Shown in pieces: positions 1 through 34,385 of a stretch of 34,385 nucleotides of DNA (position 1 is its first letter; every line of letters begins with the position of its first letter). Position numbers and translations under genes: made by a program. The stretch is from Martelella radicis (GTDB taxonomy: Bacteria > Pseudomonadota > Alphaproteobacteria > Rhizobiales > Rhizobiaceae), in the NCBI RefSeq assembly GCF_014196625.1, contig NZ_JACIDZ010000026.1, forward strand, positions 1-34,385. Reading direction: 5' to 3'. A model generated the notes under the pieces. The model did no database searches, was not told the DNA's origin, and worked only from the letters and a program-made list of their open reading frames with translations.

Positions 1-603
1 GCCAAGAAGGCCGGCGCGGATGCGCTTATGGTCACGCCGACATTCTATAATGTCCTGGTGCCGGACGCGGCCGGCAACAAGCGCTTTTACGGCGCAATTT
101 CCGAGGCGGTCGGCCTGCCGATCATCATCTACAACGTCGTGCCGCAAAACGAGATCTCGTCCGAACTCTTTTCCGAGCTGCTCAACATCGAACATGTCAT
201 TGGCGTCAAGCAGAGCGTCGGCGGCATCATGGCCATGTACGACATGCGGATCGCCTGCGGCGACCGCGGCATGGTTTATGCCGCAACCGACGAAATGCTC
301 CATTCCTGTTTCGCGCTCGGCGCCGATGGCGCGATCTCTGCCATTCTGGCACTTTTCCCCCGGCTTTCGGTCCGCATGTGGGACCTGACGCGGGCCGGAA
401 ACTACGACGAGGCGCTCAAGATTCAAAACCGCCTCTACCCCCTCTGGAAGATCGTGCGCGGACCGCAATTTCCCGCCCGCATGAAGGCGGCAGCCGGGCT
501 TCTCGGGCGCGATTGCGGCTTCTCGAAAAGCCCGATGTCCGATGTGCCGGAAGAACTGGTCGACCGGATGTCGGCAATTCTGAAAGGCGTGAAGGACGAA
601 TAG
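1..603 (+). CDS. DHDPS/NAL-family aldolase, 5' end outside window
   Basis: Class I aldolase of the dihydrodipicolinate synthase/N-acetylneuraminate lyase family; members condense or cleave pyruvate or related 2-keto acids through a lysine Schiff base. The frame is open from the first base, so the N-terminus is missing and about 200 C-terminal residues remain. Visible family marks are GADALMVTPTFYN at the start, the tyrosine in IIIYNVV (about residue 44 of the visible part) and the Schiff-base lysine in GVKQSVG (about residue 70). The natural stop is TAG at 601. The substrate cannot be told from this fragment; DapA itself, KDG-type aldolases and hydroxyproline-pathway enzymes share these motifs. 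The next thing downstream is a dead insertion sequence, so any original operon partner on this side may have been lost. Confidence 0.85.
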   Translation, partial: AKKAGADALMVTPTFYNVLVPDAAGNKRFYGAISEAVGLPIIIYNVVPQNEISSELFSELLNIEHVIGVKQSVGGIMAMYDMRIACGDRGMVYAATDEMLHSCFALGADGAISAILALFPRLSVRMWDLTRAGNYDEALKIQNRLYPLWKIVRGPQFPARMKAAAGLLGRDCGFSKSPMSDVPEELVDRMSAILKGVKDE

Positions 604-777
604 GCCGAGGTCGTTTCTGGCTCTTCGTCAAACGCTTCCAAGCTCATACCAGCGGTAAGCTTCCGCTGGTGTATCATGAGTTCGAAGCTCATCAACCATC
701 AGCCCGTACAGCCGTTGCATTGGCCTGCTGCCGGTTTCATGGACATGAAGATAAGATCGTGACCAAGAAACTGGAGC

Positions 778-1038
778 ATGGAAATGACGAGACGTAAGTT
801 CAGCCGGGAGTTTAAAGCGGAAGCGGTGCGACTGGTGACGGAAAGGGGCGTTGCGGTTGCGCAGGCCGCTCGCGATCTGGATGTTGCGGAGAGCGTTTTG
901 CGGCGTTGGATGCGAGAATTCTCCTCCGGCCGTGCTTCAGCCTTTCCCGGCAATGGCCAGATGCAGGCGGAACTCGCCGAGATCGCGGCCTTGAAGAAGG
1001 AAATGGCGCGGCTCAAGGCCGAGAGGGATATCCTCTAG
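778..1038 (+). pseudogene. IS3-family transposase OrfA, disrupted
   Basis: OrfA of IS3 elements is the DNA-binding half of the transposase. The protein begins MEMTRRKFSREFKAEAV and contains a helix-turn-helix (AQAARDLDVAESVLRRWMREF, about residues 29-50) followed by a leucine-zipper-like helix (EIAALKKEMARLKAERDIL). In intact relatives ERDIL continues as KKAAAFF. Here the RIME1-like element begins directly after the ATC CTC codons and supplies a TAG stop, and the expected continuation (AAGGCCGCCGCTTTTTTT) resumes at 1141 on its far side. The start may be ATG 778 or ATG 784. With its end missing it could not join OrfB by the usual frameshift. Confidence 0.8.
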
Positions 1039-1140
1039 CGCATCGGCCCGAAAATCGGAATCGATTTTCGGAAGCACGATGCGCAGATTCAATAAGTTAG
1101 AGCGTCCTTTGTGCGTCCGAATGGACGCACGGCGCTCTAG
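1033..1140. repeat. RIME1-like double-palindrome repeat
   Basis: About 108 bp made of two large palindromes. The first (about 1039-1083) has outer arms CGCATCG/CGATGCG and inner arms CCGAAAATCG/CGATTTTCGG. The second (about 1099-1138) has outer arms AGAGCG/CGCTCT and inner arms GTGCGTCC/GGACGCAC around GAAT. The unit is bounded by the direct repeat CTCTAG at 1033-1038 and 1135-1140. Size and two-palindrome layout fit the Rhizobium intergenic mosaic element RIME1 as I know it. Here it lies inside a transposase gene rather than between genes. Confidence 0.75.
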
Positions 1141-1173
1141 AAGGCCGCCGCTTTTTTTCGCACGGGAGGCGAT

Positions 1174-1705
1174 ATGAGGTTCGCCTTTATCGCCAGACAC
1201 CGCCGGCCGGCCAGTTGGCTGTGCAAAGTGCTTGAGGTCTCCCGTTCGGGCTTCCATGCGTGGCTCACACGCCCCGCCAGTCATCGTGAGATTGATGATG
1301 CCCGCCCTGTCAGGGGTATCGACAAGAGCTTCAAAGCCAGCGACCGCACCTATGGCGGCGCCGCGTCTGGCGCGATGTGCCTGAGGAAGGTCTGTCGTGC
1401 GGCCTCCACCGGATTGAACGGTTGATGCGGCAAAACGCCATGAAGGCAAGGCCGAAGCGCCGCGGACGCCAAGAGACGATGGAGAGAGGTCCGTTGTCGC
1501 TGCCAACATCCTCGACCGGGACTTTCACGCTGATAGGCCAAACAGGAAGTGGCTGGCTGATTTCACCTATATCTGGATTGCCGAAGGCTGACACATGTGG
1601 CCTTCGTTCTTGACCGCTATTCCCGGCGCATCGTCGGTTGGTCGATGAAGGCGGAGCGAGATGCCCCGCTGGTCATGGACGCATTGATGATGGCGGTCTG
1701 GCGAC
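1174..1705 (+). pseudogene. IS3-family transposase OrfB, frameshifted and truncated
   Basis: OrfB is the DDE catalytic half of the IS3 transposase. The start MRFAFIARHR and the segment VSRSGFHAWLTR are typical. The frame then breaks near 1353 (DRTYGG runs out of frame; GLSCGLHRIERLMRQNA follows in another frame), again near 1485 (SVVAANILDRDFHADRPNRK, then WLADFTYIW carrying the first catalytic Asp), and again near 1580 after IAEG, with VAFVLDRYSRRIVGW resuming downstream. Homology ends at AVWRRG, just before the HSDQGSQYTS segment with the second catalytic Asp, so the second Asp and the Glu are lost. This is an old, dead copy. Confidence 0.8.
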
Positions 1706-1730
1706 GGGGGCAGGATCTGGACACTGTTTT
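1706..1730. repeat. 25-bp junction repeat, left copy
   Basis: This 25-bp sequence (G5, then CAGGATCTGGACACTGTTTT) matches 33334-33358 at 24 of 25 positions, in the same orientation; the difference is C versus T in GGATC/TTGG. Left of it is IS3 orfB sequence, right of it unrelated DNA, so it marks the recombination point that cut the insertion sequence. The right-hand copy overlaps an initiator-tRNA 3' end, but this one is not next to a tRNA. Confidence 0.7.
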
Positions 1731-2110
1731 TCTCGGGCGTGAAAATTTCTGCCTCTTCAAGATTCCCCGTAAGTAAAGAAACCTGGAGAGACCGGCCAAG
1801 TATCGCAGTGCTCTGTGATGGCGGCAGACCGCCCATCGTGACCGATCTGCATATCCTTGGAACGCGAGTGCCCAAATAAACCATCGACCTTCGGCTCTGG
1901 CGGAACGGTGGTTGATTTCTTCTCGAAGATTGCATGCCGACCGCTCTCTTGCTCCGAGCCTGGAGCCCTCCATCTCCATCCAGACTGCGCACGGACTTGA
2001 GGGATCTGGTTCGCCGTCTTGCTTGTCAGAGAATCCGCTTTTCGCAAGTCAGGATGGGGCCCGTCCATCAACGGTCCAGTTCAAGGAGCGGCAGCCGGCG
2101 ACAGGCTCCC
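1731..2110. other. No recognised gene
   Basis: This lies between the truncated insertion sequence and the end of the first transporter operon. Open frames exist on the minus strand (for example 1757-2071) but show no motif or family resemblance I can name and have no convincing ribosome-binding site. It may be degraded mobile-element DNA belonging to whatever brought the 25-bp repeat. Confidence 0.4.
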
Positions 2111-2950
2111 TCAAAGCTCGACATCCAGTGTATCACGCAGGGCATCGCCGAGAACGTTGATCCCCCAGACCGCGCTGAAGATCGCAAGCCCGGGAAAAAT
2201 GACGCACCAGGGCGCGTAGGTCATGTCCTCGATGCCCTGGGTGATCATCTGCCCCCATGAAACCGCCGTCGGGTCGCCCAGCCCGAGAAAGCTCAAGCCC
2301 GCTTCGGCGACAATCGCCGAGCCGACATCAAGCGTTGCCACGATCAACAGCGGCCCGACACCGTTCGGCAGGATGTGGCGCCATATGATGCGGCCGTGAC
2401 CGGCGCCGGCCATGCGGGCGGCATCGACAAAGTCGCGGGTCTTGATGTCCATCACCTTGCTGCGCGCTACGCGCCCGATCGAGGGCCACATGGTCACCCC
2501 GATGATGAGCGCGATGACCTCGAGGCTGCGCGCACCGATGACCGTAGCCGCGACAATCAGCAGCACCACGTCGGGCACGGAAAGCTGGATATCGGCAAGC
2601 CGCATGAAGACCGGGCTGAGCGTGCGCTGAAAATAGCCGGCCAGCGAGCCGAATGTCACGCCGATCAGAAGCGAGATCGCCGTTGCCAGCACGCCGACAT
2701 AAAGCGATGTCCGCGCGCCCCAGATGATGCGGCTCAGCATGTCGCGGCCAAGCGAATCCGTGCCGAAAGGAAAGGCAAGCGACGGCGGGCGAAACACATC
2801 GGAAAACATCATCTCCGTTGGGTCATAAGGGGCGATAAACGGCGCGAATGTGCCCGCGATCACCAAAAGCGCCGTCAGCGTCAGCCCGACGATGGAAAGC
2901 CGGTTGTGCAGCAGTCGTGACCAGAAACCGCGCCTCTTGCGTTCAGCCAT
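2111..2950 (-). CDS. Peptide/nickel-type ABC transporter permease, DppC-like
   Basis: Inner-membrane permease of a family 5 (dipeptide/oligopeptide/nickel) ABC importer, 279 residues. It has the DppC/OppC N-terminal layout: a first membrane helix (about residues 18-40), an extracellular segment ending FGTDSLGRDMLSRIIWGARTSL, then the conserved transporter core. The EAA-loop region reads DFVDAARMAGAGHGRIIWRHILPN, and LSFLGLGDPTAVSWGQM is the usual C-terminal signature. It is the last gene of a minus-strand operon, 19 bp after the DppB-like permease, with GGAAGGA upstream of the start. The substrate is unknown; the operon's odd binding protein and S41-like peptidase favour a peptide or peptide-like compound. 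Confidence 0.9.
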   Translation of the reverse strand: MAERKRRGFWSRLLHNRLSIVGLTLTALLVIAGTFAPFIAPYDPTEMMFSDVFRPPSLAFPFGTDSLGRDMLSRIIWGARTSLYVGVLATAISLLIGVTFGSLAGYFQRTLSPVFMRLADIQLSVPDVVLLIVAATVIGARSLEVIALIIGVTMWPSIGRVARSKVMDIKTRDFVDAARMAGAGHGRIIWRHILPNGVGPLLIVATLDVGSAIVAEAGLSFLGLGDPTAVSWGQMITQGIEDMTYAPWCVIFPGLAIFSAVWGINVLGDALRDTLDVEL

Positions 2951-2969
2951 GTGTCAGCGTCCTTCCTGG

Positions 2970-3947
2970 CTATTCATATCGGATACGCGGGTTGAGCCAG
3001 CTGTAGCAAATGTCCGTCAGCAGATTGGCGATGATCACCAGCACCGAGACCAGAAGCGTGATCGCCATGACCACCGGATAGTCGCGGACATGGACGGCAT
3101 GGACCAGATAGCGGCCAACACCAGGCCAGGAGAAGATCGTCTCCGTCATCACCGCGCCGGAAAACACATGCCCCATGGAAAGCCCGATCAGCGTGACGAC
3201 GGACATCAACGAATTGCGCAGCGCATGCTTGATCAACACGACCCTGCGTTTCAGCCCCTTCGCGCGCGCCGTCACGATGTAATCCTTGTGCAGCACTTCC
3301 AGAAGCTCGGCCCGCGTCACCCGCATGGTCACGGCCATACTTCTCAGCGTCACCGTGAGCGCCGGCAGAACGAGGTGCCACAGCCGGTCGAAGATCATGC
3401 CGAAGAAGGACCCGGTGGCGACGGTGGAACTCACCGATCCGCCGGAGGGAAAAAGGCCCAGCTCCACCGAAAACACCAGGATCAGCATCGCGCCAATCCA
3501 GAAGGCGGGCATGGAGAGCCCGAAGAGCGCGAAGGACCGGCCGAAATGGTCGATCCAGGAATTCGGTCGGATGGCCGACAGCACGCCGATCGCAATGGCG
3601 AGCGGCCAACCGATCAGATGTCCGAAGAAAAACAGCGACAGCGTTGCGCGCATGCGCGGCGCAAGTTCGGCGGTGATTGCGCGATGGGTCTCATAGGACG
3701 TGCCGAGATCGCCGACCAGAACGCGCGAAAGCCATTTCCAGTACTGAACATAGATTGGCTTGTTGAGGCCGAGTTCCTCTTCAACTTGCGCCATGCGGGC
3801 GGCATCCACCGTCGCTTCCGGATTGGCAGCTGTGTAGAAATCGACGATATTGCCGGGGGCGGCCTGCATCAACGCGAAGACGAGAATGGTGATGCCGAAG
3901 AAGGTCGGAATGGCGCCGAGCAACCGGCGAATGATGTAGCCGGTCAT
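2970..3947 (-). CDS. Peptide/nickel-type ABC transporter permease, DppB-like
   Basis: Partner permease of the DppC-like protein, 325 residues. It starts MTGYIIRRLLGAIPTFFGITILVFALMQ in the style of DppB (first membrane helix at residues 9-30) and carries LGLNKPIYVQYWKWLSRVLVGDLG, which precedes the membrane core in this family. The EAA-like segment is DYIVTARAKGLKRRVVLIKHALRN. TETIFSWPGVGRYLVHAV and the end WLNPRIRYE are family hallmarks. Its start overlaps the stop of the upstream ATPase gene by 4 bp (ATGA), implying translational coupling. Confidence 0.92.
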   Translation of the reverse strand: MTGYIIRRLLGAIPTFFGITILVFALMQAAPGNIVDFYTAANPEATVDAARMAQVEEELGLNKPIYVQYWKWLSRVLVGDLGTSYETHRAITAELAPRMRATLSLFFFGHLIGWPLAIAIGVLSAIRPNSWIDHFGRSFALFGLSMPAFWIGAMLILVFSVELGLFPSGGSVSSTVATGSFFGMIFDRLWHLVLPALTVTLRSMAVTMRVTRAELLEVLHKDYIVTARAKGLKRRVVLIKHALRNSLMSVVTLIGLSMGHVFSGAVMTETIFSWPGVGRYLVHAVHVRDYPVVMAITLLVSVLVIIANLLTDICYSWLNPRIRYE

Positions 3948-4981
3948 GCGACGTCTCCCTTCAGCCCTTGCAGATCGAGCGCCTCTGCATGGTGGCAGGC
4001 GACCTTTCGCCCCTCTCCCACGCCGGCAAGCGGCGGCCGCTCGGCCTTGCAGAGATCGGTGGCGTAGCGGCAGCGCGGATGGAAGGCGCAGCCCGATGGC
4101 GGCGATATCGGATTGGGTATCTCGCCTTCCAGAACGATGCGCTTGCGGCGAAGACGCGGATCCGGCGAGGGCGTTACCGAGATCAGCGCCTCGGAGTAGG
4201 GATGCTTCGGCGCGGCGAAGAGGCGGCTTGTCTCCGACACCTCCACGATTCTCCCGAGATACATGACCGCGATCCGGTCGCTGATATGACGCACCACCGA
4301 AAGATCATGGCTGATGAACAGCAGCGTCAGCGCCTTTTCGCGGCTGAGATCGGTCAGCAGGTTCAGCACCTGGGCCTGAACGGATGTATCAAGCGCGGAA
4401 ACAGGTTCATCGGCAATCACAAGCTGCGGGTTGATCGCCAGCGCGCGGGCGATGCCGATGCGCTGACGCTGGCCGCCGGAAAATTCGTGCGGATAATTGT
4501 CGAGTTGATCGGCGCGCAGGCCAACCTGTTCGATCTGCATCCGGACCAGTTCGGCAAGCGCCTTGCCGCTGGCAATGCCGTTGACGCGCAGCGGTTCGGC
4601 AATGATCTGCTCTGTCGTCATGCGCGGATTGAGCGAGGCATAGGGGTCCTGGAAGATGAGCTGGATCTTGCGGCGCAGGGCCTTGACGCCGGAGGCCGGA
4701 AGCCGGGCGATATCGACCGCCGCCCCGTTTCCGTCTGCAAACAGGATCTCGCCCGCGCTCGCTGTATCGAGGCTTGCGACCAGGCGGCCGAGCGTCGACT
4801 TGCCGCTGCCGCTTTCGCCGACGAGGCTGAGCGTCTCGCCGCGACGGATGTCCAGATCGACGCCGTCGACCGCACGCACGACGGCGACATGGCGCTGCAG
4901 CAAGCCGCGCCGCACGGGAAAAAACTTCTTCACGCCGCGCAGCTCGAGAATGTTTTCCGGCGAGGAGAGCGAGGGGGTCAT
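3944..4981 (-). CDS. Peptide-type ABC transporter ATPase, DppF/OppF-like
   Basis: Cytoplasmic ATPase, 345 residues, powering the importer with the neighbouring DppD-like ATPase. Walker A is GESGSGKST, the ABC signature FSGGQRQRIGIARAL, Walker B LVIADEPVSALD, followed by LFISHDLSVVRHISDRIAVMY. The C-terminal oligopeptide-transporter domain is present, with CAFHPRCRYATDLC cysteines that in related proteins can hold an iron-sulfur cluster. The start VKKFFPVRRGLLQRHVAVVRAV is typical of OppF/DppF. It overlaps the DppD-like gene upstream and the DppB-like gene downstream by 4 bp each. Confidence 0.93.
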   Translation of the reverse strand: MTPSLSSPENILELRGVKKFFPVRRGLLQRHVAVVRAVDGVDLDIRRGETLSLVGESGSGKSTLGRLVASLDTASAGEILFADGNGAAVDIARLPASGVKALRRKIQLIFQDPYASLNPRMTTEQIIAEPLRVNGIASGKALAELVRMQIEQVGLRADQLDNYPHEFSGGQRQRIGIARALAINPQLVIADEPVSALDTSVQAQVLNLLTDLSREKALTLLFISHDLSVVRHISDRIAVMYLGRIVEVSETSRLFAAPKHPYSEALISVTPSPDPRLRRKRIVLEGEIPNPISPPSGCAFHPRCRYATDLCKAERPPLAGVGEGRKVACHHAEALDLQGLKGDVA

Positions 4982-6009
4982 GGCGCCGTCTCCGTTTCAT
5001 GCGATCCGCTCATCTTGCCGGGCGAAAAGTCGGAATGAATCCAGCAGGCCGCCGCATGACTTGGCGAGAGCGTGTGGCTGGGCGGCTCCTGCTCGCGGCA
5101 AAGGAGACGCGCATGCGGACAGCGGCTGGCAAAGCGACAGCCGGAAGGAAGGTCATAGGCGCTGGGAACGGAGCCCTCGATCGGCTGGAGCCGTTCATTG
5201 GCGCCCGTCAGGGAGGGAAGAGCGGCCAGCAGACCCTTGGTATAGGGATGACCGGGCGACAGCAGCACATCGTTGACCGAACCGCGCTCGACGACCTTGC
5301 CGAGATACATCACCAGCACATCATCGGCGATTTCCGCCACCACGCCCAGATCATGGGTGATGAACAGCACCGCCATGCGGTTTTCTTCCCTGAGCCGCAT
5401 GATCAGGTCGAGAACCTGCGCCTGGATCGTGACATCAAGTGCGGTGGTCGGCTCGTCGGCGATCAGAATGTTGGGACGACAGGAAAGCGCCATGGCGATC
5501 ATCACCCGCTGGCGCATACCGCCGGAAAACTGATGCGGATACTGGTTGACCCGCTCTTCCGGAGCGGGAATACCGACCTCGCGCAGCGCCTCGATAGCGC
5601 CTTGCCAGGCAATCTTTCGCCCGCATTTCTGGTGCAGCATGATCGCCTCGCTGATCTGGTCGCCGACCGCATAGGCCGGGTTCAGCGAGGTCATCGGCTC
5701 CTGGAAGATCATGGCGATCTCGTTGCCGCGGATGGCGCGCATCCGGTCGCCGTTTTCATCCAGCTTCGCGATATCGACAGCGCCCGCAGCGCTTTCAAAC
5801 AGGATCTCGCCGCCGGCAATGCGACCGGGCGGGGAAGGAACAAGCCGCATGATCGAGCGGGTGGTGATCGATTTTCCGCAGCCGCTCTCGCCGACAATGC
5901 AGACGATCCGGTTTTCCTCGACCGAAAACGACACGCCATCAACGGCGCGCGCCACACCAGCGGCGCTTGAGAATTCGATCTGCAGGTTTCTGACATCAAG
6001 AAGAGGCAT
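4978..6009 (-). CDS. Peptide-type ABC transporter ATPase, DppD/OppD-like
   Basis: Second ATPase of the importer, about 343 residues. The open frame extends upstream, but ATG at 6009 ([13 protein letters not shown]) is the natural start: it matches the family N-terminus and sits in a 14-bp overlap with the end of the S41-like gene. Walker A is GESGCGKS, signature [15 protein letters not shown], Walker [13 protein letters not shown], then [22 protein letters not shown]. The C-terminal [14 protein letters not shown] cysteines are typical of this subfamily. Confidence 0.93.
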
Positions 6010-7615
6010 CGGCCTGCCCTTCATCGGTGGCTGGGTCCGCGCCGGCACTCGCCAGATGCGCAATGGCACGCTCGAGCAGCAGCTCCGGATAATGGGGAAA
6101 ATTGTCGCGGGTCTGAGGGATATAGTCGTCCACTGCCGGCGGGTTTCCATCGAGAAGCTCGCCATTGGGCCGGATTGTGTGCCCCATGGAATACATCAGA
6201 CCGACAGCGGGTCTACCCGAGAGCGGGAAGGCAACGTCTTCCACCCATTCCCAGGTATTGCTGTAACCTGCCGTCGGCATGCCGAGCGTGAAGCCAACGC
6301 CGTTATCCTTGACCATGGCGGCGAACTGGTCGAGATGCGAGCCCCCATAGGGCCCGAACATCGCCACCAGTCTCCCGGTAAAATGATCGGGGTGCGGATC
6401 AATGAAGCCGTCCGATGTCTTCGGCAGATGGGTGAGCTTGAAGGGAACGTCGTTGGAATAGGCATCCCCACGGGCCAGACCATCGCGGACATCGGTGACG
6501 AGCCAGTCCCACAGCCACGACCCGCCATCCATCCACACGCCGGCATCAACCTCCTTCAGCGAGGCCCCCTCCTCGCGACCGCGCCGGATGAGGTCGATGA
6601 AGGGCTCGACCGCATCGCTCAGCCTGAGATTGCCGAACGTGGTCTTGAAGGGTTTTGACGTTAGCGCCTGCAGAACATACGCGCCATACCCGCCGCCGCG
6701 CGATCGGGTGCCATCGAAGATCACGTGATGGTCGAGAACGCCGGCCTTCTTCGCCCAGGTGATCAGCGCATCCGTATCGGCAATGACATGATCCTCGCTG
6801 AAACGCTTCCAGTCGAGCAGGACGATCGGCAGATCATCAGAGCGATAGAGCTCGAAGCAGGGGCGCGAGAACTGGTGAGAAAAACCCGGATAGCGGTTTT
6901 CGCCAGGCTTGCGGAAGCTGCCGGACCAGGAAATCGTGTCGGCGGCGCGCCAGTCGAGGGCAAGATCGTAGGTATCGCCCGCGCCGCCTTGGAGCGTGAA
7001 CTGCGCCTCAGGCAAATAAAGCTCTGGCGAAACTTCACGGGAACGCTGAGAAAGCGCCTTGGCCAGCGTCCACCACATGCCCTCGCGCGTCGACCAGCGC
7101 AGATATGGCAAGTGACATGCGCACCAGTCGGAAACCGACAAGCCGTTGACGGCGATGAGGCGGTCACCGAGTGCCGGTCTCCGGCCACCGAAATCGGCCG
7201 GGTTGGTTCCAGCATCGGCGACAAAGAAAAAAGGCCTGTTCGGGTCGCCGTAATCCACGGAAAAGCGGATCGGCACGTCTTCCGTCGGCAACCGGTCCAT
7301 GCGGATATCGTTCTCGCCGAGCCTGACCCCCGGCAGCTCAAGGCCGCCGCGCAGGAGCCAGACCTTGACGTGTACATCGCGGCGGGCATTGTTCATCCGC
7401 AGGATCGCATAGATCAGCTTTTCATCGGTATCGGCGGTGATGAAATCCTGGCGACAGGCTTGAAGCGCGGCGGCGACATCAAGCCCCAGACGCTCGTTCT
7501 TGACCGGAACAAGGGCATCCCGACGCATGATCTTTGCGAACATGTCTTCAAAAAGCGCGACCCGGTCTTCTCTCGAATGAGAAGGTCCGTGGTCAGTCGA
7601 CTGGGAAGGTTGCAT
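5996..7615 (-). CDS. S41-like peptidase family protein, cytoplasmic
   Basis: 539 residues with a C-terminal-processing-protease (S41) fold. A PDZ-like stretch reads PALGDRLIAVNGLSVSDW (about 147-164). FDGTRSRGGGYG (about 300-311) fits the S41 glycine-rich strand-turn motif. GPYGGSHLDQFAAMVKDNG (about 421-439) carries Ser426 where the S41 nucleophile is expected, followed by FTLGMPTAGYSN. There is no signal peptide or membrane segment, so it should be cytoplasmic. It sits between the binding protein and the ATPases of a peptide-type importer, suggesting it processes the imported compound. The start is uncertain because no clear ribosome-binding site precedes ATG 7615. A non-peptidase role on this fold is possible. 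Confidence 0.7.
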   Translation of the reverse strand: MQPSQSTDHGPSHSREDRVALFEDMFAKIMRRDALVPVKNERLGLDVAAALQACRQDFITADTDEKLIYAILRMNNARRDVHVKVWLLRGGLELPGVRLGENDIRMDRLPTEDVPIRFSVDYGDPNRPFFFVADAGTNPADFGGRRPALGDRLIAVNGLSVSDWCACHLPYLRWSTREGMWWTLAKALSQRSREVSPELYLPEAQFTLQGGAGDTYDLALDWRAADTISWSGSFRKPGENRYPGFSHQFSRPCFELYRSDDLPIVLLDWKRFSEDHVIADTDALITWAKKAGVLDHHVIFDGTRSRGGGYGAYVLQALTSKPFKTTFGNLRLSDAVEPFIDLIRRGREEGASLKEVDAGVWMDGGSWLWDWLVTDVRDGLARGDAYSNDVPFKLTHLPKTSDGFIDPHPDHFTGRLVAMFGPYGGSHLDQFAAMVKDNGVGFTLGMPTAGYSNTWEWVEDVAFPLSGRPAVGLMYSMGHTIRPNGELLDGNPPAVDDYIPQTRDNFPHYPELLLERAIAHLASAGADPATDEGQADASS

Positions 7616-7653
7616 CAGGGGAGGCTCGTCACATTTGCGAGTACGGTCATCCA

Positions 7654-7683
7654 GACAGGCCGGCGAGAACGCACCGGCCTGTC
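7654..7683 (-). promoter_or_regulatory. Stem-loop between binding-protein and S41-like genes
   Basis: Perfect 10-bp inverted repeat GACAGGCCGG/CCGGCCTGTC with a 10-nt loop, in the 80-bp gap directly after the binding-protein stop codon. It lacks a T-run, so it is probably an RNA-stabilising or attenuating stem of the kind often found after binding-protein genes, which lets the first gene be expressed more than the rest of the operon. Confidence 0.6.
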
Positions 7684-7695
7684 GAGAGCGGCAGT

Positions 7696-9399
7696 TTATT
7701 GCGGGCCGTCAATGCTGATCGTATCATAATCGAAGCCGGCCTCGACGAGCGCTTTCTTGGCTTCGTTGAGATCGTAGACGAGCGGCGGCAGATCCGGCGA
7801 ATAGGCCGGGTTCCAGTCCGGTACCATCTGGTCGGCCGGACGGGCGAGCCCGTCGAACACCACGTCAGCGATCACCTGCCGGTTCGTGGCGAGACTCATG
7901 GCCTTGCGCACGCCTAGCTTCGACAATTCGGGATGATCGTGATTGATGCGGACGATCTCCATCGAGATATCCGGCTGCTCGATCGTGCCGATTTCAGGGT
8001 TGGCGTTGATCTCTTCCAGCTCACGGGTAAAACCGTAGGCATTGGTGATATCGACCTCGCCTGCCTTCATCGCATAAAACGCCGCCGTCTTGGTCGGCAC
8101 CACCTTGAAGGTGACGTAGTCGAAGAACGGACGGCCGCCATAGTATTCGTCATTCGCCTTCCAACGGATGAATTCGCCTGGCTGGTAGACATCAAGCACG
8201 AAGGGTCCGGTGCCGATAACCGTCGTCGTATTGTATTCAGAGGTCTTGATCTCGGCCGGCGGCATATCGCCAAGTACATGCTCCGCGACGATCGGAGTCG
8301 TGAACATTTCGGAGGCAAACAGCGGACTGAAGGTTTCTGCCGTAAACTCAACCGTCTTGTCATCCAACTTCTTCCAGCTCACCCCATTCGTCTCGATGAA
8401 CTTGGACGAACCGTAGCCGGCGTCGGGGTTCTTGATCAGATCATAGGTGAACATAACGTCATCGGCGGTGAGGGGAACGCCGTCGTGCCAGGTGGCACCA
8501 TCGGCCAGATGGAAGGTCCAGGTCTTGCCGTCCTCGGAGATTTCCCAGTCAGTGGCAAGCGCCGGCTTCGGCCCCTTCTTGCCGCCATCCCTTGTGGCAT
8601 AGGAACCTAGTGTGGGCGCCAGAAGCGCGTCATAGGCCATGTAGTTGAGCGCCCGCGTGGTATCGTCATTGTCGTGGAAACCCGGCAGGAACGCCTCAAG
8701 GCCGGAACCGTCAGTGGCGACAACCAGCGTCTTTTCACGCGGCGTCATCTCGTCGGCGGACTTGCCCTCGACTTCACGCGTTGCCCAGCGTGCGGCATAG
8801 CTTTCCCAACCATAATAGCTCTTGTTTTCGGGAAAGGCGATATCGGTGCGCACAAGGTTGATCTTGGGCGTGCGGTATATCGGCACATTGGCGAAATCTT
8901 CCCTGAGAAGCGCGACCGCTTCCTTCGTCGTTTCCCAGCGCGCCTCGTCATTGGGCGTGGCAAGCGCCTCGTAGATCAGTTCGTCGAATTCGGGATTGAC
9001 GTAACGCGTGCGGTTATTCCCGTTGGGATAGAACTGGTCGCTGCCATAGCGCACATAGATGCCCGAAGGATCAGGGAAGGTGTTGAGCGACGTGCCGCTG
9101 AAATAGATGTCGTAGCCGCCATCCTCGAAGGTCACGCCGGTCTTGGAAGTCAGCTTGTAGCGTGGGCTGATCGCTGCAAAATCAATGAACTGAAGATCGA
9201 CATCAATGCCGATCTTGCCGAAATCCTGCGCCATGATCTGGGCGATCTTGGCAAGTTCGCTATTGCCCTCGCCCACCATCAAGGTGAGCGTGAAAAAACT
9301 ATCATCCTCGGCTATGGCCGGAGCGGAAAGACCGCTCGCCAGAAGCGCCGATGCGCACAGCAACCTGGCCCGTGCGCTCCATTTTCCGTATGATTGCAT
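7696..9399 (-). CDS. Circularly permuted family 5 ABC substrate-binding protein
   Basis: Periplasmic binding protein of the importer encoded downstream, 567 residues, with a Sec signal peptide (residues 1-30, ending SAPAIA). The order of its parts is rearranged. Residues 35-209 (FTLTLMVGEGNSELAKIAQ to SYYGWESYAARWATRE) are what normally ends a DppA/SBP_bac_5 protein, including YVNPEFDELIYEAL and NVPIYRTPKI. Residues 223-567 then start like the mature N-terminus of the family (KTLVVATDG), continue through WTFHLADGATWHDGVPLTAD and IGTGPFVL, and stop after YDLNEAKKALVEAGF, the point where the family's C-terminal segment normally begins. A linker (about 210-222, EGKSADEMTPREK) joins the old ends. 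One uninterrupted frame and a proper promoter argue for a functional gene. Confidence 0.88.
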   Translation of the reverse strand: MQSYGKWSARARLLCASALLASGLSAPAIAEDDSFFTLTLMVGEGNSELAKIAQIMAQDFGKIGIDVDLQFIDFAAISPRYKLTSKTGVTFEDGGYDIYFSGTSLNTFPDPSGIYVRYGSDQFYPNGNNRTRYVNPEFDELIYEALATPNDEARWETTKEAVALLREDFANVPIYRTPKINLVRTDIAFPENKSYYGWESYAARWATREVEGKSADEMTPREKTLVVATDGSGLEAFLPGFHDNDDTTRALNYMAYDALLAPTLGSYATRDGGKKGPKPALATDWEISEDGKTWTFHLADGATWHDGVPLTADDVMFTYDLIKNPDAGYGSSKFIETNGVSWKKLDDKTVEFTAETFSPLFASEMFTTPIVAEHVLGDMPPAEIKTSEYNTTTVIGTGPFVLDVYQPGEFIRWKANDEYYGGRPFFDYVTFKVVPTKTAAFYAMKAGEVDITNAYGFTRELEEINANPEIGTIEQPDISMEIVRINHDHPELSKLGVRKAMSLATNRQVIADVVFDGLARPADQMVPDWNPAYSPDLPPLVYDLNEAKKALVEAGFDYDTISIDGPQ

Positions 9400-9485
9400 G
9401 ATGGACTATTCCCCTTGTTTTTGACGAGAGCGCTTCATCGACGGCGTGCGGGTCGCGGGAGGTCAACGACGTTCTCTGGTTAACT

Positions 9486-9514
9486 GGTATACCGGTAGCC
9501 CACACTATTGTCAA
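9486..9514 (-). promoter_or_regulatory. Promoter of importer operon with embedded GGTATACC operator
   Basis: On the minus strand, TTGACA (9514-9509) is followed after exactly 17 bp by TATACC (9491-9486), a near-consensus -35/-10 pair about 90 bp upstream of the binding-protein start. The -10 box is part of the palindrome GGTATACC (9486-9493). The same palindrome occurs beside the GntR promoter. Placement over the -10 implies repression by the GntR/FCD protein. GntR-FCD operators commonly have this TNGTNNACNA-like form. Confidence 0.72.
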
Positions 9515-9631
9515 ACCACCTCTATCGGGCTATGAAGTCAGAAACAGGTGCGCCGAAACCCATGGGCGCGTCATTCAGGAGAGCGGTTCTGAATGATGCG
9601 GGTTGTCTTCGCTGCCTTGTCGGCAGGCCCG

Positions 9632-9671
9632 TTGACGACGCGAGGCTGGCCGACCTATTTTGTGGTATACC
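9632..9671 (+). promoter_or_regulatory. Promoter of gntR gene with GGTATACC operator
   Basis: TTGACG (9632-9637) and TATTTT (9656-9661) are spaced by 18 bp. The palindrome GGTATACC (9664-9671) follows 2 bp after the -10, at the expected transcription start. It is the same TGGTATACCGG-type sequence found in the divergent importer promoter, so autoregulation is likely. The gene starts at ATG 9700. Confidence 0.6.
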
Positions 9672-9699
9672 GGAAAACCGACCGACTGACGGAGCAGCA

Positions 9700-10383
9700 A
9701 TGCCTGAATTTGAATTTGAGCGTGATCGAGCCTACAGGCTGCTGCTGGATTTCTTTCTGGGCGGTGATTTCGACACCGATACCAGCCTTTCGGAGCGCAA
9801 GCTGGCCGAAACCCTGCACATGGGGCGCATGCCGATACGCGAGGCCCTGCGCGACCTGTCGCGTGACGGCTTGCTGGAATCAAGGCCCGGCCGCGGCACC
9901 TTCCTGCGCCCCCTCTCGGTCGATGATCTGCGCGAAATCTACGAGGTACGGTATGCGCTTGAGGGCATGGCAGCCCATCTCGCAGCCCAGAATGGACTGA
10001 CCGAAGAGCTCGCCGCCTATGATGCGAAGTTCAAGGCGATGCTCGCAAGTCCGGACGATTACGAACTCGGCGCCGTTTACGACCTCGGCGCCGAATTCCA
10101 TCTCAGCATGTTCCGGGCCGCGAAAAACCAGCATCTCTATGACATCTACGAACCTTTGCGACTGCGTTTCCGCATCGCACTCGGCCTGCCGAAGCATTAC
10201 GATCATGCGCGCGTCTTCAAATCCGTCGAAGAGCACATCGAAATTCTGGACGCAATCAGAGCCGGTGACAGCCTCAGGGCCCAGCAGCTTGTTTGCCGCC
10301 ATCTTGCGGCCGGCCTGGATGTCCGTACGCGGATCTTCGAGAAATTAAAGGACTATGCTGGTCCGGCGGCGGCAAGCGCATGA
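9700..10383 (+). CDS. GntR-family regulator, FCD (FadR) type
   Basis: DNA-binding regulator, 227 residues. The N-terminal winged helix-turn-helix covers about residues 10-70 (SERKLAETLHMGRMPIREALRDLSRDGLLESRPGRGTF split over the recognition helix and wing). The C-terminal FCD domain (about 75-215) shows DLREIYEVRYALEGMAA, and histidines in FHLSMFRAA and VEEHIEILDAI fit metal or ligand binding. A longer frame is open from 9508, but ATG 9700 is preferred: GGAG lies 5 bp upstream and the protein then has normal family length. Its stop overlaps the aminotransferase start (ATGA). Likely controls the divergent importer operon and itself through the two GGTATACC sites. Confidence 0.9.
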   Translation: MPEFEFERDRAYRLLLDFFLGGDFDTDTSLSERKLAETLHMGRMPIREALRDLSRDGLLESRPGRGTFLRPLSVDDLREIYEVRYALEGMAAHLAAQNGLTEELAAYDAKFKAMLASPDDYELGAVYDLGAEFHLSMFRAAKNQHLYDIYEPLRLRFRIALGLPKHYDHARVFKSVEEHIEILDAIRAGDSLRAQQLVCRHLAAGLDVRTRIFEKLKDYAGPAAASA

Positions 10384-11639
10384 CCGACAGCGATGTGCCG
10401 CCTCGCTCCGCCTCGCCGCAACCTGCCACAGCAGATGCGTTTGATGTTTTCCGCGCGGGTTTTCCCGCTCTCTCACGCGTGCGCTATCTTTCGATCTGCG
10501 ACAAGATGATCCTGCATGACACGGTGCGCGGCGCCGTTGATCAATTTCTCGACCATCTTGCCATGGCGTCGGCTAGCAGAAGCGAACATGAGATCCACGT
10601 CGAGCGATCACGCACCGGCTTTGCGCAGATGATGAATGTTGCACCGGAGACGATCGGCGTCGTCCGCAACGTCTCGGATGGCATCAATGCGATGGCCTGG
10701 GCGCTTCCCTGGCAGGATGGCGACAATCTCGTCGTCAGCCTGGGCGCGGAGCATCCCAACAATTCCTATCCCTGGCTTCGCTTGAAGCGGCGCGGCGTGG
10801 AACTGCGCAACATACCCACGCTCTCCTCCGGTGCGCTCGATATCGAGGCGATGATTGCGGCCATGGATGGCGCGACCCGCCTCGTCACCTGTCCCTCGGT
10901 CAGCTTTGCGCCGGGCCACCGCACAGATCTGGAACGCCTCGCCGAAGCCTGCCACAAGCGCGACATCTTCCTTGCCGTCGATGGGGTTCAGTCCGCCGGC
11001 ATCCTGCATCATGACCTCTCGGCACTGCCGGTCAGCGGCTTTGCCACATCGACCTCCAAGGGCCTGATTGGCCTTTACGGCTTCGGCTTTGTCTATATCG
11101 CACCGAGCTGGATCGACAGGCTCGAGCCCGCCTATCTCTCCCGTCCCGCCGTCGCCATGGAGGGAACGGATCACTCCGCCATGGGCAGCCTTGACTATGC
11201 TCTTCAACCGGATTCGCGTCGTTTTGAGGTCGGCAGCTACAACCTTGCCGGCGCCTATGCCGCCGATGCTGCGCTCGGCCTGCTCAACACACTCGGAACC
11301 CGACACATCGAGACAAAAGTTCTGACGCTGTCTGCCCAGTTGAAGGATGCGCTTGCCGGCCTTGGTCTTGCACCCTCGATTGGCTCCGACGGGCCAGATC
11401 ACAGCCACATCGTCACCACAGGCACACTCGACGCAGGCGGCCACGGCTACTCCAACTCGCCCGTTATCACCAGGCTCTCGGCAGCCCTGGCCGAAGCCTC
11501 GATCTCCCATACGATCCGGCGCGGGCAGCTCCGTTTCGGCCTGCACGCCTACAATAATGCCAGCGATATAGACACGGTCGACGACGTTCTGCGCGCGGCC
11601 ATGGCCATGGGACGGCGCAAAAAACGCAATGCTTGGTAG
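10380..11639 (+). CDS. Class V aminotransferase-family PLP enzyme
   Basis: Pyridoxal-phosphate enzyme of the cysteine desulfurase/class V aminotransferase fold, 419 residues. Visible residues include Asp201 in AVDGVQSAG, which holds the PLP ring nitrogen, and Lys227 in STSKGLIGLYGFGF, the Schiff-base lysine. EVGSYNLAGAYAADAALGLL and the C-terminal GQLRFGLHAYNNASDID are typical of isopenicillin-epimerase-like members. It has no cysteine-desulfurase active-site loop that I can see. It overlaps the gntR stop by 4 bp, so the two are co-transcribed. The location beside a peptide-type importer suggests it acts on the imported compound or a product of it; the reaction is not predictable. Confidence 0.85.
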   Translation: MTDSDVPPRSASPQPATADAFDVFRAGFPALSRVRYLSICDKMILHDTVRGAVDQFLDHLAMASASRSEHEIHVERSRTGFAQMMNVAPETIGVVRNVSDGINAMAWALPWQDGDNLVVSLGAEHPNNSYPWLRLKRRGVELRNIPTLSSGALDIEAMIAAMDGATRLVTCPSVSFAPGHRTDLERLAEACHKRDIFLAVDGVQSAGILHHDLSALPVSGFATSTSKGLIGLYGFGFVYIAPSWIDRLEPAYLSRPAVAMEGTDHSAMGSLDYALQPDSRRFEVGSYNLAGAYAADAALGLLNTLGTRHIETKVLTLSAQLKDALAGLGLAPSIGSDGPDHSHIVTTGTLDAGGHGYSNSPVITRLSAALAEASISHTIRRGQLRFGLHAYNNASDIDTVDDVLRAAMAMGRRKKRNAW

Positions 11640-11967
11640 CCCCATTGTAGTCAAGCACTTAGGGCGGCTCCGCCTTTCCTGCCGATCCGATCCAGTATTT
11701 GCGCGAGGTCCCCGCAGCGACAGGCCACGATCTGATGACGATTTCAAGATTCGAAGCAAGAGGCGTGGAAACAGCAGAAGGCCCGCCAACGCAACGCGTT
11801 AGCGGGCTTTATCGGGTTACGGCTGCGGAATTTGGACATTGTGTTGTCGCCCACGGCCATTCGCCATTTCATCAAGGCCGCCGCGTGTACCAAGCAAGGT
11901 CGTCACGCGCTTGTTTCCTGAAAGTACGGCAGGCTGAGGCTTGCCCACACACCGCACTCGCGCCATT
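11640..11967. other. Intergenic gap with terminator, no gene
   Basis: Converging ends of the aminotransferase (plus) and the deaminase-like gene (minus). I see no gene. It contains one hairpin, annotated separately, and a stretch at 11827-11846 (GGAATTTGGACATTGTGTTG) that loosely resembles the 25-bp junction repeat (GGATTTGGACACTGTTTT). Confidence 0.5.
11781..11810 (+). terminator. Hairpin terminator after aminotransferase
   Basis: GCCCGCCAACGC and GCGTTAGCGGGC form a 12-bp stem with one mismatch and a 3-nt loop, followed by TTT. It lies 140 bp after the aminotransferase stop and can serve the plus-strand operon. The T-run is short. Confidence 0.55.
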
Positions 11968-12714
11968 TCACAGAACGATTTCATCGAACACGCGCCGGCA
12001 GTCCATCTCATATTCGAGGCCAACGATCGGCGGCCGGTTATAGTGCCAGGAAAGCCCGTTGCGGTGGACGCCGCGCGGGGCGAGTTCCGTCTCGATCAGC
12101 GGGTGGATATCGTGGACGGAATAGATCTGCGCTGCCGTGGTGTCGGCCCACTTGCCGCCGAAAAAGCCCATGCGGCGCTCCATCTCGTCGAGCACGAAAG
12201 CGGCCTTCTCGCGGAGTGCATCCGGGCCGGTCTCGCCCGGGCGAACGATATGGTCGCGGTAATTGGCCTTGCCTTCCGGCACCTCGCCGGAGCCGGCAAT
12301 CGCGAAGGTTTTCGGTGCGTCCTCGTCCTTCACCGTGTAGCAGAAGGCATGGAAACCGGGCTCTTCCGGCGCGCCGATCTCGGGGCAGATATTGGAGCGG
12401 GCAACCGGATTGTCATCGCCTTCCATGATGTTCCAGGCGATAAGCGTTTCAGCGTAAACCCTGTTGAAGGCGGCAAAACCATCCTCGGTGAACTGGCCGG
12501 GCGAGCGCATTTCGCAGGCGCAGAAGGCTTCCAGCGGACGTCCGTTTTTGCTGAGATGGTCCGCGATGCGCTCAAAGCCCTCTTTCATCGGCACGACATC
12601 AAAGAAGCGGGCACGGACGATGCGGTAGCCGTCAAGGGCGGCGACACCGGCTGAATACTGCATCACGCCGGGAATATAATGGTAACCGCCGGCCGCCATG
12701 GATTTTGTCTGCAT
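11968..12714 (-). CDS. Deaminase-like protein resembling 2-aminomuconate deaminases (CnbZ-type)
   Basis: About 248 residues, cytoplasmic. ATG 12714 (MQTKSMAAGGYHYIPG) is chosen because GGAAGGA precedes it by 7 bp. Conserved-looking stretches are GYHYIPGVMQYSAGVAALDGY, EAFCACEMRSPGQFTEDGF, NPVARSNICPE and the C-terminal PPIVGLEYEMDCRR. The RPLEAFCACEMRSPGQFT region recalls RidA/YjgF enamine deaminases, and the whole recalls, from memory, the CnbZ group of 2-amino(chloro)muconate deaminases. I cannot confirm that without a search. It is last in the liv-aldehyde dehydrogenase-NadX-like operon; hydrolysing an enamine or imine made by the neighbouring dehydrogenase would make sense. Confidence 0.5.
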   Translation of the reverse strand: MQTKSMAAGGYHYIPGVMQYSAGVAALDGYRIVRARFFDVVPMKEGFERIADHLSKNGRPLEAFCACEMRSPGQFTEDGFAAFNRVYAETLIAWNIMEGDDNPVARSNICPEIGAPEEPGFHAFCYTVKDEDAPKTFAIAGSGEVPEGKANYRDHIVRPGETGPDALREKAAFVLDEMERRMGFFGGKWADTTAAQIYSVHDIHPLIETELAPRGVHRNGLSWHYNRPPIVGLEYEMDCRRVFDEIVL

Positions 12715-12749
12715 TGTGAAGTCCTTCCTGTCTGAAATTAGCTGCCGGC

Positions 12750-13565
12750 TCACGTGCCGACCGATAAGGCGCTGTTCATCCGCCTCAATGCGGCGATGAT
12801 GCTGTAAGCGGTGATTGCGCTGCTTTTCGGATTTTCCTCGTCCGGCAGATTTTCCGAAACGACCTTGAGCGTGCCGCCCTTCGAGCGAATGGTCAGTTCA
12901 TGGGTATTCATGAAAACACCGGGGTCGGCCCAGATTTCGACTGACGTCCGATCTGCGCCGAGCCCGGCAAGCGCGACGGTCGCCGCCACATTGATGTTCT
13001 TCGGAAAAGCTGCGATCGATTGCCGGGCACTGCCGGAGAAAAGGCGCGTGGCCTTGTCTATCCCGGATGTCGCCACGGTCTTTTCACCGACCATGACGCC
13101 TTCACCGAAGGAGCTCGGCGGCTTGCGGGTCTTCAGCGACACCGCCTCCAGTCCGATCTCGCGCGCGGCCCGCAACCCGTCGAGGCCGGCAACCGCGCCT
13201 GAAGGCGCCATGATACGCAGGCCCGCTATACGCGCCTGGTCGAGAAACCCCTCGCGCATCAGTAACTGGCCGACGCTGGCCACGACAAAAGTCTTGCCGC
13301 TAAGGTTCACAACCACATCACCGAGCGTCGAAAAGGCCGATGGCGGCAGGCATTCGACGACAATCTCGGCGGCATCCGGCAGTTCGGCGAGCGGCAGGAC
13401 GACAGGAGATGAACGCAGGCCGGATAGCCGCGCGCCGGCACTCCGAACGTCACGGACGGCGACGGCAACAAGCTGAAGCCCGTCGACGCCCTGATCAAGC
13501 GCTGTTGCCACTCGCATGCCGATTGAGCCGAGTCCGGCGACGGCGACCCTCAAAGGTTCAGCCAT
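12750..13565 (-). CDS. nadX: L-aspartate-dehydrogenase-family NAD(P) oxidoreductase
   Basis: 271 residues. Aspartate dehydrogenase (NadX) oxidises L-aspartate to iminoaspartate with NAD(P). The N-terminal Rossmann fold has VAVAGLGSIGMRVA (about 8-21). The family segments APSGAVAGLDGLRAA, FPKNINVAATVALAGLG and MNTHELTIRSKGG are present, the latter two lining the active site in known structures. It overlaps the aldehyde dehydrogenase stop by 8 bp. Position in a transporter/aldehyde dehydrogenase/deaminase operon, away from any nadA or nadC, suggests a catabolic amine or amino-acid substrate rather than NAD synthesis, so the symbol denotes the family only. Confidence 0.75.
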   Translation of the reverse strand: MAEPLRVAVAGLGSIGMRVATALDQGVDGLQLVAVAVRDVRSAGARLSGLRSSPVVLPLAELPDAAEIVVECLPPSAFSTLGDVVVNLSGKTFVVASVGQLLMREGFLDQARIAGLRIMAPSGAVAGLDGLRAAREIGLEAVSLKTRKPPSSFGEGVMVGEKTVATSGIDKATRLFSGSARQSIAAFPKNINVAATVALAGLGADRTSVEIWADPGVFMNTHELTIRSKGGTLKVVSENLPDEENPKSSAITAYSIIAALRRMNSALSVGT

Positions 13566-15036
13566 AATTGATCACAAGGAACTTGATGTCGGTCATGCTG
13601 TCCATGGCATAGCGCGTGCCCTCACGCCCAAGACCGGAATCCTTCCAGCCGCCGAAGGGCATGGTGTCGATGCGGTAGATCGGCACGTCATTGATCATCA
13701 ACGCGCCGACATCCCAGTCCTCCAGCGCGCGGAAGGCCGCCTTCATGTCGTTGGTGAAGAACCCGCCCTGCAGGCCGAACCGGCTGTCGGCGGCGCGGCG
13801 CACGCCCTCATCGGCATCCTTCACCTTGGTCAGCGTCACGACCGGGCCGAAGATTTCATCCGCCTCGACTTTCATGTCTGGTTTCGTGTCCGTCAGGACA
13901 GTCGGCGCGATGACGGCATGATCGCGGGTGCCGCCGGTCAGAACGCGCGCGCCCTGTTCCACCGCCTCATTGATCCAGCTTTCGATACGCATCGCCGAGC
14001 GTTCGTCGATCACCGGCCCGACATCGACCCCCTCCTCCATCGGATTGCCGACCTTGCAGGCTTCCACACGGGCCACCAGTTCCTTTTCAAAGGCATCATA
14101 GACCTTTTCATGCACGAAAATGCGCTGGACGCCGATGCAGTACTGGCCGCCATAGACGACGCCGCCGCGCACGCAGCGCGCTGCCGCAAAGGGAATATCG
14201 GCGTCATCGGAGACCACAACCGCGCCATTGCCGCCAAGTTCAAGCGAAACTTTCTTCTTGCCGCTCAGCGACTTGATATGCCAGCCGACCGGCACGCTGC
14301 CGGTGAAGGTGACCATGGCGATGCGGTCGTCGCGCACGAGTTTTTCGGCAAGCGGCACATCGCAATGCACCACCGTCAGCGCCTCTTGCGGCAGCCCGGC
14401 TTCAAACATGACCTCGGCGAGAAGCCGGCTGGTGAGCGGCGTCTGCGGCGCGGGCTTGAGGATGACCGAATTGCCGACGGCGAAGGCCGGCGCCAGCTTG
14501 TGCAGAACCAGGTTCAGTGGAAAGTTGAACGGCGTGATCGCGAGAATTGGCCCGATCGGAAACCGCCGCGCAATGCCGATGCGCCGGCCAAGCCCGTTGA
14601 GCGTGGCAAGATCGGCTTCGGCAAGGTCAAGCGGGCTGCCATCGGCTGAGGCTGTCTGATATTCAAAGACCGCGCCGTCGATATCGAGCGGCACTTCCTG
14701 TCCGCCAAAGGCGCGCGCCTCGCGGGCGGCGCCGCGCAGGTTCAAAAGCGAGCGGGAAATCTCGCCGCGCGCATCGTAAAGCGGCTTTCCCGCTTCTGCC
14801 GCGATGAGACGGACGAACTCATCCTTGCGCGCCTCGATCAGGTCGGCAGTGCGGTCGAGAATATCGGCGCGCACGAAACGCGGAAGCTTGCGCATCATGT
14901 CGAAGCCCTTCTCGGCCGTCAGGATGGCCTGTTCGACATCGGCCTCTTCGGAAACCGGCATATGGCCGACGAGGCTGCCGTCATAGGGCGACAGGATGGC
15001 GTCCTGGCGGGGATCGGTGTCTTGAGAAGCATTCAT
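13558..15036 (-). CDS. NAD(P)-dependent aldehyde dehydrogenase
   Basis: 492 residues, oxidising an aldehyde to its carboxylic acid. ATG 15036 (MNASQDTD) fits the family length; the longer open frame upstream overlaps livF and is not coding. Motifs: PFNFPLNLVLHKLAPAFAVG (cofactor pocket), VTFTGSVPVGW, LELGGNG with the general-base Glu, GGVVYGGQYCIGVQR with the nucleophilic Cys, and EIFGPVVT near the C-terminus. PFGGWKDSGLGREGTRYAMDSM is typical of lactaldehyde/semialdehyde-type members. It follows livF by 29 bp and overlaps the NadX-like gene by 8 bp, so it belongs to the liv operon. Confidence 0.88.
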   Translation of the reverse strand: MNASQDTDPRQDAILSPYDGSLVGHMPVSEEADVEQAILTAEKGFDMMRKLPRFVRADILDRTADLIEARKDEFVRLIAAEAGKPLYDARGEISRSLLNLRGAAREARAFGGQEVPLDIDGAVFEYQTASADGSPLDLAEADLATLNGLGRRIGIARRFPIGPILAITPFNFPLNLVLHKLAPAFAVGNSVILKPAPQTPLTSRLLAEVMFEAGLPQEALTVVHCDVPLAEKLVRDDRIAMVTFTGSVPVGWHIKSLSGKKKVSLELGGNGAVVVSDDADIPFAAARCVRGGVVYGGQYCIGVQRIFVHEKVYDAFEKELVARVEACKVGNPMEEGVDVGPVIDERSAMRIESWINEAVEQGARVLTGGTRDHAVIAPTVLTDTKPDMKVEADEIFGPVVTLTKVKDADEGVRRAADSRFGLQGGFFTNDMKAAFRALEDWDVGALMINDVPIYRIDTMPFGGWKDSGLGREGTRYAMDSMTDIKFLVINYG

Positions 15037-15065
15037 CAGTCTTGCTTTCTGTCTTTTCTTAGGTG

Positions 15066-15785
15066 TCAGGCCGCGCCGATATAGGCTTCGCGCACGGCGG
15101 GTTCCTGACGGAGTTCTTCTGAGGTGGCTGCAAAGGAAATCTGCCCGCGGTCGATCACATAGCCGCGATGGGCAAGATCGAGCGCGGTCATTACATCCTG
15201 CTCGACAAGCAGGATGGCGACGCCGGATTTGTTGATCTCGATGAGGGATTCGCTGAGGAGCTCGACGGCGCGCGGCGCAAGGCCGAGCGAGAGTTCGTCG
15301 ATCATCAGCAGTTTCGGGCGGCTCATGATCCCGCGGCCGATCGCGCACATTTGCTGCTCGCCGCCTGACAGCGTCGATGCATCCTGATGCGCCCGTTCGG
15401 CAAGGCGCGGGAACATGGTCATGACCCGTTCGAGATCTTCTTCAACCGAAGCATCCCTTTTCCTGAGATAGGCGCCCATCATCAGATTGTCCTTGACCGA
15501 CATGGTGCGAAACAGCCGCCGGCCTTCGGGCACATGGGCAATGCCGCCCGTGAGGATCCGGCGCGTGTCGGCGCCCGCGAGCTCCTGGCCGTCGATCAGG
15601 ATGCTGCCGGCCGTCGGCTGCAGCAAGCCGGAGACGGTGCGCAGCAGCGTCGTCTTTCCGGCGCCGTTGGAGCCGATCAGGCAGACGATCTCGCCGGCAC
15701 TGACGGCAAGGTCGATGCCCCAGAGAACCCGGATTTCGCCGTACCCGGCCTCAAGCTTATCGACCTGGAAGAATGGTTCAGACAT
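15066..15785 (-). CDS. livF: Branched-chain-type ABC transporter ATPase LivF
   Basis: 239 residues, one of two cytoplasmic ATPases of a Liv-type importer. Start ATG 15785 (MSEPFFQVDKLEAGYGEI) overlaps the livG stop by 8 bp and matches the family N-terminus. Walker A is GSNGAGKTT, signature LSGGEQQMCAIGRGIMSRP, Walker B KLLMIDELSLGLAP, then ILLVEQDVMTALDLAHRGYVI, all LivF-like. The transported compound is not necessarily a branched-chain amino acid; the operon's enzymes suggest another amine or amide. Confidence 0.92.
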   Translation of the reverse strand: MSEPFFQVDKLEAGYGEIRVLWGIDLAVSAGEIVCLIGSNGAGKTTLLRTVSGLLQPTAGSILIDGQELAGADTRRILTGGIAHVPEGRRLFRTMSVKDNLMMGAYLRKRDASVEEDLERVMTMFPRLAERAHQDASTLSGGEQQMCAIGRGIMSRPKLLMIDELSLGLAPRAVELLSESLIEINKSGVAILLVEQDVMTALDLAHRGYVIDRGQISFAATSEELRQEPAVREAYIGAA

Positions 15786-16533
15786 CGGCCGTCTCCCCGG
15801 CGTTGGCTTTCGCATAACGATTGCCGAGATAGGCCTCGATCACCTTCTCGTTTCGCGTGATCTCGTCCGGCCGGCCTTCCGCGATCTTGGCGCCGTGATG
15901 CAGCACGACGATGCGGGTGCAAAGGCTCATCACCACCTTCATCAGATGCTCGATCAGGATGATGGTGACCCCGCGCGCCGCAATGGCCCGGATCATCTCG
16001 AGCGCCGTCTCGATCTCCGCCGGGTTGAGTCCGGCATTGACCTCGTCGAGCAGCAGCACCTTCGGCTTCATGGCGAGGCTTTTGGCGAGTTCCAGCCGCT
16101 TGCGGCCGGCAAGGGTCAGTTCGCCCGCCAGCGTGTCGCGATGCGCCTTCAGCCCGAGAAACTCGATCGCCTCGTCGGCGGCGTGCATGGCCTCGGTGGT
16201 GGAGGCGGCCCCTGCGGCAAAGACCGCCGGCGCCATGACGTTTTCCAGCACGGTCATCTCGGGAAAGGGCTGGACCACCTGATAGGTGCGCGCCACGCCG
16301 AGCCGGCTGATCTGATAGGGCTTCATCCCGTCGATGCGCCGGCCGTCATAGATGACGCTGCCGGAAGACGGCTTGAACACGCCGGTTACCAGATTGACGA
16401 CAGTGGTCTTCCCCGCCCCATTGGGGCCGATAAGACCGACGATCTCGCCGGGTTCGACGGCAAGGTCGACATCGTTGACCGCCGTCAGACCGCCGAAGCG
16501 CTGGGTCAGGCCCTTGAGTTGAAGAATGCTCAT
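15778..16533 (-). CDS. livG: Branched-chain-type ABC transporter ATPase LivG
   Basis: 251 residues. ATG 16533 (MSILQLKGLTQRFGGL) overlaps the livM stop by 4 bp; the longer open frame upstream is a shadow of livM. Walker A is GPNGAGKTT and Walker B KVLLLDEVNAGLNPAE. The ABC signature is the non-canonical LTLAGRKRLELAKSLA instead of LSGGQ, as seen in one LivG subgroup. The ending EKVIEAYLGNRYAK is typical of LivG. Confidence 0.92.
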   Translation of the reverse strand: MSILQLKGLTQRFGGLTAVNDVDLAVEPGEIVGLIGPNGAGKTTVVNLVTGVFKPSSGSVIYDGRRIDGMKPYQISRLGVARTYQVVQPFPEMTVLENVMAPAVFAAGAASTTEAMHAADEAIEFLGLKAHRDTLAGELTLAGRKRLELAKSLAMKPKVLLLDEVNAGLNPAEIETALEMIRAIAARGVTIILIEHLMKVVMSLCTRIVVLHHGAKIAEGRPDEITRNEKVIEAYLGNRYAKANAGETADV

Positions 16534-17474
16534 GGCTTGGTCTCCACTTTGTTTGCCGAGCGCTTGCGCAGTTTGCGCATGGCGGCGCCGACAACGCCGT
16601 TGGGCAGGTAGAAGATCAGTCCGACAATGAGAATGCCGAGAACGGCGGCATGGATGGAGAGGAAGTTGCGCCACACCACCTCCTCGATGACGAGGAAGAT
16701 GCCGGAGCCGATGATCGGCCCGAGAAGCGTTCCGGGACCGCCGAGCATGGTCATCACGATCGGCCGGATCGTGGTCATCACCGAATAGACGTCCGGCGGC
16801 TCGATATAGAACACCCAGGAGGCGTAGAGCGCGCCGGCCGAACCGACGAACAGGGCGGAAAGCACGAAGGCGATGATCTTGTAGAGCGTGGTGTTGATGC
16901 CGACCATGGAGGAGGCATCCTCGTTCTGGCGGATGCAGCGAAGCGCAAAACCGATGCGTCCGGCCGAGACATACCAGCTCATCAGGAAGGTGAGCACGGC
17001 AAGGACAAGCATCGACCAGAAGAACAGGCGCGCCTGTGCTGAGACCGACATGCGGATGATCGGCAGGTTGAGCCCCATGCCGCCGCCCGTCAGGCTGGTC
17101 CATGACGTTGTGATTTCCAGAAGCACTTCCGCAAGAACCAGGCTGGCAATGGCGAAGTAATGCCCCTTCAGGTGCAGGATGGCAGCGCCCATGGCAGCGG
17201 CGAAGGCTGCGGCCATCAGGCCGGCGGCAGCCCAGGCCAGCGGCATGGCAAGGCCGAGCCCCTGCAGAATGGCGCCCGTATAGGCCCCGAGGCCGAAGAA
17301 GGCAGCCGTTGCAAAGGAAGGATAGCCGGCATAGCCGCCGATGATATTCCACGACTGGGAGAGCACGGCATACATGGCGAACATGGTGCCAAGGCGAAGG
17401 ATGTAGTTGTCTCCGAACACCGGCAGGAAGGCGATGAGGGCGAAGAAACCGAGGGCAATCAGCGGATGTTTCAT
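16530..17474 (-). CDS. livM: Branched-chain-type ABC transporter permease LivM
   Basis: 314-residue inner-membrane permease with about eight to ten hydrophobic segments. SQSWNIIGGYAGYPSFATAAFFGLGAYTGA is the family's N-terminal signature. RCIRQNEDASSMVGINTTLYKIIAFVLSA is the cytoplasmic coupling loop, and GGPGTLLGPIIGSGIF the closing motif. The C-terminal tail is positively charged. It overlaps livH and livG by 4 bp each. Confidence 0.92.
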   Translation of the reverse strand: MKHPLIALGFFALIAFLPVFGDNYILRLGTMFAMYAVLSQSWNIIGGYAGYPSFATAAFFGLGAYTGAILQGLGLAMPLAWAAAGLMAAAFAAAMGAAILHLKGHYFAIASLVLAEVLLEITTSWTSLTGGGMGLNLPIIRMSVSAQARLFFWSMLVLAVLTFLMSWYVSAGRIGFALRCIRQNEDASSMVGINTTLYKIIAFVLSALFVGSAGALYASWVFYIEPPDVYSVMTTIRPIVMTMLGGPGTLLGPIIGSGIFLVIEEVVWRNFLSIHAAVLGILIVGLIFYLPNGVVGAAMRKLRKRSANKVETKP

Positions 17475-18337
17475 TCATACCCCCTGCGGCCCATGATGCC
17501 GGTCGGCTTGAAGATGAGGAGGAGGATGAGCAGAACAAAGGCGATCGTCAGCCCGTGTTCCGGGCCGATGAACAGCGCCCCAAAACTCTGGATGAGGCCA
17601 AGCGCCAAGCCGCCGACGATGGCGCCGGCTATGCTGCCGAGTCCGCCGAGAACGCAGACGATGAAGGCGATCGACAGGTATTCCGAACTAGCGAGCGGAG
17701 AAATCGGAAAGACAAGACTGAGCAGGCTGCCCGCAGCACCGGCCATCAGCGCGCCGATGCCGAACGTGATCGCGTAGATCTTTTTCACATCGACGCCCAT
17801 CAGGGCGGCCGCCTCCCGATCCATCCGCACGGCAACGATGGCATGACCGATCTTGGAACGGGCCAGCAGCAAGTATAAAAGCCCGGTGAGGACGCCCGCA
17901 AGCAGCATCGCCACCAGCCGGTCGAGCGGCAGCACCAGCCCGGCGATCACCCTGCTGCCGAGCGGGTTGGCAAGCTGAACGGAGCGATAATCGGCGCTGA
18001 AGGCCAGCAGCATACCGTTGTTCAACAGAAGATCGAGGCCGAAGGTCAGCACCAGCGTGGTCAGGACAGGCGCGCCGACGACCCGGTTGATCAGTCCAAG
18101 CTGCACCACATAGCCGAGCGCAAACAACAGCGCGCCGGCGATAATGACCGAGACAAACGGGTGAATACCGAGGTGAACATAGGCGAAATAGGCGATGTAG
18201 GAGCCAAGAACCACGAACGAGCCGTGCAGCACGTTGATGACGTTCAGGACACCCCACACCAGCGAGAAGCCGACCGAGATACAGGCATAGAGCCCGCCCA
18301 GCACCAGCCCGTTGAGGAGGATCTGTGCGTATAGCAT
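17471..18337 (-). CDS. livH: Branched-chain-type ABC transporter permease LivH
   Basis: 288 residues, almost entirely hydrophobic. It begins LYAQILLNGLVLGGLYACISVGFSLVWGV, the LivH N-terminal pattern, followed by NVLHGSFVVLGSYIAYF. The coupling loop is VRMDREAAALMGVDVKKIYAITFGIGA, and GGLGSIAGAIVGGLALGLIQS is the closing glycine-rich motif. It lies 75 bp after livK across a stem-loop and overlaps livM by 4 bp. Confidence 0.93.
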   Translation of the reverse strand: MLYAQILLNGLVLGGLYACISVGFSLVWGVLNVINVLHGSFVVLGSYIAYFAYVHLGIHPFVSVIIAGALLFALGYVVQLGLINRVVGAPVLTTLVLTFGLDLLLNNGMLLAFSADYRSVQLANPLGSRVIAGLVLPLDRLVAMLLAGVLTGLLYLLLARSKIGHAIVAVRMDREAAALMGVDVKKIYAITFGIGALMAGAAGSLLSLVFPISPLASSEYLSIAFIVCVLGGLGSIAGAIVGGLALGLIQSFGALFIGPEHGLTIAFVLLILLLIFKPTGIMGRRGYE

Positions 18338-18359
18338 TGCTGTGTTTTCCGCTGTTTGA

Positions 18360-18384
18360 GCGGCCGACCGCGACAGCCGGCCGC
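18360..18384 (-). promoter_or_regulatory. Stem-loop between livK and livH
   Basis: Perfect 7-bp inverted repeat GCGGCCG/CGGCCGC with an 11-nt loop in the 75-bp livK-livH gap, without a T-run. The position after a binding-protein gene is typical of stems that protect or partly terminate the transcript so that binding protein outnumbers permease. Confidence 0.5.
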
Positions 18385-18412
18385 AAAAGCGTTGAATGGC
18401 TGATGCCGGGAT

Positions 18413-19615
18413 TTATTCGATGCCGCCGAAACGCATGTCGGCCTGCTTGATTTCTTCCGGATAGATCGTCTTGGTGGCGCCATCCTGGATCTGGAACACC
18501 GGTGGCTCGAGCGAGTCGATCTGGCCGTTTTCGCCGAAATGCACAGGACCGTAGAAGGTCATGGTGTCCATCGCGGCAAGCGCATCGCGCACGGCGGTGG
18601 GCTCGATCGTGCCGGCATCCTCGATGGCAAGCTGTAGAACGACGCCAGCAGCCGCAGCGGAGGCTTCCGCATAATCGGGCGTGGCATCATATTTCGTTTC
18701 GAAGGCGGATACGAAATCCGAAGTCGCGCCGAAAATGCCTTCGCCGTCATAGGCAACGGCCGGATGCCACCACGCAGCACTCGAGACATTGTTCGAATGA
18801 TCGCCGGTCGCCTCGATGAATTCCTTGTAGGCCGGACCGGCCAGCATCGTCAGCGCCTTCGGCTCGATACCGAGATCGGCCATCTGGCGGCGAATGAGAA
18901 TGAGATCGTTGATATAGCCGGTGGCAAAAATCCAATCCGGTTTGGAGCGCATCAGCAGCGTCATGGCCGAGGCGTGGTCCATCGTTCCGATGGCATATTC
19001 ATCAAATGAGATGACCTCGATGCCGTTGTCGCCAGCCGATTTTTCCATTTCCTTGGCGATCGCGAGCGGAAACAGGTCGTTGCGGGCATAGATCGCGACA
19101 GTCGAGATGTCCTCATCGGAATCGGCGATGATCCTGGCAAGCGGATCGGTCAACGTATTGTTGGGCGTGAACGTACCGAACAGATACTGATACCCCTGAT
19201 CGTAAACCTCGACGGAGGAAGCCGTCGCCGCGACCATCGGGATCTGGTAGCGCTCGGCAACCGAGCTTGCGGCTTTCGCCGCGCCCGAGCCGAAGGGCGC
19301 GAACAGGAAATTGACCTCGTCAGCCGTGATCAGCCGCTCGGCGGTCTGCACGGCGCGCGGCGTCTGGCTTTCATAATCGACATAGATGATCTCGACGTCA
19401 TAGGTCGTATCGCCTGCGGTGATGCCGCCGGCCGCGTTGACGGTTTCAGCCCAGAGGTCATAACCGCGCTGCTGTTTCAGCCCCTCCGGGGAAAGAGGCC
19501 CCGTCAGGGGAAGCGGAGCGCCGACCCGGATTGTTTCATTGGCAAGCGCCGGACCAGAAAGCAGCATTGTGGCGCCGGCAAGCGCGAGCAACCACGACTT
19601 CGTAGAATGCGTCAT
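18413..19615 (-). CDS. livK: Branched-chain-type periplasmic substrate-binding protein
   Basis: 400 residues of the Leu/Ile/Val-binding (type I periplasmic) fold. Signal peptide at 1-25 (SWLLALAGATMLLSGPALA, cleaved before NETIRVG). The mature start IRVGAPLPLTGPLSPEGLKQQRGYDLW and NAAGGI are family marks; FLFAPFGSGAAKAASSVAERYQIP forms part of the binding cleft. GAGGGG-like purines (GAGGGG, 7 bp before ATG) support the start. The symbol reflects family; ligand unknown. Confidence 0.9.
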   Translation of the reverse strand: MTHSTKSWLLALAGATMLLSGPALANETIRVGAPLPLTGPLSPEGLKQQRGYDLWAETVNAAGGITAGDTTYDVEIIYVDYESQTPRAVQTAERLITADEVNFLFAPFGSGAAKAASSVAERYQIPMVAATASSVEVYDQGYQYLFGTFTPNNTLTDPLARIIADSDEDISTVAIYARNDLFPLAIAKEMEKSAGDNGIEVISFDEYAIGTMDHASAMTLLMRSKPDWIFATGYINDLILIRRQMADLGIEPKALTMLAGPAYKEFIEATGDHSNNVSSAAWWHPAVAYDGEGIFGATSDFVSAFETKYDATPDYAEASAAAAGVVLQLAIEDAGTIEPTAVRDALAAMDTMTFYGPVHFGENGQIDSLEPPVFQIQDGATKTIYPEEIKQADMRFGGIE

Positions 19616-19695
19616 TTCGGAACCCCTCAGTTCTCGTTGTTTTGATGCACCGGGAGATTTGACGATCTCCAGATTTCAACAGCCTAAGGGGAGAA

Positions 19696-19708
19696 CCGTG
19701 CTTCACGG
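19696..19708. promoter_or_regulatory. Short dyad upstream of livK
   Basis: CCGTG-CTT-CACGG, a perfect 5-bp dyad about 80 bp upstream of the livK start and 30 bp past the lysR stop. It could be an operator for the adjacent LysR protein or a small stem in the lysR-livK transcript. The evidence is weak. Confidence 0.3.
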
Positions 19709-19739
19709 AAGAAGTAATTAAGACACACCGCGTTGCGGT

Positions 19740-20642
19740 TTACGCAACACCGACAAATTCATCGGCCACCTTGCGTATATATTCAACCAGACGGCGCGCA
19801 GCAGGGCTCAGTTCGATCTCCGCGCGTTTGCACACCTGGGTGGTCGACAGCGACAGGACATTCGACGCGATCGGCACGCCGATCAGCTCTCCGGATTGCA
19901 GTTCACGCTCGAAGGAAAATGCCGGCAGAAAGACAATGCCCATGTCCTGAAGCGCGAACTGTCGCATCATGTCGATGGAATTGGTTTCCAGCCTGATATT
20001 AAGAGCGAGTTGCTCGGACCTGACGACATGGTCGACGAGTTGACGAATACCGAAGGACTGGTCCGGCAGGCCGACCGGTTGATGCCGGACCTCTGAAAGG
20101 TCTAGCTCCCGCCTTCCTGCGAGCGGATGCTGGCGCGACATCACCGCCATCACCGGTTGGCGCAGGCTGACCAGCGTATCGATCTCGGCGCGCGGAAAGG
20201 GCTGGAAGGAAATGCCGATATCGCAGCGATCCTCCGCCACCGCCCGCATCACGCCGTCGGTTCCGGCCACCAGCACCTGATAGGTGATATTGGGATGGTC
20301 CCTGCCGAAACGGGCAAGCGCGCGCGGCAGAAGGCCGCCGATCATGCCTTCGACCGTATAGATGATGACATGGCCGCTTTCGAGGTTCTTCAGCGCGTCG
20401 ATTTCCGCACGCAACCGCTGAAGCTCCTTGTTGCGCCCCTTCACATAGCGCAGGATCAGTTCGCCTGCCGGCGTCAGCCGGACGCCCTGGGACTGGCGGA
20501 CGAGAAGTTCGGTTCCGTACAGATATTCCAGTTTCTGGATCTGACGGCTGACCGAAGACGGCGAGATATGCAGCTTCTCCGATGCCTTCCTGATCGAGCC
20601 GAGCTCCGCGACAGTTTCGAACTGAAAGAAGGCTGTTTCCAT
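19740..20642 (-). CDS. LysR-family transcriptional regulator
   Basis: 300 residues from ATG 20642, chosen because GGAAG lies 5 bp upstream and METAFFQFETVAEL matches the family's usual start; GTG 20705 and ATG 20690 are in frame too. The winged helix-turn-helix is AELGSIRKASEKLHISPSSVSRQIQKLE (about 12-39), and the effector-binding domain follows from about residue 90 (SGHVIIYTVEGMIGG). It lies directly upstream of livK on the same strand rather than divergent, so it may be read into the liv operon. It is the likely regulator of that operon, with the imported compound or a product as inducer. Confidence 0.9.
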   Translation of the reverse strand: METAFFQFETVAELGSIRKASEKLHISPSSVSRQIQKLEYLYGTELLVRQSQGVRLTPAGELILRYVKGRNKELQRLRAEIDALKNLESGHVIIYTVEGMIGGLLPRALARFGRDHPNITYQVLVAGTDGVMRAVAEDRCDIGISFQPFPRAEIDTLVSLRQPVMAVMSRQHPLAGRRELDLSEVRHQPVGLPDQSFGIRQLVDHVVRSEQLALNIRLETNSIDMMRQFALQDMGIVFLPAFSFERELQSGELIGVPIASNVLSLSTTQVCKRAEIELSPAARRLVEYIRKVADEFVGVA

Positions 20643-20886
20643 CTCGGCTTCCGCTTGAATTTGTCGAAACAGGCCGCAGGCCAGTCTCATTTCACCGGCT
20701 GACACTCTGACATCAAGGCCGCGATGTTAACGAGTAAGGCTTGCAGACGCCGCCCCGAAAGGCATTCCAGACGCTGCGCTTTCCAAGCTATTGGGTGCAG
20801 ACGCGTTTTGCAATGCACACCATAAAGCTACACTTCGCCCAAAGCCGGCATTCATGACTTGACCACCGGAGTTGAATGGGTGGGGC

Positions 20887-21882
20887 TCAGACAGCGTTAA
20901 TCTTCAGCACCACCGAACCGCGCACCTCGCCCGCTTCGATTTCGCGGTGGGCGGCGGCGCAATCGGCAAGCGGGATCAGGCGGGCAATGCGATGCTGCAG
21001 GCGACCGGCTTCAAGCGCATCCTGAATATCGGAGATGGCGTGGTCCTTGGCATCGTCCGGCATGGCGTAGACGATCACCATGCGGATAGTGATGTCGAGA
21101 TACATCATCTTGAGGAAAGGCAGCTTCGGCTCCTTCTCGACCGTCGAGGAATAGGTCGCGATGACGCCGCTCGTGCCGATGACCTTCAGCACATTTTCGA
21201 GATTGGCGCCGAATTCGACCTCCACCACACGGTCCACCTTCTCGCCGTTGGTTGCGGCCAGAAGCGCTTCCGGCCACCCGGCATCGCGGTGATTGACGAT
21301 GATCGATGCACCGGCATTGCGGCAGGCATCGGCGTCCGCATCATTGCTGGCAGTGGCGATCACGCGGGCGCCGGAAAGCGCTGCCCACTGGATGGCATAA
21401 AAGCCGACGCGGCCGGCCCCGCCGGTGACGAGCACGGTCTTGCCGTTGACCGATCCATCGGCAAAGACGCAGCGATGCGCGGTCATGGCCGGAATACCGA
21501 GGCAGGCACCGATTTCGAAGCTTGCCGGATCAGGAAGGCACGGCGCATGGGCGGACTGCAGCGCGACATATTCCGCAGCCGTGCCGAAACGGCGGCCGTA
21601 TTGCGCATTGAAGGTGAACACCCGTTCGCCGATACGGCTTTCGGAGATGCCCTCACCAACGGCTTCGATCACGCCGGCGCCATCGCTATGGGGAATGACA
21701 TAGCCACCATCGAGCAGGTCCGGGAAAGACGCCATCCGTTTCTTCGTGTCAGACGGATTGACGGCACTGGTGTGGAGCTTCACCAGCACTTCGCCGGGGC
21801 CAGCGACCGGCGTTTCGATATCGCCGTAGATCAGCACCTCATCGGCGGGGCCGAAAGTTTCGAACCGGATGGCTTTCATCAT
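20887..21882 (-). CDS. MDR-type NADPH:quinone oxidoreductase family protein
   Basis: 331 residues of the medium-chain dehydrogenase/quinone oxidoreductase family. GPGEVLVKLHTSAVNPSDTKKR and GVIEAVGEGISESRIGERVF mark the catalytic domain. GKTVLVTGGAGRVGFYAIQWAALSGARVIATAS is the NADPH-binding fold with GGAGRVG. The zinc-binding cysteines of alcohol dehydrogenases are absent. AGGAG precedes two adjacent ATG codons at 21882 and 21879; the second has the better spacing. It is the last gene of the carnitine operon, 7 bp after the SDR gene. Its role in carnitine use is unknown. Confidence 0.85.
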   Translation of the reverse strand: MMKAIRFETFGPADEVLIYGDIETPVAGPGEVLVKLHTSAVNPSDTKKRMASFPDLLDGGYVIPHSDGAGVIEAVGEGISESRIGERVFTFNAQYGRRFGTAAEYVALQSAHAPCLPDPASFEIGACLGIPAMTAHRCVFADGSVNGKTVLVTGGAGRVGFYAIQWAALSGARVIATASNDADADACRNAGASIIVNHRDAGWPEALLAATNGEKVDRVVEVEFGANLENVLKVIGTSGVIATYSSTVEKEPKLPFLKMMYLDITIRMVIVYAMPDDAKDHAISDIQDALEAGRLQHRIARLIPLADCAAAHREIEAGEVRGSVVLKINAV

Positions 21883-21889
21883 AACGCTC

Positions 21890-22681
21890 CTAAAAGGGGA
21901 CTGAGAGGCTTTCGGTGTGCCCATCGACGGCGATCACCTGGCCTGACACCATGCCCGCATCCTTCGACGCCAGAAACACGCACATCCGGGCGATATCGTC
22001 GGCGCTGACAAATTTGCGCATAGACACCTGGCTCTCATAGATTCTGCGCACATCGCCAGCTTCCATGCCACGGTTTTTTGCATCGCGCGCGATGACACCA
22101 TCGATACGCGGGCCTTCCACCGAGCCGGGGCAGATGGCATTGGCGCGGATGCCGAAGGGGCCGAGTTCCATCGCCAGCGTCTTTGTGAGCCCGATGATAG
22201 CCCATTTGGAGGCGGCATAGGAGGTGCGGTTCGGATAGCCGAAAAGCGCGGCTGTCGAGGCAATGTTGATGATCACGCCGCTCCCCCTCGCCTTCATCGC
22301 CGGCACCACTTCCTTGAGGAAATAGAAGGTGCCGTTGACATTCACATCCATCGTGCGACGGAAGTCTTCGGCATCGACAGCTTCCACCGGCGCGTTCATG
22401 CCGGAAATACCGGCATTGTTGACCAGAAGATCGAGCCTGCCACCGGTCGCCGCCAGAACCTCCGCCACCAGAGCGGCGACCACCGCCTCATCGGCGACGT
22501 TGCAGACGCTGGCGGTGATACCGGCGGCCAGCATGCTTTCGACGGCATCAGGATCGACATCGCAGATGAACACCCGAAAGCCCTCGGCCTTCAGATTGAG
22601 GGCGATCGCCTTGCCGATGCCGGAGCCGGCGCCGGTGACCAGAGCCACCGGGCCATCAATTTCGGGTTTAGTCGCAGACAA
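21890..22681 (-). CDS. Short-chain dehydrogenase/reductase
   Basis: 263 residues, classical SDR. Cofactor motif TGAGSGIG (about 16-23), an acidic residue in FICDVD that favours NAD(H), NNAG, the catalytic Ser in INIASTAAL and the YAASK pair. ICPGSVEGPRIDG follows. It ends VDGHTESLSVPF. It lies 2 bp after the fused ATPase gene and 7 bp before the MDR gene. It could reduce acetoacetate from carnitine cleavage or act on a carnitine-related alcohol; sequence alone does not tell. Confidence 0.88.
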   Translation of the reverse strand: MSATKPEIDGPVALVTGAGSGIGKAIALNLKAEGFRVFICDVDPDAVESMLAAGITASVCNVADEAVVAALVAEVLAATGGRLDLLVNNAGISGMNAPVEAVDAEDFRRTMDVNVNGTFYFLKEVVPAMKARGSGVIINIASTAALFGYPNRTSYAASKWAIIGLTKTLAMELGPFGIRANAICPGSVEGPRIDGVIARDAKNRGMEAGDVRRIYESQVSMRKFVSADDIARMCVFLASKDAGMVSGQVIAVDGHTESLSVPF

Positions 22682-22683
22682 GC

Positions 22684-24339
22684 TCAGGCTCCTTCGGGCA
22701 CGGATGAAGCCGGCAGGTGCTCTTCGAGCAGTTCCAGCGTATCTTCCAGCCAGCCGATCCGCATTTCCGGCACGGAGCGCATCAAAAGCTCGGTGTAGTC
22801 GTCAAACGGCGGGGACAGGACCTCCTGCTTGCCGCCATAGCGCACCACTTCGCCCTGATACATGACCGCAATCGTGTCGGCGACTTCGCGCACAGCGGCG
22901 ATATCGTGGGTGATGAAGATGTAGGTGACGCCGTCTTTCCGCTGAAGATCGCGCAGCAACTTCAGGATGCCCTTGGCGACCAGCGGATCGAGCGCGCTCG
23001 TCACCTCGTCGCAGATGATCAGCTTCGGCTTGGCGGCCAACGCGCGGGCAATGCAGACGCGCTGCTTCTGCCCGCCGGAAAGCTCGGCCGGGTAGCGGTC
23101 GATGAACTCCTCGCCGAGTTCGATGCGATCGAGCAGTTCAATGACGCGCTGGCGCTTTTCCTTGCCCTTCATGCCGAAATAGAATTCAAGCGGCCGGCCG
23201 ATGATCGTGCCGACGGTCTGGCGCGGGTTCATCGCCACGTCAGCCATCTGATAGATCATCTGCAGTTCCTGCAGGTTCTGCCAGCTGCGACCCTTCAGCG
23301 CCGGAGACAGGACTTCGCCGTCAAACTCGATCTCGCCGGTATGGGGCGGCAGAAGCCCTGTCAGCACGCGGGCAAGCGTCGACTTGCCCGAACCGCTCTC
23401 GCCGACGATTGCCAAGGTTGTGCCCGGCTGGACCTCCATGTTGATGTTCTTCAGCACATCGAAATCGAGCCCGCGATAGCGCGCCGAGATCTCCTTCAGC
23501 GTCAGCACCGGCTTTTCGTCCGGATCGCGCTCGCGCCGTTCGACGTTGATGGCCGAGACGAGATCCTGGGTATACTCTTCCTGCGGATGGTTGATGATCT
23601 GGTCGCAGGTGCCGTATTCCACCGTCTCGCCACCGCGCAGCACCATGATGTCATCGGCAATCTGGGCGACGACGGCGAGATCATGGGTGATGTAGAGCGC
23701 AGCCACGCCGAAATCGCGGATCGCCTTCTTGATCGCCGCCAGAACGCCGAGCTGGGTGGTCACGTCCAGCGCCGTCGTCGGCTCATCAAAGACAACAAGA
23801 TCCGGCTTCGGGCAAAGCGCCATCGCCGTCATGGCGCGCTGCAGCTGGCCGCCGGAGACCTGGTGCGGATAGCGGTTGCCGAAAGTCTCCGGGTCAGGCA
23901 GGCCAAGGCGGGTGAAGAGGTCGACGGCGCGTGCCTTTGCCTCAGACCGGCTCATCCGCTTGTGCTTGACGGTCGATTCGATGACCTGATCCATCAGCTT
24001 GCGCGCCGGATTGAAGGCGGCGGCGGCGGATTGCGCCACATAGGTCACCTCGGCTCCCCGGGCGGAGCGCAGCACCTTGCCGGGCGCGCGGCGCATTTCC
24101 CGACCATTGAGCTTGATCGAGCCGCCCGTCAGCCTGACGCCGCCACGGCCATAGCCCATCGCGGAAAGGCCGATGGTGGATTTACCGGCACCCGATTCCC
24201 CGATCAACCCCAACACCTTGCCCGCTTCGAGCGACAGCGAGACGCCGTTGACGATGGTGATCTTCTGCGGCTTTTCGCCAGGCGGGTAGCTGGTTGCCTC
24301 GATCTTGAGGTCCTTGATTTCAAGAAGAGCCTCAGCCAT
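22684..24339 (-). CDS. Fused dual ABC ATPase, DppD-DppF type
   Basis: 551 residues with two complete ATPase domains in one chain, where most Dpp/Opp systems use two proteins. N-half: [52 protein letters not shown]-half: GESGSGKST, LSGGQKQRVCIARAL, LIICDEVTSALD, FITHDIAAVREVADT. Both halves look catalytically complete. It overlaps the upstream permease gene by 8 bp and serves the carnitine-operon importer. Confidence 0.93.
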   Translation of the reverse strand: MAEALLEIKDLKIEATSYPPGEKPQKITIVNGVSLSLEAGKVLGLIGESGAGKSTIGLSAMGYGRGGVRLTGGSIKLNGREMRRAPGKVLRSARGAEVTYVAQSAAAAFNPARKLMDQVIESTVKHKRMSRSEAKARAVDLFTRLGLPDPETFGNRYPHQVSGGQLQRAMTAMALCPKPDLVVFDEPTTALDVTTQLGVLAAIKKAIRDFGVAALYITHDLAVVAQIADDIMVLRGGETVEYGTCDQIINHPQEEYTQDLVSAINVERRERDPDEKPVLTLKEISARYRGLDFDVLKNINMEVQPGTTLAIVGESGSGKSTLARVLTGLLPPHTGEIEFDGEVLSPALKGRSWQNLQELQMIYQMADVAMNPRQTVGTIIGRPLEFYFGMKGKEKRQRVIELLDRIELGEEFIDRYPAELSGGQKQRVCIARALAAKPKLIICDEVTSALDPLVAKGILKLLRDLQRKDGVTYIFITHDIAAVREVADTIAVMYQGEVVRYGGKQEVLSPPFDDYTELLMRSVPEMRIGWLEDTLELLEEHLPASSVPEGA

Positions 24340-25153
24340 TGCGGCCTCCTTTCAGCGATGTCGTGCGTTCCAGAATCCAGTCGGCGACCAGATTGACGGA
24401 GATGGCGAGCGCTGCGATGGCGACAGCCGGAAGCAGGGCTGCTGGAATGCCATAGACGATGCCATCCTTGTTTTCCTTCACGATACCGCCCCAGTCGGCA
24501 TTCGGCGGCTGGATGCCGAGCCCGAGGAAGGACAGCGTCGAGATGAACAGAACGACGAAGATGAAACGCATGCCGAGTTCGGCAATCAGCGGCGAAATCG
24601 CATTCGGCAGGATTTCCCGGAAGATCACCCAGATCTGGCCTTCACCGCGAAGGTTTGCAGCCTCGACGAAGTCCATGACCGCGAGATCGGCGGCAACGGC
24701 GCGCGACAGGCGGAACATCCGCGTTGCCTCCAGAAGGCCGATGACGACGATCAGGATAGGCACCGTCACCGGCATAACCGACAGCACGACCAGCGCAAAG
24801 ATCAGCGATGGAATGGCCATGATGAGGTCGACGAAGCGCGACAGAACCTGATCGAGCCAACCGCCGACAGTCGCAGCAAAAAGCCCGAGCGTGGTACCGA
24901 CGATAAAGGCGACCATGGTTGCCGCGATTGCCACGAAAATCGTGGTGCGGCCGCCATAGATCAGGCGCGACAGCAGATCGCGGCCGATATTGTCGGTGCC
25001 AAGCCAGTGCGCGGCGGATGCCGGCTCCCAGACATCGCCGACAACCTGGCTCATGCCATAGGGCGCAAGCCACGGCGCGAAGATGGCCGCGAGGAAGAAG
25101 CAGATGGTGACAAACAGGCCGACAAGGGCGGGATAAGGTATTCGTTTTATCAT
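24332..25153 (-). CDS. Peptide/nickel-type ABC transporter permease, DppC-like
   Basis: 273 residues from ATG 25153 (MIKRIPYPALVGLFVTICFFLAAIFAPWLAPYG); the longer frame upstream is not coding. HWLGTDNIGRDLLSRLIYGGRTTIF is the DppC signature, DFVEAANLRGEGQIWVIFREILPN the EAA loop, and LSFLGLGIQPPNADWGGIV the C-terminal motif. It lies 10 bp after the DppB-like gene and overlaps the ATPase start by 8 bp. Confidence 0.92.
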   Translation of the reverse strand: MIKRIPYPALVGLFVTICFFLAAIFAPWLAPYGMSQVVGDVWEPASAAHWLGTDNIGRDLLSRLIYGGRTTIFVAIAATMVAFIVGTTLGLFAATVGGWLDQVLSRFVDLIMAIPSLIFALVVLSVMPVTVPILIVVIGLLEATRMFRLSRAVAADLAVMDFVEAANLRGEGQIWVIFREILPNAISPLIAELGMRFIFVVLFISTLSFLGLGIQPPNADWGGIVKENKDGIVYGIPAALLPAVAIAALAISVNLVADWILERTTSLKGGRNG

Positions 25154-25163
25154 GTTCTTCTCC

Positions 25164-26123
25164 TCATCGCGGATGCCGCAGACGCGGATTGGCGAGGATT
25201 GAGAAGATATCCGCCAGCATATTGAGGGAGATGTAGACGCCGGCAAAGATGATGCCGCAGGCCTGGACCACCGGCACATCGCGCTTGGCCACATGATCGA
25301 CCAGATATTGGCCCATGCCCGGATAGACGAAGACCACTTCGACCACCACGACGCCGACGACCAGATAGGCCATGTTCAGCATCACCACGTTGACGATCGG
25401 CGCAATGGCGTTCGGAAACGCATGACGCCAGATCACCTTGAAGCGGGACAACCCGTTCAGTTCGGCGGTTTCGATATAGGCCGACTGCATGACGTTCAAA
25501 AGCGCTGCACGCGTCATGCGCATCATATGCGCCAGCACGACCATCACCAGAACGGTGACCGGCAGCGCAATGGCATGCAGCTTGGCGAAGAACGACATGT
25601 TCGCACTGATCATCGCGACCGATGGCGCCCAACCGAGCTGCACGCCGATATAGAAGATCAGGATGTAGCTCAGCATGAATTCCGGCACGGAGATCGATGC
25701 AAGCGTAATGGTCGAGATCAGCTTGTCCGGCCAGCGGTTGCGGTAGAGCACAGAAACGAGGCCGAGAATGATGGCAAGCGGCACCGAGATGATGGCAGCA
25801 CACCCCGCCAGAAACAGCGTGTTCGACAGCCGGCCCTCGATGGCGGTGGCGATGTTCTGGCCGTTGGTCAAAGACGTGCCGAGATCGCCATGCAACAGAC
25901 CGACAAGCCACGACAGGTAGCGCTGATAGACCGGCGCGTTCAGACCGAGTTCGGCGCGCAGGTTTGCCAACGCTTCAGGTGTGGCGGATTGGCCGAGAAT
26001 GGCCTGGGCGACATCGCCGGGCAGCATCTGGGTGCCGGCGAAAATCAGGATCGATACGAAAAAGATCAGCATGAGGCCCAGCGCCAAGCGCTGGACCACA
26101 AGCTTGAGAAGGGAGGCGTTCAT
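25164..26123 (-). CDS. Peptide/nickel-type ABC transporter permease, DppB-like
   Basis: 319 residues. It starts MNASLLKLVVQRLALGLMLIFFVSILIFAGTQMLPGD with the first membrane helix, then LGLNAPVYQRYLSWLVGLLHGDLGTSLTNG, typical of DppB. The EAA loop is AYIETAELNGLSRFKVIWRHAFPN. VVEVVFVYPGMGQYLVDHV and ILANPRLRHPR close the protein in family style. It lies 7 bp after the binding-protein gene. Confidence 0.92.
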   Translation of the reverse strand: MNASLLKLVVQRLALGLMLIFFVSILIFAGTQMLPGDVAQAILGQSATPEALANLRAELGLNAPVYQRYLSWLVGLLHGDLGTSLTNGQNIATAIEGRLSNTLFLAGCAAIISVPLAIILGLVSVLYRNRWPDKLISTITLASISVPEFMLSYILIFYIGVQLGWAPSVAMISANMSFFAKLHAIALPVTVLVMVVLAHMMRMTRAALLNVMQSAYIETAELNGLSRFKVIWRHAFPNAIAPIVNVVMLNMAYLVVGVVVVEVVFVYPGMGQYLVDHVAKRDVPVVQACGIIFAGVYISLNMLADIFSILANPRLRHPR

Positions 26124-26130
26124 GGGCGCC

Positions 26131-27717
26131 TCATGCCTTCCAGCATTTTACGGGAGCAAGACCGTTCATCAGCTCGAAGACGCCGTTTTCTTCCCAGCCC
26201 TGAACATCGGTGCTGACAGCCTGAACGAACTCGTTGAACATCGGGCAGATGAGACCGCCTTCGTCGCGCAGGATCTTCGCCATCTGGCTGTACTGGTCCT
26301 TGCGCTTGGCCTGATCCAGTTCACCCTTGGCCTCCAGAAGAAGTTCGTCGAACTCCTCATTGTAGAAGTGGGTGTCATTCCAGTCGGCGCTGGAAAGATA
26401 GGCGGTGGTGTACATCTGGTCCTGAACCGGGCGGCCATCCCAGTAGGAGGCGCAGAACGGCGTGTTGTTCCAGACATCCGACCAGTAGCCATCATCGGGC
26501 TCGCGCTGGATCTCAAGCGGAATGCCCGCTGCCTGCGCGCTCTGCTGGAAAAGCTGCGCGGCATCGACCGCGCCCGGGAAGGCGGTTTCGGCAACACGCA
26601 GGATAATCGGGCTGCCGTCATGACCGGAAGCCTTGTAGAGCTCGGCGGCCTTTTCCGGATCGTAGGTGCGCTGCTCGATGCTGTCGTCAAACAGCGGATA
26701 GCTTTCGTTGATCGGGAAGTCGTTGCCGACCGAACCATAGCCACGCAGGATCTTTTCGACCATTTCCTCACGGTTGATCGCGTATTTCAGGGCGTTGCGC
26801 AGCTCCTTGTTGTCGAAGGGCGGCTGGTCGCACTGCATGATGAAGACGTAATGGCCACGACCGGCAACATGGTCGACGGTGATGTTCGGCGCACGGTCAA
26901 GCAGACCGGCAACGCGTGGCGCGACCTGGTTGACAATATCGACCTGACCGGACTGAAGCGCGGCATTGCGCGCCGTCGCATCATTGATGATGGTCATTTC
27001 GATCGTGTCGAAGTGACCACGGCTGTCGTCCCAGTAGTCGGCAAACTTTTCGAAGGTGTAACGAACGCCGGGTTCCGCCTCGACAATCTTGTAGGCGCCG
27101 GTACCGATACCGGCCGTCGGGTCTTCGCGACCACCGCCCGGCTGGATCGCCAGATGGAAGTCGGAGAGGAGATAAGGAAGGTCGGCCGTCGGCACATCGA
27201 CTTCGACGATCAGGTTTTCGCCATCGACGCGGATATCGGAAATGCCGCGCATGATGCCGAGCGCGCCGGACTTGGAATCCTCATCCGAATGGCGCAGCAG
27301 CGTCTGGCGTACATCTTCCGGCGTCATCGTCTCGCCGTTGTGGAACTTGACGCCCTGGCGGATCTTGAAGGTCCAGGTCTTGGCATCGTCGGAGGCTTCG
27401 AAGGATTCCGCCAGACGCGGGTTCAGCGAACCATCGGCATTCACTTCGAGAAGCTGTTCGCCGTAAGCGCGAACGACGTGAAACGGCACCTGGCTGGCAA
27501 TCAGCGCCGGGTCGAGCGAGGTGGTGGACGAGCCGCCGCCAAGGCCCATGCGCAACGTGCCGCCCTTGACCGGCTCCTGCGCCATGGCCATGCGGCCGAA
27601 CATCGAATTGGCGGCTACAGCGCCGACGCCGAGCGCCGAGGTGCGGGCGATGAATGCGCGACGCGACATGCCGCTCTTCAACATGCTGGCTGTGAGAGAT
27701 TTCCGAAATTTTTTCAT
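26131..27717 (-). CDS. Tat-exported family 5 substrate-binding protein of carnitine operon
   Basis: 528 residues from ATG 27717 (MKKFRKSLTAS), with GGAAG 5 bp upstream; the frame open further upstream overlaps non-coding sequence. A twin-arginine signal, SRRAFIARTSALGVGAVAA, precedes GGTLRMGLGGG. The order is the ordinary one for SBP_bac_5: TWTFKIRQGVKFHNGETMTPED, then GTGAYKIVEAEPGVRYTFEKF, NREEMVEKIL, YDPEKAAELYKASG, then the C-terminal segment with ALGELDQAKR-like helices and CWKA at the end. It is the in-window control for the permuted binding protein at 7696-9399. The ligand is presumably carnitine or a relative, inferred from the operon only. Confidence 0.9.
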   Translation of the reverse strand: MKKFRKSLTASMLKSGMSRRAFIARTSALGVGAVAANSMFGRMAMAQEPVKGGTLRMGLGGGSSTTSLDPALIASQVPFHVVRAYGEQLLEVNADGSLNPRLAESFEASDDAKTWTFKIRQGVKFHNGETMTPEDVRQTLLRHSDEDSKSGALGIMRGISDIRVDGENLIVEVDVPTADLPYLLSDFHLAIQPGGGREDPTAGIGTGAYKIVEAEPGVRYTFEKFADYWDDSRGHFDTIEMTIINDATARNAALQSGQVDIVNQVAPRVAGLLDRAPNITVDHVAGRGHYVFIMQCDQPPFDNKELRNALKYAINREEMVEKILRGYGSVGNDFPINESYPLFDDSIEQRTYDPEKAAELYKASGHDGSPIILRVAETAFPGAVDAAQLFQQSAQAAGIPLEIQREPDDGYWSDVWNNTPFCASYWDGRPVQDQMYTTAYLSSADWNDTHFYNEEFDELLLEAKGELDQAKRKDQYSQMAKILRDEGGLICPMFNEFVQAVSTDVQGWEENGVFELMNGLAPVKCWKA

Positions 27718-27824
27718 TTTTGCTTCCGTCTTGGTTTGGGTTTGTCCGCAAACGAGGCGGCTCGCATGCCTCTCAGATGGGGCGGAATAAAAGTGTTGGA
27801 ACGAGCCCGTATGAAACTTGGCAG

Positions 27825-29270
27825 CTAACGCGTGCCGGGGCGCTCGCCGACAAAGCGGCCGGCGCCATCGGCATCGAAACCGGAATGTATGCGCTCGAAT
27901 TCCGCCAGCTTTTCGGCGACCTCGCCTTCCGGAACGCATGAGCGCCGGGCATTGAGATCCGTGTGCAGCAGCAGCGTCTCGACGGTGGCCGCCAATTCGC
28001 CGTCGCCGCGGAAAAGCCGGTGAAAGAGGTGCATCTTCTTGCCCTGGCCGGAGAGCAGCTGCGACGTCGCCGTCAGCCTGTCGCCCTCGTGAACCTCATT
28101 GAGATAGCGCACATGGCTTTCGACGGTGAAATAGCTGAGGCCGCTGGCGATATAGGAGGCATCCGCGCCGATCAGTTCCATGAAGCCATCGGTCGCCTTG
28201 GAGCCGGCCTCCAGATAGAAGGTCTCGTTCATGTGGCCGTTATAGTCGGTCCATGATGGCGGCACCTGGCGGCTAAGCGTCACGGGAAGGCCATCGCGCG
28301 CTCCGCTGACAACAAGATCGGCCTCATGCGCCGACAAAACCTTGCCGGCGGCATTGTCGCTGACCTTCAGCGCCCGCAGGATGCCAACAAGGTTGTCGTC
28401 GCGCTCCCGCTCCAGCGACCGGATCGACTTTTCACCCGACTGGTCGTCCGACTGACCGGCGATCAGCTCGACAAGCTCGTCGTTGAATTCCGGCACGTCC
28501 ATGAGCTTCGTCCACGGCCATGACAGCGCCGGGCCGAACTGCGCCATGAAATGCTTCATGCCCGCCTCGCCTCCGGCAATGCGGTAGGTCTCGAACAGGC
28601 CCATCTGGGCAAAGCGTAGGCCGAAGCCCATGCGGATCGCCTCGTCGATATCCTCTGTAGTGGCAACGCCGTCCTTCACCAGCCAAAGGCTTTCACGCCA
28701 GATCGCTTCGAGAAGTCGGTCGGCGATATGGGCGTCGATTTCCTTTTTCACCGTCAGCGGATACATGCCGATGGAGCGGAGGATCCCGGCGGCCTTTTCG
28801 CAGGTCGCCTTGTCGCCGACGAGCTCGACCAGCGGCAGAAGATAGACCGGATTGAACGGATGAGCGACGATGGCGCGGGCGCCCTTTTCATCCAGCTCCG
28901 ACGGTTTGAAACCCGATGTCGATGAACCGATGATCGCCCCCTGCCCTGCCGCCGCAGAAATGGCGGCATGGGTTTCATGCTTCAGCGCCAGCCGCTCCGG
29001 CACGCTTTCCTGCACCCAGATAGCACCGGCAACGGCCTCTTGCAGCGTGGCGCAGAAGGTCAGCGTCCCCTCGGCAGGCAACGGCTTGTCGTAGAGCGCC
29101 GGCAGCGAGCGACGGGCATTGGTTATGACTTCGCCGATCTTGCGCTCGGCTTCCGGATCAGGATCGAACACCGCAACGTCAAAACCGTTCAGCAGGAAGC
29201 GCGCGGCCCAGCCGCCGCCAATCACGCCGCCGCCGACAATCGCAGCCTTCGATAGGCCATCCCCGCTCAT
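27825..29270 (-). CDS. lcdH: L-carnitine dehydrogenase fused to betainyl-CoA thioesterase
   Basis: 481 residues, two domains. Residues 1 to about 320 form a 3-hydroxyacyl-CoA-dehydrogenase-type enzyme with AAIVGGGVIGGGWAARF (NAD site), GSSTSGFKPSEL, and HPFNPVYLLPLVELV with the catalytic His; this class oxidises L-carnitine to 3-dehydrocarnitine. Residues from about 335 form a hot-dog thioesterase with PPSWTDYNGHMNETFYL, whose DYNGHM motif is typical, and which in this fusion is taken to hydrolyse betainyl-CoA. The start overlaps the BKACE stop by 4 bp. Neighbouring cleavage enzyme and CdhR-like regulator support the carnitine assignment. Confidence 0.85.
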   Translation of the reverse strand: MSGDGLSKAAIVGGGVIGGGWAARFLLNGFDVAVFDPDPEAERKIGEVITNARRSLPALYDKPLPAEGTLTFCATLQEAVAGAIWVQESVPERLALKHETHAAISAAAGQGAIIGSSTSGFKPSELDEKGARAIVAHPFNPVYLLPLVELVGDKATCEKAAGILRSIGMYPLTVKKEIDAHIADRLLEAIWRESLWLVKDGVATTEDIDEAIRMGFGLRFAQMGLFETYRIAGGEAGMKHFMAQFGPALSWPWTKLMDVPEFNDELVELIAGQSDDQSGEKSIRSLERERDDNLVGILRALKVSDNAAGKVLSAHEADLVVSGARDGLPVTLSRQVPPSWTDYNGHMNETFYLEAGSKATDGFMELIGADASYIASGLSYFTVESHVRYLNEVHEGDRLTATSQLLSGQGKKMHLFHRLFRGDGELAATVETLLLHTDLNARRSCVPEGEVAEKLAEFERIHSGFDADGAGRFVGERPGTR

Positions 29271-30190
29271 CGCGCAGCACCCTTCGGCGCGCGTTTCACG
29301 AGACCGAGCTTCTCACGCACGGCTTCCGGGCCAATGACGCGGGCGCCCATAGTCTCGGCAACCGTCACGGCCTTTTCGACAAGCTGGGCATTGGTGGCGA
29401 GCACGCCCTTCGACAGATAGATATTGTCTTCCAGACCGACGCGGATATTGCCGCCGGCAAGCATGGCCGCCGCCGCATAGGGCATCTGGTCACGGCCGAG
29501 CGAGAAGGCCGACCAGTGCCAGTCTTCCGGCACATTGTTGACCATGGCCATGAAGGTGTTGAGGTCGTTCGGCGCGCCCCACGGAACGCCCATGCACAGC
29601 TGCACCAGCGCCGGCGAGGTCAGGATGCCTTCCTTGACCAACTGCTTGGCAAACCAGAGATGGCCGGTATCAAACGCCTCGATCTCGGGCTTCACGCCGA
29701 GATCGGTCATCATCTGGCCCATGGCGCGCAGCATGCCGGGCGTATTGGTCATCACGTAGTCGGCTTCGGCGAAATTCATCGTGCCGCAATCGAGCGTGCA
29801 GAGTTCCGGCAAGCATTCGGCGATGTGGACGACACGTTCGGCAGCGCCGATCATGTCGGTTCCGGCCTCGTTGACCGGCAGCGGCTTTTCCGTCGACCCG
29901 AAGATGATGTCGCCGCCCATGCCGGCCGTCAGGTTCAGCACCACATCAACCTCCGCATCGCGGATGCGGTCGGTCACTTCGCGATAGAGCGTCGGAAGAC
30001 GTGAAGGAACACCGGTTTCGGGATCGCGGACATGACAGTGGACGATGGCAGCGCCCGCCTTGGCGGCATCGATGGCGCTCCTTGCAATCGCTTCAGCCGA
30101 ACGGGGAACATGGGGAGAGCGGTCCTGGGTGCTGCCCGAACCGGTGACAGCGCATGTGATGAAAACATCCCTGTTCATTGTCAGAGGCAT
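29267..30190 (-). CDS. BKACE-family enzyme, likely dehydrocarnitine-cleaving
   Basis: 307 residues of the beta-keto acid cleavage family (DUF849). With acetyl-CoA, the carnitine-linked members split 3-dehydrocarnitine into acetoacetate and betainyl-CoA. Marks: VFITCAVTGSGSTQDRSPHVP, GAAIVHCHVRDPETG with the zinc-binding HCH, NLTAGMGGD, and VGLEDNIYLSKGVLATNAQ. AGGAG lies 5 bp before ATG 30190. It is first in an eight-gene operon and adjoins carnitine dehydrogenase, which fixes the likely substrate. Confidence 0.85.
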   Translation of the reverse strand: MPLTMNRDVFITCAVTGSGSTQDRSPHVPRSAEAIARSAIDAAKAGAAIVHCHVRDPETGVPSRLPTLYREVTDRIRDAEVDVVLNLTAGMGGDIIFGSTEKPLPVNEAGTDMIGAAERVVHIAECLPELCTLDCGTMNFAEADYVMTNTPGMLRAMGQMMTDLGVKPEIEAFDTGHLWFAKQLVKEGILTSPALVQLCMGVPWGAPNDLNTFMAMVNNVPEDWHWSAFSLGRDQMPYAAAAMLAGGNIRVGLEDNIYLSKGVLATNAQLVEKAVTVAETMGARVIGPEAVREKLGLVKRAPKGAAR

Positions 30191-30614
30191 GAATACTCCT
30201 GTTACGTCGCTCCCGTCAGCAAAGCCGGCGAGCGAAAATTCTTGTTGCGCACAAACCGGCCAATGGCCTTTGCCGGCCGGGTGCGAATTCCAAATTTTGT
30301 TCGCGCAGATTCACGCCCTGCGCGGCGCTTAGCGTGCAAATCTGAATCGGACTTCGGATGCAGGAAGCATCCCGGCACGCGGCATTCAACCATGTGCATG
30401 ACCCGGTGGAAAAACAGTCACATGCCGCTTGGGATAAGCATGCCCCCGTCAGGGTAGACCTCGTCACCGGCTCGTCCGATTGTCTCAGCAACGGGCCTGA
30501 GGCGCGCTGTCGCAAAGACATGACGGTTTCGATGGGCAGGAGAATAGGATAGCCAGACCTATGTGTTTTATCTTATTGTGCCATTTTATTGTCCAATGAT
30601 GCCGAATACGCCAC
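30191..30614. promoter_or_regulatory. Divergent regulatory region, carnitine operon/CdhR-like regulator
   Basis: 424 bp without a gene between the divergent BKACE operon and the AraC-type regulator. Most is GC-rich, but 30561-30600 is strikingly AT-rich and holds the near direct repeat TTATTGTGCCA (30573-30583) and TTATTGTCCA (30586-30595), about one helical turn apart, as expected for an AraC-family dimer site. It could serve either direction. No confident -35/-10 pair is assigned. Confidence 0.5.
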
Positions 30615-31541
30615 ATGAACGTCACATTCCTGCTCCTTGACGGCTTTTCGAACCTGGTTTTCTCCTGTCTTCTCGAACCGCTTCGCATGGTTCACGATCT
30701 CTATCGGGAAGATATCAATTGGCGGGTCATCAGCGCCGATGACGGGATGGTGGAGAGCTCGTCGCACCTGCTGCTTGTTCCCACGGCAAAGCGCGAAGAC
30801 ATCGAGGCTTCCGATCTTCTCGTTATCATTTCCAGCAACGGCTACCGCCAGCATCCGACGCCGGAAAACCAGCGCCTCGTCATGGCGCTCGCCCGACAGA
30901 GCCGTTATGTCATCGGCGCGGATGCCGGCGCATGGATGCTCGCCTCGACCGGCCTCCTCGACGACCTGACGGCAACGCTGCACTGGTCGGTGATCAGCGA
31001 ATTTGCGGAGACCTTTCCGGACGTTCACGTCAGCCAGGCAAGCTACGTCAAGGAAGGGCGGCTGTGGAGCTGCGGCGGCGCCTCGACGGCGCTGGAACTC
31101 ATTCTCGCCTTCATCACCGAGGAGTTCGGCGCGGCCAGAGCGTTCATGGTCTCATCCATGTTCATGCATGATGCAAGCCCGCAGCGCGACGGCGCGCGCA
31201 TGCCGACGGCGCTTTCCGTGCCAGGTCGCAGCAAGATGGACGCCATCATCAACATCATGGTGGAAACGATCGAAAATCCGCTTTCGCTCAGCGCGCTTGC
31301 CGAACGCGCCCACATGTCGACCCGCACCCTCAACCGGCTGTTCAAGGCCGAGCTCGGCATGTCGCCGGGGCAGTATTACCAGAACATCAGGCTGACCCAC
31401 GCCCGCGAAATGGCGGAAAACACGGCTCTGGGCCTACGCGAAATCGCGATCCGCTCCGGCTATTCGAATGCCCCCGCCCTCAGCAAGGCCTTTCGCAAGG
31501 CCTATGGTCACTCGCTGCGCAAGATCGAAAAGAAGCCGTGA
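30615..31541 (+). CDS. cdhR: GlxA-type AraC-family activator, CdhR-like
   Basis: 308 residues. The N-terminal DJ-1/PfpI-like domain covers about 1-170 (MNVTFLLLDGFSNLVFSCLLEPL, then VIGADAGAWMLASTGLLD and LWSCGGASTALELILAFI). The C-terminal AraC DNA-binding domain (about 208-305) has two helix-turn-helices: LSALAERAHMSTRTLNRLFKAELG and LGLREIAIRSGYSNAPALSKAFRKAYG. This architecture is that of CdhR and GbdR, activators of carnitine and glycine betaine catabolism in Pseudomonas. Divergence from the carnitine operon supports a CdhR role. There is no clear Shine-Dalgarno before ATG 30615. Its end is 7 bp from the convergent hydrolase gene. Confidence 0.82.
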   Translation: MNVTFLLLDGFSNLVFSCLLEPLRMVHDLYREDINWRVISADDGMVESSSHLLLVPTAKREDIEASDLLVIISSNGYRQHPTPENQRLVMALARQSRYVIGADAGAWMLASTGLLDDLTATLHWSVISEFAETFPDVHVSQASYVKEGRLWSCGGASTALELILAFITEEFGAARAFMVSSMFMHDASPQRDGARMPTALSVPGRSKMDAIINIMVETIENPLSLSALAERAHMSTRTLNRLFKAELGMSPGQYYQNIRLTHAREMAENTALGLREIAIRSGYSNAPALSKAFRKAYGHSLRKIEKKP

Positions 31542-31548
31542 CTGGCCT

Positions 31549-32433
31549 TCAGCCGCCATGGCACAGAAGCGAAAGCCGCTCCGTGATCCGCCGGAACATA
31601 TCCGCCGCCCGCTGGCTGCGGTGACGGGCGCGCAACCAGCCATGCACCAATCCCGCCCCGGTTTCGACATGGACGGCAACGCCGACGGCTTGCGCCGCCG
31701 CCTGATAGCGCAGCGCATCATCGTGCAGCGGATCGCACTCGGCGGGATAAATGAAGGTCGGCGGCAGGCGGGCGAGATCGCCGGCCCGCGGCGTGGCGCT
31801 CGGATCATCCGGCGTGCCGCCGCGCACATCGCCATAGCCGCGCAACTCTTCGCGGGAAAGCAACGGCGCATGGGCGTGGGTCTCGAAGCTTCCGCCCTCC
31901 GGCGCGAAACCGAGCGAGGGATAGATCAGCACCTGCCCCGCAAGCGCCGGCCCCACCCACGTTCCGGCCACGCAGGCGCAGAGCGACGCGCCGGCGCTAT
32001 CGCCGCAAAGCACCAGCCGATGCGCCTCTGCAGCCACGCGCACGACGGCCATCGCATCATCATAGGCGGCCGGATGGCGGTGCTCCGGCGCCAGCCGGTA
32101 GTCGACGGACACCACCTGCACGCCGGTGGTAACGGCAATCTCCGCGCAGACGTCGTCGTGGCTTTCAAGCCCGCCCAGCACAAAGCCGCCGCCATGGGCA
32201 TAGACAATGACCGTATCGGTCTCTGCCCCATAAAAGCGAACCGGCACGCCAGCGACCACCCCGTCGGCAACCGCGAGCCCCTGCGGCCGCCCGGCATGAA
32301 AATGCGCCGCCATGCGATCGTAAGCCGCCCGCTGCCCGTCCCAATCATCACCCTTGAGGTCTGCGGGGTAGAAAGCCAGTGTTTCATTGACGAAGTCGAG
32401 AATGGCCTGGTCCAGATAAGTCTGATAATCCAC
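31549..32433 (-). CDS. Alpha/beta hydrolase, hormone-sensitive-lipase-like esterase
   Basis: 294 residues. GTG 32433 (VDYQTYLDQ) is preferred because AAGGGAG lies 7 bp upstream and the protein then has family length. The oxyanion motif is HGGGFVLGG, the nucleophile elbow GDSAGAS, the acid Asp in PAECDPLHDD and the His in LVHGWLRAR. DYRLAPEHRHPAAYDDA is diagnostic of this esterase family. It likely hydrolyses a small ester, conceivably an acylcarnitine ester given its neighbour, but it is convergent with cdhR and not in that operon. Confidence 0.88.
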   Translation of the reverse strand: MDYQTYLDQAILDFVNETLAFYPADLKGDDWDGQRAAYDRMAAHFHAGRPQGLAVADGVVAGVPVRFYGAETDTVIVYAHGGGFVLGGLESHDDVCAEIAVTTGVQVVSVDYRLAPEHRHPAAYDDAMAVVRVAAEAHRLVLCGDSAGASLCACVAGTWVGPALAGQVLIYPSLGFAPEGGSFETHAHAPLLSREELRGYGDVRGGTPDDPSATPRAGDLARLPPTFIYPAECDPLHDDALRYQAAAQAVGVAVHVETGAGLVHGWLRARHRSQRAADMFRRITERLSLLCHGG

Positions 32434-32767
32434 GAAGACGCTCCCTTGGCTGCAGGGATCGTTAGCCCATCTTCCCATCGGCAAACAAGTTCTGATTGAG
32501 CAGGCCACAAAAACCATCAGCGATCTGAACGCGAAGCTGTTCGGCTTGCCAACCAGCATGCGAGCAAACAAGGAGATTGCTGAAGATCCCTGTATCGATC
32601 TCCATCCTTCGTGGTTCACTTCTTCATTTCTGTCATTTCGGCAGAAAGGCTATGCATGGACCGGTATTATGGGCGCATATCCCAGCGCCGACTTCGCCGC
32701 GCTCGCCGCCGATCCGAAAGTCGAGCGATCATGTGCAAGCAGTTGAAAAATGAGGGAGAGGATTGAG
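32434..32767. other. No recognised gene; probable gene debris
   Basis: This lies between the hydrolase start and the GFA-family gene. A plus-strand frame (32546-32746) ends GAYPSADFAALAADPKVERS, which looks like the tail of a real protein but matches no family I can name. The promoters of both flanking genes should be in this stretch. Confidence 0.35.
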
Positions 32768-33151
32768 ATGATCAAGGGTAGATGCGAATGCGGCGCGGTC
32801 GCTTTCGAGGTGGAAAATGCGCGCGACACCGTCACGGTCTGCCATTGCAGCCAGTGCAGGCGAACGAGCGGTCATCTCTGGGCATCGACCCACGCGCCAT
32901 TCGACCAAGTAACGTTCCTGAATGACGAAGGATTGCGATGGTACGCGTCGTCCGATCATGCCAAACGCGGCTTCTGCATGCATTGCGGATCCAGCCTGTT
33001 CTATCGCATGAATGACGAGGCCGGCATCGGCATCGCCGCTGGTTGCCTGGACGACACTTCCACCTTGCGCATCAGCAAACACATCTTCGTTGCCGACAAA
33101 GGCGACTACTATTCGCGGCCAGAACTCCCCGAAATTATCGAGAATAGCTAA
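32768..33151 (+). CDS. GFA-family zinc-binding protein
   Basis: 127 residues of the glutathione-dependent formaldehyde-activating (GFA/CENP-V) family. Zinc-site cysteines appear as RCECGAVAF, VCHCSQCRRTSG and FCMHCGSSLFYR; the end AAGCLDDTSTLRISKHIFV is typical. ATG 32768 is preferred over the ATG at 32750 because GAGGA lies 5 bp upstream and the family begins MIKGRCECG. Most members of this family have no proven substrate. Confidence 0.88.
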   Translation: MIKGRCECGAVAFEVENARDTVTVCHCSQCRRTSGHLWASTHAPFDQVTFLNDEGLRWYASSDHAKRGFCMHCGSSLFYRMNDEAGIGIAAGCLDDTSTLRISKHIFVADKGDYYSRPELPEIIENS

Positions 33152-33165
33152 AACCGTTCCGGTTT
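33151..33165 (+). terminator. Small hairpin at end of GFA gene
   Basis: AAACCG-TTC-CGGTTT, a perfect 6-bp stem beginning at the stop codon of the GFA gene and followed by C rather than a T-run, so a weak terminator at best. Confidence 0.35.
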
Positions 33166-33271
33166 CAATGAAGGCGATTCTGTTTCGGCTAACCGGAAGG
33201 GCTCTGTTAACTACGGCTCACCCGTGGCCACTGACCTATCCATTGCGACGGATATATCGGCGCAGAATAGC

Positions 33272-33304
33272 AAAAAGGCCTCACCCGGTAAGAATGAAGC
33301 CTTT
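33272..33304 (-). terminator. Terminator of lost initiator tRNA gene
   Basis: On the minus strand, AAAGGCTTCA pairs with TGAGGCCTTT (one mismatch) around a 12-nt loop and is followed by more T residues. It lies 23 bp downstream of the tRNA 3' fragment and is oriented to stop transcription from it, as expected behind a tRNA gene. Confidence 0.6.
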
Positions 33305-33326
33305 GATATTCTTGATAAAACAGTTT

Positions 33327-33347
33327 TGGTTGCGGGGGCAGGATTTG
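33327..33347 (-). pseudogene. 3' fragment (21 nt) of initiator tRNA-Met
   Basis: On the minus strand the sequence runs CAAATCC then TGCCCCCGCAACCA, identical to the T-loop half, acceptor strand and CCA end of rhizobial initiator tRNA as I remember it. The rest of the tRNA is missing; upstream bases are GTGTC instead of the T-stem GGTT. A tRNA 3' end joined to foreign DNA is the classical trace of site-specific integration. AAAACAGT (33317-33324) and ACTGTTTT (33351-33358) flank it as an inverted repeat. Confidence 0.7.
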
Positions 33348-33358
33348 GACACTGTTTT
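33334..33358. repeat. 25-bp junction repeat, right copy
   Basis: It matches 1706-1730 at 24 of 25 positions in the same orientation. Its first 14 bases belong to the tRNA 3' fragment and the remaining 11 (GACACTGTTTT) do not. Beyond it, sequences at the two sites differ. Confidence 0.7.
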
Positions 33359-33419
33359 GTTTCCGGCATGGATAAGGTTTCCGAGGGAAAGGGTTCCGTC
33401 GTCCTGACGGTGCAAGTCC

Positions 33420-33656
33420 GAGCCAGTGGGTGATATCGGGTTCGATGGCGAAAAGCTCGAGAACGCGGCCAGGCGACTGATGCACCAACGACTCGGTAGA
33501 GTCCGTCGCGGCATAAAATGGCGGCACCGGCGGCGCGATTATGGCTCGCGTTTCGGCGAGATGGGTCAGCGTAAGAAGGTCGCCCAGCTGCAGCGGGGCC
33601 CTACACACCATCATCACCAGCCGGCGCCGTTCCTCAAAGACCACGTCCATACGGTC
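33420..33656 (-). pseudogene. UbiX-like flavin prenyltransferase, C-terminal fragment
   Basis: About 75 codons resembling the C-terminal part of UbiX/PadB flavin prenyltransferases, which make the prenylated flavin used by UbiD decarboxylases. EERRRLVMMVCRAPLQLGDLLTL corresponds to the usual ERRPLVLMVRETPLHLGHL, followed by AIIAPPVPPFYA and SPGRVLELFAIE. The FMN-binding N-terminal half is absent, and the RETP motif is altered to CRAP, so this is debris. It runs towards the 25-bp junction repeat. Confidence 0.65.
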
Positions 33657-33746
33657 TCTTGGCGCCTGTCGCCGAATATACTCTTCCTTCGCTCGGTTGA
33701 GCAACGCGGACGACCGCGCCTAACTGGGGCCTTAAACTTCGCCAAC

Positions 33747-34213
33747 CTATTTGTCCTGTTGCAGCGCAACCTGGCCTTGGGTGTCGAGGTAGACATAATG
33801 CGCCGCGTCATAGTCGGGCTCACCGTCGAGATACCGCTCTTCGCCGCAACTTTCGCCATTGTCCGCGACGACCAGCCGGACCAGACCGTTGTGGAATTCG
33901 GGTTTCGGGCGAGCATCGCAGACGGCGATACCTTCAATCCGGTCAGGCACGAACGCCACGTCACCCTCTCGGGTCATATAGCCGAATTCCCTGGCCCCCT
34001 CATATTCGGCAACCACGGGGGCCAACCCGTCGTGAAAACTGCCGGCCGACCCGATTTCGGCGCGCACGGGGGCGCCGCCGTCCGCAGCCGGGAGGGTCAC
34101 GTCATCAAATACAAAATCATTGCTGTCCATGAAGGCTATTTCGAAGGCGCCTGTCCAAACCTGCGCCAGGCCTTCGGAGAAGGGCTCGACCCCGTCCAGT
34201 GTCCATTTTCGCG
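33747..34213 (-). pseudogene. WG-repeat protein, 5'-truncated
   Basis: WG-repeat units are visible as RKWTLDGVEPFSEGLAQVWTG, GSAGSFHDGLAPVVAEYEGAREFGYMTREGDV and PEFHNGLVRLVVA. The repeat pattern continues upstream of the first ATG (34130) to about 34213, and a TAA closes the frame shortly above without a start codon, so the N-terminus has been lost. It ends at TAG 33747. Function of such proteins is generally unknown. Confidence 0.6.
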
Positions 34214-34385
34214 GGATCTGAAGCCGCTGACCTGCCCCCCCTTGCGCCCCTCGTTCAATTCGAGAGTCTGCGGGTTAGTCACTGCGCCCATTTGTTGGAG
34301 CGCCGGTCTCACGTTCAGTTGGTGGAACGAAAGACGACCGGCCCGGCGGGAGGAATTGCGGCCTGCCGAGCTGAGGCAGAGCCGC

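Follow-up and report, generated by a model that had tools for sequence, protein, structure and literature searches.

Evidence for a naturally circularly permuted family 5 substrate-binding protein in a Dpp/Opp-type ABC importer operon of Martelella radicis

A substrate-binding protein gene of Martelella radicis encodes a protein in which the canonical segments of family 5 (SBP_bac_5) follow one another in swapped order. The gene lies at positions 7696 to 9399 on the minus strand of the window, by which we mean the whole stretch of 34,385 nucleotides analysed here, and its product, P0001, has 567 amino acids. Profile alignment, phmmer, Pfam and a rotation scan support circular permutation as the right reading of this protein and, as its segment order is swapped, it should be regarded as a permuted variant of the SBP_bac_5 family, not as an ordinary member. 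Very probably, P0001 is the exported binding protein of a complete Dpp/Opp-type ABC importer and belongs to an ancient permuted branch of family 5 with one, possibly two, origins.

P0001 was compared with a family 5 profile (model length 522) derived from 28 proteins of canonical order. Behind a putative signal peptide, judged by eye from the sequence (residues 1-31; 9307-9399, minus strand), residues 33-188 (8836-9303, minus strand) match model positions 359-503, the canonical C-terminal part, with 61.3 bits. Residues 221-561 (7717-8739, minus strand) match model positions 34-362, the canonical N-terminal and middle part, with 294.3 bits. Profile and rotation scan place between them a linker of residues 189-220 (8740-8835, minus strand), by which the former C-terminus is connected to the former N-terminus. 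Together, the two segments span the model from position 34 to 503 in swapped order, and only the extreme ends of the family are missing. A phmmer search of the PDB gave the same picture for the AppA chain 1xoc_A, where chain residues 52-345 correspond to P0001 264-557 and chain residues 355-467 to P0001 31-156. PF00496 likewise matches P0001 in two stretches, with 283.6 bits in all against a cut-off of 32.4. Pfam and the sequence of a solved structure thus both yield two stretches in swapped order. An earlier note on this DNA had taken residues 35-209 for a family 5 C-terminal part, and residues 33-188 do match that part of the profile. The same note had the protein stop after NEAKKALVEAGF; this segment is indeed found there, but 11 further residues, DYDTISIDGPQ, follow it.

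For the rotation scan, the mature chain was rotated in silico in 5-residue steps, and the score of a single alignment against the family 5 profile was recorded. The native order of P0001 scored 295.9 bits, while the five best rotations, at residues 197-217 within the linker, reached 363.5-363.8 bits. Joining the end of the protein to its front segment, as had been proposed, therefore restores the canonical order as one continuous alignment of 363.8 bits. Rotation raised the scores of two related proteins introduced below, L031 and L032, from 278.6 to 356.0 bits and from 238.6 to 321.9 bits, respectively, and three canonical controls peaked at their native ends or a few residues away. A chance match as the source of the swapped order was ruled out with 20 scrambled versions of the N-terminal part for each of 49 permuted proteins: a match to the C-terminal segment occurred in only 4 of 980 constructs, the best with 1.3 bits, compared with 22.5 to 93.0 bits for the real segments of these proteins.

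The window holds a complete Dpp/Opp-type importer gene set on the minus strand at 2111-6165. It comprises genes for an OppC/DppC-type permease (2111-2950), an OppB/DppB-type permease (2970-3947), a DppF-type ABC ATPase (3944-4981) and a DppD-type ABC ATPase (4978-6165), the last of these taken from the first ATG, so that its real start may lie further in. The second gene of the operon (5996-7615, minus strand) encodes a protein of 539 amino acids, which fits no NCBIfam family and stays below the cut-off of every Pfam family; its one match, a sub-threshold one, is to the N-terminal domain of S41 peptidases (E 0.031). A GntR/FCD regulator gene is oriented divergently (9700-10383, plus strand). 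The window also contains a second transporter operon (22684-30190, minus strand), which holds a canonical binding protein; the usual segment order that had been claimed for the binding protein at 26131 was borne out by Pfam for the ORF 26131-27939. This operon is preceded by genes for a fusion of 3-hydroxyacyl-CoA dehydrogenase with thioesterase and for a beta-keto acid cleavage enzyme, and an AraC/DJ-1 type regulator gene at 30615-31541 goes with it. Together, the operon and its neighbours are suggestive of carnitine use.

Short peptide patterns of P0001 were searched against the contigs of one genome per species, covering 84,980 species, and found one relative, L031, in a genome of Ca. Bipolaricaulota. 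L031 matches residues 11-566 of P0001 in the same swapped order, with 48% identity in the best segment, and the subtype of P0001 itself was seen only in the window and at L031. Downstream of the permuted gene, the L031 locus carries OppB and OppC genes, and a GntR-like gene (assigned by eye) adjoins it upstream; further neighbours encode aspartoacylase-like, S9 and Memo-like proteins. The OppB and OppC permeases of the window are 57% and 61% identical to their L031 counterparts, compared with at most 36% and 38% for the other matches listed, from 17 loci, which suggests that binding protein and permeases share a history. The genome of the window itself bears a second permuted gene, L032, on another contig (G000:C1) with an M28 peptidase gene nearby. 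L032 and a further permuted protein, L038, share 24-25% identity with P0001.

The earlier note had suggested a homologue search for the same order, and this search did find a lineage. From 130 locus sequences, 12 repeats were removed before classification. Among 122 family 5 ORFs, 49 were permuted (48 distinct, since L094 and L121 are the same protein), 72 were canonical and one, the truncated L081, stayed undecided; as the loci were chosen by similarity, the ratio of 49 to 122 says nothing about frequency in nature. The canonical comparators were picked partly by their similarity to permuted queries, and near-copies are left among loci and permeases, so that the counts given here are not of independent cases. 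Two candidates dropped out: L119 (G724) is cut by a contig end and yields no classified ORF, and L084 proved to be canonical although its match spanned query positions 36-517. The permuted ORFs come from Alphaproteobacteria, haloarchaeal plasmids and Bipolaricaulota. In all 49 permuted proteins the first segment starts between model positions 354 and 376 (median 361). The second segment ends between 356 and 371 in 47 of the 49; in two haloarchaeal proteins, where the alignment stops early, it ends at 330 and 332. The break is hence common to the permuted proteins, near model positions 357-361, and the linker between the segments measures 4-97 residues, with a median of 25.

Plasmids and genome samples were searched with permuted queries. 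In the plasmid searches we counted records with one place matching over at least 80% of the query, which were 27 of 3667 for P0001, 50 of 575 for L032, 25 of 60 for L040 and 2 of 2 for L039; since some such matches are joined pieces of canonical genes, these counts are rough upper limits at that coverage. One of them, the Aeromonas match H4, looked permuted from joined pieces and proved canonical when checked. Genome samples were queried with A1, an alignment of nine permuted proteins, all nine of which are matched by PF00496. As 4, 7 or up to 14 candidates were scored per genome, the following numbers are lower limits: in the family of the window, 15 of 199 genomes matched at E 1e-75 or better, its own included, and all 18 places outside its own genome were classed as permuted; in its class, 11 of 289 genomes matched, again with its own, nine of the others being permuted and one cut by a contig end; in the phylum sample, 23 of 299 matched at E 1e-60, with full-length permuted matches in its own genome only; and in the phylum of L031, 4 of 100 matched at E 1e-70, with the permuted order in two cases, L031 and L089. 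Among five genomes of the same genus, G007 and G010 carry the L032 type, and G008, G009 and G012 gave no permuted match at E 1e-60. In viral contigs, A1 retrieved eight loci, seven with canonical ORFs and one being the undecided L081, and no loci were found there with L032 and P0001 as queries.

Complete plasmids that bear permuted ORFs include pNMAG02 of Natrialba magadii, pOM-1 of Nitratireductor, and the plasmids numbered 2 of Halalkalicoccus jeotgali and Ketogulonicigenium vulgare. The named haloarchaeal sources are Haloprofundus, Natronorubrum, Halalkalicoccus, Haladaptatus, Natrialba, Halobaculum and Halostagnicola; those in Alphaproteobacteria include Roseomonas, Neorhizobium, Nitratireductor, Maritalea, Salipiger and Ketogulonicigenium. 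The permuted order is not peculiar to the locus in the window; it marks old lineages that have transporter operons of their own.

One origin of the permutation is slightly favoured by the shared break, although two would be quite possible. The two-origin reading, which differs from our preferred one only in the number of origins and which we hold to be a little short of probable, says that the permutation arose at least twice, once in a group of P0001, L031, L039 and L124 (perhaps with L089) and once in a large alphaproteobacterial and haloarchaeal group, perhaps because the fold is most readily opened at this loop. It was assessed in trees from which the columns around the break and the signal region were excluded. 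A quick tree of 70 rows, in which rows were dropped at more than 80% (permuted) or more than 55% (canonical) identity to a kept row (37 permuted rows lie below 80% identity), needs three changes between permuted and canonical order. For a careful tree of 59 rows, 11 rows (four permuted, seven canonical) were removed, namely ten that were long-branched in the quick tree and L129, which is joined to one of these ten. Two further rows flagged as long-branched, L091 and L009, were retained. The careful tree needs two changes, with the canonical L091 inside the permuted group, and one permuted clade appears in 0% of 200 bootstrap trees. In both trees, well-supported branches force at least two changes, which speaks for two origins. 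In a tree of 57 OppB permeases, 33 of 37 partners of permuted proteins fall into one clade (100/99), which suggests that the permuted proteins travel with permease lineages. The pairs of window and L031 and of L039 and L124 stay outside this main clade, three changes are needed, and one clade for all occurs in 0% of the bootstrap trees.

Against two origins, approximately unbiased (AU) tests do not reject a single permuted clade for the quick tree (p-AU 0.239), the careful tree (0.138) and the permeases (0.283), and the break sits at about the same place in 49 of 49 proteins. Moreover, in the one tree from which L091 was left out, the permuted rows formed a single clade with support values of 96/91, present in 96% of 200 bootstrap trees. 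L091 (347-1942, minus strand) is canonical, long-branched and derived from a genome of the phylum of L031. It may be placed there as the closest canonical relative, through a return to the canonical order or as an artefact of its long branch. Taken together, the trees split the permuted rows in two while the constraint tests do not reject one origin, which leads us to one or two ancient origins.

The genes around the permuted ORFs bear on the role and the cargo of the proteins. With wider flanks examined, an OppB gene lies within 7.5 kb on the same strand of 37 of 40 permuted ORFs, that is, in the window and for 36 of the 39 others. The three exceptions, with no permease in the stretch seen, are all haloarchaeal (L037 2040-3890, L037 4833-6629 and L128 4746-6653), and each of them is followed by a PAP2-family phosphatase gene. 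Import may thus not be the role of every member. For P0001 itself, it is very unlikely that the protein has ceased to be a transporter component and acts as a ligand sensor or scavenger beside hydrolases: the two L037 members and L128 would fit such a role, but the near-regular presence of OppB and the two permeases and two ATPases of the window's own operon argue against it. Of 39 loci with permuted genes, 17, among them L032 (8547-10274), have an M28 peptidase gene close by, compared with none of 20 loci around canonical genes, in counts that rest on a profile built from permuted loci, on stretches of differing length and partly on near-copies; none was detected in the window or at L031. Other neighbours of permuted genes encode members of the hydantoinase/oxoprolinase, gamma-glutamylcyclotransferase and creatininase families as well as D-aminoacylases and dipeptide epimerases. 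The hydrolase neighbours in related loci suggest that the cargo may be small peptides or modified amino acids. Such cargo-hinting genes are found mostly in the other permuted loci, and the window has only the weak S41-like match.

Permuted and canonical proteins differ in composition at two alignment columns. At model column 423, Arg is present in 34 of 49 permuted proteins compared with 5 of 72 canonical ones. At column 422, Asp is found in 3 of 49 permuted and 30 of 72 canonical proteins, and Glu in 21 of the 49 permuted ones. Columns 422 and 423 are Thr and Phe in P0001 and Ala and Thr in L031, so both are without the signature of the larger group. In AliD, according to passages of PMC11192437, Asp501 is the acidic residue that holds the amino terminus of the peptide. 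Column 422 was taken as its equivalent from the profile alignment; if it is the amino-terminus anchor, P0001 may bind a ligand whose amino end is blocked. A wider proposal, which we put forward as a doubtful one, is that the permuted proteins would constitute a separate, ancient class of ABC importers common to alphaproteobacteria, haloarchaea and Bipolaricaulota, tethered by lobe 2, docking on a permease lineage of their own in a different geometry, and importing small peptides and amino-acid derivatives that are blocked or unusual, by means of a changed anchor for the amino terminus. Within such a class P0001 and L031, which lack Arg at column 423, would represent yet another specificity.

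How the permuted order arose may be pictured as the fusion of a tandem copy followed by trimming, by which the old C- and N-termini would have become joined by a linker of about 25 residues. Such a course of duplication and trimming is plausible. A long match in G098 was not counted as permuted because it contains a stop and spans two neighbouring canonical ORFs; at this locus (L042), two canonical binding-protein ORFs stand directly in tandem (991-2583 and 2632-4233, minus strand), and the permuted-profile match runs between both, across the stop codon. This is a gene arrangement whose fusion and trimming could give the permuted order.

The break follows a helix that ends in an AKxxLxEAG-like motif, and by alignment its DppA equivalent is at about chain residue 342. 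We take domain III of DppA to extend from about 261 to 478; the cut would then lie inside domain III, between the helix and the next strand, and a cut within the third domain suggests the same fold with its termini on the other lobe. In the sections of PMC11192437 on AliD, domain I comprises residues 29-63, 191-296 and 583-617, domain II residues 64-190 and domain III residues 297-582; lobe 2 is domain III, a continuous insert, and both native ends are in domain I, in lobe 1. With the old ends in domain I and the cut in domain III, the chain of P0001 should run from lobe 2 to lobe 1 and back: it would begin in lobe 2, pass into lobe 1, which would now be continuous, and end in lobe 2 again. 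The cleft and both hinge crossings would be preserved, and with them closure on the ligand and hand-over to OppB/OppC, so that only the chain ends, along with any membrane anchor, would shift from lobe 1 to lobe 2. We infer that the fold of P0001 would be unchanged and that its new ends would be exposed at the surface. An AlphaFold2 model computed from an alignment of two sequences (P0001 and L031) had a mean pLDDT of 34.6 and was unusable. In the relative L040, the twin-arginine signal model of NCBIfam passes its cut-off.

A most unlikely alternative is that P0001 works only as an entwined dimer, in which lobe 2 of one chain completes lobe 1 of another. Passages of PMC11192437 describe a natural domain-swapped dimer with exchanged lobes for the canonical AliC, which would be a precedent; that every permuted chain has the canonical segments once and that its linker is mostly short argue weakly against it. 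The preferred reading of P0001 as a two-lobed protein permuted within its own chain is also preferred to an artefact of assembly or recombination that swapped the halves of an ordinary gene in this genome, a virtually negligible prospect that could draw on the shortness of the contig and on the lack of a close relative of P0001 among 40 related genomes (the best match was 38% identical over part of the protein), but which we reject given the one unbroken reading frame from a putative signal peptide to a stop codon, the 48% identical protein of the same order in another phylum, and the recurrence of this order in L032 on another contig of the same genome, in other genomes and on complete plasmids. 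The assembly rearrangement that the earlier note had allowed for is thus contradicted, and the same swap in distant bacteria and haloarchaea makes the rearrangement look old and working, not a sequencing error.

Among the binding proteins of transporters, family 5 is very large, and within it the swapped order persists in bacteria and archaea alike, in most cases together with permeases of its own. The permuted proteins can serve as a test, set up by nature, of what in a binding protein determines docking and attachment to the membrane, and as an example in which to study the origin of circular permutation in a large protein of two lobes. They also matter for annotation: profiles of one order break permuted proteins into partial matches, and the annotated permuted proteins that we encountered were labelled simply as substrate-binding proteins. 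The earlier note knew of no described natural permutant of family 5; in agreement with it, our search of open-access full texts, a body that leaves most subscription papers outside, found no description of one. In the available parts of PMC2588589, SBP_bac_5 stands in a table and circular permutations appear only in the title of a reference. With six permuted proteins, all NCBIfam binding-protein models stayed below their cut-offs, and the DppA equivalog NF043070 scored 129.9 bits on P0001 against a cut-off of 1005. No permuted chain was seen among the best 60 of 115 and the best 60 of 114 PDB matches.

Compared with known systems, P0001 resembles family 5 (SBP_bac_5, PF00496; DppA, OppA, AppA, NikA) in its canonical segments, model positions 34-503, in its putative signal peptide as judged by eye, in its operon with OppB, OppC and two ATPases, and in a PF00496 score far above the cut-off. 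It differs in that the segment order is permuted and the termini fall within the canonical domain III. AppA (1xoc) and DppA (1dpp) are among the best PDB sequence matches over the long segment, and those two have the canonical order. The permuted relatives are L031 and the group linked to M28 peptidases (L032, L038, L121, L127, L150-L157 and others), which share with P0001 the permuted order, about the same break and the same operon partners; the M28-linked group is set apart by its peptidase genes. Finally, engineered circular permutants of binding proteins are in use as biosensors. In these laboratory constructs the chain ends of a two-lobed binding protein have likewise been moved, whereas P0001 is natural.
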